A stretch of 64,000 bases of DNA from Acidobacteriota bacterium (GTDB taxonomy: Bacteria; Acidobacteriota; Vicinamibacteria; Vicinamibacterales; UBA2999): positions 62,001 to 126,000 of the forward strand of contig JAKFYH010000022.1 of NCBI GenBank assembly GCA_021730945.1. Direction: 5' to 3'. The notes under the pieces were generated by a model. The model was not told the origin of the DNA and searched no databases. It saw only the letters and a list, made by a program, of their open reading frames with translations. The position numbers were made by a program, and so were the translations under genes. Of this stretch, positions 1 to 64,000 are shown one piece after another. Numbering within the stretch: position 1 is the first letter of the stretch; the number at the start of each line of letters is the position of its first letter.

Positions 1-1066
1 TCCCTCGGGCATCGGCACCGATCACGGCAGTGCGCCGCTTCGTCATCGGCTGTTCGATCGCACCGCGCTCGACACCTGGATTGGCCTCGACAACAAGGCG
101 GGCATCTTCCCCATTCACCGCAGCGTCCGATTCGTCGTGATGGCCGCCACCAACGCCGGCCGGACCGACATGCTGCGCTTCGCGTCTGGCCTTCAGGATC
201 CCGCCGTTCTCGATCGGTGTGCGAGCGACCCTCGCCACGACGAGGGCGCCCGGTGGCTCGGCGTGACCCGCTCCCGGCTGGCGGCGTGGGACCGCGAACA
301 TCTGACGGTGCCGGCGGTGTCATCAGCGGACGACCTGGCCATCCTGACCGCCGTTTCGGCGATCGCGCCGCCACTGGGCGACGTGCGGGGATGGCACGCG
401 CGCTTCGGTCGCGAACTGAACGCCACCGACGACCGGGCGCACTTCGTCCCGATCCCGCGCCGGGGTCGCGGGTCGCTGTTGCCGATCGTGGCCGGCAAGC
501 ACCTGGCCCCGTTCCAGGTGCGCGATGACCTTGCGACCCTCGCCATCACCCCTCAAGCCGCCGGACGGCTGATCGATCCCGCCATCAGCTTCGCGCGCGA
601 CCGCATCGGCTATCGCGATGTCGCCGGTGCCACCAACCGGCTGACGTTGATCGCCGGCCTCGTGCCCAGGAGCGTGGTGTCGACGCACACCGTGTTCGTG
701 TTGAAGACGCCGCTCGACCGGCAGTCGCAGTGGTGCCTGCTTGGGCTGCTCAACAGCCTGATGGCGAACTTCCTGGTGCGGCTCAACGTCACCACGCACG
801 TCACCACCGCGCTCATGGCGAGGCTGCCCGTACCCAGGCCGGCGATGGGCTCAGCGGCGTTTGCCGACATCGCGGCGCTGGCGCGGCGGCTGGCCGGCGC
901 CGGCATCGACTCCGCGCCTGATGCCTACGCACGCCTGAACGCCATTGCCGCCCGCCTCTACGGCATCGGCGGCGACGACTACGCCCACGTCGTCGCCAGC
1001 TTTCCCCTCCTGCCGCCGGCGCTGCGCGATCGGTGCGTTGCGGCGGAGCGCGACCTGGCCGGCTAG
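1..1066 (+). CDS. C-terminal part of an N6-adenine DNA methyltransferase / type IIG-like restriction-modification protein (5' truncated by window edge)
   Basis: The frame is open from base 2, so this is the 3' end of a longer gene; the first internal ATG is at 137. Seen: the stretch RLFDRTALDTWIGLDN...IFPIHRSVRF before that ATG, and a C-terminal region with HVTTALMARLPVPRP followed by a helical YARLNAIAARLYGI segment. Family knowledge: this pattern is typical of the target-recognition and C-terminal half of Eco57I/PglX-like SAM-dependent DNA methyltransferases, where a fold of this kind reads the DNA target. The catalytic NPPY and SAM motifs would lie upstream, outside the window. The stop overlaps the convergent panE-like gene by 4 bp. 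Whether it is a stand-alone modification enzyme, a fused restriction-modification enzyme or part of a defence island cannot be told from here. Confidence 0.6.
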   Translation, partial: PSGIGTDHGSAPLRHRLFDRTALDTWIGLDNKAGIFPIHRSVRFVVMAATNAGRTDMLRFASGLQDPAVLDRCASDPRHDEGARWLGVTRSRLAAWDREHLTVPAVSSADDLAILTAVSAIAPPLGDVRGWHARFGRELNATDDRAHFVPIPRRGRGSLLPIVAGKHLAPFQVRDDLATLAITPQAAGRLIDPAISFARDRIGYRDVAGATNRLTLIAGLVPRSVVSTHTVFVLKTPLDRQSQWCLLGLLNSLMANFLVRLNVTTHVTTALMARLPVPRPAMGSAAFADIAALARRLAGAGIDSAPDAYARLNAIAARLYGIGGDDYAHVVASFPLLPPALRDRCVAAERDLAG

Positions 1067-1998
1067 GACTTCACCGGCCCCGATTCCCACGCCTTGAGCA
1101 CCGCGTAGAGGGTGGCCGTGATCGGCACCGGGACACCGAGCTTCTGGGCGCGGCGCACGGCCGCGCCTTGCAGCGCCTCGACCTCGATGCGCTTGCCTTG
1201 CTCGAGGTCGATCAACAACGACGACCGCGTTGTCGGCGGAATGTGGTCCATGTATTGCTTGAGCGTCGCGAACCGATCGCCGGAAATCTCAACGCCCTCC
1301 GCCTTCGCAATCGCCGCGATCTCGCGCGAGGTGGCGTAGAACATTTCCTGGACTTGCGGGTACTTCCACACGTGGCCGATCGCCAGGCGCGAAGCGCCGG
1401 TAAATCCCGAGAACGCCACCAGGTAGACGAACTTGTCCCAGATCGGCACCCGCGCGTCGGCCACCGGCGTCACCTGGATGTCGGCGGTGGCTAGAACGTC
1501 GGCGATGGCCTGGACGCGCGGCGAAATCAGGCTGCGATCGCCAAACACCTCGCCGAAGATGATCGACCGATGCACGCCGGTCTGCACGATTAGCCCGGGC
1601 CCCTCGAGCGCGGTGGCGACATAGGTCGTGCCGCCGAGCACATGGCCTTCCCCGGCCACCGCGGCCACTTCGTTCACGCTGTCGACCCCGTTCTGGAGGG
1701 TCAGCACAACCGTGTCGGGTCCGATCATCGGCACCAGCATCGGCAACGCGGTGGGGTTGTCATAGGCCTTTACCGAGACAAGGACCACATCAACGGGGCC
1801 GACCTTCGCCGTGTCACTTTCGGCACCGGCCCTCACCTCGAAATCGCCGAGCTTGGCGCTCTGGACCCGCAGGCCGGACTTGCGAATGGCCTCCAGGTGC
1901 GCCCCGCGCGCGATGAACGTCACCTCCTGCCCCGCGCGGGCCAGTTTCGCGCCGAAGTAGCCGCCGACAGCACCCGATCCCAGAATGGCGAACTTCAT
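1063..1998 (-). CDS. panE: 2-dehydropantoate 2-reductase family protein (PanE/ApbA-like)
   Basis: The 311 aa length is normal for the family. The N-terminus MKFAILGSGAVGGYFGAKL is a Rossmann GxGxxG NADPH site, and residues about 100-115 (VVLTLQNGVDS) fit the family. The C-terminal helical domain contains SSLLIDLEQGKRIEVEALQG, with the Glu equivalent to the substrate-binding Glu of PanE. In the motif that normally reads K-x3-N the sequence is WDKFVYLVAF, so the catalytic Lys is kept but the Asn is replaced by Leu. The known reaction is NADPH reduction of ketopantoate to pantoate in CoA synthesis; the missing Asn means this could be a paralogue acting on another 2-keto acid. ATG at 1998 is preceded by GGAGG. 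It is divergent from the amidohydrolase. Confidence 0.78.
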   Translation of the reverse strand: MKFAILGSGAVGGYFGAKLARAGQEVTFIARGAHLEAIRKSGLRVQSAKLGDFEVRAGAESDTAKVGPVDVVLVSVKAYDNPTALPMLVPMIGPDTVVLTLQNGVDSVNEVAAVAGEGHVLGGTTYVATALEGPGLIVQTGVHRSIIFGEVFGDRSLISPRVQAIADVLATADIQVTPVADARVPIWDKFVYLVAFSGFTGASRLAIGHVWKYPQVQEMFYATSREIAAIAKAEGVEISGDRFATLKQYMDHIPPTTRSSLLIDLEQGKRIEVEALQGAAVRRAQKLGVPVPITATLYAVLKAWESGPVKS

Positions 1999-2040
1999 TG
2001 AGCCTCCGCAGAGGTTTTAGCACAGTGCTAGAATTTGCCC
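1999..2040. promoter_or_regulatory. Divergent promoter region with a 13-bp palindrome overlapping a -10-like box
   Basis: This 42-bp gap separates panE (minus) from the amidohydrolase (plus). It contains TAGCACAGTGCTA (2018-2030), a perfect palindrome about a central A. The end of the palindrome overlaps TAGAAT (2029-2034), a -10-like box ending 6 nt before the plus-strand ATG. The position of the palindrome would let a repressor block both genes (inference). For panE a GGAGG ribosome-binding site lies at about 2004-2008 on the minus strand. Confidence 0.45.
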
Positions 2041-3783
2041 ATGGCCGCGCGCATTACGGCGTACCTCGTAGCCTGCATCGTTGGCGTGACGCTGATAGCC
2101 GGGTTGATTGTCCGCGCGCAGCGCGCCGGCGACGACGTGGTTGATCTGATCGTGGTCAACGGCAAGGTCTATGCCGGCGGCGCCACCAGCGAGATGGGCG
2201 AGGCGATTGCGATCCGCGGCAACAAAGTTGTCCGGGTCGGCTCGAACCGCGAAATCCAGCGGTTGCGGCGCGCCCAGACCAAGGTCATCGACGCCAATGG
2301 CGGCGCCGTGGTGCCCGGATTCAACGACGCGCACGCCCACTTCATCAGCGGCGGGCTGGGGCTCGATCAAATCAACCTGCTCGAAGCCACGACCCTCGAC
2401 GAGATCAAGGACTCGATCCGCGTCTGGTCCGCAGCCCATCCCGAACGGACCTGGATCACGGGCCGCGGCTGGTACTACCAGCCGTTTGCCGGCGCGCTGC
2501 CCACCCGCCAATTGCTCGACGCGCTGGTGCCGGATCGGCCCGCCTACTTGATTGCCTACGACGGCCACACCGGCTGGGCCAACAGCAGGGCGCTGAAGGC
2601 CGCCGGCATCACGCGGCGCACCAAGCCGCCCGCCAACGGCGTGATCGTGAAGGATCCGCGCACCGGCGAACCGACCGGCGCGCTCCAGGAAGCAGCCATG
2701 GCGCTGATGACCGCGGCGCCACAGCCCACCACCGAGGACAAGATCGCCGCCATTCGCGCCGGCATGGTCGAGGCGCACCGGGTGGGCATCACCAGCGTGC
2801 AGAACGCCGGCGGAACCGCCGAGGACCTGGACCTCTATGACCGGCTGCGCAAGCGCGGCGAACTGACGCTGCGCGTGTACCAGGCGCTCTCCGTAAATGG
2901 ACCGGTAGGCGAAGACGAGTTGGCGCAGCTGGCGGCGATCCGCGAGCGGTTCGACGACGATCCGCTGCTGAAGACAGGTGCCGTGAAGCTGGCGGCCGAC
3001 GGCGTGATTGAATCGCACACCGCGGCCATGCTGGAGCCCTATGCCAACAGGCCCGGCATCTCCGGCGATCCGCGCTTCACGGCTGAGGAACTGAACCGGA
3101 CGGTGACGCGTCTCGACCGCGAAGGCTGGCAGGTCATGACCCATGCCATTGGCGACGCCGCCGTGCGCATGACCCTTGACGCGTACGAGGCTGCGGCCGG
3201 ACTGAACCCGGCCCCCGAGCGCGGGCGCCGCCATCGGATCGAACACATCGAAACCATCGACCCGGCCGACATTCCCCGCTTGGGTGCACTCGGCGTGATC
3301 GCTTCCATGGAGCCCGTGCATGCCACGCCAAGCCCGACCCCTGGTGATGATGTGTGGAGCATCAACATCGGGCCGGTGCGGGCCGCCCGCGGGTGGCTGT
3401 GGAACAGCATCGTCAAGGCCGGTGGCCGGCTGGCATTCGGCAGCGACTGGCCGGTGATGACGCTGGATCCAATGATGGGGCTGCACGTGGCGGTGAACCG
3501 GACCACGGCCGAGGGGTTGCCGGAAGGCGGCTGGCTGCCCGATGAACGTCTGACCGTCCGCCAGGCGATCGATGCCTATACGAGCGATGCGGCCTGGGCA
3601 TCCTACGACGACCTGCGCAAGGGCATCCTCGCGCGCGACATGCTGGCCGACCTGGTCATCTTGTCGGAGGATATTTTTGACGGTCCCACCGCCCGCCTGT
3701 CGGAGACCCTGGTCATGGTGACGATCGTCGACGGCAAGGTGGTGTACCAGCGTGAACCGCTCGACACCACCGTCGCACCGTAG
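2041..3783 (+). CDS. Exported amidohydrolase family 3 protein (YtcJ-like)
   Basis: About 580 aa. An uncleaved anchor or signal peptide (residues about 3-26, ITAYLVACIVGVTLIAGLIV) is followed by an amidohydrolase. Metal-site motifs are visible in order: the HxH motif in GFNDAHAHF, His in VMTHAIGDAAV, His in RRHRIEHIETI, and Asp in FGSDWPV. This is the Amidohydro_3 arrangement, with small beta domains at both ends (VVNGKVYAGG; ADLVILSEDIF). YtcJ-like enzymes hydrolyse C-N bonds in N-acyl or formamide-type substrates; the substrate here is unknown. ATG 2041 was chosen over a TTG at 2035 because TAGAAT ends 6 nt upstream and no ribosome-binding site is present, consistent with a leaderless mRNA. 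It shares a short divergent promoter region with panE. Confidence 0.82.
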   Translation: MAARITAYLVACIVGVTLIAGLIVRAQRAGDDVVDLIVVNGKVYAGGATSEMGEAIAIRGNKVVRVGSNREIQRLRRAQTKVIDANGGAVVPGFNDAHAHFISGGLGLDQINLLEATTLDEIKDSIRVWSAAHPERTWITGRGWYYQPFAGALPTRQLLDALVPDRPAYLIAYDGHTGWANSRALKAAGITRRTKPPANGVIVKDPRTGEPTGALQEAAMALMTAAPQPTTEDKIAAIRAGMVEAHRVGITSVQNAGGTAEDLDLYDRLRKRGELTLRVYQALSVNGPVGEDELAQLAAIRERFDDDPLLKTGAVKLAADGVIESHTAAMLEPYANRPGISGDPRFTAEELNRTVTRLDREGWQVMTHAIGDAAVRMTLDAYEAAAGLNPAPERGRRHRIEHIETIDPADIPRLGALGVIASMEPVHATPSPTPGDDVWSINIGPVRAARGWLWNSIVKAGGRLAFGSDWPVMTLDPMMGLHVAVNRTTAEGLPEGGWLPDERLTVRQAIDAYTSDAAWASYDDLRKGILARDMLADLVILSEDIFDGPTARLSETLVMVTIVDGKVVYQREPLDTTVAP

Positions 3784-3796
3784 CAAATGGATGATT

Positions 3797-3809
3797 GGGG
3801 CCAGGCCCC
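3797..3809 (+). terminator. Short GC hairpin after the amidohydrolase gene
   Basis: GGGGCC-A-GGCCCC is a perfect inverted repeat 14 bp after the stop codon. No T tract follows, so a Rho-independent terminator is not certain; it could equally be a dispersed palindrome. The rest of the 3784-3884 gap shows no clear promoter. Confidence 0.3.
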
Positions 3810-3884
3810 CGAAATCACCACACGCCGGCCGTCGGCTAGGGGAACCCTGCCACGCCGCTGTTCGTCTGATCACACGACTAACTC

Positions 3885-4883
3885 ATGCGCAGCAAACCCC
3901 TAATTGCCCTGTTCGGGCTGGCCCTGCTCGTCACCATCATTCCGGGCCGCGTGAGCGCCCAGTCTGATCTCGATGCGTTCATGGAACGCGTGCTGGCACG
4001 CCGCGACGACAACTGGAAGAAACTCCAGCAATACGTCCTCGAAGAGAAAGAGGCCTTCGACCTCACGGGCCCGGGCGGACTGCCGCTGTGGGGCTTGCGC
4101 CGCGAATACTCCTGGTTCATCCGGCAGGGCATCTTCGTGCGCAGCCCGGTGAGGGCCAACGGCGTGACGCTGTCCGAAGCGGATCGGCGCAAGGCCGAAG
4201 ACGAGTGGCTCAAGCGGGAGATCGGGCGGGAGGAGCGGCGCAAGCGGCGAGCCGAGCGCGAAAAGCAGGGACTCCCCGCCGAGCCAGACAGCCGCGCCAT
4301 CGTGGTCAGCCCGGCCGGCATTGAGGTCAAGGAGGAGTTGCCGACCACCGCCTCTGACCTGCCGTCGAACATGGACGACCTGCTCAAGCAGGGTGGCGAC
4401 CCGCAGTTTGTGTCGGCAGCCTACTTCCTGAAGTTCCGGTTCGAAAAGGGCCACTATGCGTTGGCCGGTCGTGAACAAGTCGATGGCCGCGTCGCGCTGA
4501 AGATTGAGTACTACCCTGGCACCGGGCTGTTCAATGAAGGCAAGTCACGGCCCAATCGGAAGGTGCGCGATCGGGAGGACGAGATCGAGGAGAAGATGAA
4601 CAAGGTGTCGCTGGTCACGTTGTGGGTCGATCAGAAGACCTTCCAGATTCTCCAGTACACCTTCGACGATATCGACATGGACTTCTTCCCCGGGCGCGCG
4701 CTCATGCGGGTGAGCGACTTGAAGGCCACCATGCGGATGGGCCAGCCGTTTCCAGAAGTGTGGCTGCCGCGCAGCATCGAAATGCACTTCGGCCTCACCG
4801 TCGCGGTCGGCACGGTCGACGCCACCTATCAGGTCGAGTACCTGAACTACAAGCAAGCCGACGTCACCTACAAGATCAAATGA
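3885..4883 (+). CDS. Secreted protein of unknown function (possible LolA-like fold)
   Basis: 332 aa. Residues 1-25 are a signal peptide (KPLIALFGLALLVTIIPGRVSA, cleavage near SAQ). A strongly charged helical stretch, rich in Arg/Glu/Lys, lies at about residues 95-125. The C-terminal half (about 165-332) has alternating beta-type segments, including VTLWVDQKTFQILQYTFDDI and WLPRSIEMHFG, which resemble outer-membrane lipoprotein-sorting-like proteins that report how a bound factor changes. I do not recognise a named family. Its stop codon overlaps the ATG of the next gene (ATGA at 4880-4883), so it is translationally coupled to an Omp85-type barrel protein. That context suggests a periplasmic or envelope role (inference). 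Confidence 0.75.
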   Translation: MRSKPLIALFGLALLVTIIPGRVSAQSDLDAFMERVLARRDDNWKKLQQYVLEEKEAFDLTGPGGLPLWGLRREYSWFIRQGIFVRSPVRANGVTLSEADRRKAEDEWLKREIGREERRKRRAEREKQGLPAEPDSRAIVVSPAGIEVKEELPTTASDLPSNMDDLLKQGGDPQFVSAAYFLKFRFEKGHYALAGREQVDGRVALKIEYYPGTGLFNEGKSRPNRKVRDREDEIEEKMNKVSLVTLWVDQKTFQILQYTFDDIDMDFFPGRALMRVSDLKATMRMGQPFPEVWLPRSIEMHFGLTVAVGTVDATYQVEYLNYKQADVTYKIK

Positions 4884-6166
4884 GGCTTGGGGCTTGCGAC
4901 TTGGGGCTTGGGCCTGCCGCGATCCGCACCCTCGCCATCGCGTTCGTGTTTGCTCTCGCGACAAACGCGGCCGCGCAAACCTCGCCCGGCATCGTCAACG
5001 AAGTGCGCGTGCACGGCAATCACACGACGCCCGATGCCGATGTGCTGGCAATCGTCGGCGACGTGGTGGGCCAGGCGGCCACCGACGCGCTGGTGATTGA
5101 GGTCGCCGCCCGGCTCGAGCGAAGCGGCCGATTTGACGGCGTCGACGTTCGCAAGCGCTTTCGCTCGATCGACGACCCGAATGACATCCTCCTCATGATC
5201 GTGGTCGACGAAGTGCCGGGCATCAGCGACGACGACCTGACGCCGGGGCCCCTGAAGAAGCTCACCAGCAGCGGCATGTTCCTGCCGATTCTGCACCGCG
5301 AAGATGGCTACGGCTTTACTTATGGGGCGCGGGTGAGTTTTGTCGATCGCTTCGGGCCGCGCAGTCGCGTTTCGTTCCCGGTGACCTGGGGTGGCGAGCG
5401 CCAGGCACGGGTGCAGCTCGAACGCGGATTCGCCAGCGGCCCCATCACCCGCCTGTCCGCGCAGGCCGGCGTGGGCCGCCGCGACAACCCGCATTTTGAG
5501 ATCGCCGATACCCGCAAGACCGTGGCGGGCCGGATCGAATCGTCGCTGCAGCGGTGGCTCCGGCTGTCCGCCAGCGCCCGGGTCGATGCCATCAGGTTCG
5601 GCGATCTTGACGACCGGCTGGTGACGGTTGGCGGCGAGGTCGCCGTCGACACCCGGGTGGATCCGGCCTTTCCACGCAACGCCGTGCACGCCACGTTCGG
5701 CCTCGAACGGCTCACCTTCGACGCCGGCCAGGCCTCTCGCCGGACCGCCGATTTGCGCGGCTACCTGGGCCTGGTCGGACAAAGCGTGCTGGCCGTTCGC
5801 GCGCTGTCGGTGACGGCCACCGCGCCGCTGCCTGACTATGAGAAGGGCCTGCTCGGTGGCGGGACGACCATTCGTGGCTACGACGCGGGCTATCGCGCGC
5901 AAGACAACCTGGCCGTCGCCACCGCTGAGCTTCGCGTGCCGCTGACAACCCCGTTGTCGATCGGCCGGTTCGGCCTCAAGGCGTTTGTTGACGCCGGCGC
6001 GGCCTACCCGCACGGGGAAAGGGCGCGCAACCAGAAGCTGGTCCACGGCTACGGTGGCGGCGCCTACCTGCACCTGACCATCCTCAGCCTCGCCCTTGAT
6101 GTCGCCCGCGCCCACGAAACCGGCAACGTCCGCTGGCACTTCGGCATGGGCGTGACTTTTCAGTAG
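4880..6166 (+). CDS. Omp85-family outer membrane protein (one POTRA-like domain plus surface-antigen barrel)
   Basis: 428 aa from the ATG that overlaps the TGA of the upstream gene (ATGA). Residues 1-31 are a signal peptide ending ATNAAAQ. Residues about 35-110 look like a single POTRA domain (IVNEVRVHGNHTTPDADVL; then LERSGRFDGVDVRKRF). Residues about 135-428 are a Bac_surface_Ag-type beta-barrel with the Omp85 loop motif TTIRGYDAGYR, ending in the aromatic FQ. BamA/TamA/FadL-like relatives fold proteins into, or export them through, the outer membrane. One POTRA is fewer than BamA (five) or TamA (three), so this is a shorter relative, perhaps dedicated to one partner. The n-region of the signal peptide is encoded by a heptanucleotide repeat. 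Confidence 0.8.
   Translation: MRLGACDLGLGPAAIRTLAIAFVFALATNAAAQTSPGIVNEVRVHGNHTTPDADVLAIVGDVVGQAATDALVIEVAARLERSGRFDGVDVRKRFRSIDDPNDILLMIVVDEVPGISDDDLTPGPLKKLTSSGMFLPILHREDGYGFTYGARVSFVDRFGPRSRVSFPVTWGGERQARVQLERGFASGPITRLSAQAGVGRRDNPHFEIADTRKTVAGRIESSLQRWLRLSASARVDAIRFGDLDDRLVTVGGEVAVDTRVDPAFPRNAVHATFGLERLTFDAGQASRRTADLRGYLGLVGQSVLAVRALSVTATAPLPDYEKGLLGGGTTIRGYDAGYRAQDNLAVATAELRVPLTTPLSIGRFGLKAFVDAGAAYPHGERARNQKLVHGYGGGAYLHLTILSLALDVARAHETGNVRWHFGMGVTFQ
4884..4918 (+). repeat. Degenerate heptanucleotide repeat tract at the start of the Omp85-type gene
   Basis: Five consecutive 7-mers: GGCTTGG, GGCTTGC, GACTTGG, GGCTTGG, GCCTGCC. They begin 4 nt after the ATG and encode the N-terminal part of the signal peptide. 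Two other heptamer tracts, with different units, lie at 7268-7316 and 48991-49025. Confidence 0.65.
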
Positions 6167-6209
6167 CATCCGGCGCCAGCCGGATTAGACTGCGCGGCAG
6201 GAGATCGCC

Positions 6210-7262
6210 ATGAGCCGACTGAATGCGCTCAGACTTGCCGTTGCCGCCGGTCTCGTCGCCTCACTGATGGGCGGCGCCCTGCTCGCGTCGCCAAAGTCGG
6301 CGGCCGCGATGGCCACAGCAGCCAGCCAGTTCCTGGCGTCGCTGTCACCCGACCAGCGCGCGAAGGCCGGGTTTGCCTTCACTGACGACGAGCGCTTGCG
6401 CTGGCACTTCATTCCCAACGAGATGTTCCCGCGCAAGGGCCTCATGCTCAAGGAAATGAGCGAGGACCAGCGCCGACTCGCCCACGGCCTGCTGCGAACC
6501 GCGCTCAGCACCCGCGGCTATACCAAGGTGACCGCGATCTTCCAGCTCGAAGACATCCTCCAGGTGATGGAGGCGGGCGGCCGCTTTGCCCGCAACAAGG
6601 AGGAGTACCTGTTCTCGGTATTTGGCACGCCGGGGCCGAAGGGCGCGTGGGGCTGGCGCGTCGAGGGCCACCACGTGTCGCTGCGCCTCACGATCCACGA
6701 TGGGTCGATCAGCAATCAGGTGGCCAGCTCGCCGATGTTCCTCGGCAGCAACCCGGCCGAGGTCCGCGACGGCGCGCAAAAGGGATTGCGCATTCTCGGC
6801 GAGGAGGAGGACGCCGCCCGCGCGCTGGTCGAGGCGCTGTCGGCCGAGCAGCGGCGCCTTGCGATCACCGCCGCCGTGGCGCCCACCGACATCCTCACCA
6901 TGAACCAGAACGCCATTACGCCGCTGCCGGACGAGGGAATCCTGTATTCGGCGCTGCTCCCGGCGCAGCAGGAACTGCTCCGGCGGGTGATCGCGACCTA
7001 CACCGACACGATGGAGGCCGACGTCGCCGCCGAACGCATGCGCGTCGCCACCCGCGAGGGCCTGGACAAGTTGCGCTTTGCGTGGGCGGGTTCCATCGAG
7101 AAGGGCCAGAAGCACTATTACCGGATCCAGGGTCCGACCTTCCTGATCGAGTTCGACAACACCCAGAACAACGGCAACCACGTGCACTCAGTGTGGCGGG
7201 ACTTTAGCGGTGACTTCGGCCGGGACATCCTACGCGAACACCTGGCAGCATTCGCTCACTAA
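6210..7262 (+). CDS. DUF3500 family exported protein
   Basis: 350 aa. The N-terminal signal peptide runs to about residue 33 (LRLAVAAGLVASLMGGALLAS). The rest matches the DUF3500 pattern: FAFTDDERLRWHFIPNEM, MSEDQRRLAHGLL, GAWGWRVEGHHVSL, and the C-terminal YRIQGPTFLIEFDNTQNNGNH followed by HSVWRDF. The function of DUF3500 is not established. GGAG lies 6-9 nt before the ATG at 6210. It follows the Omp85-type gene by 43 bp on the same strand and could be in the same transcript. Confidence 0.82.
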   Translation: MSRLNALRLAVAAGLVASLMGGALLASPKSAAAMATAASQFLASLSPDQRAKAGFAFTDDERLRWHFIPNEMFPRKGLMLKEMSEDQRRLAHGLLRTALSTRGYTKVTAIFQLEDILQVMEAGGRFARNKEEYLFSVFGTPGPKGAWGWRVEGHHVSLRLTIHDGSISNQVASSPMFLGSNPAEVRDGAQKGLRILGEEEDAARALVEALSAEQRRLAITAAVAPTDILTMNQNAITPLPDEGILYSALLPAQQELLRRVIATYTDTMEADVAAERMRVATREGLDKLRFAWAGSIEKGQKHYYRIQGPTFLIEFDNTQNNGNHVHSVWRDFSGDFGRDILREHLAAFAH

Positions 7263-7316
7263 CCTAAAACTGAAACTCACACTGAAACTTCCAACTTCCA
7301 ACTTTCAACTTTCAAC
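7263..7316. repeat. Heptanucleotide repeat filling a convergent intergenic gap
   Basis: The entire 54-bp space between two convergent stop codons is heptameric. The clearest units are TTCCAAC x2 (7289-7302) and TTTCAAC x2 (7303-7316), preceded by degenerate copies (AACTGAA, ACTCACA, CTGAAAC). It is markedly AT-richer than the surroundings. Confidence 0.7.
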
Positions 7317-8159
7317 TCACCACCGCAGCACCCTCCGCCCGCGCCAGATCGGCCCTTCGGTGACAAACTGCCACTCCGGGTTCTGCGTGACATCACGCAG
7401 CGCCTCAAGCACACCGTCGAAGACCGGTAGCGCCTCGTCGTCGCACTCGAAGTAGGTGATGAAGTCGAACTCACCGGGCCGCTGGTAGCCGTCGGGGTTG
7501 TGGTAGACCCGCCGGAACAGTGAGGGAATGCCCTGCTCGGCGGCTACCGCGTGCCCTTTGACCGGGCAGCCGCTCGCCTGGTCGACATGCGGATAGAAGT
7601 AGGCGTGACGCTCGAGCGGGCTCTTCTGCCACCACTCAGCGGTCTTCCGGATCGGGACGATGACGGCATTGCGGCTGGCGCGGCCCGACCGGCGCGCCGG
7701 CGCCCCCTTGTTGGTGTAGTGGGCCATCTCGGGACTGGTGTAGCGCGGCGTGCGCACCGCACCGTCAAGCGGCAGCACGTCGGCGGCATCGCCAATCCGG
7801 CGGCGCAGCTCGTCTTCGATTTCCTGCAGGCGCGGCCGGTACTTGCTCGACACCTGCACCAGGTGCCGGGCCTTGTTGATGCAGGGCCCGACGCAGGTGG
7901 GTGCCGGCTCGGGCAGCTCGCCATCGCGCACGAAGAACTGGATGGTCTCGAACGGGTGAGCCTGGGTCTCGCGACTGTCGTCGATGTCGAAGTCGTTGAA
8001 GAAGCCACGCGCCAGGTGGCCGCCCGCGGTCCTCAGCCGGGCGCCGTGGGCGTCGTCCTCGGCACGGGCCATCACGAACAGAAACTTCGAGTAGGCCAGG
8101 TTGGCTCCCACACCGTTTCCGTTTCCTTGACCCTGGCCGCAGCCTCCGTTCTGTCCCAT
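7317..8159 (-). CDS. Chlorite dismutase-like family protein
   Basis: About 280 aa from ATG 8159; the frame extends to a TTG at 8210 but no motif supports that start. The N-terminus is Gly/Gln/Asn-rich (GQNGGCGQGQGNGNG). Two ferredoxin-like halves follow. The second half contains PIRKTAEWWQKSPLERHAYF, GCPVKGHA, FDFITYFECDD and NPEWQFVTEGPIW, which resemble proteins annotated as chlorite dismutase superfamily in acidobacterial genomes. Real chlorite dismutases and HemQ bind haem through a proximal His; I cannot assign that His with confidence, so haem binding and activity are open. A CVGPC motif at mid-length may bind metal or form a disulfide. It lies downstream of the Cof phosphatase on the same strand. 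Confidence 0.55.
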   Translation of the reverse strand: MGQNGGCGQGQGNGNGVGANLAYSKFLFVMARAEDDAHGARLRTAGGHLARGFFNDFDIDDSRETQAHPFETIQFFVRDGELPEPAPTCVGPCINKARHLVQVSSKYRPRLQEIEDELRRRIGDAADVLPLDGAVRTPRYTSPEMAHYTNKGAPARRSGRASRNAVIVPIRKTAEWWQKSPLERHAYFYPHVDQASGCPVKGHAVAAEQGIPSLFRRVYHNPDGYQRPGEFDFITYFECDDEALPVFDGVLEALRDVTQNPEWQFVTEGPIWRGRRVLRW

Positions 8160-8243
8160 GACAGACCGGCTATCGGTTTCTACCGCGACCGGCTGTATGA
8201 GCCGGGGCAATAACGTGCAATAACGTGAATCGTGCTTGGGTGC

Positions 8244-9077
8244 TCAGGCGCCAAGGATGAAGCGCTCGATGGCCTGGGCCAGTCCGGCGTCGTCATTGGA
8301 GCCGGTCTGGTGAAAGCCGGCGTCCTTGAGTTCCGGTTCGGCGTTACCCATCACGACCCCGATGCCCGCCCACTCCAGCATGTCGCGATCGTTGTGGTTG
8401 TCGCCGACGGCCATCACGTCACCCTGCGCGATCCCGAACTGGCCGGCGACTTCCGCCAGCCCGGTGCCCTTGGTCGTGCCGGCGGCGCAGACGTCGACCA
8501 GCGAAAAGTCGCGCTGCGGGTACTCAGTGAGGGTCACCTCGAGGTGAGCGGCGACCACCTGCGCCGACAGGTGGGCCTGGATGGCGCGCATGGCCCGCAC
8601 GCCACCATTGAACGTGACCTGGACGGGGTCCTCGCTGACCGCGTCCTCCAGCCGGTCGACTGCCTGGATGATGGCGGCATTGCGCCGCATGAATCCGGCG
8701 CGATTGGGATGGCTCCAGTCCATGCGGTCGTACACCAGCTGGCCGGCGGCGGGCCGATCGAACACGCACGCCGCGTCGGGCCGCCACTCGAGAGTGGCGG
8801 CGAGCACGTCGCGCGCCACGGCCTGCGGCAGCAGCCGGCGCAGCAGGGTGTCACCCGAGCGCGTGCGGGCAATCGCCCCGTTGTAGACCAGCAGGGTCAG
8901 GTCGTCGGGCAGGGCCTCGAGCGCCTGCAGCGCGAAGTGGAAACTGCGGCCGGTGGCGATGACGATGCGGACCCCGGCCGCGGCGGCGCGATCAATGGCG
9001 GCGCGATTGGCCGGTGGCACACGGCCGGTGCTGTCGAGCAGAGTGCCGTCGATGTCGATGGCGAGCAGCCGGATCAA
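8244..9077 (-). CDS. Cof-type HAD hydrolase
   Basis: 277 aa. All HAD motifs are visible: motif I DIDGTLLD (residues 8-15), motif II ATGRS, motif III Lys in GTTKGTGL, and motif IV GDNHNDRDM. A C2-type cap lies between motifs II and III. Cof-type members dephosphorylate sugar phosphates, FMN or HMP-PP; the substrate cannot be predicted. The start is a TTG three bases after the stop of the upstream gene, so translation is probably coupled to that gene. Confidence 0.85.
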   Translation of the reverse strand: MIRLLAIDIDGTLLDSTGRVPPANRAAIDRAAAAGVRIVIATGRSFHFALQALEALPDDLTLLVYNGAIARTRSGDTLLRRLLPQAVARDVLAATLEWRPDAACVFDRPAAGQLVYDRMDWSHPNRAGFMRRNAAIIQAVDRLEDAVSEDPVQVTFNGGVRAMRAIQAHLSAQVVAAHLEVTLTEYPQRDFSLVDVCAAGTTKGTGLAEVAGQFGIAQGDVMAVGDNHNDRDMLEWAGIGVVMGNAEPELKDAGFHQTGSNDDAGLAQAIERFILGA

Positions 9078-9080
9078 TGG

Positions 9081-9512
9081 CTACTTGATCCGCTTCAGGA
9101 AGGCGGCGTAGGCGACGGCGTCCTGCTTCTTGAAGTGGGCGGCAAACTCGTTGCCGATCGCCTCAAGGTGCTGCAAGTAGCGGGGATCCTGGTAGGCCTC
9201 GCGCATCGAGGGCAGGTAGTCGCGCACTCGCTCCCACACCAGCAGCAGCTCGCGGCCGCTTTGAAAGAACAGCTCTTTGTTGAGCACGCCTGATGTCATG
9301 AATGACGCCACCAGATCCCAGTACGACGTGACCATGCGAACCGAGGCATTCTCGTCGCTGCCGCCGGGGGCCAGCTTGAGCAGCTCGTCGTAGCTCTTGG
9401 CCTTGCAGGTGGCGGTAAACCAGGCGCGGGCCTTCCGCATGCGCTCTTCGCGTCGCATTTCGTACAGGCGCAGGATCAGGTTGGCATCGTCATAGGTCGG
9501 TTTTTGCATCAT
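9081..9512 (-). CDS. Small conserved protein of unknown function (DUF4760-like)
   Basis: 143 aa starting MMQKPTYDDANLILRLYEMR; the second ATG (9509) is an equally good start. It is soluble and mostly alpha-helical, with no signal peptide or transmembrane segment. Conserved-looking parts are ENASVRMVTSYWDLVASFM, GVLNKELFFQSG and LVWERVRDYLPSMRE. It resembles small acidobacterial proteins sometimes labelled DUF4760, but I am not certain. It is divergent from odhA (48-bp gap) and directly upstream of the Cof phosphatase. Confidence 0.6.
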   Translation of the reverse strand: MMQKPTYDDANLILRLYEMRREERMRKARAWFTATCKAKSYDELLKLAPGGSDENASVRMVTSYWDLVASFMTSGVLNKELFFQSGRELLLVWERVRDYLPSMREAYQDPRYLQHLEAIGNEFAAHFKKQDAVAYAAFLKRIK

Positions 9513-9560
9513 TTTTTCGTCTCGTTCGCGGGCGCACGGCCCTGATAAAGTAAGAAGGTT
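9513..9560. promoter_or_regulatory. Divergent promoter region for sucA and the small minus-strand gene
   Basis: On the plus strand GATAAA (9544-9549) is a possible -10 box, followed by an AAGAAGG ribosome-binding site ending 2 nt before the sucA ATG. No -35 box can be recognised. Confidence 0.35.
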
Positions 9561-12404
9561 ATGAACCCGTGGGACCAGTTTACCGGGGCCAATGCGGGGT
9601 ATGTCTACGAGTTGTTCGAGCGCTACCAGCGCGATCCCTCGTCGGTGGACGAGGCGACCCGCCGGGCGTTTGCTACCTGGACGCCCGCCTTCCCCCACGA
9701 CCAACCAGCTGAGCGCCGGCCCGGGCCCGGGAGCACCGCGAACCGTGACACGGTATCGCCTGACCTGCAGGCCGGCATTGCCGCCTTCACGCTGGCCGGC
9801 AACATCCGCCGGTTCGGCCATCTTGCCGCCCGCCTCGACCCGCTGGGCTTCTACGATCCGATCGGCGATCCGTCACTGGCGGCGCAATCGCTCGGGCTGA
9901 CCAACGGCGTGCTGGAGCAGTTGCCGGCGTCGATCGTGTCAGGGCCGGTGGCCAGCGGGGCCGCCAACGCCCTGGAGGCGATTGAGCGCCTGCGCGCGAT
10001 CTACTGCTCGACCACCGGCCACGATTACAGCCATGTGTTCGTCCCCGAGGAACGCGTCTGGCTGCGCGAGGTCGTGGAGTCGGGCCGGTATCGGCCGCCG
10101 GTCGACCCCATTGATGCGGTCAAGCTGCTCGATCGCATTACCGAAGTGGAGACCTTCGAGCGCTTCCTGCACCGGACCTTCCCGGGCAAGACGCGCTTCT
10201 CGATTGAAGGCCTCGACATGATGATGCCGATCATCGACGAGATCATCCACGACGCGGCCGAGGGCGGCGTCCAGCACGTGATGATCGCGATGGCGCACCG
10301 CGGCCGCCTGAACGTGCTCGCGCACATCCTGCAGAAGCCGTACAGCCAGATCCTCGCCGAGTTCAAGGACCCGGTCTTCTCGAAGCAGCTCCGCGTCGAC
10401 CTGGGCTGGATGGGCGACGTGAAATATCACGCCGGCGCCCGCGTCGAAGCGCGGCCCGACGGCTTGCCCAAGCACGTGGTCGTCTCAATGCCGCCCAACC
10501 CGAGTCACCTGGAAGCGGTGGATCCGGTGTTGATCGGCATGGCGCGCGCGGCCGCGACGTCCGTGGACCACCGCGGACCGGCCGTGGTCGACAAGGGAAA
10601 GGTGCTGGCGATCCTCATCCACGGCGACTCGGCGTTCCCGGGCCAGGGGGTGGTCGCCGAGACCTTGAACCTGTCGCGGCTCGATGGCTACGACGTCGGC
10701 GGCACGATCCACATCATCGCCAACAACCAGCTGGGCTTCACCACCGATCCGGAAGAGTCGTTCAGTACCAGCTACGCCAGCGGCCTGGCGCGCGGCTTCA
10801 AGATTCCGATCACCCACGTCAACGCCGACGATCCGGTCGCCTGCATCGAGGCCGCCCGCCTGGCGATCGCCTATCGGCAGCGCTTCCAGCTCGACTACCT
10901 GATCGACCTGGTGGGCTACCGCCGCTACGGACATAACGAGGGCGACGAGCCGGCGTTCACGCAGCCGGCGGTCTATCAAATCGTCTCCGGACATCCGACC
11001 GTGCGCGAGCAGTACGCCCAAGCGCTGGTTGAGGCCGGCCAGATCACGTCGGCGCAGGCCGACGACCTGGTGAAGGCGCGCATGGCGGCGCTCGAGCAGG
11101 CCTATGCCGCCGTCAAGCCGGACCAGGACTACATCCCGCCAGTGCCGGAGGTGCCGCCGAGCGGTGCGGCGACCAAGGCACGAACCGCCCTGCCTCTCGC
11201 CCGTCTCGAAGCGCTCAACGCCGGGCTGTTGCAGCTCCCGGAGGGATTCACCGTGCACCGCAAGCTTGAGCGCGGGCGGGAACGGCGCCGGGCGATGTTT
11301 GCCGATCCGGCCGAGCGCTCGATCGACTGGGCGGCGGCCGAAGAGCTGGCGCTGGCGTCGATCCTGTCCGACGGCATCGCCATCCGCTTCACCGGCGAAG
11401 ATGTGGAGCGCGGCACCTTCAGCCACCGTCATGCGGTCTATCACGACGCCGTCAGCGGCGCCGAGCACGTGCCGCTGCAGGCGCTCGGCCAGGCGGCCGC
11501 GGCGTTCGAGATCCGCAACAGTCCGCTGAGCGAGTACGCCTGCGTGGGCTTCGAACTCGGTTACAGCTTGCAGGAACCCGGCCGGCTCGTGCTGTGGGAA
11601 GCGCAGTACGGGGACTTCATCAACGGCGCGCAGATCATCCTCGATGAGTACCTGACGTCGAGCCGGGCCAAGTGGGGCATGTCGCCGTCGTTGGTGCTGT
11701 TGCTGCCCCACGGCTACGAGGGGCAGGGGCCGGACCATTCGAGCGCGCGGCTCGAACGGTTCCTGAATGCCGCCGCCGACACCAACATGCGCGTGGTCAA
11801 CTGCACGACCGCCGCGCAGTACTTCCATGTGCTGCGGCGGCAGGCCCTGCTGCTCACGACCGATCCGCTGCCGCTGATCGTGATGACGCCCAAGAGCCTG
11901 CTGCGTCACGGCTTCACCGCGTCGGCCCCGGCCGAACTGGCGACCGGCAAGTTCCAGCAGGTGATCGACGACGAGCTGAGCCCGGCGCAGGCCGGGAAGG
12001 TGCGGCGCCTGGTGCTCTGCAGCGGGAAGGTCGCAGTCGACCTGTTGACCAGCGAGCAGCGCCAGGGCAATCCGAACGTGGCGATCGCCCGCGTGGAACA
12101 GCTCTACCCGTTTCCCGAGGCGGCCATCAACGAGACGCTGGCGCGTTATCCGAAACTCCGCGAGATCTGCTGGGTCCAGGAAGAGCCGGAGAACATGGGG
12201 GCGTGGGAGTTCGTGCGCCCGCAGCTTGAAGAACTGGCCGGCGGCCGCTGGCCGCTGCGCTATATCGGCCGGGCCCGCAATTCGAGCCCGTCGGAAGGCT
12301 CGTCGAGCTGGCATGCGGCGAACCAGCGCGCGATTGTCGAACAGGCCTTCGAAGCGAAGGCCGAACCCAGGGAACTCGATCGCGTCCTGTCGAAACAGGT
12401 CTAG
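9561..12404 (+). CDS. sucA: 2-oxoglutarate dehydrogenase E1 component
   Basis: 947 aa, close to the usual ~930. The N-terminal [20 protein letters not shown] is the segment that docks E1 onto the complex. The active-site and thiamine diphosphate regions are present: [64 protein letters not shown] and [13 protein letters not shown]-like [11 protein letters not shown]. The C-terminal transketolase-type domain reads [20 protein letters not shown]. It decarboxylates 2-oxoglutarate and passes succinyl to E2 in the TCA cycle. E2 follows 5 bp downstream; no E3 (lipoamide dehydrogenase) gene is in the window. Confidence 0.96.
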
Positions 12405-12409
12405 GAAAT

Positions 12410-13672
12410 ATGGCAACCAACATCGTGGTACCGGAACTTGGCGAGTCGGTGGTCGAAGCGCGCGTCGCGAAGTGGCTGAAGCAGCCCGGCGACAGCGTGA
12501 TCGCCGGCGATGCGCTCGTGGAACTCGAAACCGAGAAGATCGACCTCGAGGTGAGCGCGGACCGGGCCGGCGTCCTCGGCGCCATCAAACACCAGGAAGG
12601 CGCCGACGTGAAGGTGGGCGAGGTGCTGGCGGTCCTGGAGGAAGCCGGCACCGCGTCTGAGGTGTCCGCCTCCGCGGCCGCAGGCCGCTCCGGCGAGACC
12701 TCGCCGAAGCTCGCCAGTAGCCCGGCGAGCGAAGGCGGGTCAAAGGGTGATGTGCCGGAGGTGCCCAGTGCTGCGGCCACGGACCGAAAAGCCACACCTG
12801 CGGCCAAGAACGCCGCGAAGATTCACGATGTGAAGCTGGATTCCGTGCAGACGTCCGGTTCACGGGTCACCAAGCAGGACGTGCTGAAAGCCAGCGCACC
12901 GGCGGCCGCACCCAAGGCACCCACCCCGGCACCCAAGGCACCGTCCGCACCCAAGGCGCCGGTGATGGGCGACCGCGGTGAAACCCGCGAGCGCATGAGC
13001 AAGCGGCGAGCGACCATCGCCAGGCGCCTGGTGGAGGCGCAGCAGACCGCGGCGATGCTGACCACGTTCAACGAAGTGGACATGACTGCGCTGATGGCGT
13101 TGCGCGAGCGGCGCAAGGAAGCGTTCCTCAAGAAGCATGGCGTCAGCGTCGGTATCGCCTCGTTCTTCGTCCAGGCCGCGATTGGCGCGCTCAAGGCCTT
13201 TCCGCAAATCAATGCCGAGATCCAGGGCGACGAGATCGTCCTCAAGCAGTACTACGACATCGGCATGGCGGTCGGTGCCGAGGGCGGCCTGGTGGTGCCG
13301 GTGCTGCGAGACGCCGACCGGATGGGCTTTGCCGGCATTGAGCTGGGCATCCGCGACTTCGCCGCCCGCGCCAAGGATGGATCGCTGACCCTCGACGACC
13401 TGAAGGGCGGCACGTTCACCATTACCAATGGCGGCGTGTTCGGCTCGCTGATGAGCACGCCTATTCTCAATCCGCCGCAGGTTGGCATTCTCGGTTTGCA
13501 CAAGATCGCCGACCGTGCCGTGCCGATCAACGGCCAGGTCGTGATCCGGCCCATGATGTACCTGGCCTTGAGCTACGACCACCGGCTGGTGGATGGCCGT
13601 GAAGCGGTGCAGTTCCTCGTCAAGATCAAGGAATACATCGAAGACCCGGCCTGGATGCTGCTCGACGCGTAG
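12410..13672 (+). CDS. sucB: Dihydrolipoamide succinyltransferase, E2 of 2-oxoglutarate dehydrogenase
   Basis: 420 aa. The N-terminal lipoyl domain (1-77) has the lipoylation site ETEKIDLEV (Lys about 43). A linker of about 80-120, rich in Ser/Ala/Gly, is followed by an E3-binding domain (about 125-162, [15 protein letters not shown] then [11 protein letters not shown]). A second Ala-Pro-Lys linker leads to the catalytic domain (about 190-420). The active site is [13 protein letters not shown], the HxxxDG motif of CoA acyltransferases. It transfers succinyl from lipoyl-Lys to CoA. The first linker is partly encoded by a palindromic repeat (12702-12737). It is co-transcribed with sucA. Confidence 0.96.
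12702..12737. repeat. Inverted repeat inside the sucB linker
   Basis: CGCC-gaa-GCTCGCC, 8-nt loop, GGCGAGC-gaa-GGCG: both stems are perfect with a symmetrical gaa/gaa internal loop. It encodes part of the flexible linker between the lipoyl and E3-binding domains, where extra residues are tolerated. Confidence 0.6.
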
Positions 13673-13675
13673 AAT
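13670..13675 (+). promoter_or_regulatory. -10-like box before the thymidylate kinase gene
   Basis: TAGAAT overlaps the sucB stop codon and ends 9 nt before ATG 13685. A GGAGG abuts the ATG with no spacing, so its use as a normal ribosome-binding site is doubtful. Confidence 0.4.
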
Positions 13676-13684
13676 GGCCGGAGG

Positions 13685-14440
13685 ATGGCGCGAACAGCAA
13701 CCGGCCGGCCGCTCACGCGGCAAATCGCCCAGCGTGACGCCGGCCGCGGCCTGCTGATTGCGTTCGAGGGCGCGGACGGCTCGGGCAAGACCACCCAGCG
13801 CAAGCTGCTTCAGCGGTGGCTTGAGAGCCGCGGCAACGAGGTCGTCTCGACCCGCTGGGCCTCGTCGCCACTGATCAAGCCGCTGCTCAAGTCCCGCAAG
13901 CGCGTGCGCACACTGTCGACCGAGGAGTACTCGTTGCTGCATGCCGTCGATTTCCGGCACCGCATCGAGACGTCAATCCTGCCGGCTTTGTGGGCCGGCA
14001 AGACCGTGCTGGCCGACCGTTACCTCTTCACGGCGCTGGCGCGCGACGCCGCCCGGGGGCTCGACCTCGACTGGCTGCTGCATGCCTATTCCCCGCTGCT
14101 CTGGCCGGATCTGGTGATCTACTTTTCGATGACCCCGGAGGATTCGCAGCGCCGCATCGCCTCGACCCGCTCGCCGGGTTTCTACGAGGCAGGCCAGGAC
14201 GTGACCGGCATCGACGATCCGCTGGCCAGCTACGGCCGCTTCGTCGATCGCGTGGTCACCGAGTACGAGAACCTGGCCACGGTATTCAAGTTCGTCACCG
14301 TCGACGCCAGCGAGGCCGTCTACCAACAGCACAAACGGGTGCGCGAGCTGGTCGAATCCGCCGCGAAGCGGCCCTGGCCGGTGTTCAGCAAGGACGCATT
14401 GGAAGAATGGCTGCGACAACCAAACACCCCGCCCGCCTGA
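13685..14440 (+). CDS. Thymidylate kinase family protein
   Basis: 251 aa; the usual length is about 210, the extra being about 18 residues at the N-terminus and a C-terminal tail. The Walker A motif FEGADGSGKTTQ is at about 27-38, the DR(Y/H) substrate motif is ADRYLFTALARD, and a helical lid region includes DSQRRIASTR. The known reaction is ATP plus dTMP to dTDP. The middle region (STEEYSLLHAVDFRHRIE) differs from canonical Tmk, so it may act on another nucleotide. It overlaps by 34 nt a downstream paralogue that lacks the key motifs. Confidence 0.85.
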   Translation: MARTATGRPLTRQIAQRDAGRGLLIAFEGADGSGKTTQRKLLQRWLESRGNEVVSTRWASSPLIKPLLKSRKRVRTLSTEEYSLLHAVDFRHRIETSILPALWAGKTVLADRYLFTALARDAARGLDLDWLLHAYSPLLWPDLVIYFSMTPEDSQRRIASTRSPGFYEAGQDVTGIDDPLASYGRFVDRVVTEYENLATVFKFVTVDASEAVYQQHKRVRELVESAAKRPWPVFSKDALEEWLRQPNTPPA

Positions 14441-15069
14441 TTGCCGTCGATGGCTCGCGCGGCGCCGACGTCGCCAGGTCGGCCGACCATCTGGCCACCG
14501 CGCTGCGCGACCGCGGCGTCACGTGTGTCATCAGCCGCTGGGACGCGTCGGGGCTGTTCGGTGAACTGGCGCAGGCCGGGGCCAGCGCCACCGCCTCACC
14601 TCGCACTCTTTCGTTGGTCTACGCCGCCGACCTCGCCTTCCGTCTGCGCTGGGAGATTCGCGCCGCCCTCGCATCCGGCCAGGTGGTGATCGCCGCGCCA
14701 TACGTCGAAACCGCGGTCGCCCTTGGTGCCGGTTGCGGACTGCCGGAGCAGTGGTTGCGGGAGCTCTTGCGATTTGCGGCGCCGCCTGACCTTTACGGCC
14801 TGGCGCGCGAACGCAAGCTTGACCGCGGCTGGAAGCCACGGCTCGATCGGGGATATCCGGAATACTGCGCCGCCCTCACCGGGCCGGCGACGCGCAGGCG
14901 GCCGGCCCGTTCGCGCGCCGCGGTGATCGCCAGGCTGGAGTCGGCGCCGGGGCGGCCGATCTATGCCCTGGCCGGTGATGGGATCGACAAGGCGGCCACG
15001 GCCGTCATTGGCAACCCTCCGGGCGCGTCGTCCCCACGGTCTTCGCGACCTCGCACCGCACGTAAGTAA
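14407..15069 (+). CDS. Degenerate thymidylate kinase paralogue (predicted pseudokinase)
   Basis: 220 aa from ATG 14407, which is preceded by GGAAGA and overlaps the active paralogue by 34 nt. Its first 140 residues align by eye with the upstream kinase: LIAVDGSRGADVAR replaces LIAFEGADGSGKTT, and VIAAPYVETAVA replaces VLADRYLFTALA. The P-loop Lys and Ser/Thr and the Asp-Arg motif are all gone, while the fold pattern (SRWDASG, YAADLAFRLRWEI) is kept. The C-terminal Arg/Pro-rich tail overlaps the 3' end of the convergent CotH gene by 65 bp. It is likely a non-catalytic partner or regulator of the upstream kinase (inference). Confidence 0.65.
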   Translation: MAATTKHPARLIAVDGSRGADVARSADHLATALRDRGVTCVISRWDASGLFGELAQAGASATASPRTLSLVYAADLAFRLRWEIRAALASGQVVIAAPYVETAVALGAGCGLPEQWLRELLRFAAPPDLYGLARERKLDRGWKPRLDRGYPEYCAALTGPATRRRPARSRAAVIARLESAPGRPIYALAGDGIDKAATAVIGNPPGASSPRSSRPRTARK

Positions 15070-16240
15070 CCCGAGCCGGCGTGAACGCCAGCATCACGCC
15101 GCGAGCGGCCTCGTGTTCGGCATTGGTGTACGGCTTGACCGGGTCGGTCTGCATCGCCTCCGCGATCATCGCCAACTGGCGCTCGACCTCCGCCGCCATC
15201 CACTGGCTGGCATCGCTGGCAGCCTCCTGCAGCACGCTGAAATACTGTTCGCTGAATACCGGGAACTGGAGGACGGTCCGCGTCAGGAGGTTGTCGCTGA
15301 GCCGGGTCGTGATCTGGAAGTCGGGCGCTAGAAACGCGTTGTCCTCGTCCCAGGCAATGAAGACGTGCGTCGTGCTGTCCTCTAACCGGTAGAAGTAGAA
15401 GTTGTTCATCCCGTCGTAGCCGTTGAAGCCGTCGTTTTGTGCCACGAAATTCTGGACCGCGATGTAGCGGACAAACGCCGGGAGATCGAGCAGGGCGCCG
15501 ACCGTGCTCACGTAGCTGTCTGACGAGACCGTGTTGACCAGCCGCACCAGCTCCTCGATCGGCCCCCAGATGGTCGCGTCGCTCTTGGTCTCGTTGGTCT
15601 TGATGTCGAATCGTTCCTTGTAGGGCTCGAGATCGGGACCTGGGTAGTCGAACCGCCACGGGCTGCCGAGCACGTAGTTATATTCAAAGAGATAGCCGTC
15701 GTTCTGGAGGTTGTCGCCGATGCTGCCAAACGCCCGGCCCAACATCGTCTTGTCGACCGATTCGACCAGCGCGTAGAGGCCGGCGTAGCTGCCGTTGACA
15801 TACAGGCGCGTGTGCGTTTCGCGCGGTGCGGGAATGCCCAGGCGGGCGAAGAAACGCATCGCCACGGTCTCCCTTACACCTGAGGCGTCCTGGGTGAGGT
15901 TGTCGAGCACGAACGACTTGAGTCCGAGAAACGTCTGGTCGGTCGCGTAGCGATCGAAGTCGATGCGCAGGCCGGGCTTGGTGCCGCTGCGCGACCCGAG
16001 GCCCCGCGAGCGCACGCCGACATTGCGGACTGTCTGGCCATTCCAGGTCACGTCCACCGGATAGTAGGTGTTCTCCTGGAAGGCGGCCTTGAGCTTGGAC
16101 CAGTCCGACGAATTCATCCACAGGTCGACCCGCTGCAGGGTTTCCGGGTTGAAGAAATCATCGGCGGTCTGTGCCGCGGCACCGCCCGACGTGCACACCA
16201 GCACCGCCACGGCCAGGAGCCACCGGTGGGGCGTCGTCAT
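15005..16240 (-). CDS. Secreted CotH-type protein kinase family protein
   Basis: 411 aa. The signal peptide is LLAVAVLVCTSGGAAAQ. CotH features: FFNPETLQRVDLWMNSSDWSKL at the N-terminus, VGVRSRGLGSRSGTKPGLRI, ETHTRLYVNGSYAGLYALVE (the conserved nucleotide-binding region) and, in the catalytic part, NNFYFYR followed by FIAWDEDNAF. Bacillus CotH is an atypical kinase that phosphorylates coat proteins; bacterial homologues also sit beside DUF4956 and polyphosphate polymerase genes. This is the last gene of a minus-strand operon with the porin 18 bp upstream. Confidence 0.88.
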   Translation of the reverse strand: MTTPHRWLLAVAVLVCTSGGAAAQTADDFFNPETLQRVDLWMNSSDWSKLKAAFQENTYYPVDVTWNGQTVRNVGVRSRGLGSRSGTKPGLRIDFDRYATDQTFLGLKSFVLDNLTQDASGVRETVAMRFFARLGIPAPRETHTRLYVNGSYAGLYALVESVDKTMLGRAFGSIGDNLQNDGYLFEYNYVLGSPWRFDYPGPDLEPYKERFDIKTNETKSDATIWGPIEELVRLVNTVSSDSYVSTVGALLDLPAFVRYIAVQNFVAQNDGFNGYDGMNNFYFYRLEDSTTHVFIAWDEDNAFLAPDFQITTRLSDNLLTRTVLQFPVFSEQYFSVLQEAASDASQWMAAEVERQLAMIAEAMQTDPVKPYTNAEHEAARGVMLAFTPARVTYVRCEVAKTVGTTRPEGCQ

Positions 16241-16258
16241 CTGCCTATCCTGAGGGAA

Positions 16259-17512
16259 TCAGAAGACAACTTGCAACCTCACAAGCCCGGACCAATACGA
16301 GGCGGTCCCCGGCTCGGGTGAGCGCGCTTTGTCGGCGAACTCCTCGTGAATGGCGTTGGTTATCACGCGTACCCAGCGGTTCGGCATCCAGTTCACGCCC
16401 AGCGTCCACACCTGGTCGGAGTTCGGCAGCAGAAAATCGGCGCGGGGATTGGTAAAGGCCGTGCCGGTAGTGGCCGCACTGCGCAACTCCAACTGATCGT
16501 AGCGCGCGCCCAGCTCGATGGCGCCGACTCCGCCCTGAAACAACGGGCGGCGCGGTGAGACATTGCCGCCCTTGCTTTCGCCGGTCACAAACCAGGTGCC
16601 GCTCACGTACCAGCCGGTCGCGATCAGGTCTGACAAATCCTCATTGCGGTTGCTTTGACCAAGCCGTTGCTCGCGCGACTGCATCCACTCCGCCTTCAGG
16701 CCGGTCGGTCCGGGCGTCCACTCGAACTGCGCACCGAAGCGTTGACGCCGGCCCTTGACGTAGACCGGATCAAAGAAGTTCGCAGTCCCCCACGCCGATT
16801 CGCCGCGCAGGCTGTTCAACCCTTCGGGCACGGCGGCATTGGTGTAGGCGACGCCGAAACTCGCGCTCTGGAACCGGCGAGGAACCGGCAGGGCACGCAG
16901 CAGTTCGCCGGTCAGGCGCGCCGCGTACGACGGACCGACGTGCGCCGGATCGTCGCCGGTGTCGACAAACTGCGGCTCCTTCAGCTCCCCGTTGTCGCCA
17001 TCGTCGTCGAACACGCCGGCCTCGTAGCCAAGACGGCCAACTTCGCCGTAGGCCATGACGCCACGGTCGCGCGCCGGCGCGATGGTCGATGATGCCAGGC
17101 TGCGATTGGCGAAATCGAGGTCGGTGGTGCCGGTGTTCTGCTCCAGTCCGAACGGCATCTTGAACCGGCCGGCCTTGACGCGAAGGACGTCGAACGTGGA
17201 CCAGTTGAGGTAGACGTCCTTCCAGTCGCCGAACTTGCCGTCCTGGTCGATGGCCCGCTCGATCTCGTAGTCGAAGTGCCTGGTGAGATCGCCCTTGAGC
17301 CCGACGCGCGCCGTGCGGAAGTCGTAGACCTCTTCGTCGATCTCGGGATCGAACCGGCGCCAGTCCAGCTGCAGCTTGGCCCGGATCTCCAGTGTGATGT
17401 CGTCGCCGAACACGAGCTTTGGCCGGTTGTCCCAGACCAGGCCGCGCGGGTCCTGCGCCGCCGCGCGAGTGGCAGCGCCAAGCACCAACATCGTCAACAG
17501 AATCGTCCTCAT
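16259..17512 (-). CDS. OprO/OprP-type phosphate-selective porin
   Basis: 417 aa starting at ATG 17512 with signal peptide MRTILLTMLVLGAATRAAA. This start overlaps the TGA of the upstream gene (ATGA), and a longer open frame upstream lies inside that gene. The rest is a 16-strand-type barrel with porin O/P hallmarks: the coiled segment VYDFRTARVGLKGDL, the DWKDVYLNW strand, RVKAGRFKMPFGLEQ and the C-terminal VQVVF-type ending (RLQVVF). Pseudomonas OprP takes up phosphate and OprO pyrophosphate/polyphosphate. Its place beside DUF4956 and CotH genes points to phosphate or polyphosphate handling (inference). Confidence 0.88.
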   Translation of the reverse strand: MRTILLTMLVLGAATRAAAQDPRGLVWDNRPKLVFGDDITLEIRAKLQLDWRRFDPEIDEEVYDFRTARVGLKGDLTRHFDYEIERAIDQDGKFGDWKDVYLNWSTFDVLRVKAGRFKMPFGLEQNTGTTDLDFANRSLASSTIAPARDRGVMAYGEVGRLGYEAGVFDDDGDNGELKEPQFVDTGDDPAHVGPSYAARLTGELLRALPVPRRFQSASFGVAYTNAAVPEGLNSLRGESAWGTANFFDPVYVKGRRQRFGAQFEWTPGPTGLKAEWMQSREQRLGQSNRNEDLSDLIATGWYVSGTWFVTGESKGGNVSPRRPLFQGGVGAIELGARYDQLELRSAATTGTAFTNPRADFLLPNSDQVWTLGVNWMPNRWVRVITNAIHEEFADKARSPEPGTASYWSGLVRLQVVF

Positions 17513-18456
17513 GCGATGCGGTCTCCGGGCAAGTGCGCCGCGGCCGCCCCGGCGCGCGCGCTCAGTTGTTGATACGCCGTCGTGAGACGCCTGACCAGGG
17601 CCGGCTCCTCGATGATTACTGAGACCTCGCGGCGAAAGTCGAGGCTTAAGGTCGACAGCGCCGTGCTGCCCAGGACGGCACGCTGGCCATCGATGATCAT
17701 CATCTTGCCGTGCGGCTCGATGGCGCCCATCGGGTGGCGGCCGATCACCGACACGAGAACGCCGTCGTTGCGGCGTTCGCGCAGCAGGCCGACGAGGTCG
17801 GGGTCCGACAGTTTGTGATCGAGGATCTGGATGCTGCGGCCGGCGCCGGCAATCAGCCGGTGGATCTCGGGCCGCGACCGTTCCGGTCCGATGATCAAGC
17901 GGTTGCTGATCGGCCGCCGGGACGGCAGCGGCTGGCCGGCGGCATCGGCGCGAAACAGGGTCAGCAGGCCTTTGATCACGGCCGGATCCGGCGTCACCAG
18001 GACCGCGTCCCAGGTGCGGGAGAAACACTTGCGGGTCGGGTTGAGCGTGGTGACCACCGCGGTGGACTCGTCGGCCACCAGGTACTTGGCGTGATACTTG
18101 ACCACCGGATCACCGTAGCGAGTGACGATCGCGCCCATTTCCTCGAGGGCGCCCCACAACTTCTTGAGGCGCTTCTTCCCGCCCTTGGCGCGCTTGGTCA
18201 GGATGGCCTCGACCTCGCAGCCGCGTTCGAGCGCGCTCGCCAGGGCATCGAGCACCGAGAAATCGTCGCAGCGAAACAGCGACAGCACGAGGCGCCGCCT
18301 CGCGCCAGCGATGACGCGCAGCAACGCGGCCTTGCGTTCGGCCGGGTCGAGAACCAGGGTCTCCCTGGCGGCGGCAACCGGACCGACCGACGCCACGCGC
18401 GGGCTACCCGCGCTTGGGCGCCGACCAGGAGACATTCTTGATGCCCTTCTTGCCAT
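17509..18456 (-). CDS. Phospholipase D-like (HKD) domain protein
   Basis: 315 aa with no signal peptide. There are two HKD-type motifs: HAKYLVADESTAVVTTLN (about residues 123-140) and HGKMMIIDGQRAVLGSTALS (about 248-267). This is the pseudo-dimeric layout of the PLD superfamily (phospholipases, phosphatidyltransferases, nucleases). Residues about 93-105 are Lys-rich (KRAKGGKKRLKKL). The start is uncertain: ATG 18456 overlaps the upstream gene by 53 nt; ATG 18435 and GTG 18396 are alternatives. The stop overlaps the ATG of the porin gene. The substrate is unknown; a cytoplasmic phosphodiester or phosphoanhydride activity would fit the operon. Confidence 0.85.
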   Translation of the reverse strand: MARRASRMSPGRRPSAGSPRVASVGPVAAARETLVLDPAERKAALLRVIAGARRRLVLSLFRCDDFSVLDALASALERGCEVEAILTKRAKGGKKRLKKLWGALEEMGAIVTRYGDPVVKYHAKYLVADESTAVVTTLNPTRKCFSRTWDAVLVTPDPAVIKGLLTLFRADAAGQPLPSRRPISNRLIIGPERSRPEIHRLIAGAGRSIQILDHKLSDPDLVGLLRERRNDGVLVSVIGRHPMGAIEPHGKMMIIDGQRAVLGSTALSTLSLDFRREVSVIIEEPALVRRLTTAYQQLSARAGAAAAHLPGDRIA

Positions 18457-19525
18457 CGCCCATCAGTTGGACGCTCAACTCCTCGAGCGAATCGGTCGGC
18501 CTCAAGGTCGTCAGATACTTGGCGGTCGCTTCGTCGCCCTGCGACACTTCGCGCGGCTCGAAGCCAATGCCGTTGACCGCAAACACCTGGTAGACGTGCG
18601 CGGTGGGAAACTCGCGATCCTCCGACACAATCTCCACCATCATGGTTCGCGGCCGGTCGGAGCTGAAAATATTGAGGATGGGGATCATCGCGCACAGAAA
18701 GAGTGTGCCCATGCCGGCGACGGCCAGCGCGCCCAGACCGGCCGCCATGCCCAGGCCCATCAGGATGAACAGGATGGTGATGTCGCGCGCATCTTCGACC
18801 GGCGTGCGAAAGCGGATGATGCTGGCCGCTCCGGCAATGCCAAAGGCGCGGGCCACCGAATTGCCGATGATGATCATCATGAGCGCGCCGGCGATACAAA
18901 GCAGTACTTGCGCCTGATCGAGCGCCGGGTTGGCGCTCTTCTCGACGCGGTACTGGCGATGCACCACGGTTACGAGCATGCCGATGACTGCCGCCGCGAC
19001 CAGCTTGGCGAGCTCAAAGAGCGGGTTGGCCATCAAGTTGGTGGGTTGCGGCTGGCCGGCTTGGCCAAGGAACGACGTGCCGGGCAGGACGACCCCTTCC
19101 AGCCCCAGGTCGGGCCACGCCACACCAACGCCGACCAGGGCCAGACCGACCGCGGCAACCGCCAGACCCGACCAGATCCGTTCCCACGGCACCGTCTTGC
19201 TCTTGGCCTCCACCAGCGTGTCGACCACTTCCAGCACGTTGGTCAGTAGCGACAGCTCCAGCAGCTCGCGCACCTGAGGGTTGGGAGATACCAGCGTGAA
19301 CCGGCGGGTGAGGCGCTGAGCCGTGGTGTGTCCGCGCACCAGCGCGCGAATGCCGGCGCTGTCGGCCGATGGGACGCCGCGCAGGTCAATCACGACGTGG
19401 GCAAACCCCGACTTGAAGACCGCTTGAATCTGGCCCTCAAGCTCCTCCGCCCGGCCGCCGGCAACCAGCGGTTCCTGCGGCGAGAGCACGATACGGTGCG
19501 ACTTTGAGTGCTTCTCGGTGGTCAT
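18404..19525 (-). CDS. STAS domain fused to DUF4956 membrane protein
   Basis: 373 aa. Residues about 12-105 form a STAS domain (VVIDLRGVPSADSAGIRALV is the typical core, with the Ser of DSAG). Residues about 115-285 carry four or five transmembrane helices, e.g. WSGLAVAAVGLALVGVGVAW and LFILMGLGMAAGLGALAVAG. The DUF4956 signature is IIRFRTPVEDARDITILF. A soluble C-terminal domain follows (about 290-373). DUF4956 proteins often neighbour VTC-type polyphosphate polymerases and CotH kinases. STAS domains act as phosphorylation-dependent or nucleotide-dependent switches, so this fusion may gate the membrane part. It is the first gene of the operon, with AGGGCAGG before the ATG. Confidence 0.85.
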   Translation of the reverse strand: MTTEKHSKSHRIVLSPQEPLVAGGRAEELEGQIQAVFKSGFAHVVIDLRGVPSADSAGIRALVRGHTTAQRLTRRFTLVSPNPQVRELLELSLLTNVLEVVDTLVEAKSKTVPWERIWSGLAVAAVGLALVGVGVAWPDLGLEGVVLPGTSFLGQAGQPQPTNLMANPLFELAKLVAAAVIGMLVTVVHRQYRVEKSANPALDQAQVLLCIAGALMMIIIGNSVARAFGIAGAASIIRFRTPVEDARDITILFILMGLGMAAGLGALAVAGMGTLFLCAMIPILNIFSSDRPRTMMVEIVSEDREFPTAHVYQVFAVNGIGFEPREVSQGDEATAKYLTTLRPTDSLEELSVQLMGDGKKGIKNVSWSAPKRG

Positions 19526-19664
19526 CCTGCCCTGCCGCCAGGGTGGCGGAACGGTACCACGTATGGAGCTATAGATAAAAGCCTGACGTCGGTCAGGGCG
19601 CAGGGCAAGGCGGGCGGATTCGTTGTTCTTGCGATCGGACCGCCGGGCAGGTCACGATATCAGG

Positions 19665-20474
<810 letters not shown>

Positions 20475-20480
20475 CTTCAG

Positions 20481-20525
20481 AAAAGGGTGCCGAAGCGCCA
20501 GCCGGGCACTTTGGCACCCTTTTTC
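20481..20525 (+). terminator. Rho-independent terminator after the FKBP gene
   Basis: Stem GGGTGCCGAAG / CTTTGGCACCC (one G-T pair) with a 13-nt loop, flanked by AAAA upstream and TTTTT downstream. It is seven bases after the stop codon. Confidence 0.9.
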
Positions 20526-20802
20526 CCACCTTTTCGTGTTCCAAAATGAAGATCGGCTCCTGAAACGGAACATATACAGCTAACGTGTTTGTTATGTTGT
20601 AGTTAGCTTTATTATCTCGCTCAAATCAAGCGCTCTGTGTTCCGTTCGTGCATTTCCACGGCTTCTGTCAGCTAACGTCGCTCAGAGAACTGTGGGCTGA
20701 ACGGACAGAAAACACGAGCAAAAGGCCATTCAAAGCGACTCTATATGACATTGGTGACGATTCTATGCCTGTTGGCCTCAGACTTGCTCTAGACTTGGCA
20801 CC
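20526..20802 (+). promoter_or_regulatory. AT-rich regulatory region upstream of the first subtilase-GNAT cassette
   Basis: There is no gene here. Seen: CAGCTAACGT twice (20577-20586, 20669-20678); the inverted pair GCTAAC (20579-20584) / GTTAGC (20602-20607); the inverted pair ACGGAACA (20565-20572) / TGTTCCGT (20638-20645); and GACTCTATATGACAT (20737-20751), which recurs with one mismatch upstream of the second cassette. TAGACT (20790-20795) ends 7 nt before the ATG and may be a -10 box. Confidence 0.5.
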
Positions 20803-22761
20803 ATGCGATTCACGCTCACGTCCCCCAATGCCCGGAAGAAAGCGGTTTGGGGCCGTTCCATGCTCCTGGCTCTGCTCGCGGCACTGATTGCAGCTCCTGC
20901 CGCCGCGCAGACCAGCACGACCGACGTCACCGCTAAGTTCGATGATGCCGTTCGTGAAGCGTGGAGTACCGGCTCCTTCTCCCGGGTCATCATGAAATTC
21001 GCGACCAAGGAAGACCGCGACCGCGCGGCCGGGGAGCTTCTGAATAAGGGCGCCGCCGTCCGCGTGCTTGACGACGACGAGACGCCGTCGCTCAACGTGT
21101 TCGCGAGTCCGGCCGCGTTCGGCACCGTCGACTACGCGGATCGCATCTCCTACGATGCGCCCGTGCAGGTGGCGGCCGCGACCGCCGCGCCTGTGCGTGC
21201 GAAGTTTGTTCGCGGCCTGGGCGCCAAGATCGCCAAGGCCAACTACAACCGCCCCGGCACTGGCGTGACCGTCGCCGTCATCGACTCCGGCTTCAAGCCG
21301 CACCCTGACATCGCGCCCGCCCGCATCCTGAAGTTCAAGGATTTCGTGACCGGCGGCTCGGCGCAGGTCGACGGTTGCGGCCACGGCACGCACGTCGCCG
21401 GCATCATTGGTGGCAGCGGCCTCGCCTCGGACGGCGACTTCAGCGGCGTCGCCGACGAGACCAACCTCGTCGTCGTTCGCGTGCTCGGCGACGACTGCTC
21501 GGGCAAGACCAGCGACGTCATCGACGCGCTCAATTGGGTCTACAAGAACCGCAACAACTACGGCGGCATCCGGGTGGTCAACCTGTCGCTCGGTCACCCC
21601 ATCTTCGAGCCGTCTTCGTCGGACCCGATGGTCAAGGCCGTCCAGAAGCTCGCTGAAGCGGGCGTGGTGGTCGTGACGGCCGCCGGCAACATGGGCGTCA
21701 ACCCCAAGACCGGCAAGATTGGCTACGGCGGCGTTGGCGTGCCCTGCAACGCGCCACGCGCCATCTGCGTGGGCTCGGGTGACACCAAGAACACCGACGG
21801 CTTCGACGACGACCGCGTGGCTGACTACAGTTCGCGCGGTCCCTCGCGCTTCGACCTGCTCGCCAAGCCTGACCTGGTGGCCACCGGCCACAAGGTCATC
21901 TCGCTGTCGGCGCCGGGCAGCTACCTCTACAACACCTATCCCGCGCTGCGCGTGACCGGTGGCTACGAGGGTGCCAATACGCCGGCGCAGTACATGACGC
22001 TCAGCGGCACCAGCATGGCATCGCCGATGGCGGCGGGCACGGCGGCGTTGATGCTTGGCGCCAACCCCAAGCTGCAGGTCAACACCGTGAAGATGATCAT
22101 GCAGTACACCTCGCGGGTGATGCCCGGCGTGGATGCGCTGTCGCAGGGCTCGGGATACCTCAATGCGCTCGGCGCCACCCGCCTGGCCGCGATGATCAAC
22201 CCCAAGGCGAAGGTTGGCGCCTACTGGCTGCGCCGCGGGTCGGTCCCCGGCGTCAACGAAGACATGAACGGCCAGACCGTGAAGTGGGGCAAACGCATCA
22301 TCTGGGGCGACCGCTTCATCAAGGGTGACGCGGCTTACATCCACATGTCGCGCTGGGACGACAACATCGTCTGGGGCATGGACGCGCTGCTCGACAACAT
22401 CGTGTGGGGCAACTGCGCCGAAGGTTGCGAGAACATCGTGTGGGGCAACTACTGGGACGAGTTCGACAACATCGTCTGGGGCAACGTCAAGATCGAAGAC
22501 AACATCGTCTGGGGCGACAACATCGTCTGGGGCAACAACATCGTGTGGGGCTTCTGGGCCGAGAACATCGTGTGGGGCTTCTGGGACGACAACATCGTCT
22601 GGGGCAACGTCCACAAATACTCCCAGGACAACATCGTCTGGGGCAACGACTGGATGGACAACATCGTCTGGGGCAACAGCAACGATGACAACATCGTCTG
22701 GGGCAACAACATCGTGTGGGGAATGTTCAGCGGGCAAGTTCTGAGCGGAGGGGTGCAGTAA
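20803..22761 (+). CDS. Exported S8 subtilase with thirteen C-terminal NIVWG repeats (copy 1)
   Basis: 652 aa. The n-region RKKAVWGR and hydrophobic core (18-34) form a signal peptide cut near AAAQ (36). Residues about 55-125 look like an I9-type inhibitory propeptide. The S8 domain spans about 150-462, with Asp161 (VAVIDSG), His194 (GHGTHVAG), oxyanion Asn295 (TAAGN) and Ser404 (SGTSMASP), so it is predicted active. From residue 521 to 640 come thirteen NIVWG pentapeptides, spaced 6-13 residues and usually preceded by D/E and followed by N or D; RIIWGD at 499 is a degenerate start. One spacer holds CAEGC, a possible disulfide. The tail fits no domain I know. The TAA overlaps the ATG of the GNAT gene (TAATG). 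Confidence 0.88.
   Translation: MRFTLTSPNARKKAVWGRSMLLALLAALIAAPAAAQTSTTDVTAKFDDAVREAWSTGSFSRVIMKFATKEDRDRAAGELLNKGAAVRVLDDDETPSLNVFASPAAFGTVDYADRISYDAPVQVAAATAAPVRAKFVRGLGAKIAKANYNRPGTGVTVAVIDSGFKPHPDIAPARILKFKDFVTGGSAQVDGCGHGTHVAGIIGGSGLASDGDFSGVADETNLVVVRVLGDDCSGKTSDVIDALNWVYKNRNNYGGIRVVNLSLGHPIFEPSSSDPMVKAVQKLAEAGVVVVTAAGNMGVNPKTGKIGYGGVGVPCNAPRAICVGSGDTKNTDGFDDDRVADYSSRGPSRFDLLAKPDLVATGHKVISLSAPGSYLYNTYPALRVTGGYEGANTPAQYMTLSGTSMASPMAAGTAALMLGANPKLQVNTVKMIMQYTSRVMPGVDALSQGSGYLNALGATRLAAMINPKAKVGAYWLRRGSVPGVNEDMNGQTVKWGKRIIWGDRFIKGDAAYIHMSRWDDNIVWGMDALLDNIVWGNCAEGCENIVWGNYWDEFDNIVWGNVKIEDNIVWGDNIVWGNNIVWGFWAENIVWGFWDDNIVWGNVHKYSQDNIVWGNDWMDNIVWGNSNDDNIVWGNNIVWGMFSGQVLSGGVQ
22363..22722 (+). 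repeat. In-frame NIVWG-coding tandem repeat, copy 1
   Basis: Thirteen copies of AACATCGTSTGGGGC (S = C or G) encode NIVWG. Nearly identical codons are used throughout, while the spacers vary in length and sequence (MDALLD, NYWDEFD, FWAE, NVHKYSQD). The irregular spacing argues against a simple microsatellite. Confidence 0.9.
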
Positions 22762-23432
22762 TGGAGAAGATGCCCTTCCAACCCGAATTGAACCGGACCA
22801 CGACCATGGTGAACGCCACCGCGACCCAGACGACGGTCACGACCAGCGACTGGAAGGCCGGCTTGCCGGTGCTGACCGGCGCGGGCTTCACGCTGCGCGA
22901 ACTGCGCCTCGACGACGCGGCTTCGCTGCTGGCGATGCTGACCACCGAGGAAGTCTCGCGCTTCATCTCGCCGCCGCCGACCACCGTCGAAGGCTTCGAG
23001 CGCTTCATTGCCTGGACCCAGCGTGAGCGCCAGGCCGGCAACTACGCCTGCTTCGCGGTCGTGCCGACCGGCATGTCGGTCGCCGTCGGCATCTTCCAGG
23101 TGCGCTCGCTCGAGCCGGGCTTCGGCACCGCAGAGTGGGGCTTCGCCCTCGGGTCCCAGTTCTGGGGCACGGGCGTGTTCATTGAAGGCGCCCGTCTCGT
23201 CCTCGACTTCGCGTTCGACACGATCGGCGCGCGCCGGCTCGAAGCCCGCGCCGCGGTCGCCAACGGTCGCGGCAACGGCGCCCTCCGCAAGGTGGGCGCG
23301 GTGCAGGAAGGCGTGCTGCGCCGCTCGTTCCTGCGCAATGGCCAGTATCACGACCAGGTGTTGTGGGGCATCCTCGCGGAAGACTGGCGCATGCAGCGCC
23401 AGTCGCTCCAGTTCGCCGCCGTCGTGCACTAG
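22761..23432 (+). CDS. GNAT acetyltransferase coupled to the NIVWG subtilase (copy 1)
   Basis: 223 aa starting at the ATG that shares its A with the TAA of the subtilase gene. The N-terminal about 35 residues are Thr-rich (TTTMV, TQTTVTTSDW) after the shared MEKMPFQPE. The GNAT fold follows: FTLRELRLDDAASLLAML (beta1-alpha1), VAVGIFQVRSL, AEWGFALGSQFWGTGVFIEG (RimJ/RimL-like acetyl-CoA loop), IGARRLEARAAVANGRGNGA, and GQYHDQVLWGILAEDW. RimJ/RimL relatives acetylate protein N-termini or small molecules. It has no signal peptide, so it acts in the cytoplasm. The target is unknown; the tight coupling suggests it acts on, or with, the protease product (inference). Confidence 0.88.
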   Translation: MEKMPFQPELNRTTTMVNATATQTTVTTSDWKAGLPVLTGAGFTLRELRLDDAASLLAMLTTEEVSRFISPPPTTVEGFERFIAWTQRERQAGNYACFAVVPTGMSVAVGIFQVRSLEPGFGTAEWGFALGSQFWGTGVFIEGARLVLDFAFDTIGARRLEARAAVANGRGNGALRKVGAVQEGVLRRSFLRNGQYHDQVLWGILAEDWRMQRQSLQFAAVVH

Positions 23433-23459
23433 GTTTCAGCGACTCACAGCAAGACCTTA

Positions 23460-23497
23460 GGCCCGGACATTTCCAGGGGTGTCCGGGCCACTTTTTT
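23460..23497 (+). terminator. Rho-independent terminator after cassette 1
   Basis: Perfect 10-bp stem GGCCCGGACA / TGTCCGGGCC, 10-nt loop, then AC and six T. A related stem follows cassette 2. Confidence 0.92.
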
Positions 23498-23873
23498 GTA
23501 CGGCTCGTCCCCCTTCGAATTCGCTGCTCGCGCCAAGCCCTCTCTTCTTTCCCCCATTCGAGGATCCTTCGCGCCCCGGGTTGATGTCTCGAACGTTCCT
23601 TTCTGAGACTCAGTGTTCCAGATAGGCCCATTTCTTATTAAGTAGCTTGTTTATAACAACTTAGATTGAAACTGCTGAGCATGGGCCGCCCGTTCATGGT
23701 CATAAGTGGCACACTAGGGTCGAGGTTGTTCTGGGAAATTGACGAATTTGGGCGCAATCTGGTGAAAAAGTTCGATTGAAAGTAACCCGGATTAACTGAC
23801 TCTTTATGACATCGAACCACTTCGAGCGTACTCTTACACCAAAAGTGGCCATTGAATTGCAGTAGGAGAGGGC
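23498..23873 (+). promoter_or_regulatory. Upstream region of the second subtilase-GNAT cassette
   Basis: 376 bp without a gene; the 3' 240 bp are visibly AT-richer than the neighbours. GACTCTTTATGACAT (23798-23812) matches 14 of 15 bases of the motif upstream of cassette 1 and lies 61 bp from the start codon. GGAGAGGG just before ATG 23874 is a strong ribosome-binding site. No convincing -35/-10 pair can be assigned. Confidence 0.5.
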
Positions 23874-26120
23874 ATGAGCCAGCGTCCGTCTAAGCGAGTT
23901 TCGAAGAAGTTCACATGGGGCAGAACGATTCTGTTCGCCCTGATTGCCCTCGTCGCCCTGGGGGTGCCCGCCGAGGCCCAGAGTCGCCGCGGTAACGTCA
24001 AGCCCGCCAAGGCGAGCATCGGTAAGGCCCAGAAGCCCGCCAAGGTTCGCCATGCGAAGCTCGACAAGGCGTTGAATGAAGTTGCCGACACGGTCGGTGA
24101 CGACATGGACGTCATCATCGAGTTCGTCGGCGACGATTCCGACAGCAGCGCGCGCATCAAGGGCGCCGGCGGCAAGGCCGGCCGACGCCTGGGAATCATC
24201 AAGGCCCGCACCGGCCGGATGCCGCGTGCGCTCCTGAAGCGCCTGGCCGACGACCCGAAGGTCAAGCGCATCCATGCCGACCGCAAGACCGAGGCGTTCA
24301 TCGCGCGGACGGCTGCGGCCATCGGCGCCAAGAACGTGCACGCCCAGTACGGCTACAACGGCGCCGGCGTCGGCGTCGCGGTGATCGACTCGGGCATCAC
24401 GCCCTTTCACGATGACCTCACGGTCGCCAACCGCCAGGGCCAGCGCGTCACCGCCTTCGTCGACTTCGTGAATGGCCAGACGGCCAAGTACGACGACTGG
24501 GGTCACGGCACCCACGTCTCGGGCATCATCGCCGGCAACGGCTATGACTCGACCGGCGCGCGCGAAGCGATTGCCCCTAAGGCCAACATCATCTCGCTCA
24601 AGGCGCTCGACGGCGAAGGCAAGGGCAAGATCAGCTATATCATCGCCGCCCTCGACTGGGCGATCGCCAACAAGGCGCAGTACAACATCCGCGTCATCAA
24701 CATGTCGCTCGGCGCCGGCGTATTCGAGAGCTACAACACCGACCCGCTGACGCTGGCCGCCAAGCGCGCGGTGGACGCCGGCATCGTGGTGGTGGCCGCC
24801 GCCGGCAACATGGGCAAGGCCGCCAATGGCCAGCCGCAGTACGGCGCCATCGGCGCGCCCGGCAACGCCCCCTGGGTGCTGACCGTCGGCGCCTCGAGCA
24901 CGATGGGCACGATCGATCGCCGCGACGACACCATCGCCGGCTACAGCTCGCGCGGGCCGACGATGATCGACTTCGGCGCCAAGCCCGACCTGGTGGCGCC
25001 CGGCAGCGGCACGGTGTCGCTCGCGACACCCAACAGCCTCTTCTACGCCACCAAGGTGCCATACCTGGTGGCCGGCAAGCGGAGTGGTCTGAGCTACCTG
25101 CCCTATCTCACACTCAGCGGCACCAGCATGGCGGCGCCGGTGGTTTCGGGCACGGTGGCCCTGATGATCCAGGCCAACCCCAACCTCACGCCGAACATGG
25201 TCAAGGCGATCCTGCAGTTCACGGCGCAGGTTTACGACGGCTACAACTACCTCACGCAGGGTGCCGGTTTCCTCAACACGCTCGGCGCCGTCCGCCTCTC
25301 GCGATTCTTCGCGACCGGCGAGAAGGGCGACAAATATCCGAACATGAAGGCGTGGAGCAAGCACATCTTCTGGGGCAACCGCCGCGTCACGGGCGGCGTG
25401 CTGACGCCCGGCGGCACCGCCTGGGGCCAGAACATCGTCTGGGGCGACACGCTGACGCCTCTCGGCCAGAACATCGTCTGGGGCGAGAACTGCGACACCG
25501 ACGGCTGCAACAACATCGTCTGGGGCAACAACATCGTCTGGGGCGAGTCCGACGACAGCGACAACATCGTGTGGGGCAACACCGACGACGACAACATCGT
25601 GTGGGGCAACAGCGACGACGACAACATCGTGTGGGGCAACGGCGATGACGACAACATCGTCTGGGGCAACGGCGATGACGACAACATCGTTTGGGGCAAC
25701 GACTGCGCCGGCGCCGATTGCGACAACATCGTCTGGGGTAACACCGACGACGACAACATCGTGTGGGGCAATGCCGAAGGCATCGACAACATCGTGTGGG
25801 GCAACAGCGCCGACGACAACATCGTCTGGGGCAACTCCAGCGATGACGACAACATCTCCTGGGGCAACTCGGCCGGCGACGGCGACGAGTTTGGCGACGA
25901 CACTGCCGAACTCGAGACCTTCGACCCGCTGGTCTTCGAAGACCTGTTCGGCGGTGAGCTGGAGCTGATGACCGCTCCCGTCGTCGAGCCGGAGCCGGCG
26001 GTTGAGCCGCAGCCGGCGGTCGAGCCCGAGCCGGTGGTCACGCCGGACCCCGCGGTCGAGCCGCCTGCGGTTACCGAGCCGCCCGATTCAGGAGTCGCGA
26101 CCGCGGAAGGGGTGCAGTAA
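23874..26120 (+). CDS. Exported S8 subtilase with thirteen C-terminal NIVWG repeats (copy 2)
   Basis: 748 aa. The signal peptide again has the n-region SKKFTWGR, with cleavage near AEAQ (36). Residues 37-62 are Lys/Ala-rich, and about 63-140 are propeptide-like (MDVIIEFVGDDSD; LADDPKVKRIHAD). The S8 domain has Asp172, His211, Asn312 and Ser418 (SGTSMAAP). The repeat region runs from 497 (HIFWG) to 664 (NISWG) with thirteen exact NIVWG between; residues about 564-608 are five repeats of exact ten-residue period (NIVWGNxDDD). Two spacers contain CDTDGC and CAGADC. An acidic stretch (665-700) and a Pro-Glu/Val repeat (about 703-735, EPEPAVEPQPAVEPEP) end the protein. TAATG overlap with the GNAT gene. 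Confidence 0.88.
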   Translation: MSQRPSKRVSKKFTWGRTILFALIALVALGVPAEAQSRRGNVKPAKASIGKAQKPAKVRHAKLDKALNEVADTVGDDMDVIIEFVGDDSDSSARIKGAGGKAGRRLGIIKARTGRMPRALLKRLADDPKVKRIHADRKTEAFIARTAAAIGAKNVHAQYGYNGAGVGVAVIDSGITPFHDDLTVANRQGQRVTAFVDFVNGQTAKYDDWGHGTHVSGIIAGNGYDSTGAREAIAPKANIISLKALDGEGKGKISYIIAALDWAIANKAQYNIRVINMSLGAGVFESYNTDPLTLAAKRAVDAGIVVVAAAGNMGKAANGQPQYGAIGAPGNAPWVLTVGASSTMGTIDRRDDTIAGYSSRGPTMIDFGAKPDLVAPGSGTVSLATPNSLFYATKVPYLVAGKRSGLSYLPYLTLSGTSMAAPVVSGTVALMIQANPNLTPNMVKAILQFTAQVYDGYNYLTQGAGFLNTLGAVRLSRFFATGEKGDKYPNMKAWSKHIFWGNRRVTGGVLTPGGTAWGQNIVWGDTLTPLGQNIVWGENCDTDGCNNIVWGNNIVWGESDDSDNIVWGNTDDDNIVWGNSDDDNIVWGNGDDDNIVWGNGDDDNIVWGNDCAGADCDNIVWGNTDDDNIVWGNAEGIDNIVWGNSADDNIVWGNSSDDDNISWGNSAGDGDEFGDDTAELETFDPLVFEDLFGGELELMTAPVVEPEPAVEPQPAVEPEPVVTPDPAVEPPAVTEPPDSGVATAEGVQ
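25362..25865 (+). repeat. In-frame NIVWG-coding tandem repeat, copy 2
   Basis: Between about 25559 and 25700 the unit is almost exactly 30 bp (GACAACATCGTSTGGGGCAA plus a nine-base spacer). Codons are nearly invariant (ATC GTS TGG GGC), which suggests recent unit amplification. Flanking units are longer and diverged. Confidence 0.9.
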
Positions 26121-26794
26121 TGGAGAAGATGCCCTTCCAACCCGAACAGGAACGGACGACAACCATGGTTGGTGTCTTCTCGACCACCACGACCACGGTC
26201 ACCACGAGTGACTGGAAGGCCGGCCTGCCGGTACTCACCGGTGCCGGCTTCACGCTGCGCGAACTGCGCCTCGAAGATGCGGCCTCGCTGCTGGCGATGC
26301 TGACCACCGAGGAAGTCTCGCGCTTCATCTCGCCGCCTCCGACCACGGTCGAAGGCTTCGAGCGCTTCATCACCTGGGCCAACCGCGAACGCCAGGCTGG
26401 CAACTACGCCTGCTTCGCGGTGGTGCCCACCGGAATGTCGGTTGCCGTCGGCATCTTCCAGCTGCGGTCGCTGGAGCAGGGTTTCGGCACCGCCGAATGG
26501 GGCTTCGCTCTCGGGTCGCAGTTCTGGGGCACCGGCGTGTTCATTGAAGGCGCCCGCCTCGTCCTCGACTTCGCGTTTGATTGCGTCGGGGCGCGACGGC
26601 TTGAAGCGCGCGCCTGCGTCGCCAACGGGCGCGGCAACGGCGCCCTCAGCAAGCTCGGCGCCGTGAAGGAAGCGGTGCTGCGCCGCTCGTTCCAGCGGCA
26701 CGGCCAGTATCACGACCAGGTGTTGTGGGGCATTCTCGCGGAGGACTGGCGCTTGCAGCGCCGGTCGCTCCAGTTCGCCACCGTGGTGCACTAA
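26120..26794 (+). CDS. GNAT acetyltransferase coupled to the NIVWG subtilase (copy 2)
   Basis: 224 aa with the same gene start as copy 1: a TAATG overlap, MEKMPFQPE, a Thr-rich leader and a GNAT domain. By eye about 88% of residues match copy 1, and the 38 bp around the protease/GNAT junction are identical between copies. The subtilases next to them are far more different. Active-site-like features (AEWGFALGSQFWGTG; GRGNGALSKLGA) are unchanged. One Thr-to-Cys and one Ala-to-Cys change (FDCVGARRLEARACV) distinguish this copy. A cytoplasmic enzyme with an unknown acceptor. Confidence 0.88.
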   Translation: MEKMPFQPEQERTTTMVGVFSTTTTTVTTSDWKAGLPVLTGAGFTLRELRLEDAASLLAMLTTEEVSRFISPPPTTVEGFERFITWANRERQAGNYACFAVVPTGMSVAVGIFQLRSLEQGFGTAEWGFALGSQFWGTGVFIEGARLVLDFAFDCVGARRLEARACVANGRGNGALSKLGAVKEAVLRRSFQRHGQYHDQVLWGILAEDWRLQRRSLQFATVVH

Positions 26795-26821
26795 GCCGCT
26801 CAACGTCTCGACTCGACCTCA

Positions 26822-26856
26822 GGCCCGGGCATTCCATGAATGTCCGGGCCGTTTCC
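26822..26856 (+). terminator. Hairpin terminator after cassette 2
   Basis: 13-bp stem GGCCCGGGCATTC / GAATGTCCGGGCC (one G-T pair) with a CAT loop, followed by a weak GTTTCC tract. The outer stem resembles the terminator of cassette 1, so it was probably duplicated with it. Confidence 0.75.
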
Positions 26857-26871
26857 TGTACGCTGGTGATC

Positions 26872-27861
26872 GTGACGTGGCGGACCATTGCGATTGATCG
26901 GGGCGACGTCGGCGTCCGGGTCGACCTTGTCCTGAAGCGGCACTTGCGCGATGAGCCCTCGCTCTCGCGCAACCGCATCCAGAAGCTGATCGACGGCGGC
27001 GATGTGCTGGTGAACGGCACGCTGCCGGGGCGCGCGGCCTGGCGAGTGCAAGCGGGTGATGAGCTGCGCGTCCGCATCGCGCAGCCACGGCCTCGGACCC
27101 GGCCGGCCGCGCAGGCGATGGATTTGGACGTCCTCTATGAGGACGATGACTTGCTGGCCCTCAACAAGCCGGCCGGTCTGGTGGTGCATCCTTCGTACAA
27201 GAACGCGGACGGCACGCTGATGAACGGGGTGCTGGAACTCGCGAAGGCCTGGCCGGCGGGCTCGCGACCCGGACTGCTCGGCCGCCTCGACAAGCTGACC
27301 TCGGGCGTGGTGGTGATCGCGAAGCGCCCGGCCGTGCATGCTGCGTTGCAGCGGGCCATGGATGCGAGGCAAATCGACAAGGTCTACGCGGCCATCGTCT
27401 GGGGCCGGCCATCGCCGGTTCGCGGCACCATCGACCTGGCTCTCGATCGCGACCCATGGGATCGGCGCCGCATCACCGTCACCGACCGTGGCGGCCAGCC
27501 GGCGGTAACGAAGTACGAGCGACTGGCGACCTCCTCGGATTTCTCGCTGGTGCGCTGCCGGCTGATCACCGGCCGCACCCATCAGATTCGCGTCCACCTG
27601 TCAGCGCGTGGGTGGCCGATTGTCGGCGATGCCGTTTATGGCCGGAAGCGGAAACCCGCCGACGCGGAAAGCGTCGCGGCGGCGGCCAACGCATTTGACC
27701 GGCAGGCGCTCCATGCCTGGCGGCTGTCGCTGCGCCATCCGGCAAGCAACGTCTCGCTCGAAATCGTGGCGCCCCTGCCCAAGGACATGAGGCAGCTGGC
27801 GGCTGCCCTCGGTCTGCCGGCGGACACGCTCGCGCCAGGCACGGCCGCGGTTCGCACGTAA
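26872..27861 (+). CDS. RluA-family pseudouridine synthase
   Basis: About 329 aa. The start is ambiguous: GTG 26872 or GTG 26866; an in-frame ATG at 26836 lies inside the preceding terminator stem and is unlikely. An S4 RNA-binding domain comes first (LSRNRIQKLIDGGDVLVNG), then the catalytic domain with GLLGRLDKLTSGVVVIAK, where the Asp of RLD is the catalytic residue. RTHQIRVHLSARGWPIVGD is the usual family end motif. RluC/RluD-type enzymes isomerise uridines in 23S rRNA; the exact site cannot be read from sequence. Confidence 0.92.
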   Translation: MTWRTIAIDRGDVGVRVDLVLKRHLRDEPSLSRNRIQKLIDGGDVLVNGTLPGRAAWRVQAGDELRVRIAQPRPRTRPAAQAMDLDVLYEDDDLLALNKPAGLVVHPSYKNADGTLMNGVLELAKAWPAGSRPGLLGRLDKLTSGVVVIAKRPAVHAALQRAMDARQIDKVYAAIVWGRPSPVRGTIDLALDRDPWDRRRITVTDRGGQPAVTKYERLATSSDFSLVRCRLITGRTHQIRVHLSARGWPIVGDAVYGRKRKPADAESVAAAANAFDRQALHAWRLSLRHPASNVSLEIVAPLPKDMRQLAAALGLPADTLAPGTAAVRT

Positions 27862-27883
27862 TGCGATAATCGCGGATCAAATC

Positions 27884-28939
27884 ATGACTGTGACGACAAC
27901 CGCCCGCGTGCGTGCCGCACTGTCGGCGCAACCCCGGCTGCCGCTGGCCGAGCTGCCCACTCCCATTCACGATGCGGTGCGCCTGCGCGAGGCCCTGGGC
28001 GGCCCGGCACGCTGTCCGCGGATCCTGATCAAGCGCGACGACCTGACGGCGCTGGGCCTGGGTGGTAACAAGGCCCGCAAACTCGAGTACCTGGTCGCCG
28101 ATGCGAAAGCCCAGGGAGCGACCACGCTCATCACCACCGGTGCGGTGCAATCCAATCACGCACGCATGACGGCGGCCGCGGCCGCCGTGGCCGGTATGCG
28201 GTGCGTGCTGGTGCTGACCGCCGCCACTGACCACCCGGAGCTGGCCGGCAACCTGCTCCTCGACCGACTGTTTGGCGCGGGCGTCCGGCTGGTGCCGGCG
28301 ATCGATCCCATGCTGGCGGTGGGACAAGACGAGGCGATCGTGGCCGCGGTGGTAGCGGAGGAAGAAGCCGCTGGGCGCGTGCCGTACGTGATTCCGGTCG
28401 GCGGATCGAGCGGCGTCGGCGTCCTCGGCTATGTCAGCGGCACGGCCGAACTGGTGGAACAGCTCGCGGAGATGGGCGTCAGCCCGGCGCGTTTGTACTA
28501 CGCCAGCGGATCGCGCGGCACCCAGGCCGGACTGACTCTCGGCGCGAAACTCTGCGGGGCCTCCTACCAACTGGCCGGAATCGCCGTGAGTGCCGGCGAG
28601 CCGGAGAAGATTGAGCGGGCCAGGCGCATCGCGAACGAGGCGGCCGCCAGGCTCCGGTTGCCCGAGCGGCTGGACCTGCCCGACCTGATCACGGACCAGT
28701 CGTTCATTGGCGACGGGTATGGCATCCCGACCACGGGCGGTCGCGAGGCGATCGCGCTGCTGGCGAGAACCGAGGCGATTCTGCTGGACCCCTGCTATAC
28801 GTCGAAGGGCATGGCCGCGTTGATCGCGCACGTACGGGGCGGCGAGGTAAGTCCAGCCGACACCGTGATGTTTCTGCACACCGGCGGCATTCCGGCACTG
28901 TTCACGAGCAGCTTCGCCGGGACGATCGAGCCGGCATAG
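27884..28939 (+). CDS. D-cysteine desulfhydrase / ACC deaminase family PLP enzyme
   Basis: 351 aa. The PLP Lys is in GLGGNKARKLEYL (about residue 64), followed by TTGAVQSNHARMTAAAAA. The phosphate-cup region is YASGSRGTQAGLTLGAKL, and DPCYTSKGMAAL and FLHTGGIPALF are typical of the ACC-deaminase/D-cysteine desulfhydrase family. D-cysteine desulfhydrase releases pyruvate, sulfide and ammonia; ACC deaminase releases 2-oxobutyrate. ACC deaminase needs specific residues I cannot verify, so the D-cysteine assignment is more likely. GATAAT (27865-27870) is centred in a GCGATAATCGC palindrome 13 nt before the ATG. Confidence 0.85.
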   Translation: MTVTTTARVRAALSAQPRLPLAELPTPIHDAVRLREALGGPARCPRILIKRDDLTALGLGGNKARKLEYLVADAKAQGATTLITTGAVQSNHARMTAAAAAVAGMRCVLVLTAATDHPELAGNLLLDRLFGAGVRLVPAIDPMLAVGQDEAIVAAVVAEEEAAGRVPYVIPVGGSSGVGVLGYVSGTAELVEQLAEMGVSPARLYYASGSRGTQAGLTLGAKLCGASYQLAGIAVSAGEPEKIERARRIANEAAARLRLPERLDLPDLITDQSFIGDGYGIPTTGGREAIALLARTEAILLDPCYTSKGMAALIAHVRGGEVSPADTVMFLHTGGIPALFTSSFAGTIEPA

Positions 28940-28997
28940 CGCGCTGGCCGGGGCTGCCCCAGGCAAAGGTCGATACGTGCGGGTAATCCGCGACAGC

Positions 28998-29003
28998 TAT
29001 AAT
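28998..29003 (+). promoter_or_regulatory. -10 box of the first DUF5916 gene
   Basis: A perfect TATAAT ends 10 nt before ATG 29014, leaving room for only about a 3-nt leader. No ribosome-binding site precedes the ATG. Confidence 0.55.
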
Positions 29004-29013
29004 CAGCAGCTTC

Positions 29014-31308
29014 ATGCGTCGGCTTTTGATACTTGTATTTACATGTCTTCTTGCCGCGTCGACCGCCCAGGCACAGCAGGCGCTGGATGATCGCATTGAT
29101 GGTCCGGCGGCACCGGTCGCGCCTGAGGTCGTCAACCGCGACGCTCAGGGGCACGCCACCATCCGCACCGTCCGCCTGCCCTCGCCACTGTCGTTCGACG
29201 GCAGCCTGAGCGAGGCGTTTTACACCGACATCAGGCCGGTCAGTGACTTCGTCCAGCAGGAGCCGTTTGAAGGCCAGGCGGCCACCGAGAGAACGGACGT
29301 GTGGGTGTTTTTCGACGATCAGTTCGTCTACGTCAGCGCCCGCATGTTCGAGACCGACTCGAGCCGCCGCGTCACCAGCGACATGCGCCGCGACTCGAGC
29401 AACCTGTTCAACAACGACCACTTCGCGGTCATGTTTGACACGTTCTACGATCACCGCAACGGCTATTTCTTTTATGCCAATGCCATGGGCGGCATGGTCG
29501 ATGCGCAGTTGACCAACGAGCAACCCAATAACAACTGGAACGGCCTCTGGGATGTGCGAACCGCGCAGTTTGATGGCGGCTGGACGGCGGAGTTCCGGTT
29601 TCCGTTTCGCTCGCTGCGCTTCAAGGAAAGTGGACGGCTGTGGGGCGTCAACTTCCGGCGCGTGGTGCGGTGGAAGAACGAGCACTCATTCCTGACGCCG
29701 ATCCCCCAGTCGTACGGCCGCCGCGGCCTGACCAAAATCTCATCGGCCGGGACGCTGGTTGGTCTCGAGTCGCCGCAGAAGCTGCGCAATCTCGATGTCA
29801 AGCCCTACGCGCTGGGCTCGACGCTGACCAACCGGCGTGCCAATCCGCCGATCAACAACGACGGCCGCGCCGAGTTCGGTGTCGACGCGAAATGGGGCAT
29901 CACCCAGTCGGTGATCACCGACTTCACTTACAACACCGACTTCGCCCAGGTCGAAGATGACGAAGCGCAAGTCAACCTGACGCGTTTCAGCGTGCAGTTT
30001 CCGGAGAAGCGGGAGTTCTTCCTCGAAGGCCAGGACGTCTTCAACTTTGCCGGCGGCGGATCCCAGCAGGGCGGCAGCGGCATTCCACAGGCCACGCAGC
30101 AGAACCCGCCCAACAATGCGCCGGTGCTGTTCTTCAGCCGCCGCATCGGGTTGCAGAACGGCGAGGCGGTGCCGATCGTTGCCGGCGGGCGGCTGATTGG
30201 CAAGAGCAAGGGCTATCAAGTCGGGGCGCTGCACATGCGGACCGGTGAGGTGGCCGGCGTGGCTGCGGCCACTGACTACTCGGTCTTCCGCGTCAACCGC
30301 GACATCCTCAGCCGCAGCCGCATTGGCGTGATTGCCACCCGCCGCGGTCCCGGCGCGGGCGGGGGCTACGAGAACTACGCTTACGGCGCCGACGCCAACT
30401 TTAATTTCGGCACCAATATGAACGTGTCGGGCTATGTGGCGCAAACCGGCTCCACCAATGAACCGTCGCCCGAAGGGGCGTCGAGCGAGTTGAGCTATCG
30501 CGGCGCCATCAACTGGAATGCGGACCGCACCGGCTTTCGGCTGGAACACAACTTTGTCGGCGATCGGTTCAATCCCGAGATCGGCTTCCTGCGGCGGTCG
30601 GCGTTTGCCCGCACGTTCGGCTCGGCCCGCTACAGTCCCCGTCCGGTCGGCTGGCGCAACATCCGCAAGGTGTTCTACGAGGCCAGCTACGACTACTACG
30701 AGGATGCCAACCACGACCCGGAGTCGCGCGAGGCGCAGGGTGCCGTGCGGATGGAGTTCACCAACAGCGACCAGTGGGCATTCGAGTTCTCGCGGATGTT
30801 CGAGAAGCTGGACGCCGGATTTTCGCCGACCCCCGGCCTGGCCGTGCCGGACGGCGCCTACGAATTCAATCAGGCCCGGTTTCTCTATACGTTTTCGCCG
30901 GCCCGGCGGGTTTCGGGAACCCTGCAGATGACCTACGGCGGCTTCTACGGTGGCACGCTGCGAGAATGGACGTGGCGGGGCCGGGCGGAGTTTGGCCCCC
31001 GGTTCCTGATGGAGCCGACCGTGTCGCTCAACTACTTCACGACGCCCTACGGCGACGGCGACAGCCACCTGGTCAGCTCGCGGCTGACCTATTCGATTAC
31101 CCCGCGCATGTTCGCCTCGGCCTTGATTCAGTACCAGTCGTCCACCGACACGGTCAGTACCAACGCCCGCTTCCGCTGGGAGTACCAACCCGGCAGCGAA
31201 CTGTTCGTTGTCTACAGCGATGGCCGGACGACGCTCGGTGATGGGTTCCTGCCGCCAGTTGAGAATAGGAGCCTGGTCGTCAAGGTGACGCGGTTGCTGC
31301 GGTGGTGA
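29014..31308 (+). CDS. DUF5916 outer-membrane protein with CBM9-like domain (paralogue A)
   Basis: 764 aa. Signal peptide LLILVFTCLLAASTAQAQ. Residues about 50-215 are a carbohydrate-binding family 9-like domain (LSFDGSLSEAFYTDIRPVSDF, TDVWVFFDDQFVYVSARM, WTAEFRFPFRSLRF). From about 230 is DUF5916, predicted to be a large beta-barrel (DFTYNTDFAQVEDDEAQVNL, FPEKREFFLEGQDVFNF, RRIGLQNGEAVPIVAGGRL, SELFVVYSDGR). The Gly/Gln/Asn-rich loop (about 347-370) differs from paralogue B. The role of DUF5916 is unknown; such proteins are common in Bacteroidota and Acidobacteriota envelopes. It overlaps the start of paralogue B. Confidence 0.88.
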   Translation: MRRLLILVFTCLLAASTAQAQQALDDRIDGPAAPVAPEVVNRDAQGHATIRTVRLPSPLSFDGSLSEAFYTDIRPVSDFVQQEPFEGQAATERTDVWVFFDDQFVYVSARMFETDSSRRVTSDMRRDSSNLFNNDHFAVMFDTFYDHRNGYFFYANAMGGMVDAQLTNEQPNNNWNGLWDVRTAQFDGGWTAEFRFPFRSLRFKESGRLWGVNFRRVVRWKNEHSFLTPIPQSYGRRGLTKISSAGTLVGLESPQKLRNLDVKPYALGSTLTNRRANPPINNDGRAEFGVDAKWGITQSVITDFTYNTDFAQVEDDEAQVNLTRFSVQFPEKREFFLEGQDVFNFAGGGSQQGGSGIPQATQQNPPNNAPVLFFSRRIGLQNGEAVPIVAGGRLIGKSKGYQVGALHMRTGEVAGVAAATDYSVFRVNRDILSRSRIGVIATRRGPGAGGGYENYAYGADANFNFGTNMNVSGYVAQTGSTNEPSPEGASSELSYRGAINWNADRTGFRLEHNFVGDRFNPEIGFLRRSAFARTFGSARYSPRPVGWRNIRKVFYEASYDYYEDANHDPESREAQGAVRMEFTNSDQWAFEFSRMFEKLDAGFSPTPGLAVPDGAYEFNQARFLYTFSPARRVSGTLQMTYGGFYGGTLREWTWRGRAEFGPRFLMEPTVSLNYFTTPYGDGDSHLVSSRLTYSITPRMFASALIQYQSSTDTVSTNARFRWEYQPGSELFVVYSDGRTTLGDGFLPPVENRSLVVKVTRLLRW

Positions 31309-33581
31309 CGAGGGCGAGGGTCGTGGCTTTCGCCGTGCTGATACGGCTGTCGGCACCGGCGCCGGCCGCGGCCCAGGACGTACCGGTGCCGCCCGAAGTC
31401 GTGACCCGCGACGCCCAGGGGCACGCCGTGCTTCGCACCACCCGCCTGAACGCGCCGATGACGTTCGATGGGCGGCTCGACGAGGCGTTCTACACGTCGG
31501 TGAAGCCCGCCAGTGACTTTCTTCAGCAGGAACCGATCGAAGGCGCGCCGGCGAGCGACAAGACCGACTTCTGGATCTTCTTTGACGACAAGAACCTCTA
31601 TGTCGGCGCCCGCATGTGGGAGACCCATCCCGATCGCCGGGTCACCAGCGACATGCGCCGTGACGCCAGCAACATGTACAACAACGACCACGTCGCGGTC
31701 TTGTTCGACACCTTCGACGATCGGCGTAACGGCTTTGGTTTCTCCTCCAACGCCCAGGGCGGGATGTTCGACTGGCAGGTCACCAACGAGCAGCCCAGTA
31801 ACAACTGGAACGGGCTCTGGGAAGTAAAGACCGCCAACTTCGAGCAGGGCTGGACTGTTGAGTTCGTGATCCCGTTCCGGTCGATGCGCTTCAAGGAAGG
31901 CAGCCAGCAATGGGGCGTCAACGTGCGCCGCATGGTGCGCTGGCGCAACGAACTCACCTTCCTGTCGCAGGTGCCGGTCTCGTGGGGCCGGCGTGGGTTG
32001 TCGAAGGTATCGTCGGTCGGCACGCTGGTTGGACTTCAGTCGCCGACCAGATTGCGCAACCTCGACGTCAAGCCGTACGCCCTCGGCTCGACTGCCACCA
32101 ACCATCGCGCGACGCCGGCCTTCTCGAACCGCGGCGCCGGCGAGTTCGGGGTGGACGCCAAGTGGGGCATCACCCAGTCGATCGTCACCGACCTCACCTA
32201 CAACACCGACTTCGCGCAGGTCGAGGATGACGAAGCGCAGGTCAACCTCACCCGCTTCAGCGTGTTGTTCCCCGAAAAGCGCGACTTCTTCCTCGAGGGA
32301 CAGGACGTCTTCAACTTCGCCGGCGCCGGCGCCAACCAGGGCGGCGGTGGACAGGGGCCGACCGCGGTTCCAGGAGGCGGCGGGGGCGGGGGCAGCAGCA
32401 ACGTCACGCCGATCGTGTTCTTCAGCCGGCGGATCGGGCTGCAGAACGGCGAGGTCATTCCGATCCTGGGCGGCGCCAGGATGCTCGGCCGCGGCAACGG
32501 CTTCCAGGTCGGCGCCCTGCAAATGCGAACTGAAGCCGGCGAGACCGCCGGCGCGACCGCCGCAAATTTTTCAGTGTTGCGGGTCAATCGCGACATCCTC
32601 AAGCGCAGCCGCGTTGGCATGATCGCCACCCGGCGAGGCTCAGGTGCAACTGGGGTCGACAGCTACGCTTACGGCGTCGACAGCACGTTTAACCCGCTCG
32701 AACAACTCGCCATCAACACCTACTGGGCCGGCGCGTCAGCGGACACCGGTTCAATGAACCAGCGCAGCAGCTACCGGGCCAACGTCAACTGGAACGCCGA
32801 CTTGACCGGCCTCCAGCTTGAGCACATGTTCCTCGGTGATCAGTTCAACCCCGAGATCGGCTTCGTCCGGCGATCGGCATTCCGCCGCACCTACGGCCAG
32901 GCCCGGCTCAGCCCTCGGCCCGCCCGCTGGCAGACGGTGCGGAAGCTCTACTACGAAGGCAGCTACGACTATTTCGAGGATCGCGACGGCCGCCCCGAAT
33001 CGCGCGAGGCGCAGGCAGCCGCGCGCATGGAATTGTCAAACGGCGACCAGTGGGCCACCGAGGTCTCACGGGTGTTCGAGCGCCTTGCAACGCCGTTCCA
33101 GGTCACGCCGGGTGTGGTGGTGCCGGCCGGCTCGTACGACTTTCAACAGGCCAAGCTGCTTTTCACCAGCTCGCCACAGCGGCCGGTTTCGGGCACGCTG
33201 ACCCTCAACTACGGCGGCTTCTACGGCGGCACGCTCCGGGAGCTGACCTGGCGCGGCCGCGTCGAGTTCGGGCCGCGCTTCTACGCCGAACCGACGATCT
33301 CGCTGAACCGGTTCGAGACGCCGCACGGCGATGGCGATGCCAATATCGTCAGCTCCCGCCTCACCTACACGCTGACGCCACGCATGTTCGCCTCGGCCCT
33401 CGTGCAGTTCCAGTCCGCCACCAGTTCGGTCAGTACCAACGCCAGGTTTCGCTGGGAGTACCAGCCCGGCAGCGAACTGTTCGTGGTCTACAGCGACGGC
33501 AGAAACACCACAGGCCCCGGTTTCCCTGAGTTGGACAACCGGAGCCTGGTGGTGAAGATCACGAAATTGTTCAGGTTCTAA
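31305..33581 (+). CDS. DUF5916 outer-membrane protein with CBM9-like domain (paralogue B)
   Basis: 758 aa, reading GTG at 31305, which overlaps the TGA of paralogue A (GTGA); GTG 31302 is possible. The signal peptide is weak (VVAFAVLIRLSAPAPAAAQ). The domain order equals A: MTFDGRLDEAFYTSVKPASDF, TDFWIFFDDKNLYVGARM, then the DUF5916 barrel with DLTYNTDFAQVEDDEAQVNL and RRIGLQNGEVIPILGGARM. A Gly-rich loop (GGGGGGGSSN) sits where A has a Gln/Asn-rich one. Tandem duplication is evident. Co-translation suggests the two proteins may work together or as variants exposing different surface loops (inference). Confidence 0.87.
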   Translation: MTRARVVAFAVLIRLSAPAPAAAQDVPVPPEVVTRDAQGHAVLRTTRLNAPMTFDGRLDEAFYTSVKPASDFLQQEPIEGAPASDKTDFWIFFDDKNLYVGARMWETHPDRRVTSDMRRDASNMYNNDHVAVLFDTFDDRRNGFGFSSNAQGGMFDWQVTNEQPSNNWNGLWEVKTANFEQGWTVEFVIPFRSMRFKEGSQQWGVNVRRMVRWRNELTFLSQVPVSWGRRGLSKVSSVGTLVGLQSPTRLRNLDVKPYALGSTATNHRATPAFSNRGAGEFGVDAKWGITQSIVTDLTYNTDFAQVEDDEAQVNLTRFSVLFPEKRDFFLEGQDVFNFAGAGANQGGGGQGPTAVPGGGGGGGSSNVTPIVFFSRRIGLQNGEVIPILGGARMLGRGNGFQVGALQMRTEAGETAGATAANFSVLRVNRDILKRSRVGMIATRRGSGATGVDSYAYGVDSTFNPLEQLAINTYWAGASADTGSMNQRSSYRANVNWNADLTGLQLEHMFLGDQFNPEIGFVRRSAFRRTYGQARLSPRPARWQTVRKLYYEGSYDYFEDRDGRPESREAQAAARMELSNGDQWATEVSRVFERLATPFQVTPGVVVPAGSYDFQQAKLLFTSSPQRPVSGTLTLNYGGFYGGTLRELTWRGRVEFGPRFYAEPTISLNRFETPHGDGDANIVSSRLTYTLTPRMFASALVQFQSATSSVSTNARFRWEYQPGSELFVVYSDGRNTTGPGFPELDNRSLVVKITKLFRF

Positions 33582-33598
33582 CCTACGAGGCCCCGCGA

Positions 33599-33637
33599 GC
33601 GCCGAAGGCGCGAGCCCAATGCGGGCCGAAGGCCCGC
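33599..33637. repeat. Two tandem GC palindromes between convergent genes
   Basis: GCGCC-gaa-GGCGC (33599-33611) and GCGGGCC-gaa-GGCCCGC (33621-33637), both with a GAA loop. They fill the space between the stops of the DUF5916 gene and pruA. They may act as a bidirectional terminator or be REP-like elements; no T tract is seen. Confidence 0.6.
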
Positions 33638-33640
33638 GCC

Positions 33641-35275
33641 TTACTCCTCGGCCATGAACGGATACGTGTAGTCGGTCGGCGGCGCGAACGTCTCCTTGAT
33701 GGTCCGCATGCTGACCCACCGGACCAGGTTCATCTTCGAACCGGCCTTGTCGTTGGTGCCAGACGCGCGCGCCCCGCCGAAGGGCTGCTGCCCGACGACG
33801 GCGCCGGTCGGCTTGTCGTTGATGTAAAAGTTGCCGGCGGCGTTCTTCAACGCGGTCGAGGCCTCGCGAACGGCCGCGCGGTCGCGCGCGAACACCGCGC
33901 CGGTCAGCGCATAGGGTGAGGTGCGATCGACAATCGCCAGCGTCTCGGCCCATTTCTGATCGTCGTAGACATAGACCGACAGCACCGGCCCGAAAATTTC
34001 CTCGCACATCAACCGGTAGGCCGGATCGCTTGCCTGCACCAGGGTGGGCTCGATGAAATAACCCTCATCGCCCTTGCAGCCGCCGCCTTGGATGACCTTC
34101 GCGTTCTTCTTCGCATCGTCAATGTAGCCGCTGATCTTGTCGAACGCCTTCTTGTCGATCACGGCGCCCATGAAGTTGCGGAAGTCGCGAACATCACCGA
34201 CGCGAATCTCCTTCATCATGGCAACCATCCGGTCGCGCAGATCGGACCACATCGACTTGGGCACATACATGCGGCTGGCCGCGGAGCACTTCTGACCCTG
34301 GAATTCGAACGCGCCGCGCACGGCGGCGACCGCCACCGCCTGCGGGTCGGCCGAGGCATGAACGACAATGAAATCCTTGCCGCCGGTTTCGCCGACCAGA
34401 CGCGGATAGCCGCGATACTTGCCCAGGTTCTGGCCGACACGCTGCCACATGCTGTTGAACACGGCCGTGCTGCCGGTGAAATGAATGCCGGCCAGGTCGG
34501 GATGGTCGAGCAGGACGTCCGAGATCTCCACCGGATTGCCGGGCACGAAGTTGATGACCCCGGGCGGCAGGCCCGCGGTCTCGAGCAGCTTCATGACGTA
34601 GTAGGCGCTCAACATGGCGGTGCCGGCGGGTTTCCACACCACGGTATTGCCCATGAGCGCCGGCGCACCGGCCAGGTTGCCGCCAATGGCCGTGAAGTTG
34701 AACGGGGAGATGGCGTAGACGAAACCTTCGAGCGGCCGGTACTCCATCTGGTTCCAGACGGCATGGCTGCTGTCTGGCTGCTCCGACAACAGGTCCTGGG
34801 CAAACGCCGCGTTGTAGCGCCAGAAGTCAACCAGTTCGGACGCCGCGTCGATCTCGGCCTGGTAGGCGGTCTTCGACTGACCGAGCATGGTGGCGGCCAC
34901 GATCGTGGATCGCCATGTGGTGGTGAGAAGCTCAGCCGCGCGCAGAAACACCGCGGCGCGATCCTCGAACGACCAGCTCGCCCACTCCTGCCGCGCCGCG
35001 AGGGCGGCCTCAACCGCCTGCCGGACCAGATCGGGTGTGGCCTTGTGAAAGTGACCCAGCACGTGGCCATGCTTGTGCGGCATGACCGACGGTTCGGTCG
35101 AGCCCGTGCGGATCTCCTTGCCGCCAATCACAATCGGAATATCGACGGTCTCTGCCGCCATGGTGACCAGTCGCGCCTTGAGTTCGGCGCGGGCGGCCGT
35201 GCCTGGTGCATAAGTCAGGTTGGGGTCGTTCTCCGGTCGTGGCACCCGGCGGCGGGCGGTAACGGCGTCTGACAT
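33641..35275 (-). CDS. pruA: L-glutamate gamma-semialdehyde (1-pyrroline-5-carboxylate) dehydrogenase
   Basis: 544 aa, the usual length of stand-alone P5C dehydrogenases. Aldehyde dehydrogenase motifs: PFNFTAIGGNLAGAPALMGN, the catalytic Glu in VGETGGKDF, the catalytic Cys in FQGQKCSAASRMYVP, and C-terminal GAVVGQQPFGGARASGTNDK. It oxidises glutamate semialdehyde to glutamate with NAD+ in proline catabolism. ATG 35275 has an AAAGGAAA ribosome-binding site. No proline dehydrogenase gene is in the window. A large dyad lies about 90-130 bp upstream. Confidence 0.94.
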   Translation of the reverse strand: MSDAVTARRRVPRPENDPNLTYAPGTAARAELKARLVTMAAETVDIPIVIGGKEIRTGSTEPSVMPHKHGHVLGHFHKATPDLVRQAVEAALAARQEWASWSFEDRAAVFLRAAELLTTTWRSTIVAATMLGQSKTAYQAEIDAASELVDFWRYNAAFAQDLLSEQPDSSHAVWNQMEYRPLEGFVYAISPFNFTAIGGNLAGAPALMGNTVVWKPAGTAMLSAYYVMKLLETAGLPPGVINFVPGNPVEISDVLLDHPDLAGIHFTGSTAVFNSMWQRVGQNLGKYRGYPRLVGETGGKDFIVVHASADPQAVAVAAVRGAFEFQGQKCSAASRMYVPKSMWSDLRDRMVAMMKEIRVGDVRDFRNFMGAVIDKKAFDKISGYIDDAKKNAKVIQGGGCKGDEGYFIEPTLVQASDPAYRLMCEEIFGPVLSVYVYDDQKWAETLAIVDRTSPYALTGAVFARDRAAVREASTALKNAAGNFYINDKPTGAVVGQQPFGGARASGTNDKAGSKMNLVRWVSMRTIKETFAPPTDYTYPFMAEE

Positions 35276-35361
35276 GGCGGGTTTCCTTTGAATATGAGGC
35301 CAAACCGTATTCTATAGGCTCGACCAACCCGCTCTCTGAGGAAGGTGGTCCGCACGCCAAA

Positions 35362-35403
35362 GTCTCGAACTTCATGACGATATCGTGATCGAGTGTTCGA
35401 GAC
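35362..35403. promoter_or_regulatory. Nested dyad (operator-like) between pruA and the pilin operon
   Basis: GTCTCGAAC (35362-35370) and GTTCGAGAC (35395-35403) are perfect inverted repeats. Almost exactly in the middle lies the palindrome ACGATATCGT (35377-35386). In the wider 35276-35544 gap a minus-strand TAGAAT-like box (about 35311-35316) could serve pruA; no clear promoter for the pilin operon is seen. Confidence 0.5.
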
Positions 35404-35544
35404 CTGAACACTGCCCAACAGCACCAGCCGCAGGAATTCATTGGTTTCAATCCAATAAGTCATTCAAATACAACTAGATACAGACTTGCGCGTCAACCTC
35501 GGCCGCAGTTGGTCGGTTGGATCGGCGATTGCTCTTTGGAGGGC

Positions 35545-36114
35545 GTGCTGAGACACGAGGCCCGTTCGGGTTCACAGGCGGGGTTCTCCCTGGCCGAGAT
35601 GGTCGTCGTCACCGCCCTGGTGGTGGTTGGGACGGCGGTCGCGATTCCGATCTCGCAACGCATGGTGGCCAATGCCAGGGGCGACACGTCGCTGGTGATG
35701 ACCGCCACGTTCCTGGACCTGGCTCGCAGCCGGGCCGTGGCTGAACGGCGCAACATCGAGTTGGTCTTCGTCGACACCACCCGCATGCAGTTGGTGCGGA
35801 TTGAAGTGCCCGACGGGACCCGTACGGTCATTGCCGACCTGGTGCTGGAAGGCGAACAGGAGTTCACGAAAGACGGGACGCTGCCCGACACGCCCGACGC
35901 GTTCGGCGCGGCCACCGCCGTAGCCTTCACCGGCGTCCCGCCGGTGATGTTCACCAGCGACGGTTCGCTGATTGATTCGGCCGGCGACGTCACCAACGGC
36001 ACCGTCTTCGTCGCCAAGCCAGGCGATCTGGAGACGGCACGGGCCGTCACGATTACCGGGGTGACGGGCATGGTGCGGTCGTGGAAGTGGAGAAACAGCC
36101 AATGGTTGCGCTAG
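35545..36114 (+). CDS. GspH/FimT-type prepilin-like protein
   Basis: 189 aa from GTG 35545, which has GGAGGG a few bases upstream. The prepilin leader is SGSQAG|FSLAEMVVVTALVVVG, with cleavage after Gly13 and Glu at mature position 5. The mature protein has an N-terminal hydrophobic helix and a C-terminal globular domain (DLARSRAVAERRNIELVFV is the FimT-like region). Such minor pilins prime type IV pilus or type II secretion pseudopilus assembly after PilD processing. First of four prepilin-type genes; its 3' end overlaps the next gene. Confidence 0.85.
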   Translation: MLRHEARSGSQAGFSLAEMVVVTALVVVGTAVAIPISQRMVANARGDTSLVMTATFLDLARSRAVAERRNIELVFVDTTRMQLVRIEVPDGTRTVIADLVLEGEQEFTKDGTLPDTPDAFGAATAVAFTGVPPVMFTSDGSLIDSAGDVTNGTVFVAKPGDLETARAVTITGVTGMVRSWKWRNSQWLR

Positions 36115-36623
36115 TCCATGTCGGCGGGCCGGTGGCGGGTGGCGACGACCAGCGGGGTTTCTCGCTGGTCGAGGTCATGATCGCCTTGTTCATCCTGTCG
36201 GCCGGACTGCTGCCGCTGGCAGGGATGTTTGCCATGTCGGTGCAGCGCATGACCGCGTCCACGCCCATGCTGATCGCGCGCGAAAAAGCGCGCGAGGCCA
36301 TCGAGAGCGTGCATGCCGCCCGCGACACCGGCGAAGCATCGTGGGCCACGATTCGCAATGTCGCTGACGGCGGCGTGTTCCTTGACGGCGAGCAGCCGAT
36401 CAGCGATCCGGGCAGCGACGGCCTCGTCAACACCGCCGACGACGGCGCGGAGCAGGAGCTCAGCGAGGAAATTACCCGAGAGATCGACATCACGCCGCTG
36501 AATTTCGACGGCACCGAAACCCTGAATCCCAATCTTCGTGAATTGCGCGTGGTCGTGCGTTACCGGGTCTACGGCACCTGGCGCACCTACGTGATGACAA
36601 CGTACATCTCGTCGTATTCCTAG
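36102..36623 (+). CDS. PilV-type minor prepilin
   Basis: 173 aa from ATG 36102, inside the 3' end of the previous gene; GGAG is placed about 9 nt upstream, and GTG 36081 is an alternative. The leader is GDDQRG|FSLVEVMIALFILSAG with Glu5 in the mature form. LLPLAGMFAMSVQRM and the Glu/Ala-rich helix (AREKAREAIESVHAAR) are typical of PilV/GspI-like proteins. The globular part contains a Ca-binding-like Asp-rich loop (DPGSDGLVNTADDGAE). Confidence 0.85.
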   Translation: MVALVHVGGPVAGGDDQRGFSLVEVMIALFILSAGLLPLAGMFAMSVQRMTASTPMLIAREKAREAIESVHAARDTGEASWATIRNVADGGVFLDGEQPISDPGSDGLVNTADDGAEQELSEEITREIDITPLNFDGTETLNPNLRELRVVVRYRVYGTWRTYVMTTYISSYS

Positions 36624-36639
36624 AGGCTTGACCGACGCC

Positions 36640-37734
36640 ATGACACCCACCTCCGATCGTCGATCGGCCAGCGCTGCCGGCTACTCGTTGCTGGAGCTGC
36701 TCGTTTCCATGGGCCTGCTCACGGTGATCATGGGCATCACGCTCGGCGGGCTGGCGAACGTGATGAAAGGCAACGAGATCGTCGTGATGATTTCGACGAT
36801 GAACAACTCGGCGCGGATCGGGCTGGACCTCATGGTCCGCGACCTCCTTCAGGTGGGCTCGGGACTGCCCGCCAGCCATTCGGTGAGCATTCCGAACGGA
36901 GATGGTTCATTGCAGGTGCGCCTGCCGGGGCCTCCGGGGGCGGCGTTTCTTACCACCGCCGGCGACACGACGTTGCCGGCCGTGATCCCGCAGGCCGGCA
37001 TGGGTCCGATGATTGACGGCGTTACGACCGACGTCCTGACGGTGCTGATGGCGGACAACGCCTTCCTGGACGTGGCACTGGATGCGGTCACCGACACCAG
37101 CGTGGTCGTGGCGGCGGGTCCCGATATCGGCGCCGGCCCTGACCGGGTGACACCCAGCCAGCTGATGCTGATCAGCAAGGGGTCGGTCAATACGCTGGTG
37201 CAAGTGACCGCCGTCGACCTGGATACGCGCACGCTCACCTTTGCCAACGGCGACTCCCTGCGCCTCAATCAAACCGGCGCGGCGGCGGGCAACCTGGTCG
37301 CGTTGAACGCCGAAGAGCCGGCCAACTCGGCGGCCGCGACCCGGATTTCCCGCGTGCGGATGATTACCTATTACCTTGATGTCAGCGTCGACCCGTTGCA
37401 TCCGCGGCTGGTGCGCCGGATCAACAACGGCGACCCGCTCACCTACGACAACGCGCTGGGCACGTCGGTGGGTAACGACCTGGTCGATCTCCAGTTCACC
37501 TACGACATCAGCAACGGCACCGGGAACCCCGGCGGCGTGCAGATGGTGGCCCTGGACCTGACCGCGGGCGGGGCCTGCGCTCCCAATCCGTGCGGGACAA
37601 CGCAGATCAGGAAAGTGAACATTCAACTCACCTCGCGGTCGCAGAATCCGACCGCCGAGTCCGGCTACCTGCTGCGGGCGCTGGAGTCGCAGGTGAGTTT
37701 ACGTTCGATGGCATTCGTGGACCGGTATCGATGA
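36640..37734 (+). CDS. PilW-type minor prepilin
   Basis: 364 aa from ATG 36640; TTG 36628, four codons upstream, follows AGAGG and is also possible. Leader SASAAG|YSLLELLVSMGLLTVIMG with Glu5. The rest fits PilW-type proteins: MISTMNNSARIGLDLMVRDLLQVG near the N-terminus, a long beta-rich domain, and a C-terminal segment with YLLRALESQVSLRSM. A CAPNPCG pair of Cys may form a disulfide. Minor pilins of this class sit at the pilus tip and start assembly. Confidence 0.85.
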   Translation: MTPTSDRRSASAAGYSLLELLVSMGLLTVIMGITLGGLANVMKGNEIVVMISTMNNSARIGLDLMVRDLLQVGSGLPASHSVSIPNGDGSLQVRLPGPPGAAFLTTAGDTTLPAVIPQAGMGPMIDGVTTDVLTVLMADNAFLDVALDAVTDTSVVVAAGPDIGAGPDRVTPSQLMLISKGSVNTLVQVTAVDLDTRTLTFANGDSLRLNQTGAAAGNLVALNAEEPANSAAATRISRVRMITYYLDVSVDPLHPRLVRRINNGDPLTYDNALGTSVGNDLVDLQFTYDISNGTGNPGGVQMVALDLTAGGACAPNPCGTTQIRKVNIQLTSRSQNPTAESGYLLRALESQVSLRSMAFVDRYR

Positions 37735-37744
37735 GGTCACTTCG

Positions 37745-40700
37745 ATGAATTCTAGACGGACACGGCTCGTGACACGCCGCTCGGATGAAGCGGGCGTGGC
37801 GATCATCACCGCCCTGCTGGTGTTGATGGTGGCCAGCGCGCTGCTGGCCGGCATGTTCGCGGCGCTGCTGGTCGATCAGCGGTCACAAGCCACCGACCGC
37901 GACCAGAGCCAGGCGTACGCTGCGGCGCATGCCGGACTCGAGAAGCTGACCGCCAATCTTGCCGGGCTCTTCGGGACCGACTTCAGCCCGAACGCCGACC
38001 AGATCGACGCCATCGACGACACGCCGCCGACGATCGAGGGATTCGAATACACGGCGCCGGGCGGCGGCGAAGGCTCCGGCTACCAGATCACGTTCACCGC
38101 CGACCCCGACACGGGCAACCCCATGGCGTTCCCGAACACGGACATCACGACGGGTCCCTTCGAGGGTTTCAAGGGCCTGGTCACGCCGTATACGATCACG
38201 GTGACCGCCAAGTCGAGCACCGGTAATTCCGAAGTGCGGCTGCGGCGCGAACTGCAGACCGTGGCCGTGCCGGTGTTCCAGTTCGGCGTATTCGGCGAGA
38301 AGTCACTGGGGTTCCACGCCGGCCCCAACTTCGACTTCGGCGGCCGGGTCCACACCAATGAGCGCCTGTTCCTGGCTTCTGGCGACGGCAGTACGCTCAC
38401 GTTCCGAGACAAGATCACCGCCTTCATGCAGGTGGTGCGCAACACGCTGTCAAACGGTGTCTCGATCGTGCTGACCAACCACGAAGGCAACGTCTCGATT
38501 CCGCGGGTGATTGGCGGCGCGCCGGCCACCTATCGCAACCTGTTATCCACCGAAGGCAGCGGCACGACGGCGGCGCCGTGGGCTGGCTGGAAGAACCTCT
38601 CGGAGGTGACGTATCGCACCAACATCCGCACCGAGACGACCGGCGCCAAGCAGTTGAACCTGCCGCTAACCTCGCAGGGCGCGACGCCGATTGATCTCCT
38701 CAGACGTCCCGTGGTGCTGTCGGACGAAGATACCGAGAACCCGTTTCTGTACGGCCAGCGCTACTTCGCGCAGGCCAGCGTGCGGATTCTGCTGTCAGAC
38801 CGGGCCTCCGACATTACCGACCTGCCGACCATTACGGCAGATGCGCCGGTCGATCTGGCCAACCTGGCGGCCAGCGGATACGCGGTGGCGGCCGGCCGGC
38901 CGCCGGTGGCGCTGTCGCCAGGCGATCCGGAAAGCGGCGGGCTGTTCACGCGTGCGTCAGTCGCCGCTGCGTCGATGACGATTCAGACGGCGCCGACTGC
39001 GGCGTTCGCGGCTATCACCAACGCCGTACCGGCATGGCTCAAGTGGGCCTCCGTCACCGTCAATGGCGTCGCGGTGGCGTGCACGGGCCTGACCTCGGCA
39101 CAGTTGTCGGGGTGCCCCGCCCACGCCGCCGTGCCGGTGAATGCCGCCGTGGTGTTCACCTTGAGCGACGGCACCACGGTGGCGACCACGGCCAGCCCTG
39201 GAGAAGCCGCCAACAGCGCGAACATTCGGCTGAACGCCTTCAGCACAGCCCAGCAATTCGTCGCCACCCGGACGTTCTTCGTCGGCGAAGATCCGGTCAC
39301 GTGCACGGGGTTCAGCGCCACGCAGTTGCTCGGCTGCACCTGGCCGGCCACCTCGACGCTGGCCAACAACAATCCGGTTTACACCGGCGCCAGCACCACG
39401 GTCAACACACCGCTGCTCCACGGCTTCATCAAGATCGAGAAACAGAACGCCGCCGGGGTGTGGAGCGACGTCACCATGGAGATCCTGAACCTCGGATTTG
39501 CTGCAGCCAACCAGCAGGGCATCGCCTGCGCCGACCCCACTCCCAACGCCGTCCTGCGCATACAGCGCCTGCGGGACAACGGCATGACCACTGCCGGCGC
39601 CTGCAACGTGGGCCAGGCGACCAGCTACACGGCTTCACTGGCCCCGACCGACTTCTGGCCCAACACCATTTTCGACGCCCGCGAAGGCTGGTCGCGGTTG
39701 ATCGCCACCAATTCGGGCATGAACGTCGGCGGCGTCTTCTCGTACGTGGCGCTCGACGTTGACAACTTTCGGCGCTGGCTCGCGGGCACCATCGGCACCA
39801 CCGGCGCCCAGGCGCTCAACAACAACGGCTACATCGTCTACTTCTCCGACCGCCGTGGCGACCATAACGAGAACGACGCGACGACGGCAGATATCGAAAC
39901 AGGTGAGTACGGGTTCGAAGACTCAATCAACCCGGCGGCGGCGGCCTGGGCGAAGTCCAATGCCCTCGAGGTGGGCGAAGACTTCAACGAGAATGACACC
40001 CTGGAGACCTACGGCGAGACACCGCATGCGTTGGTGGGCTTCGCCAACGCCATCGCCACCATGGGTTTCGACAGCGCTTCGCGGCCGTGGGACTCCATTC
40101 CCCTGCTCTACTCGGGCCGCGGGCGTCTCGCGCGTCCGGTGTTGTTCCGGCGTGCGCTCAAGCTGATCAATGGCGGCATGGTGGGAGCCGTCAACAACAT
40201 TCCGGCGGCGGGTTTCACGGTGACGTCGGAGAACCCCGTCTATGTGCAGGGCAACTACAACGCCACCACGGCCAGTGTCACGGCCGAACCCAACGTGCCG
40301 ACGGCAATCATCGCCGACTCGATCACCTTGTTGTCCAACTCGTTCAACGACGCCATGACCTTTCAGTTCCCGAACGCCCAGGCCAGCCGCGTGGCCACGA
40401 CCGACACGTCCTATCGCTTTGCGATGACGACCGGCAAGACGATTCCGTTTCCCAAGCCTGGCGGCTGGGGCGTCAACGAACTGGGCTCCGATGGCGGCGT
40501 CCACAACTTCATGAAGATGCTCGAGAACTGGAGCGGCCGTAACCTGCGCTATCGCGGCTCGATGGTCAGCCTGTTCTACAGCCGGCAGGCGATCGGCATC
40601 TACCGCGCCGACGCCAACATCTACGGCGCGCCGACTCGCGGCTACAACTTCGACACCGACTTCCTGACTCCGGCGTTGCTGCCGCCGGGCACGCCCATGT

Positions 40701-40753
40701 TCCGCGACATCAACACCCTGAAGTTCAGGCAGATTCTGCGGCCGAACCAATAG
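37745..40753 (+). CDS. Very large PilX/GspK-like pilus tip protein
   Basis: 1002 aa. The N-terminus (RRSDEAG|VAIITALLVLMVASALLAGM) is a prepilin-like leader without Glu5, as in GspK and PilX. The mature part starts with a helix (DQSQAYAAAHAGLEKLTANL). It then has an exceptionally large extracellular domain: FQFGVFGEKSLGFHAG, DFGGRVHTNERLF, repeated Cys-containing modules of about 40-75 residues (VACTGLTSAQLSGCP, VTCTGFSATQLLGCT), and ENPVYVQGNYN near the C-terminus. The repeated modules suggest an adhesive or tip role (inference). Last gene of the minor-pilin operon. Confidence 0.8.
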   Translation: MNSRRTRLVTRRSDEAGVAIITALLVLMVASALLAGMFAALLVDQRSQATDRDQSQAYAAAHAGLEKLTANLAGLFGTDFSPNADQIDAIDDTPPTIEGFEYTAPGGGEGSGYQITFTADPDTGNPMAFPNTDITTGPFEGFKGLVTPYTITVTAKSSTGNSEVRLRRELQTVAVPVFQFGVFGEKSLGFHAGPNFDFGGRVHTNERLFLASGDGSTLTFRDKITAFMQVVRNTLSNGVSIVLTNHEGNVSIPRVIGGAPATYRNLLSTEGSGTTAAPWAGWKNLSEVTYRTNIRTETTGAKQLNLPLTSQGATPIDLLRRPVVLSDEDTENPFLYGQRYFAQASVRILLSDRASDITDLPTITADAPVDLANLAASGYAVAAGRPPVALSPGDPESGGLFTRASVAAASMTIQTAPTAAFAAITNAVPAWLKWASVTVNGVAVACTGLTSAQLSGCPAHAAVPVNAAVVFTLSDGTTVATTASPGEAANSANIRLNAFSTAQQFVATRTFFVGEDPVTCTGFSATQLLGCTWPATSTLANNNPVYTGASTTVNTPLLHGFIKIEKQNAAGVWSDVTMEILNLGFAAANQQGIACADPTPNAVLRIQRLRDNGMTTAGACNVGQATSYTASLAPTDFWPNTIFDAREGWSRLIATNSGMNVGGVFSYVALDVDNFRRWLAGTIGTTGAQALNNNGYIVYFSDRRGDHNENDATTADIETGEYGFEDSINPAAAAWAKSNALEVGEDFNENDTLETYGETPHALVGFANAIATMGFDSASRPWDSIPLLYSGRGRLARPVLFRRALKLINGGMVGAVNNIPAAGFTVTSENPVYVQGNYNATTASVTAEPNVPTAIIADSITLLSNSFNDAMTFQFPNAQASRVATTDTSYRFAMTTGKTIPFPKPGGWGVNELGSDGGVHNFMKMLENWSGRNLRYRGSMVSLFYSRQAIGIYRADANIYGAPTRGYNFDTDFLTPALLPPGTPMFRDINTLKFRQILRPNQ

Positions 40754-40807
40754 CCGGCGGACACCCGGTGCCGGGTGTTGACCGCGCGTGGTCGGCGCGC
40801 GCGCGGT

Positions 40808-40813
40808 TACAAT
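40808..40813 (+). promoter_or_regulatory. -10-like box before the sensor kinase gene
   Basis: TACAAT ends 5 nt before GTG 40819 and 11 nt before ATG 40825. The hairpin CACCCGG-TG-CCGGGTG (40762-40777) just upstream may terminate the pilin operon or act as an operator. Confidence 0.45.
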
Positions 40814-40824
40814 CGGCCGTGGCC

Positions 40825-43137
40825 ATGCCTCGGCTCAGCGTCGCGCTCGTCTTGAGCCTGCTTGCGCCCCTGACGGCAGCCGCCCAGGGGCAGCGCCAGC
40901 CGGCCGCGCCCCAGTCGATCATTTTCGGTGGCGATCGCGAATTTCCTCCCTACGAGTACCTGGACGACGAGGGCCGGCCCCAGGGCTTCAACATCCAGTT
41001 GATTCGCGCGCTGGCGCGCGACGCCGGCATCACGGTCGACATCCGCCTTGAATTGCGCGACCAACGCATGGCCGACTTCGACGCCGGCCGGACCGACGTC
41101 ATGTTCCTGTCGTACTCGGACGAGCGCGCGGCCCGCTACCAGCTGCTCGATCAAACCTGGACCCTGTCGCAGGTGGTGATGATGCGGCCCGGCCTGCCGC
41201 GCTATCCGCGCGGGCTGGATGACCTCTGGGGTATCCGCGTGGCAGTCGACGATGGGTCGATCAATCACATTCTGCTGGCGGGCCTGCCGGAATCGCGACG
41301 GCCGACGCTGCAGGTGGTGGCGACGCGCGGCGACGCCATCACGGCGTTTGCTCGCGGCCAGGCCGACGGCGTGGCCGGTAATCACCTGACCCTTCGCTTC
41401 CTCATGGGGTCGCTCGCTGATGACGCCGTCGAGGTACCGTTGCTGTCGCGGCCGTACCTGATGGCGGTGATCCCGGGACGCGAAGCGGCGGTCGCGCCAC
41501 TTCGGTCGGCGCTCGACCGCTTGAAAGCCAGCGGCGAATTCGACCGCATCGTCGAGCAATACTTGAGCAACCCGATCCGGCGCACGTGGATCGACCGCTA
41601 TGCCGGAACGCTCGGAACCGCCGGCGCACTGGTCGTGCTGCTGTTTGTCGGCGCCTCGGCATGGAACCGCTCGCTTCACCGCCAGGTACGCGTCCGCACG
41701 CAGGCGGTCGAGCGCACCGAGCGCCGTTATCGCGACCTGGTCGACAACGCCAGCGACATGATCTACCGCACCGATCCGTTTGGGCGGTTCACGTTCGTCA
41801 ACCCGGTCGCGACCAGGATTCTCGGCTACTCCGAGGCCGAACTTCTGGCGATGAAGTACTTCGAGCTGATGCGCCCCGACTGGGTGCCGCGAGCGATGAG
41901 CTTCTACGAGAGGTCGGCCAAGGCGCGCGAGTCTTCGTATCTCGAGTTTCCGGTCAGGCGCAAGGACGGCTCCGAGATCTGGGTCGGCCAGCACGTCCGG
42001 GTCATCCTGACCGGCGGCCAGCTCGAGGGTTTCCAGGGCATGGCCCGCGACATCACCGACCGTGTCAACGCCCAGGCCGAGCTGCGCGCGGAACGCGACT
42101 TCGTGTCGGCCATCCTCGACACCGCGCCCAGCCTGATCATGGTGCTCGACGCCCACGGTCACGTCGTCCGTTTCAACCGCGCGTGCGAGAAACTGTCGGG
42201 GTTGCCGATGAGCGCCGTGCAGGGCCAGGCGGCGTGGGACCTGCCGTTCCTACTCGACGATGACCGGCAGGGTGTGCGCGACGGCATTGCCCGGCTGACA
42301 GTGGCCTCGGCGCCGGTTACCCTGGATCGGACCTGGGTGGATCAGGGCGGCGGCCGGCATGTCATTGCCTGGACGGTGATCGCGTTACGCGGGCAGTCGG
42401 GCTTGCCGTCGTACTTGATCGGCATGGGTGCCGATGTCACCGTGGTTCGCGAACTCGAGCGGCTCAAGTCGCAGTTCATTTCGATGGTCAGTCACGAGCT
42501 GCGCACGCCGCTGACCTCGATCCGGGCGTCGATGCAGCTGTTGATTGCCGACGAGATGACCGGCAACGACGACGCCGACCAGTTGGTGCGGGTCGCGCTG
42601 TCCAATGCCGACCGGCTGATCCGGATCGTCAACGACATCCTGGACATGTCGAAGATCGAGGCCGGCGAGATGCTGGTGTCGCCACGCGCCACGCGGCTAA
42701 GGCCCATCCTGGACGACTCAATCCGATCGGTCGCCGCCTTCGCGCGCGATGCCGGCGTCAGTATCGTGGGGCCAGAGGGTGAGTACGACGAAGTGACGGC
42801 CGATCCCGATCGCACGGTTCAGGTGCTGGTCAACTTGCTGTCAAACGCCATCAAGCACGCGCCGCCGGGGTCGCAGGTCGAGATCCTGGCCGACCGCGAG
42901 GGCCCGCTAATGGCCGTGGCCATTCGCGATCATGGCCCCGGTATTCCGGCCCGCAAGGTGGACTTCATCTTCGAGCCCTTCACGCAGCTCGACGGCAGCG
43001 ACTCCCGCCGCATCGCCGGCACCGGACTCGGCCTGACCATCGCCCGCGCCCTGGCGGAGAAACAGGGCGGCGGCATTCGCGTGGCCTCGCGCGAGGGCGA
43101 AGGCGCGACCTTCACGCTGACTATCCCCTTGGCCTGA
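40825..43137 (+). CDS. Sensor histidine kinase with periplasmic solute-binding domain and two PAS domains
   Basis: 770 aa. Signal peptide (LSVALVLSLLAPLTAAAQG); SBP_bac_3-type periplasmic amino-acid-binding domain (about 28-250, FGGDREFPPYEYLDDEGRPQG and RYQLLDQTWTLSQVVMM); one transmembrane helix (about 258-278); PAS1 (about 297-415); PAS2 (about 425-540); HisKA with His557 in SHELRTP; HATPase_c with NLLSNAIKHAP, RDHGPGIP and GTGLGLTIARALA. Such kinases sense a small solute and phosphorylate a response regulator. No receiver gene is next to it, so it is an orphan. The start could be GTG 40819. Confidence 0.92.
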   Translation: MPRLSVALVLSLLAPLTAAAQGQRQPAAPQSIIFGGDREFPPYEYLDDEGRPQGFNIQLIRALARDAGITVDIRLELRDQRMADFDAGRTDVMFLSYSDERAARYQLLDQTWTLSQVVMMRPGLPRYPRGLDDLWGIRVAVDDGSINHILLAGLPESRRPTLQVVATRGDAITAFARGQADGVAGNHLTLRFLMGSLADDAVEVPLLSRPYLMAVIPGREAAVAPLRSALDRLKASGEFDRIVEQYLSNPIRRTWIDRYAGTLGTAGALVVLLFVGASAWNRSLHRQVRVRTQAVERTERRYRDLVDNASDMIYRTDPFGRFTFVNPVATRILGYSEAELLAMKYFELMRPDWVPRAMSFYERSAKARESSYLEFPVRRKDGSEIWVGQHVRVILTGGQLEGFQGMARDITDRVNAQAELRAERDFVSAILDTAPSLIMVLDAHGHVVRFNRACEKLSGLPMSAVQGQAAWDLPFLLDDDRQGVRDGIARLTVASAPVTLDRTWVDQGGGRHVIAWTVIALRGQSGLPSYLIGMGADVTVVRELERLKSQFISMVSHELRTPLTSIRASMQLLIADEMTGNDDADQLVRVALSNADRLIRIVNDILDMSKIEAGEMLVSPRATRLRPILDDSIRSVAAFARDAGVSIVGPEGEYDEVTADPDRTVQVLVNLLSNAIKHAPPGSQVEILADREGPLMAVAIRDHGPGIPARKVDFIFEPFTQLDGSDSRRIAGTGLGLTIARALAEKQGGGIRVASREGEGATFTLTIPLA

Positions 43138-43139
43138 CG

Positions 43140-43150
43140 ACAGGAGGTTA
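43140..43150. repeat. Short CAGGAGGT element at a convergent gene end
   Basis: ACAGGAGGTTA lies between the stop of the sensor kinase gene and the MATE gene; its last three bases are the MATE stop codon. The same 11 bases begin the element at 63207, and a one-base variant is at 60144. Confidence 0.4.
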
Positions 43151-44548
43151 GTGGGTGACCACGATGTTTCGCCACTTGCCCTGGCGGAAACGCAGTACGG
43201 TCAGCACGCAGCGGGTGAAATGGCCGAGCACGATGGCAAGCCAGATGTCGCCAGAGACCAGCGGCCGCGTGGCCTGGATGATGGTGCACATGCCGATCGG
43301 CACGGCCACCTGCGAAGCGAGGGTGATGAACAGCGGACTGCGCGTGTCGCCGGTGCCCTGCAGACCGCCGGTGTAGGTGAGCGCCATGGTGATGAAGAAG
43401 CCGGAGACCGCGAGATACTGCAGCAGCTCCTGGCCAATCGTCGCGACCGCGGCTTCAGTGGCGCCGAACGCTCCAAGGAGGACCTGCGGAATCGCAATGA
43501 ACGCGAGGCCGACCACGGCCGCCACGGTCAGGCCGATCCGGGAGGCAGTATGCACGCCCTGCATGGCCCGCTCGGGGTGGCCGGCGCCGAGATTCTGGCC
43601 GGCAATCGTCGCCGCGGCGCCCATCAGGCCCACCGAGGTCCACGTGATCAATGAGAACAACTCGGTGTAGCCGATGGTGAAGGCCGCCTGCGCCGCCGCG
43701 CTCTGTGGCAACGACCCGATGTAGCGCAGCATGATGACGCCGGCGACGTTCATCGCGATGCCCTGGACGCCGGTGGGCAAGCCGAAGCGGAACAGCGAGC
43801 GAATGATGGTCCAGTCGGGGCGCCAATCCATCTGGCGCGAGACCCGGAACACGAGCCGGCCCTTGAACAACTGCACCAGCGCATAGGCGCTCACCGAGCT
43901 GGCGGCGATCGCGGTGCCGAGCGCCGAGCCGGCAGTGCCCATCGCGGGAATCGGGCCAAGGCCTGGAATCAGGATCAGGTTGAGGATGACGTTCAACACC
44001 GTCATGGTCACGCCGAGCCGAAGCGGCGTCCGGGCGTCACCAGCCGCGCGCAGCGCCGAGGTCAGCATGAAGAACGACAGCATGCCGAAGCTCAACGAGA
44101 AATTGATCCGGAGGAACGGCAGTGCCAGCGCCTTGACGTCGCCCGACGCGTTGACCATCTCCAGTAAGTAGGGCGCGGCGAAGTAGCCGATCGGCCCCAT
44201 GACCGCGTACATGGCAATCGCGGTCAGCAGCGCCTGTTGAACGGTCTTGTTGACCTTATCGATGTCGCCGGCGCCGACAAAGCGCGCCACCAGCACGGCC
44301 TGGCCGGTGAAGAGCGACGCGATGAAGACGATGACGACGAGGAAGATTTGCCAGCTGACCCCGATCGCGGCGTTGCCGGTGTAGCCGATCAGGTGACCGA
44401 CCAGGATGTGATCGACCACGCCCTGCAGGCCGGCGATCACGTTCTGAAGCATGGTGGGCCACGCCAGCTTCCAGACGGCGGGACCGATGGGGCCTTCGAC
44501 GAGTGAACGATCGAACGGCGACTTCTTCTTCTGGGACAAATCAGACAA
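43148..44548 (-). CDS. MATE family efflux transporter
   Basis: 466 aa with twelve predicted transmembrane helices in two MatE halves: PTMLQNVIAGLQGVVDHILVG (TM1), FMLTSALRAAGDARTPL at the end of half one, GVQGIAMNVAGVIMLRYIG (TM7) and QGTGDTRSPLFITL in half two. It exports drugs or metabolites using Na+ or H+. The start is a TTG (44548): TAGAAT ends 9 nt upstream, and the next ATG would remove the first helix. It shares a short intergenic region with parE, which ends 18 bp upstream on the same strand. Confidence 0.9.
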   Translation of the reverse strand: MSDLSQKKKSPFDRSLVEGPIGPAVWKLAWPTMLQNVIAGLQGVVDHILVGHLIGYTGNAAIGVSWQIFLVVIVFIASLFTGQAVLVARFVGAGDIDKVNKTVQQALLTAIAMYAVMGPIGYFAAPYLLEMVNASGDVKALALPFLRINFSLSFGMLSFFMLTSALRAAGDARTPLRLGVTMTVLNVILNLILIPGLGPIPAMGTAGSALGTAIAASSVSAYALVQLFKGRLVFRVSRQMDWRPDWTIIRSLFRFGLPTGVQGIAMNVAGVIMLRYIGSLPQSAAAQAAFTIGYTELFSLITWTSVGLMGAAATIAGQNLGAGHPERAMQGVHTASRIGLTVAAVVGLAFIAIPQVLLGAFGATEAAVATIGQELLQYLAVSGFFITMALTYTGGLQGTGDTRSPLFITLASQVAVPIGMCTIIQATRPLVSGDIWLAIVLGHFTRCVLTVLRFRQGKWRNIVVTH

Positions 44549-44557
44549 ACGGTCTAA

Positions 44558-44563
44558 ATTCTA
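44558..44563 (-). promoter_or_regulatory. -10-like box of the MATE gene
   Basis: Minus-strand TAGAAT is separated by 9 nt from the TTG start; there is no ribosome-binding site. Confidence 0.45.
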
Positions 44564-44566
44564 CCC

Positions 44567-46471
<1,905 letters not shown>

Positions 46472-46481
46472 GCGGAAGTTG

Positions 46482-46487
46482 ATTATA
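46482..46487 (-). promoter_or_regulatory. -10 box of the topoisomerase B gene
   Basis: Minus-strand TATAAT overlaps the TAA stop of the upstream DUF1835 gene and ends 10 nt before GTG 46471, predicting a near-leaderless mRNA. Confidence 0.55.
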
Positions 46488-47460
46488 GGGGAGGTTCGGG
46501 GAGGTTCAGGAGCGTTCCCGTGTGGTTGTCCCAGCGCCACATCGAATTGATGGTGACGTGAACGCCGCCCAGCCAGCGATCGATGCCATTGAGTGAGACG
46601 TGATCGGCCTTGCCGTCCAGGACGCGGCGGCCATCAGCGGTGAGAATCAGCACCGGCGCCGACGGTTCGTCGTACCACCAGGCCGGATCGCCCCACGTCG
46701 CCGGACGCTCGCCCCGAACATCGAGCAGCGGCCTGGGCGCCTCAATCAGCGGCCGCACGTGCCACCACCAGGCAGAGTCGCCCATGAAGATGGCGTCTTC
46801 GGCGCCGTGATTGGCCGCCACGAAAATGTCGCGCGCGCACGCCGCACCGGCGGCGGCCGCGGCCAGCGTCTGGGCCTGGGACCGCGACAAGCCGGTGCCA
46901 ACCCAGGGGTACTGCTGCAAGTGCCGGCGAAGCGCCGGCAACAAGTGCGGGGAGAGTCCGGTCGGCGCCTCGGCAACGAACTGGAGCAAGTCGGCGGGAT
47001 CGGCGGATTGAAATGCCGCCCACGCGCGTCGCGCCAGTTGGCGATCGTCGTCCGAGATGGGGCGCCTGGCGTGATACCACTCCCGCAACGTGGTTCCTGA
47101 CTGGGCGCCCAGGTAATCGCCGGCCAGCACGGCGGTCACGCGGGGATGCTCGAGCCGGTCGAGCACCTGGAGCAACTGCAGCTGATCGTAGAGGTCGTGC
47201 TCGAACCAGAGCACTACTTCATCATCGGCCGCGGCGGCGGACAGGGTCTGGTCGCGCGCTGCCAGCCCGCGTTCGATGTCGGCGGCGGCGGCGGGACTGT
47301 CGCCGAGAAAGGCCGCCCGTTCCCGCCGCAGGGCCGCCGGGTCGAGGCCGGCCCGCACCGGCCCTTCGTGCAACACGTCGTCCCACGGCAGCGCGCGGCC
47401 GGGAAGGCCGAGCTCATGCAGTCGAGTGACGACGACCGATCCGTTGGTGACGTGCAGCAT
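46483..47460 (-). CDS. DUF1835 domain protein
   Basis: 325 aa. The N-terminus [21 protein letters not shown] then [11 protein letters not shown], together with [20 protein letters not shown], is the DUF1835 signature. The C-terminal half has repeated Trp/His motifs ([27 protein letters not shown]) and ends with WLGGVHVT. No signal peptide or membrane segment. The function is not established. It follows the NYN/LOTUS gene by 9 bp and is probably co-transcribed with it. Confidence 0.82.
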
Positions 47461-47469
47461 GCGCGAGCG

Positions 47470-48969
47470 CTAGTCGGTCTTCTTCTTGCGAGGAGCCGCC
47501 TTCTTCTTCTCCGTCTTCTCAGCTTTCTCGGCCTTCGCCGGCTTGGGCGTGGCGGTCTTCCTGGCCCGGGTGGCCCGCTTCGCCTTCGGCGCCGTGGCCT
47601 CGACGACGACCTCGACTGGCACGGGTGTGGGTTCGGCGATCGTGGCGGGCAACGGCTCGACCAGCATCACCGGGTCAATCGCTTCGATCGAGTCGACTGC
47701 TTCGGCGGGCAGCTGGGCGTTGTTCACCACCAGGCCCCATCCGTGGGGCACGGTGGCGCGGGCAGTGGCGCCATTGGCGAATACGCGCAGGCCGCCCTGG
47801 CGGTCGCGCTCGAGCCGCAAGATCCCGTCCTTCTGGCAGGCGCGCATCAGGTCGGCAATCGAGCCGTAGCGGCGCTCGTCGAAATCGGGCTGTGCCGTCT
47901 TGAGGAACTGCTTGAACTGACGCGGATACATCGGCCACCGCGGCTGCGTGGCGGCTTCGGCCAACAGGCGGCGAACGAGGGCGACGCCGTCACCCAGCGA
48001 GGCCGGCTCGGTCGGCGCAGGGCGGGTTTCTTCCTCGCCCATGTCGACCGCGCCCGGGCCGGCGTCCGGCTGCTCGAGCAGCTCACGGGCCGCGCGGCGG
48101 CCGGCTTCGCGCGAGGCCGACACCGCCTCGAGCGAAGCGTCGGTGACCAGGGTCGGCGCCGTGATCGCGACTGGCGTCTCCGCCGGGGCCTGGCCCTCGT
48201 TCCACTCCACCAGGGTGCTGCGGCCCTGGTGCTTCAGCGTCACCATGCCCTGCTGGGCCAGCCGGTCGGCAAAATCGCGGAAACTGCCGGCGCCGTAGTC
48301 TCGTTCGGAAAACGATGAGTCGAGCTGCAGGAGCGTGCTCTTCAGCAGGCCCAGCTGCGGCGACACTTCGCGATCGGCAAGCACCTTCAAGGCGCGCCTG
48401 ACGAGCGCCACGGCCTGCTCGATCGGCTGGGTAGCGCTGCTCTGGCTGCGGGGACGCTCGCTGCTGCCACGTTCGGGACGCGGCTGGCTGGGGCGGCGAT
48501 CGGGCACCACGTTCTCGTAGGCAATGAACTCGGTGCAGTTCTTCTGCATCACCTGGCTCGTGAACGCGCGGCCGCCGACGACAAACACCTTGCGGTCGTA
48601 CTGCTTGAGCTTCTCGACGAGGGTGATGAAGTCGCTGTCGCCGCCGACAATCACGAAGGCGTTGATGTGCGCGTAAGTGAACGCCATCTCGAGGGCGTCG
48701 AGGGCGAGGTTGATGTCGGCGCCGTTCTTGTCGCCGCCGGGCGTCGGCACCCGCTGCACGAGACGGACCGCGTGTTGCGCCATGGCGCGGCCATAGTCGC
48801 CTGAGCGCTTCCAGTCGCCGTAGGCGACCTTGGTGATGATCTCACCACGTTCCTTGATGGCCTCGAGCACGGCGCCGATATCGAACGGCAGGCCGAGCGT
48901 GGTCTTCACGCCGATTTCGACGTTATCGAAATCGATGAAAACCGCAATCTTGAGTCTTTGATCTGACAT
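47470..48969 (-). CDS. NYN-domain ribonuclease-like protein with two LOTUS/OST-HTH domains
   Basis: 499 aa from ATG 48969, which has AAGGA upstream; the frame continues another 52 codons upstream but those are encoded by a heptamer repeat and look non-coding. The NYN/PIN domain (about 8-160) has acidic residues FIDFDNVEIG, DKNGADINLALDAL and VIVGGDSDF. LOTUS domain 1 spans about 185-260 (ALVRRALKVLADREVSPQLG; FRDFADRLAQQGMV), LOTUS 2 about 320-395 (VALVRRLLAEAATQPRW; LMRACQKDGIL). The C-terminal tail is Lys/Ala-rich (KAEKAEKTEKKKAAPRKKK), suited to nucleic-acid binding. Such proteins probably cut or bind structured RNA. Confidence 0.88.
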   Translation of the reverse strand: MSDQRLKIAVFIDFDNVEIGVKTTLGLPFDIGAVLEAIKERGEIITKVAYGDWKRSGDYGRAMAQHAVRLVQRVPTPGGDKNGADINLALDALEMAFTYAHINAFVIVGGDSDFITLVEKLKQYDRKVFVVGGRAFTSQVMQKNCTEFIAYENVVPDRRPSQPRPERGSSERPRSQSSATQPIEQAVALVRRALKVLADREVSPQLGLLKSTLLQLDSSFSERDYGAGSFRDFADRLAQQGMVTLKHQGRSTLVEWNEGQAPAETPVAITAPTLVTDASLEAVSASREAGRRAARELLEQPDAGPGAVDMGEEETRPAPTEPASLGDGVALVRRLLAEAATQPRWPMYPRQFKQFLKTAQPDFDERRYGSIADLMRACQKDGILRLERDRQGGLRVFANGATARATVPHGWGLVVNNAQLPAEAVDSIEAIDPVMLVEPLPATIAEPTPVPVEVVVEATAPKAKRATRARKTATPKPAKAEKAEKTEKKKAAPRKKKTD

Positions 48970-48990
48970 GTAATCCTTGAGTGTTTCTGT

Positions 48991-49025
48991 CGGGAGTCGG
49001 GAGTCGATAATCGGTATCGGGAGCA
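48991..49025. repeat. Degenerate heptanucleotide repeat upstream of the NYN gene
   Basis: CGGGAGT x2, then CGATAAT, CGGTATC, GGGAGCA in register. It lies just upstream of the ribosome-binding site of the NYN gene and causes a false in-frame N-terminal extension. Confidence 0.5.
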
Positions 49026-49238
49026 GGGAAAATACGGGAGCCACAGGCTCGGGAACCTGTCTCCCGGTGGCCGGCTCACGTTTCCCGGCAGGTTCGATTG
49101 GCGTGTAGGCTTGGGGCGTGGCCACAGTGGCTGGATTTCAAGCCACCAAGTCTGCAGGCCTCCGAGGATTACCGGGAGGTGTGATTACAGTATACCTTTC
49201 GGCACGCTGGTTGCAGACTGGAAAGACGGAGCGGGCAA

Positions 49239-49865
49239 ATGACAACAAAGTGCACACGAAACAGGTCGATCCGGGCCGCAACGATGGCCCTGGTCGTGTG
49301 GAGTTTCCACGGCGCGCCGGCAAGTGTGTCGGCCGCGGAACAGAAACCAGAGGTCCAGCGGCTGTTCCAGTCAGGCGCCTACGAGCAAACCGTCGAGGCA
49401 GCAGGCGAGGGCGACCCGGCATCGAGCTACCTGGCGGCGCAGGCGTTGCTCAAGCTCGAGCGCACGGAACAGGCGGTCGCGGTATTCACGCGCCTGCGCG
49501 GCAGCGATCAACCGGCGTGGCGGCTGACTGCCGAGTCGGGCCAGGCGTTGGCCGCCAACGATACCGGTCGCGCCGTCGAGCTGGCGCGCCGCGCCACCGA
49601 GGCCGGCGCCGACAACCCTTTCGCGTTCTACCAACTGGGCCTGGCCGCGAGCAAGGCCACCGACTGGGGCACCGCGGGCGCGGCCCTCACCAAGGCGATC
49701 GAGCTCAAACCCGACCTGGCCTACGCGCATTACTACGGAGCCCTGGTGCAGCAGCGCCTGCGCCAACTGCCGCAGGCGGCGCAGCACTTCGAAGCCTTCC
49801 TGCGGCTCGCCCCCGATGCACCGGAACGACAGGCGGTGCAGGCGATCATGCGCAGCTTGAAATAG
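49239..49865 (+). CDS. Exported tetratricopeptide-repeat protein
   Basis: 208 aa. A signal peptide (AATMALVVWSFHGAPASVSAA) is preceded by a basic n-region. About four TPR-type helical pairs follow: YLAAQALLKLERTEQAVAVF, ARRATEAGADNPFAFYQLGL, AALTKAIELKPDLAYAHYYG, QAAQHFEAFLRLAPDAPERQ. TPRs bind protein partners; no enzymatic domain is present. It is convergent with the TamB-TamA gene 3 bp away, so it may serve outer-membrane assembly (weak inference). GGAG lies about 9 nt upstream of the start, and AGTATACC further upstream may be a -10 box. Confidence 0.85.
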   Translation: MTTKCTRNRSIRAATMALVVWSFHGAPASVSAAEQKPEVQRLFQSGAYEQTVEAAGEGDPASSYLAAQALLKLERTEQAVAVFTRLRGSDQPAWRLTAESGQALAANDTGRAVELARRATEAGADNPFAFYQLGLAASKATDWGTAGAALTKAIELKPDLAYAHYYGALVQQRLRQLPQAAQHFEAFLRLAPDAPERQAVQAIMRSLK

Positions 49866-49868
49866 CGG

Positions 49869-52800
49869 CTAGAAGATGTGACCAATCCCGAAGTACCAAC
49901 GGCCTCCACGGAGGCTGTTGGGCTCGCGGGACGACAGCGTCGACACCCGCGATCCGGGAATGCCGAAGTCGACGCGCAGCAGGCCAACCGGCGTGTCGAA
50001 CCGCAGGCCCAACCCATATCCCACCTTCAGTGCGCGCCAGTTGAAGGCTTCGCCCTGATCGAGAATGTTGCCGGCATCGACAAACCCGACGCCCTGGAGC
50101 CAGCGATAGATCGGAAAGCGCGCCTCCTGGTTGAGCACCACCAGGGTCTCGCCGCCCGACGGCAAGCCCAGGAAGTCGCGCGGTCCCAGGCTTTCTTCAC
50201 CGTAACCCCGCACGGTGGTGGCCCCACCGGCCCTGAACCGATCCTCGGTGAAGAGATCGTCGCGGCCGAACTTCTTGCCCACTTGCGCGCGCGAGGCGAA
50301 CACCACGCCGCCCGCCGGGACGAACGCATACTGCTGCGCCAGCAGCTTGCGATTGCTCACGTCGGAGCCCAGCCAGGTCGCGGCCTCGTCGAACGACACC
50401 GACGAAAACGTGCCGGTGCGCGGCGCCAGCGGGTCGTTGCGGCGGTCGAACACCAGGGCGGTGTTCAGCCGGGCCACGTTCGACACGAAGTCGATCGGCA
50501 GCGGATCGTTGCCGGGGTCTGGATCGAACGTGTGCGCCCGCTCGAACCGATAGCCGTAGACCACCTGAAAACCACGCGGGCGCCAGCGCTGGTCGAGGCT
50601 GAAGCCCTGCACCGCGTTGATCGCCAGCACATCTTCTCCGCTGTCATCGCGAATACGGTCGCGGGAATAGAAGCCGTAGAGCGTAGAGCGCGCCGCCCAT
50701 CCGAACAGCCGCGAGGTGGCCAGCAACAGCGTCGCGTCCTGGCGATCGTACTGATACATCCCGAAACCGCCCATGGTGAGCGCCCGGCCAAACAGGTTCG
50801 GGTTCTTGATCTCGGCCACGACGCCGGCGTTTCGCGTACTGGTGAACTCGTCGATCTGGGCCTCGCGCGCGCCTTCCAGTTGGACACCGTAGCGGAAAGC
50901 CCACGCCGGAAACTCCTCGACCACGACATTGGCCTTGACCGGCTGCACTCCGTCAACCACCTCGCCCACCGGCACCGGCTGGATGTCGACGAGCCGGAAG
51001 ACGTTGGTGTCGTAGAGCCGCTTGCGGGCGCGGGCCCACTCGTCAAGGTCGACCGGCTTGCCCAACTCGAAGCGCAGAGCCTCGGTCAGTACGCTGCCGC
51101 GCGTGACATCGAGGCCGCTGGTGGCCACGTCCCGGAGCACTTGTTGCGGACCCTCGGCAATCGTGAACACCAGCGTCACGGAGTCGTCCTCCGCCACTTC
51201 GGTCGCCACCTCGATATCAACCGCGTTGAAGCCGTCCTGCCGGTACTGGCGTTCAATGCGCGCCAGTGCCGAGTTGACGTTAACGGCCACGTACGGCGTT
51301 GGCGGTGGCAGGGCGGCGGCCTTCTGCACCACCGGCAGGCGGGCGGCGGGGACGCCGGCAAACTTGAGGGTGGTCACCTGCGCGCGCGGACCCTCGACGA
51401 TGGTGAACGGCAAGACGCCGGTGTCGCCATCAATGGTCAGGCCGCCGCCCTCGACGATGGCCTTGAGGAACCCGGCCTCGTTGTAGGCAGTCAGCAGCAC
51501 CTGCTCGGCGGCGGTGCGATCGAGCCAGGCCTCGACGTCTAACCCGTCGGCCCGAATCTCGCTCATTAACTGGTCACTCGTCAGGAACCGGTTGCCCGAG
51601 AAGCGAACCTCGCGGCCGCTGACCCTGACGCCGGCCGTCACGTCGATTCGCAGGCGCTTGGTCTCGGGGTCCGGCCGGTCGACCGTTCCCACCACCACAC
51701 TGCCCAGCTCCTGGTTGGCGACGAGGTGCGTGCGCACGCGGTGCGTCAGATCTTCGATCAGGAACTGATCGAATGCATTGCGGTGCCAGGCCTCTTCGAG
51801 GTCGCGTTTCACGGCAGCGGGCACGGTGACCCCGGTGATCTCGAGCACCGTGAGCGGTCCGCGATCGACACGAAACTCGATCGCGACCGTATTGGCGACC
51901 TCGTTCGCCGTCCGGCGCGTCCGCACCCGGGCCTCGTAGTAGCCCTGCGCCTTGAAGCGGGCCCGCAGCCGGTCGACGTCGCGCTGCAACACCAGGAAGT
52001 CGAACTCCTTACCCGGCGCGAGCGAAATCTGCCGGCGGACATCGGCCTCAAGCGCTGGGTCGAGGCCGGTGACGGTGATGGCCGCCACCCTGGGCTTCGA
52101 GCGGCGCTCGGCAGGCGGCCGGTCCGAGCCGCCAAAAGTAATCTGGTGCCGAATCCCGAGGCTGGCGGTGGCGTTGTCGCGCGACAGCGCCCGCACTTCG
52201 ATGTTGCGGCTGGGAAAGTAGCTGACGACAAAGGTGGTCTTGCCGCTTTCGCGCAGGTTCTGCGACACCACGATTTCCACCTGATCGCTCAAACGCTTGG
52301 CAAGGGTGAGCCTGGTGGTCGGGTCGGTGCGGTTATTGCCGACGACCGAGACATCGTCACGGAAGTCGCGGTCGGTGAAATCGTTTCGCTCCAGGCGGAA
52401 GGCGTCGAGGCCGATGGCCCGCGCGGTCACGCCGAGCAGGTCGGCCGACAGCAACGTCAGTGCGGTTTCAGTGTTGGCCTGGCCGAGCAAGGTCGCGGCC
52501 AGTTCACCCGGTGTCGACGAGCCGTTTGCCGAGGTGAGGTCGACGGTCGGCCGATCGAGCGGGCCGGTCAGCGTCATCGTCACGGTATCGCCGCCGGTCA
52601 GCGTCGCCTCGGCCACGATGTTGAACTCGGGATGGATGCGGCGCAGATCGGTGAAGGAGATGTCGCCGCGCGTGATGCGGAAGGTGCGTCCGGCCAGGAA
52701 GATCTCGCCGCCCTCGCGCAACGTGACGCGGCCGTCCATGCCAGGGGCAGCAGCGGTACCGACCATTCGCACGCTGACGCCGGCCTCGAGGCGGCCGTAG

Positions 52801-55800
52801 TTATTGTCGACAATCATGTCGTCGCTGGTCGTCACCGTGAGATTCAGGCGAATCTGGTCGAGCAAGCTCCGGTCGGCCCCGGCCGCGACCGGCAGTGTCG
52901 CGCGGCGGGCCAGCGCGGCCAGCGTGATCGTCTCGGTGTAGGCGCTTTGCACGATCCGCAAATCGCCGGTGAGTGACGGCGCTTTCGGGTCGGGTCGATA
53001 GGTGACAAGAGCGTCGACCTCGCTGCGCAGCCCGCGAATCATCTCGATCGCCACGCCCTGCGCCTGGATGCTGACCGCGCCGCCGACGAGGGTCAGGTCG
53101 GCGACCCGCAGAGTGCCATCAAGCGCCAGCGCGCCGCCGTTGGCGAGTCCCCGCACGCCGTCCAGCACCACGCGATCGCCGTCGAGCAGAATCGGTCCGG
53201 ACAAGTCGGAGAGCACCAGCCGTGGTTCCGCCAGTGCGATCTCGGCGTCGGCAAGCATCAACCGCCCGTCGAGCAACGGCCGCGACCAGGTGCCGTCGAT
53301 CCGGGTGTTCAGATCGGCGGTGCCGTCGAAGGCGACCGTGGAGACGAAGGCGGAGAGCACGCGCAAGTCCACCAGGCCCTGGATCGCCAGGTTCAGCGGC
53401 GGATCCTCGGCGGCCACGCCGATCGAGCCGTCGAGGGTGATCGGGTTGTTGGCGACCGACCACAACACGTCGGCCACCGCGACCGTGCCGCGCGCGAACT
53501 CGACACGTGATGGGCGCTGCTGCTCGACCGGAATGCCGGAGAACGTGAACCGCGCGGAATCCATCGTCAGTTCGCCGGTGATCGCCGCCAGATCCAAGGA
53601 CGGCACGTGGGCGCGTGCAGTGGCCGAGAAGCTGCCGACCACACCGCCGCTGGCGACGTCACCGGCGATGCGCGACACCGTCAGCGATTCGCCGGCCAGC
53701 GCGCCGTCGACATTCAGGTCGGTGACGGCTGGCGGGCCATCGCCCCAGGTGAAGGTTCCGTGCTGCAAGGTCAGCTTGGCCTGGCTGCCGGCACGGCTGC
53801 CATCCGATCGGAAGTCGACCGACAGCGCGCCGGTGCCGTCGACGGCCACCGGGACGGCAAACGCGCGGCCCATGCGGATGGCGTCGCGAAAGCTGCCGGT
53901 GAAACGGCCCTGGAAGGCACCGTCGCGGCGGGGGCTCCACTGGCCGGAGGCGGTGAGCAGCCCTTCGCCCATGCGAAGGCTCAATTGCTTCAGCGTCACA
54001 TCGTCGCCCTGCATCGCGATCGTGACCGGCGCATCGAGCGCGATTGGAACGCCGCCCATGGCAGCGTCGAGTTCGGTCAGGTTGACGACCCCGACGTGGC
54101 CGTCCGCATCGGCGAGCCGGCCTGATGCGGTGAGGTGGCCGCTGGCGAAGCCAATCACCTCGCCGTCGACCACGCCGGCCAGTGGCGACAGCCGCGCCAG
54201 TTCCAGGCGATCGAGGACCGCCGTGGCACGATATTCGTAGGGTGAAGCGGTCGCGATGGTGGCGTTCACCAACGCGCCGATCGACGGCAGGCGCGCCGCG
54301 ACGATCGCCTCGCTGCCTTTCAGCTCGGCGGTCAGGTCACCGGCGCCGATCAGGGTCCCAGCCTCGCCGCCACTCAGCGTGAAGTTGACGCGAGCGTTGC
54401 CGTGCGGCGCGGCAACCGTCCCGGCGCCGTCGAACTCCAGGGTGAAGTGGGCCTGGGTGTCGTTGGGCGACAGCACGGTTCCCTGCCAGGCGAGGCGATC
54501 GCCCTTCAGGCTGGCACGGTAGGCGCCGGTCTCCCATTCATAGCGCACGCGGCCGGCCAGCGCGCCCTCGCCCTGCCGAAGTTCGAGGGCGGTGACATCA
54601 ATGGCGTCGGGCGTCACCATGGCCTTCGCCGACGCGCGATCGATCGGCTGCCCGGCCAGAGTCAGGGCCGACCCGGTGATCGTGGTGTCGAGGGTGTAGA
54701 CGTCGAATGTGCCGCCGAGCACCGCGGTGGCCTGCATCGGCCCACGAATTCGCCACGCCTCCGGCACCTCCGCTTCCAGTTCCTCGAACTGGGGCGCGTC
54801 CACGTCGAACAGCCCGGTCCAGGTGCTGTTGACGAGATTGGCGCGCGCCTGTCCGGAGATGGCGGCGGTGCCGCGGCGAATGTCGACGCCGGTGATGTCG
54901 GCCTGGCGGCTGTCGGCCACCACGTGCGCCGACGCGCGCACGCGGCCGACGATCGGCAGGTCGACCGCATCTCCGGTCACCTGCGTATCGACTTCATAGA
55001 ACTGGTAGGAACCGCCGAGGGTCATGGGGAGATCGACCGCGCCATGGACGTCGACGGCGATCTCGGGCACGGGAAAGCCGAGGGTCGCCAGGCTGCCCGC
55101 CGCGGTCGCGACATCGCTCACACCTGCGTGCGCCGGCCCGGTCATGGTCGACAGCAGCGCCGTCTCGCGGTTGATCACGCCGGCCATGCGACCCGCGAAG
55201 ACAACACCGGGAAAGCGGTGATCGTGATCGAACTGGTAGTCGTCGCCGACGATGGTCGCGGTCACGGTGCCGGTCATCGGCACGTGGCCCGGCCGGGTGC
55301 GGCCGGTGGCGCGATTGGTGATCGTGAACCGCCGCGGTTCGCCGAACGAAAACTCGCCATGGCCGGCCAATGCCGCGGCAATGCCCTGTGGACTGAGGTC
55401 GGCCATCTCGATGGCCGTCTGCGCGTCGAGTCCCTGCCAGTCGGCATTGGCGGTGCTCGCGGCGTCGGCCCACGGCACGACGAAGCTGGCCACGATCTCG
55501 CCGCCCGATCGCGGCACGATCGATAGCCGCTCGCCGGAGAACCCCTCACCGGTCGCTCGCACGGGGCCGGCGAGGCGCAGCCCCTGCTCGCGGCCAACCG
55601 TCAGAGTCGTGCTGGCCACCTGCAGTGCGGCAACGAACGTCGCGGCCGGTCCCGTGATCGTGCCCTCAACGGCGACGCTGCCGCTCACGGCTACCGGTGG
55701 GGGCGGCACCCACTGCACGGCGCGCTCGATGTCGACGCCGCCCTTGAGCCGGAGATCAAGAATCGGCGCATCGAGCGCGCGCGCGATCGTGCCGCTGAGC

Positions 55801-56486
55801 ACGGCGTCCAGTTCAGGCGATTGCAGCCTGGTGTCGGCCAGCGAGACGCGTGAGCCGTCAAACGTCATTACCGTCGCGAACGGCGCAATGGTCAAGGTGC
55901 GATCGTTGAGGCGAATCGCGAGCGGGCCGCCGACGGCGAATGCGCCCTCAGCGCCAGACGCGCGTTCTTGCAACGAAGACGTGATGCGCGGTGCCATGAG
56001 GTCCCAATCGCGGACCGCGTCGCCATACTTCACGTCGAGTCCGCGGAGGGTAAGGCTGCCAAGGTCGAGGCGGCGCGGCGTGATCGCGACCGGCTCGTCC
56101 GATCCGCCGGGCAGGTTCAGCGTGTCGCCGGCATCGCGGTAAATATCGACCACGCCGTCATCGATCGCGAGGTGCGTGATGGCGAAGACGCCCCCAAACA
56201 CGGTCCACGGCAGGTGGACCTCGATCTGCCGGGCGACCAGGAACGGCCGCGCCTCGTGGCCGGTTGCCGCGAGACGGACCCCGGTGAGGGTAATGCGCCG
56301 GGTGAGGGCGTTGTAGCCCAGGTTGTCCGCGCGGAGGGACAGATCGTAGCGAGTGACGAAATCACTGGCCCAGGCCAGCGCCCGGCCGCGCACCCACGGA
56401 GTGTGAATGGCCAGAAGTGCCGCCAAACCCGCGGCGGTGGCAATCGCCACCGGTATGACCAGCCCCCGCCGCACCCAAACCCTCAC
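49869..56486 (-). CDS. Natural TamB-TamA fusion: inner-membrane-anchored TamB followed by POTRA domains and an Omp85 barrel
   Basis: 2205 aa in one uninterrupted frame starting at GTG 56486. Residues 7-30 are a membrane anchor (GLVIPVAIATAAGLAALLAI). Residues about 35-1450 are TamB/AsmA-like beta-taco repeats, ending in a TamB (DUF490) C-terminus: REGGEIFLAGRTFRITRGDI, DPTTRLTLAKRLSDQVEIVV. From about 1460 to 1830 come four or five POTRA-like domains (VAAITVTGLDPALEADVRRQ; VSGREVRFSGNRFLTSDQL; VLRDVATSGLDVTRGSVL). From about 1850 to 2205 is a surface-antigen barrel with AGGATTVRGYGEES and a C-terminal YFGIGHIF. TamA and TamB are normally separate proteins that together move lipids or proteins between the membranes. 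Here both are one chain. Confidence 0.9.
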   Translation of the reverse strand: MRVWVRRGLVIPVAIATAAGLAALLAIHTPWVRGRALAWASDFVTRYDLSLRADNLGYNALTRRITLTGVRLAATGHEARPFLVARQIEVHLPWTVFGGVFAITHLAIDDGVVDIYRDAGDTLNLPGGSDEPVAITPRRLDLGSLTLRGLDVKYGDAVRDWDLMAPRITSSLQERASGAEGAFAVGGPLAIRLNDRTLTIAPFATVMTFDGSRVSLADTRLQSPELDAVLSGTIARALDAPILDLRLKGGVDIERAVQWVPPPPVAVSGSVAVEGTITGPAATFVAALQVASTTLTVGREQGLRLAGPVRATGEGFSGERLSIVPRSGGEIVASFVVPWADAASTANADWQGLDAQTAIEMADLSPQGIAAALAGHGEFSFGEPRRFTITNRATGRTRPGHVPMTGTVTATIVGDDYQFDHDHRFPGVVFAGRMAGVINRETALLSTMTGPAHAGVSDVATAAGSLATLGFPVPEIAVDVHGAVDLPMTLGGSYQFYEVDTQVTGDAVDLPIVGRVRASAHVVADSRQADITGVDIRRGTAAISGQARANLVNSTWTGLFDVDAPQFEELEAEVPEAWRIRGPMQATAVLGGTFDVYTLDTTITGSALTLAGQPIDRASAKAMVTPDAIDVTALELRQGEGALAGRVRYEWETGAYRASLKGDRLAWQGTVLSPNDTQAHFTLEFDGAGTVAAPHGNARVNFTLSGGEAGTLIGAGDLTAELKGSEAIVAARLPSIGALVNATIATASPYEYRATAVLDRLELARLSPLAGVVDGEVIGFASGHLTASGRLADADGHVGVVNLTELDAAMGGVPIALDAPVTIAMQGDDVTLKQLSLRMGEGLLTASGQWSPRRDGAFQGRFTGSFRDAIRMGRAFAVPVAVDGTGALSVDFRSDGSRAGSQAKLTLQHGTFTWGDGPPAVTDLNVDGALAGESLTVSRIAGDVASGGVVGSFSATARAHVPSLDLAAITGELTMDSARFTFSGIPVEQQRPSRVEFARGTVAVADVLWSVANNPITLDGSIGVAAEDPPLNLAIQGLVDLRVLSAFVSTVAFDGTADLNTRIDGTWSRPLLDGRLMLADAEIALAEPRLVLSDLSGPILLDGDRVVLDGVRGLANGGALALDGTLRVADLTLVGGAVSIQAQGVAIEMIRGLRSEVDALVTYRPDPKAPSLTGDLRIVQSAYTETITLAALARRATLPVAAGADRSLLDQIRLNLTVTTSDDMIVDNNYGRLEAGVSVRMVGTAAAPGMDGRVTLREGGEIFLAGRTFRITRGDISFTDLRRIHPEFNIVAEATLTGGDTVTMTLTGPLDRPTVDLTSANGSSTPGELAATLLGQANTETALTLLSADLLGVTARAIGLDAFRLERNDFTDRDFRDDVSVVGNNRTDPTTRLTLAKRLSDQVEIVVSQNLRESGKTTFVVSYFPSRNIEVRALSRDNATASLGIRHQITFGGSDRPPAERRSKPRVAAITVTGLDPALEADVRRQISLAPGKEFDFLVLQRDVDRLRARFKAQGYYEARVRTRRTANEVANTVAIEFRVDRGPLTVLEITGVTVPAAVKRDLEEAWHRNAFDQFLIEDLTHRVRTHLVANQELGSVVVGTVDRPDPETKRLRIDVTAGVRVSGREVRFSGNRFLTSDQLMSEIRADGLDVEAWLDRTAAEQVLLTAYNEAGFLKAIVEGGGLTIDGDTGVLPFTIVEGPRAQVTTLKFAGVPAARLPVVQKAAALPPPTPYVAVNVNSALARIERQYRQDGFNAVDIEVATEVAEDDSVTLVFTIAEGPQQVLRDVATSGLDVTRGSVLTEALRFELGKPVDLDEWARARKRLYDTNVFRLVDIQPVPVGEVVDGVQPVKANVVVEEFPAWAFRYGVQLEGAREAQIDEFTSTRNAGVVAEIKNPNLFGRALTMGGFGMYQYDRQDATLLLATSRLFGWAARSTLYGFYSRDRIRDDSGEDVLAINAVQGFSLDQRWRPRGFQVVYGYRFERAHTFDPDPGNDPLPIDFVSNVARLNTALVFDRRNDPLAPRTGTFSSVSFDEAATWLGSDVSNRKLLAQQYAFVPAGGVVFASRAQVGKKFGRDDLFTEDRFRAGGATTVRGYGEESLGPRDFLGLPSGGETLVVLNQEARFPIYRWLQGVGFVDAGNILDQGEAFNWRALKVGYGLGLRFDTPVGLLRVDFGIPGSRVSTLSSREPNSLRGGRWYFGIGHIF

Positions 56487-56493
56487 CCTATCG

Positions 56494-56499
56494 ATTCTA
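56494..56499 (-). promoter_or_regulatory. -10-like box of the TamB-TamA gene
   Basis: Minus-strand TAGAAT ends 7 nt before GTG 56486, again without a ribosome-binding site. The 56-bp gap is shared with the divergent peroxiredoxin gene. Confidence 0.45.
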
Positions 56500-56542
56500 G
56501 TCCTGCAATTGAGGTACCATTCGGCCGTTGGAGGATCAACTC

Positions 56543-57088
56543 ATGCGTATGAAGTCATGGCTTACGGTCGGCCTCAGCGCCGCCTTGAGCCTGGTGACGA
56601 GCAGCGCGGCCATGGCCCAGGCACCGGCACTCAAGGTCGGTGACATGGCCCCCGCGTTTTCGGCACCCGGATCGGATGGTAAGACCCACACGCTTGCGGA
56701 ATCGAAAGGCAAGCAGGCCGTAGTATTGGCGTGGTTTCCCAAGGCCTTTACCGGTGGTTGAACGGCCGAATGCAAGTCGCTCCGTGAGAGCGGCGATCTG
56801 ATTCGGCAGTACAACGTCGCGTATTACATGATCAGCACGGACACGCTGGAGGACAACACCAAGTTCGCCCAGATGCACGAGGCGGACTATCCGATCCTCA
56901 GCGACGTGACCAAGGAGATCGGCACCAAGTACGGCGTCCTCGGCGCAACCGGCATGGCCCGGCGCTGGACGTTCTACATTGCTCCGGACGGAAAGATCCT
57001 CCACATCGACGACGCGGTGAAAGCCGGGTCGTCGGGGCCGGACATGGTCGCCAAGCTCGCTGAGCTGAAGATCGCGAAGAAGAAGTAG
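56543..57088 (+). CDS. Predicted selenocysteine-containing peroxiredoxin (TGA read through at residue 73)
   Basis: 181 aa if TGA at 56759-56761 is read as selenocysteine. The start ATG 56543 has GGAGG 8 nt upstream. Signal peptide: WLTVGLSAALSLVTSSAAMA. The thioredoxin-fold AhpC/TSA domain begins LKVGDMAPAFSAPGSDGK. The sequence around the TGA is FPKAFTGG-U-TAECKSLRE, where peroxiredoxins have the peroxidatic Cys (compare TPGCT). Without a frame shift the remaining 108 codons encode the rest of the domain: YYMISTDTLEDNTKFAQM, YPILSDVTKEIGTKYGVLG, RRWTFYIAPDGKILHIDD. Cys77 is a candidate resolving residue. The product would reduce peroxides in the periplasm. A hairpin right after the TGA fits a bacterial SECIS. 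No selenium-incorporation gene is in the window. Confidence 0.85.
56764..56795 (+). other. Candidate bacterial SECIS hairpin
   Basis: Immediately after the TGA, the upper stem CGCTC (56778-56782) pairs with GAG-a-GCG (56786-56792; one bulged A) around a CGT loop. A possible lower stem is GGCCG (56764-56768) with CGGC (56791-56794), though it competes with the upper stem. The apical loop is about 21 nt from the TGA, within the range used by bacterial SelB. The loop lacks the E. coli GGUC, which is not conserved across phyla. Confidence 0.55.
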
Positions 57089-57100
57089 TTCCAACCGTCA

Positions 57101-57136
57101 CCGGCCTGGCGCGTCATTACGGCGCGTCCAGGCCGG
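57101..57136 (+). terminator. Hairpin after the peroxiredoxin gene
   Basis: CCGGCCTGG (57101-57109) and CCAGGCCGG (57128-57136) form a perfect 9-bp stem 12 bp after the stop. No T tract follows, so it may be a Rho-dependent or attenuating structure. Confidence 0.5.
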
Positions 57137-57195
57137 CTCTCCTCCGCCCGGCTTCCCTCCCCAACGATCCCGTGCACTGCTGATTACTTAATGGC

Positions 57196-57225
57196 TTGAC
57201 AGTACGGGCCGGGCACCCGTAATGT
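57196..57225 (+). promoter_or_regulatory. Sigma-70-type promoter of the TonB receptor with an operator-like dyad in the spacer
   Basis: TTGACA (57196-57201), 18-bp spacer, TAATGT (57220-57225). Inside the spacer TACGGG (57203-57208) and CCCGTA (57216-57221) form a perfect dyad, placed where a repressor would block polymerase. The start codon is 54 bp downstream of the -10 box. Confidence 0.65.
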
Positions 57226-57279
57226 CCGCGACTGTAATCAAGCCGGTCCTTCAATCCGTTGAACGGCAGGGAGACGACT

Positions 57280-60129
57280 ATGCGTCGATTTGCAGCGTGC
57301 GCAGCAGTTCTCTGTGTGGCGGTGTTTGTCAGCGCGCGGCCGGCCCACGCCCAGGCCTCGCTGTCCGGCGTTGTGCGCGACGGTTCGGGCGCGGTGCTGC
57401 CGGGCGTCACGGTTGAGGCGTCCAGTCCCGTGTTGATCGAGAAATCGCGTACCGTCGTCACCGATGGCGCCGGTCAATTCAAGATCGTCGACCTCAGCCC
57501 CGGCCGCTACCAGGTGGTGTTTACGCTGACCGGGTTCAAGACGGCACGGCAGGAGAACATCGACTTGTCGGGCAACTTTGCCGCCCAGGTCAACGCCGCG
57601 ATGGAGGTCGGGGAGATCTCGGAGATGGTGACGGTCACCTCGGCAACGCCGGCGGTGGACGTGATCAACAACCAAACCAGCTTTGTCGCCGGTCGTGACG
57701 TGCTCGACAGCATCCCCACCGCCAATCGCAACACGCCGTCGCGGGCCTTGTTGATCCCCGGCACCACCGTGGTGCCATTCGTGCTCGGCCAGTACAGCAT
57801 GAGCGTGCATGGCTCGGCGACGTCGGACATGGTGATCGCAATTGACGGCCTGCGGGTGAACAACCTGTGCGGCAGCGGCCAGTACAGCGGCTTCTACATG
57901 AACGATGCCAGCGTGCAGGAAGTGACCTACACGACCGGCGCCGAGTCGGCCGAGATGGCGGCCGGCGGCCTGCGCATCAACAGCATTCCCCGCGACGGCG
58001 GCAACACGTTCTCCGGCACCTTCCTCGCCTACGGTGCGGGCAGCCAGTTCCAGGCCGACAACCGCACCGATGCAGTCAAGACTTTGATTGGCCAGCCGCC
58101 CGGCATCGCTTATGACTACCAGTTCAATCCGTCGTTCGGCGGTCCGCTGAAGAAGGACAAGCTCTGGTTCTACCTGACCTACAAGTACGCCGACAACAAG
58201 ACCTACGTCGCCAGCTCCACGTTTGCCGATGGCAGCCGTGCGTTCCGGCAGGCCATGGGCAACTACAGCGGTGTCGGCCGCATTACCTGGGCGGCGACCA
58301 GCCGCGACAAGTTCCGCATCTACATCGAGAAGCAGTTCAACGGCGAGGAGTACAACGGCTTCAACACGCTGGCGACCACGACGCCGGAGGCCTCGACCGA
58401 CGCGTTCGGCCGCGGGTGGGTGCCGCAGGTGAAATGGACCCAGGCGACTTCCAACCGCCTGATGCTCGAGGCCGGCATCTCGTACTACGACCAGCCCTAC
58501 GAGCAGAACTATCGGCCGACGGTCGGCAAGACCGACCTGCCGCGGCTTGAACAGACCACGGGCCGCCTGTCGGTGGCGGCCGGCAACACGATTCCGCCGT
58601 ACACCAGTTGGACCAAGGACTACAGCACGATGGCGTCGGCCAGCTACGTCACCGGCACGCACGCGTTCAAAACCGGAATGACCTACAGCTGGGGCACCAA
58701 CTCGCGGACGTTCTCGTCCAACGCCCAGATCAACACGCTGGTGTTCAACGGCGGCAATCCGATTGCCGTCGCGGTGTCGAACGGCCCGACCACGGCGCAG
58801 CAGAAGGTCAAGCGCGACCTCGGTGTGTTCGCGCAGGACACCTGGACGATGGATCGGCTGACGCTGAATCTGGGCGCCCGCTTCGACCAGTTCAATGCCG
58901 AAGTGCCGGCGCAGTCGGCGCCGGCCTCAACCTGGATCGCGGCCCGCAACTTCCCCGCCATTCCCAACGTGCCGAACTGGAGCGACTGGTCGGTGCGGGC
59001 CGCCGCGGCCTACGACCTGTTCGGCACCGGCAAGACCGCGGTGAAGGTGAGTGCCGGCAAGTACGTGGCGAACCAGGCCGCGGGTTACGCCGCGACATTC
59101 AACGGCATGACCTACGCCACGCAAACGCGCGGCTGGTTCGACGCCGACGGCAACCGCTCCATCCTCGACGCGGCCGGCAATCTGCAGCCCGGCGAAGTGA
59201 TCGGCGGCACGGCGAACTTCGGCGGGATCACGGCACGGCCTGACCCAAACCTGCTGCGCGGCTACAACTGGGAGTACAGCGCTTCAGTGCAGCACGAGGT
59301 GGCGCCGCGGATTGCCATCACCGCCGGCTACTATCGCCGCCAGTTCTACAACCTGCAGGTGACCGACAACCAGAACCTGTCGCGCGATGACTGGAGCCCG
59401 TTGACCGTCACGACGCCTACCGATCCCAGGCTGCCGACCTCCGGCCAACCGATTACGATGTACTCGCTGAATCCGGCCCGTGTCGGCACCGCGGTCGATA
59501 ATCTCTACACCTACTCGGACGTCAACCGGACCATCTACAACGGCCTGGAAGTCAGCGCGAACCTGCGGCGCGACAAATTCTTGATGTTCGGCGGCGTCAC
59601 CCTGGACCGCCGCGCCTCGACTGAGTGTGACGGCGCCAACACCAGCACCGGCAATACCGCCCGCGACAACCCGAACAGCCTGCGGTTCTGCGACAACATC
59701 CCGCCCTATCGGGCCACCTACAAGATGTCGGCCGCCTATCAACTGCCGTGGGAATTCCAGGTCAGCGGCACCTATCTCGCCATCCCGGGCGCGAGCATCA
59801 ACGCCAACTACACGGTGACGGCGGCCCTTGCCGGCCGTCCGCTCGTCGGTTCCCAGGCCGGCACGCCGACCATTGCCGTCAACTTGATCGAACCCAACAC
59901 GGTGTTTCTCGACACCAGGAAGCAGCTCGACCTTCGTCTGGGCCGAACCTTCCGCACTGGCCGCTACCGCACGCAGGGCTTCGTGGATGTGTTCAACGTG
60001 CTGAACGCCGGCACGGTGATCCGGGTGACCGAGACCTACGGCGCCAACCCGGCCACCAACGCCTGGAAGAACCCGCAAGCGATCATGGATGGCCGCTTCG
60101 TGCGGTTCGGGATTCAGATGTCGTTCTAG
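57280..60129 (+). CDS. TonB-dependent receptor-like protein with carboxypeptidase-regulatory-like N-terminus
   Basis: 949 aa from ATG 57280, which follows GGGAG; a TTG seven codons upstream is less likely. Signal peptide ends SARPAHAQ. Residues about 25-105 are a CarboxypepD_reg-like domain (ASLSGVVRDGSGAVLPGVTV; FKIVDLSPGRYQVVFTLTG). A plug domain follows (about 110-240) with YTTGAESAEMAAGGLRIN, then a 22-strand-type barrel ending in GRFVRFGIQMSF with the C-terminal Phe. This Oar-like layout is abundant in Acidobacteriota and transports or exports unknown substrates. No substrate-binding lipoprotein or transporter is adjacent. The upstream promoter has an operator-like dyad. Confidence 0.92.
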   Translation: MRRFAACAAVLCVAVFVSARPAHAQASLSGVVRDGSGAVLPGVTVEASSPVLIEKSRTVVTDGAGQFKIVDLSPGRYQVVFTLTGFKTARQENIDLSGNFAAQVNAAMEVGEISEMVTVTSATPAVDVINNQTSFVAGRDVLDSIPTANRNTPSRALLIPGTTVVPFVLGQYSMSVHGSATSDMVIAIDGLRVNNLCGSGQYSGFYMNDASVQEVTYTTGAESAEMAAGGLRINSIPRDGGNTFSGTFLAYGAGSQFQADNRTDAVKTLIGQPPGIAYDYQFNPSFGGPLKKDKLWFYLTYKYADNKTYVASSTFADGSRAFRQAMGNYSGVGRITWAATSRDKFRIYIEKQFNGEEYNGFNTLATTTPEASTDAFGRGWVPQVKWTQATSNRLMLEAGISYYDQPYEQNYRPTVGKTDLPRLEQTTGRLSVAAGNTIPPYTSWTKDYSTMASASYVTGTHAFKTGMTYSWGTNSRTFSSNAQINTLVFNGGNPIAVAVSNGPTTAQQKVKRDLGVFAQDTWTMDRLTLNLGARFDQFNAEVPAQSAPASTWIAARNFPAIPNVPNWSDWSVRAAAAYDLFGTGKTAVKVSAGKYVANQAAGYAATFNGMTYATQTRGWFDADGNRSILDAAGNLQPGEVIGGTANFGGITARPDPNLLRGYNWEYSASVQHEVAPRIAITAGYYRRQFYNLQVTDNQNLSRDDWSPLTVTTPTDPRLPTSGQPITMYSLNPARVGTAVDNLYTYSDVNRTIYNGLEVSANLRRDKFLMFGGVTLDRRASTECDGANTSTGNTARDNPNSLRFCDNIPPYRATYKMSAAYQLPWEFQVSGTYLAIPGASINANYTVTAALAGRPLVGSQAGTPTIAVNLIEPNTVFLDTRKQLDLRLGRTFRTGRYRTQGFVDVFNVLNAGTVIRVTETYGANPATNAWKNPQAIMDGRFVRFGIQMSF

Positions 60130-60143
60130 CGATCACGAGCGTC

Positions 60144-60166
60144 ACAGGAGGTGAAGAGGTCAGGAG
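60144..60166. repeat. CAGGAGGT element, copy at 60144
   Basis: A 23-bp element beginning ACAGGAGGTGAAGAG; 21 of 23 bases match the copy at 63207-63229. It sits between convergent stops and supplies the TGA of the DUF1697 gene (60160-60162). Confidence 0.6.
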
Positions 60167-60699
60167 AGTCCCCCGAGCTTGAGGACAGTGTTCCAGTTGC
60201 GGGCGGTGCCGGTGGTGCCGAGCCTCTTTTCGATCATCGCGATGGTGAGCCGGGATCTGCCGATTCCATCGGGATAGACGATGTAGGCGTGCCGCCCCTT
60301 CACCTTGACGACTTCGCGGCCCTTGATGGCTTGCTGGAGCGCCGTTACCGCGGCTGGAGACGGCGCGTCCTTCAGGCACATCAACACCGTGTGGCCGGGA
60401 TCGATTTTCGCCTCTTTCGGGAACGGGTTGTCGGCGATGGCCTGCTGCCACTCTGGCGCGGTGCGGACCAGAAAGGCGGTCTGCAAACCGAGCTGCTGTG
60501 CGGCGCTCGCCTCGAGCAGCTTCTCAAGGGACCCGGGCGTCGCACGCGCGGTGGTCTCGAACACGACATTCCCGCTCTGCAGCAACGTCTGAGGGTTCTT
60601 CATGCCCAGGCCGGCGAGCAAGTCGCGCAGGCCGGCCATTGACACCTTGTTATGGGAGCCGAGGTTGATGGCACGCAGCAGGCCGATGAAGGTCGCCAT
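60160..60699 (-). CDS. DUF1697 family protein
   Basis: 179 aa from ATG 60699; the frame opens 12 codons earlier at GTG 60735. Family hallmarks: MATFIGLLRAINLGSHNKV, QTLLQSGNVVFE, GLQTAFLVRTAPEW and the C-terminal TARNWNTVLKL. DUF1697 proteins are small, cytoplasmic and uncharacterised. It lies 39 bp downstream of the topoisomerase A gene on the same strand. Its stop codon lies inside a repeat element. Confidence 0.88.
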   Translation of the reverse strand: MATFIGLLRAINLGSHNKVSMAGLRDLLAGLGMKNPQTLLQSGNVVFETTARATPGSLEKLLEASAAQQLGLQTAFLVRTAPEWQQAIADNPFPKEAKIDPGHTVLMCLKDAPSPAAVTALQQAIKGREVVKVKGRHAYIVYPDGIGRSRLTIAMIEKRLGTTGTARNWNTVLKLGGLS

Positions 60700-60738
60700 G
60701 TCACTTATCGGAGCGGCCGCGCCTGACTCCGCCACTCA

Positions 60739-63180
<2,442 letters not shown>

Positions 63181-63188
63181 GCCGCACC

Positions 63189-63194
63189 AGAATA
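63189..63194 (-). promoter_or_regulatory. -10-like box of the topoisomerase A gene
   Basis: Minus-strand TATTCT ends 8 nt before the TTG start at 63180. Confidence 0.4.
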
Positions 63195-63206
63195 CCAGAG
63201 CAACTA

Positions 63207-63229
63207 ACAGGAGGTTAAGAGATCAGGAG
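63207..63229. repeat. CAGGAGGT element, copy at 63207
   Basis: Begins ACAGGAGGTTAAGAG and ends TCAGGAG; differs from the 60144 copy at two positions. Its CAGGAG end pairs with CTCCTG at 63277-63282, and between them AAGGA/TCCTT pair again, so the gap of about 100 bp between topoisomerase A and the oxidase may fold as a terminator-like structure. Confidence 0.6.
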
Positions 63230-63284
63230 CATTCTTTTCTAAGGAACGCCCAAGCGTTACTCCTTGACTCATGTCTCTCCTGTA

Positions 63285-64000
63285 CTAGCCTTCTTCCGGA
63301 ATCAGCTTCCCGGGATTCATCAGGTTGCTCGGGTCGAGCGCGCGCTTGATTGCGCGCATCACGTCGAGCGATGCGCCGTGTTCCTGTTCCAAATATTTCA
63401 ACTTGCCGAGGCCGACGCCGTGCTCGCCACTGCAGGTGCCGCCGAATTTCAGCGACCGTTCGACCAGGCGCTCGTTCAACCGGGAAATCTGCGCAAACTC
63501 GGCTGGATCGTCGGCGTCGAGCATGAAGATCAGGTGGAAGTTGCCATCGCCGGCATGGCCCACCAGCGGCGCGATCACACCTGCAGCCTGCAGGTCGGCC
63601 TGGGTTTCGAGGATGCATTCGGCCAGGTGCGAGATCGGCACGCAGATGTCGGTGGTCCAGGCCCTGGCGCCCGGCCGCGAAGCCACGGTGGCATAGTACG
63701 CGTTGTGGCGGGCGGTCCACAGGGTGTTGCGGTCCTCGAGCGTTGACGCCCACTGAAAGCCCTTGGCGCCGTGTTCGCGGGCCAGTTCCTCGACGGCCTT
63801 GATCTGTTCGTCCACCATCACGTCACTGATGCCGTGAAACTCGAAGAACAGCGTTGGCGCGATTGGGTAGTCGGTCTTCGAATACGCGTTGACCACCCGC
63901 AGTTGCGCCTCGTCCACGATCTCGATGCGCGCCACTGGGATACCGAGTTGAATGGTCTGGATCACGGTCGCCGCCGCGCCGGCCATTGTCTCGAACGGGC
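63285..64000 (-). CDS. C-terminal part of an FAD-linked oxidase (GlcD / D-lactate dehydrogenase type), 5' end outside window
   Basis: The frame stays open to the window edge, so only the last about 238 residues are present. FAD-oxidase C domain (vanillyl-alcohol-oxidase superfamily) motifs: GVPVARIE-like LGIPVARIEIVDEAQL, FFEFHG, TARHNAYYATVASRPGARAW, PLVGHAGDGNFH (metal-binding His) and CSGEHGVGLGKLKYL, ending LDPSNLMNPGKLIPEEG. Members oxidise D-2-hydroxyacids such as D-lactate or glycolate and pass electrons to the respiratory chain. Partner subunits would lie upstream, beyond the window. Confidence 0.88.
   Translation of the reverse strand, partial: PFETMAGAAATVIQTIQLGIPVARIEIVDEAQLRVVNAYSKTDYPIAPTLFFEFHGISDVMVDEQIKAVEELAREHGAKGFQWASTLEDRNTLWTARHNAYYATVASRPGARAWTTDICVPISHLAECILETQADLQAAGVIAPLVGHAGDGNFHLIFMLDADDPAEFAQISRLNERLVERSLKFGGTCSGEHGVGLGKLKYLEQEHGASLDVMRAIKRALDPSNLMNPGKLIPEEG

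Follow-up and report, generated by a model that had tools for sequence, protein, structure and literature searches.

Bacterial peroxiredoxins with selenocysteine (Sec) in a TxxU active site constitute an established selenoprotein family, belonging to PF00578 and COG1225 (Bcp) (PMC9312934, PMC13188914). Twelve such proteins were reported in 2006 (PMC1794560), and 91 proteins in 78 organisms were known by 2016 (PMC5029168). The first-pass annotation of the DNA studied here was therefore correct in that Sec-peroxiredoxins are known in bacteria, while its "a few bacteria" was too low. For Acidobacteria, the 2006 survey lists four selenoproteins in three families (PMC1794560). PrxU of Eubacterium (Peptoclostridium) acidaminophilum (NF040737) also possesses Sec at the peroxidatic position. 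The Cys enzymes to be compared are PrxQ/Bcp, represented by Corynebacterium glutamicum PrxQ (PMC5811025), Sulfolobus Bcp1 (3drn) and Mycobacterium tuberculosis BcpB (5epf), and the AhpE of M. tuberculosis (1xvw). The resolving Cys of PrxQ is situated five residues after the peroxidatic Cys (PMC5811025); AhpE is a 1-Cys enzyme with a PxAF(T/S)xxC-like active-site signature (PMC5302317).

The gene described below lies in a window of 64,000 nucleotides, the whole stretch of acidobacterial DNA that was analysed, and adds a new member, or lineage, to the known Sec-peroxiredoxin family. In common with the described TxxU proteins it has the AhpC/TSA domain, the TxxU active site, the wider PxxxTxxU motif and a bacterial SECIS element following the UGA; unlike them, the Acidobacteriota lineage has a signal-peptide-like N-terminus and a U-x3-C arrangement. 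The limited set of literature searched contained no account of a Sec-peroxiredoxin that is exported or spread throughout the Acidobacteriota, and the phylum-wide spread, the probable export and the U-x3-C spacing appear to be undescribed. We assign a probability of about 0.93 to the explanation as a whole, namely that this is a functional Sec-peroxiredoxin gene with SECIS-guided insertion of Sec73, and that its probably exported product would operate a Sec73–Cys77 cycle with an extracytoplasmic reductant.

The gene and its in-frame TGA

The features of the locus, numbered by position in the window, are:

56530..56534, forward strand: likely ribosome-binding site GGAGG, read in the sequence 8 nt upstream of the ATG
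56543..57088, forward strand: Sec-containing peroxiredoxin gene, 181 amino acids with TGA read as Sec (PF00578, 3.5e-28), stop codon TAG at 57086-57088
56543..56617, forward strand: predicted signal peptide MRMKSWLTVGLSAALSLVTSSAAMA with an AxA-type end, judged from hydropathy and by eye, with low model confidence for residues 1-20
56759..56761, forward strand: TGA codon, predicted Sec73 and peroxidatic residue, with U or C at this column in all homologues and Sec machinery present
56771..56773, forward strand: Cys77 (TGC), predicted resolving residue (U-x3-C), conserved in homologues
56776..56794, forward strand: bacterial SECIS hairpin, stem 56776-56782 / 56788-56794 (7 bp), loop CGUGA at 56783-56787
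56963..56965, forward strand: Arg141, invariant in alignments, aligned with the Bcp/PrxQ active-site Arg (xRxTF; R of 3drn)

The TGA shares its reading frame with the ATG at 56543 and the stop codon at 57086-57088. The PF00578 (AhpC/TSA) match spans residues 32-154 (98.5 bits against a cut-off of 26), thus flanking the TGA on both sides, and the codon corresponds to U73 of the peroxidatic motif PxxxTxx(C/U), here P66-KAF-T70-GG-U73, in the local sequence PxxxTGG-U-TAEC. This is exactly the peroxidatic Cys position, as first proposed. The frame is indeed open around the codon, which is preceded by 72 codons and followed by 108, instead of the 108 originally given for each side.

Standard gene calling with translation table 11 recovers only a downstream fragment of 86 amino acids, as a pseudogene created by a nonsense mutation or by an assembly error might. 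Against such an origin, which we regard as exceedingly improbable, the frame is open, homologue comparison reveals purifying selection on both flanks of the TGA, and the same TGA occurs in dozens of independently assembled genomes, in homologues of 50-93% identity. The last observation excludes a read error or a chance nonsense mutation, and the conserved TGA column led us to reject the pseudogene. The initial argument that a nonsense mutation would strike this codon only by chance is strengthened by the presence of the TGA-bearing peroxiredoxin (family 1) in 60 of 99 related genomes, and by the selection acting on the hairpin described below. The gene at 56543-57088 is very likely that of a selenoprotein whose TGA encodes Sec at the active site; sequence comparison establishes the gene, its Sec codon, the selenium machinery and the SECIS element, and the first-pass annotation is borne out both in what it observed and in how it read it.

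Selenium machinery of the genome

The first-pass annotation had made its prediction depend on selA, selB, selD and tRNA-Sec, and all four are present. The host genome (4.73 Mb, 67 contigs of which the window is contig 13, estimated completeness 100%) encodes tRNA-Sec (anticodon tca), SelA (432.9 bits) and SelB with its winged-helix domain. Its SelD gene contains one in-frame TGA (G000:C34:15882-16808, L009), and so does a formate dehydrogenase gene (G000:C27:20796-22670). The machinery is thus complete and used beyond the peroxiredoxin, and the genome likely encodes at least three selenoproteins (peroxiredoxin, SelD and formate dehydrogenase).

The SECIS hairpin

Bacterial SECIS elements are characterized as possessing a loop of 3-9 nt, a stem of 4-16 bp, a G in the first two loop positions, a spacing of 16-37 nt and an MFE of -7.5 or lower (PMC13188914). 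The hairpin predicted at selenocysteine-insertion distance conforms to all of these, with a spacing of 21 nt after the TGA, a loop of 5 nt and a stem-loop energy of -9.6 kcal/mol. The same rules are satisfied by 76 of 87 Sec genes and by a single one of 52 Cys paralogues; among synonymous-codon shuffles of the Sec genes the proportion is 6.3 +/- 2.4% (sd). Eleven of the 87 fail the strict rules as coded, and the seven failing genes inspected possess a similar stem that is interrupted or falls below the energy cut-off.

In the stem, 93.4% of cells are paired over 54 distinct Sec sequences, and four of the seven pairs have changed on both sides, a level of covariation reached in none of 500 shuffles. 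The Arg codon which contributes GU to the loop is CGT, a rare Arg codon, in 58 of 60 genes, compared with a background of 19% of the Arg codons in the same genes. The hairpin is shifted in one family-level group (e.g. L058, L066, L068, L074), where the loop reads CGUGAnnC. These comparisons indicate that the hairpin is specific to TGA genes and under selection; as the genes share ancestry and do not represent independent events, the figures are descriptive.

Folding energy is weakly unusual relative to dinucleotide or synonymous shuffles (z -1.94 for the window gene), and the synonymous null separates Sec (mean z -0.98) from Cys genes (-0.66) weakly; energy alone is thus not good evidence, and we relied in its place on the published rules and on covariation. 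An Rfam scan of 56400-57300 returned no match, as expected, because bacterial SECIS elements are too variable for Rfam.

A rival reading is that the TGA is decoded without Sec, for example by Trp suppression or generic read-through, or that it is a programmed stop that gives two proteins. We consider such decoding very unlikely here, since tRNA-Sec, SelA, SelB and SelD are all encoded, the hairpin accompanies TGA genes specifically, and the residue at this column in non-Sec homologues is Cys, never Trp or Ser. Insertion of Sec is the reading that we retain.

Sec and Cys forms among relatives

The TGA occupies the identical column in every Sec homologue extracted and is kept across genus, family, order and phylum. 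TGC or TGT is found there in a paralogous clade, in line with the first expectation that homologues would carry Cys. Among named relatives, those closest to the gene come from Acidobacteriota MAGs. Sampling across the phylum and scanning public genomes located the Sec form in several classes of Acidobacteriota as well as in Verrucomicrobiota. The Cys form occurs in Acidobacteriota, in Planctomycetota and in Beta- and Gammaproteobacteria; a few homologue records under other phylum names were taken as mislabelled.

Among the 99 relatives, 57 have both the family-1 Sec-peroxiredoxin and SelB, three the peroxiredoxin only, 17 SelB only and 22 neither (Fisher p = 1e-8). Genomes with SelB and only a Cys-peroxiredoxin are to be expected if proteins other than this one use Sec. 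Three TGA-bearing genomes have no detectable SelB and two no detectable SelA; draft incompleteness is the likely cause, G042 and G073 being 93-97% complete drafts. Six genomes (G016, G018, G020, G021, G030 and G033) have adjacent selA-selB genes with high SelA scores and only a Cys-form peroxiredoxin; their selA-selB pair looks like a different selAB lineage.

The phylogenetic tree, whose bootstrap had not settled, separates a large Cys group of 43 rows from a second group that is mostly Sec (83 rows, with 6 of Cys). It requires about five changes between Sec and Cys, compared with 41 when labels are shuffled; the homologues share ancestry, and counts among them are not independent events. We incline, by a small margin over even odds, to a distinct and long-lived extracytoplasmic Sec-peroxiredoxin lineage with U-x3-C in Acidobacteriota and Verrucomicrobiota, existing beside a parallel Cys lineage. 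It would represent an envelope selenol peroxidase of soil, groundwater and lake bacteria, missed as gene callers stop at TGA.

The Acidobacteriota, a large and mostly uncultured phylum, use Sec for a probable envelope peroxidase in addition to formate dehydrogenase and SelD. Sec-peroxiredoxin is widespread in the phylum and has probably been read as truncated. Two testable questions are raised, namely by what means a selenol stays reduced once outside the cytoplasm, and why some genomes retain Sec and Cys paralogues side by side. Tandem Cys-form and Sec-form genes adjoin in L024 (824-1351, 1501-2043) and L037 (791-1342, 1432-1980), and tandem Sec-Sec copies are found in L143 and L148.

Protein fold, active site and family placement

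AlphaFold models the protein with confidence as a peroxiredoxin (mean pLDDT 90.6), with residues 1-20 disordered and of low confidence. The nearest solved structures by Foldseek are Bcp1 (3drn), BcpB (5epf), AhpE (1xvw) and PrxQ (3ixr). The protein resembles PrxQ/Bcp in its fold, its active-site motif, the Gly preceding the peroxidatic residue and a second Cys in the same helix, and the monomeric atypical 2-Cys cycle of those enzymes serves as a model. It differs in having Sec in place of the peroxidatic Cys, a second Cys that is one residue closer (+4, against +5), and a predicted signal peptide. The PKAFTGGU sequence fits the AhpE-type PxAF(T/S)xxC-like site, and the conserved Cys77 distinguishes the protein from that 1-Cys enzyme.

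In a redundant set, all 64 Cys sequences and 104 of the 111 Sec sequences have the Cys at +4, the seven exceptions being a second Sec family. Because the PrxQ resolving Cys is at +5, the role of Cys77 at +4 as the residue resolving Sec73 is one that we infer.

Scores against the NCBIfam models for Bcp and PrxQ (NF006960, 73.6 bits, cut-off 140; NF053650, 63.1, cut-off 260) and for PrxU (NF040737; 44.9, cut-off 270) are far below the cut-offs, and membership in the PrxQ, Bcp and PrxU models was rejected; the PrxU score places the window protein outside that family. The protein is covered by no selenoprotein-specific model and passes the cut-off of none of the curated NCBIfam models, so that it is likely annotated as a fragment or pseudogene. 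By analogy the protein would work like PrxQ, and we do not file it as a PrxQ/Bcp member.

A weak similarity to ResA (NF002854, 2.1e-9), together with the probable export, would fit a selenoprotein of another kind, a ResA/TlpA-like thiol-disulfide or selenol-disulfide oxidoreductase. This we judge unlikely, since the best matches are to Bcp/PrxQ (NF006960, 1.5e-20, and by Foldseek), the PxxxTxxU motif and the invariant downstream Arg are those of peroxiredoxins, and a WCxxC motif is absent. The protein is most likely an atypical "2-Cys" peroxidase, PrxQ/Bcp-like and extracytoplasmic, in which peroxide would oxidise Sec73 and the conserved Cys77 would resolve it.

A second, distant Sec-peroxiredoxin family of the order (FPAAFSPG-U-TTEMSRYR; L078-L082, L101 and L102) has no Cys at +4 and its own hairpin TGTCCCGGTACCGGGACA, with compensatory variants TGTCTCGGTATCGAGACA. 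Its SPGUTTEM site is 1-Sec-like, as AhpE is 1-Cys.

N-terminus, probable export and proposed mechanism

A hydrophobic N-terminus is found in 78 of 83 Sec and all 52 Cys homologues; K or R before the hydrophobic stretch and an AxA-like end are present in 64 of the 83 and 51 of the 52, respectively. The window protein itself displays, judged by eye, the hydropathy and AxA pattern of a putative Sec-type signal peptide. From the N-terminus of the protein and of most homologues, which resembles a signal peptide, a periplasmic enzyme is suggested, and it is on this part of the protein that export is predicated. The genome encodes one DsbD_TM protein, which may carry electrons out to the peroxiredoxin.

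We infer the following mechanism, in which the crossing of the membrane, the cycle between Sec and Cys and the identity of the reductant are all putative. The hairpin after the UGA would direct tRNA-Sec and SelB to insert Sec at residue 73, and the product, a peroxiredoxin of the Bcp/PrxQ-AhpE type, would probably cross the inner membrane. There Sec73 would attack a hydroperoxide, giving a selenenic acid, and Cys77, which shares its helix and follows four residues later, would resolve it as a selenenylsulfide. A thioredoxin-like protein outside the cytoplasm, itself supplied by a membrane carrier of the DsbD/CcdA type, might then reduce this bond.

Genomic neighbourhood

No conserved operon partner was found across 110 loci, the search for plasmid homologues gave no match, and a scan for promoters and terminators found nothing. 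Divergent from the peroxiredoxin gene lies an ORF of 2205 amino acids (49869-56486, reverse strand) with TamB (PF04357, residues 1115-1440), POTRA and an Omp85 barrel (PF01103, 1897-2205), a TamB-TamA-like fusion in one polypeptide. Such a divergent TamB/Omp85 neighbour occurs at 25 of the 110 loci, all of them Sec loci, and the adjacency is thus apparently local synteny. A DUF1697 protein (PF08002, 1.2e-35) is encoded at 60160-60735 on the reverse strand.
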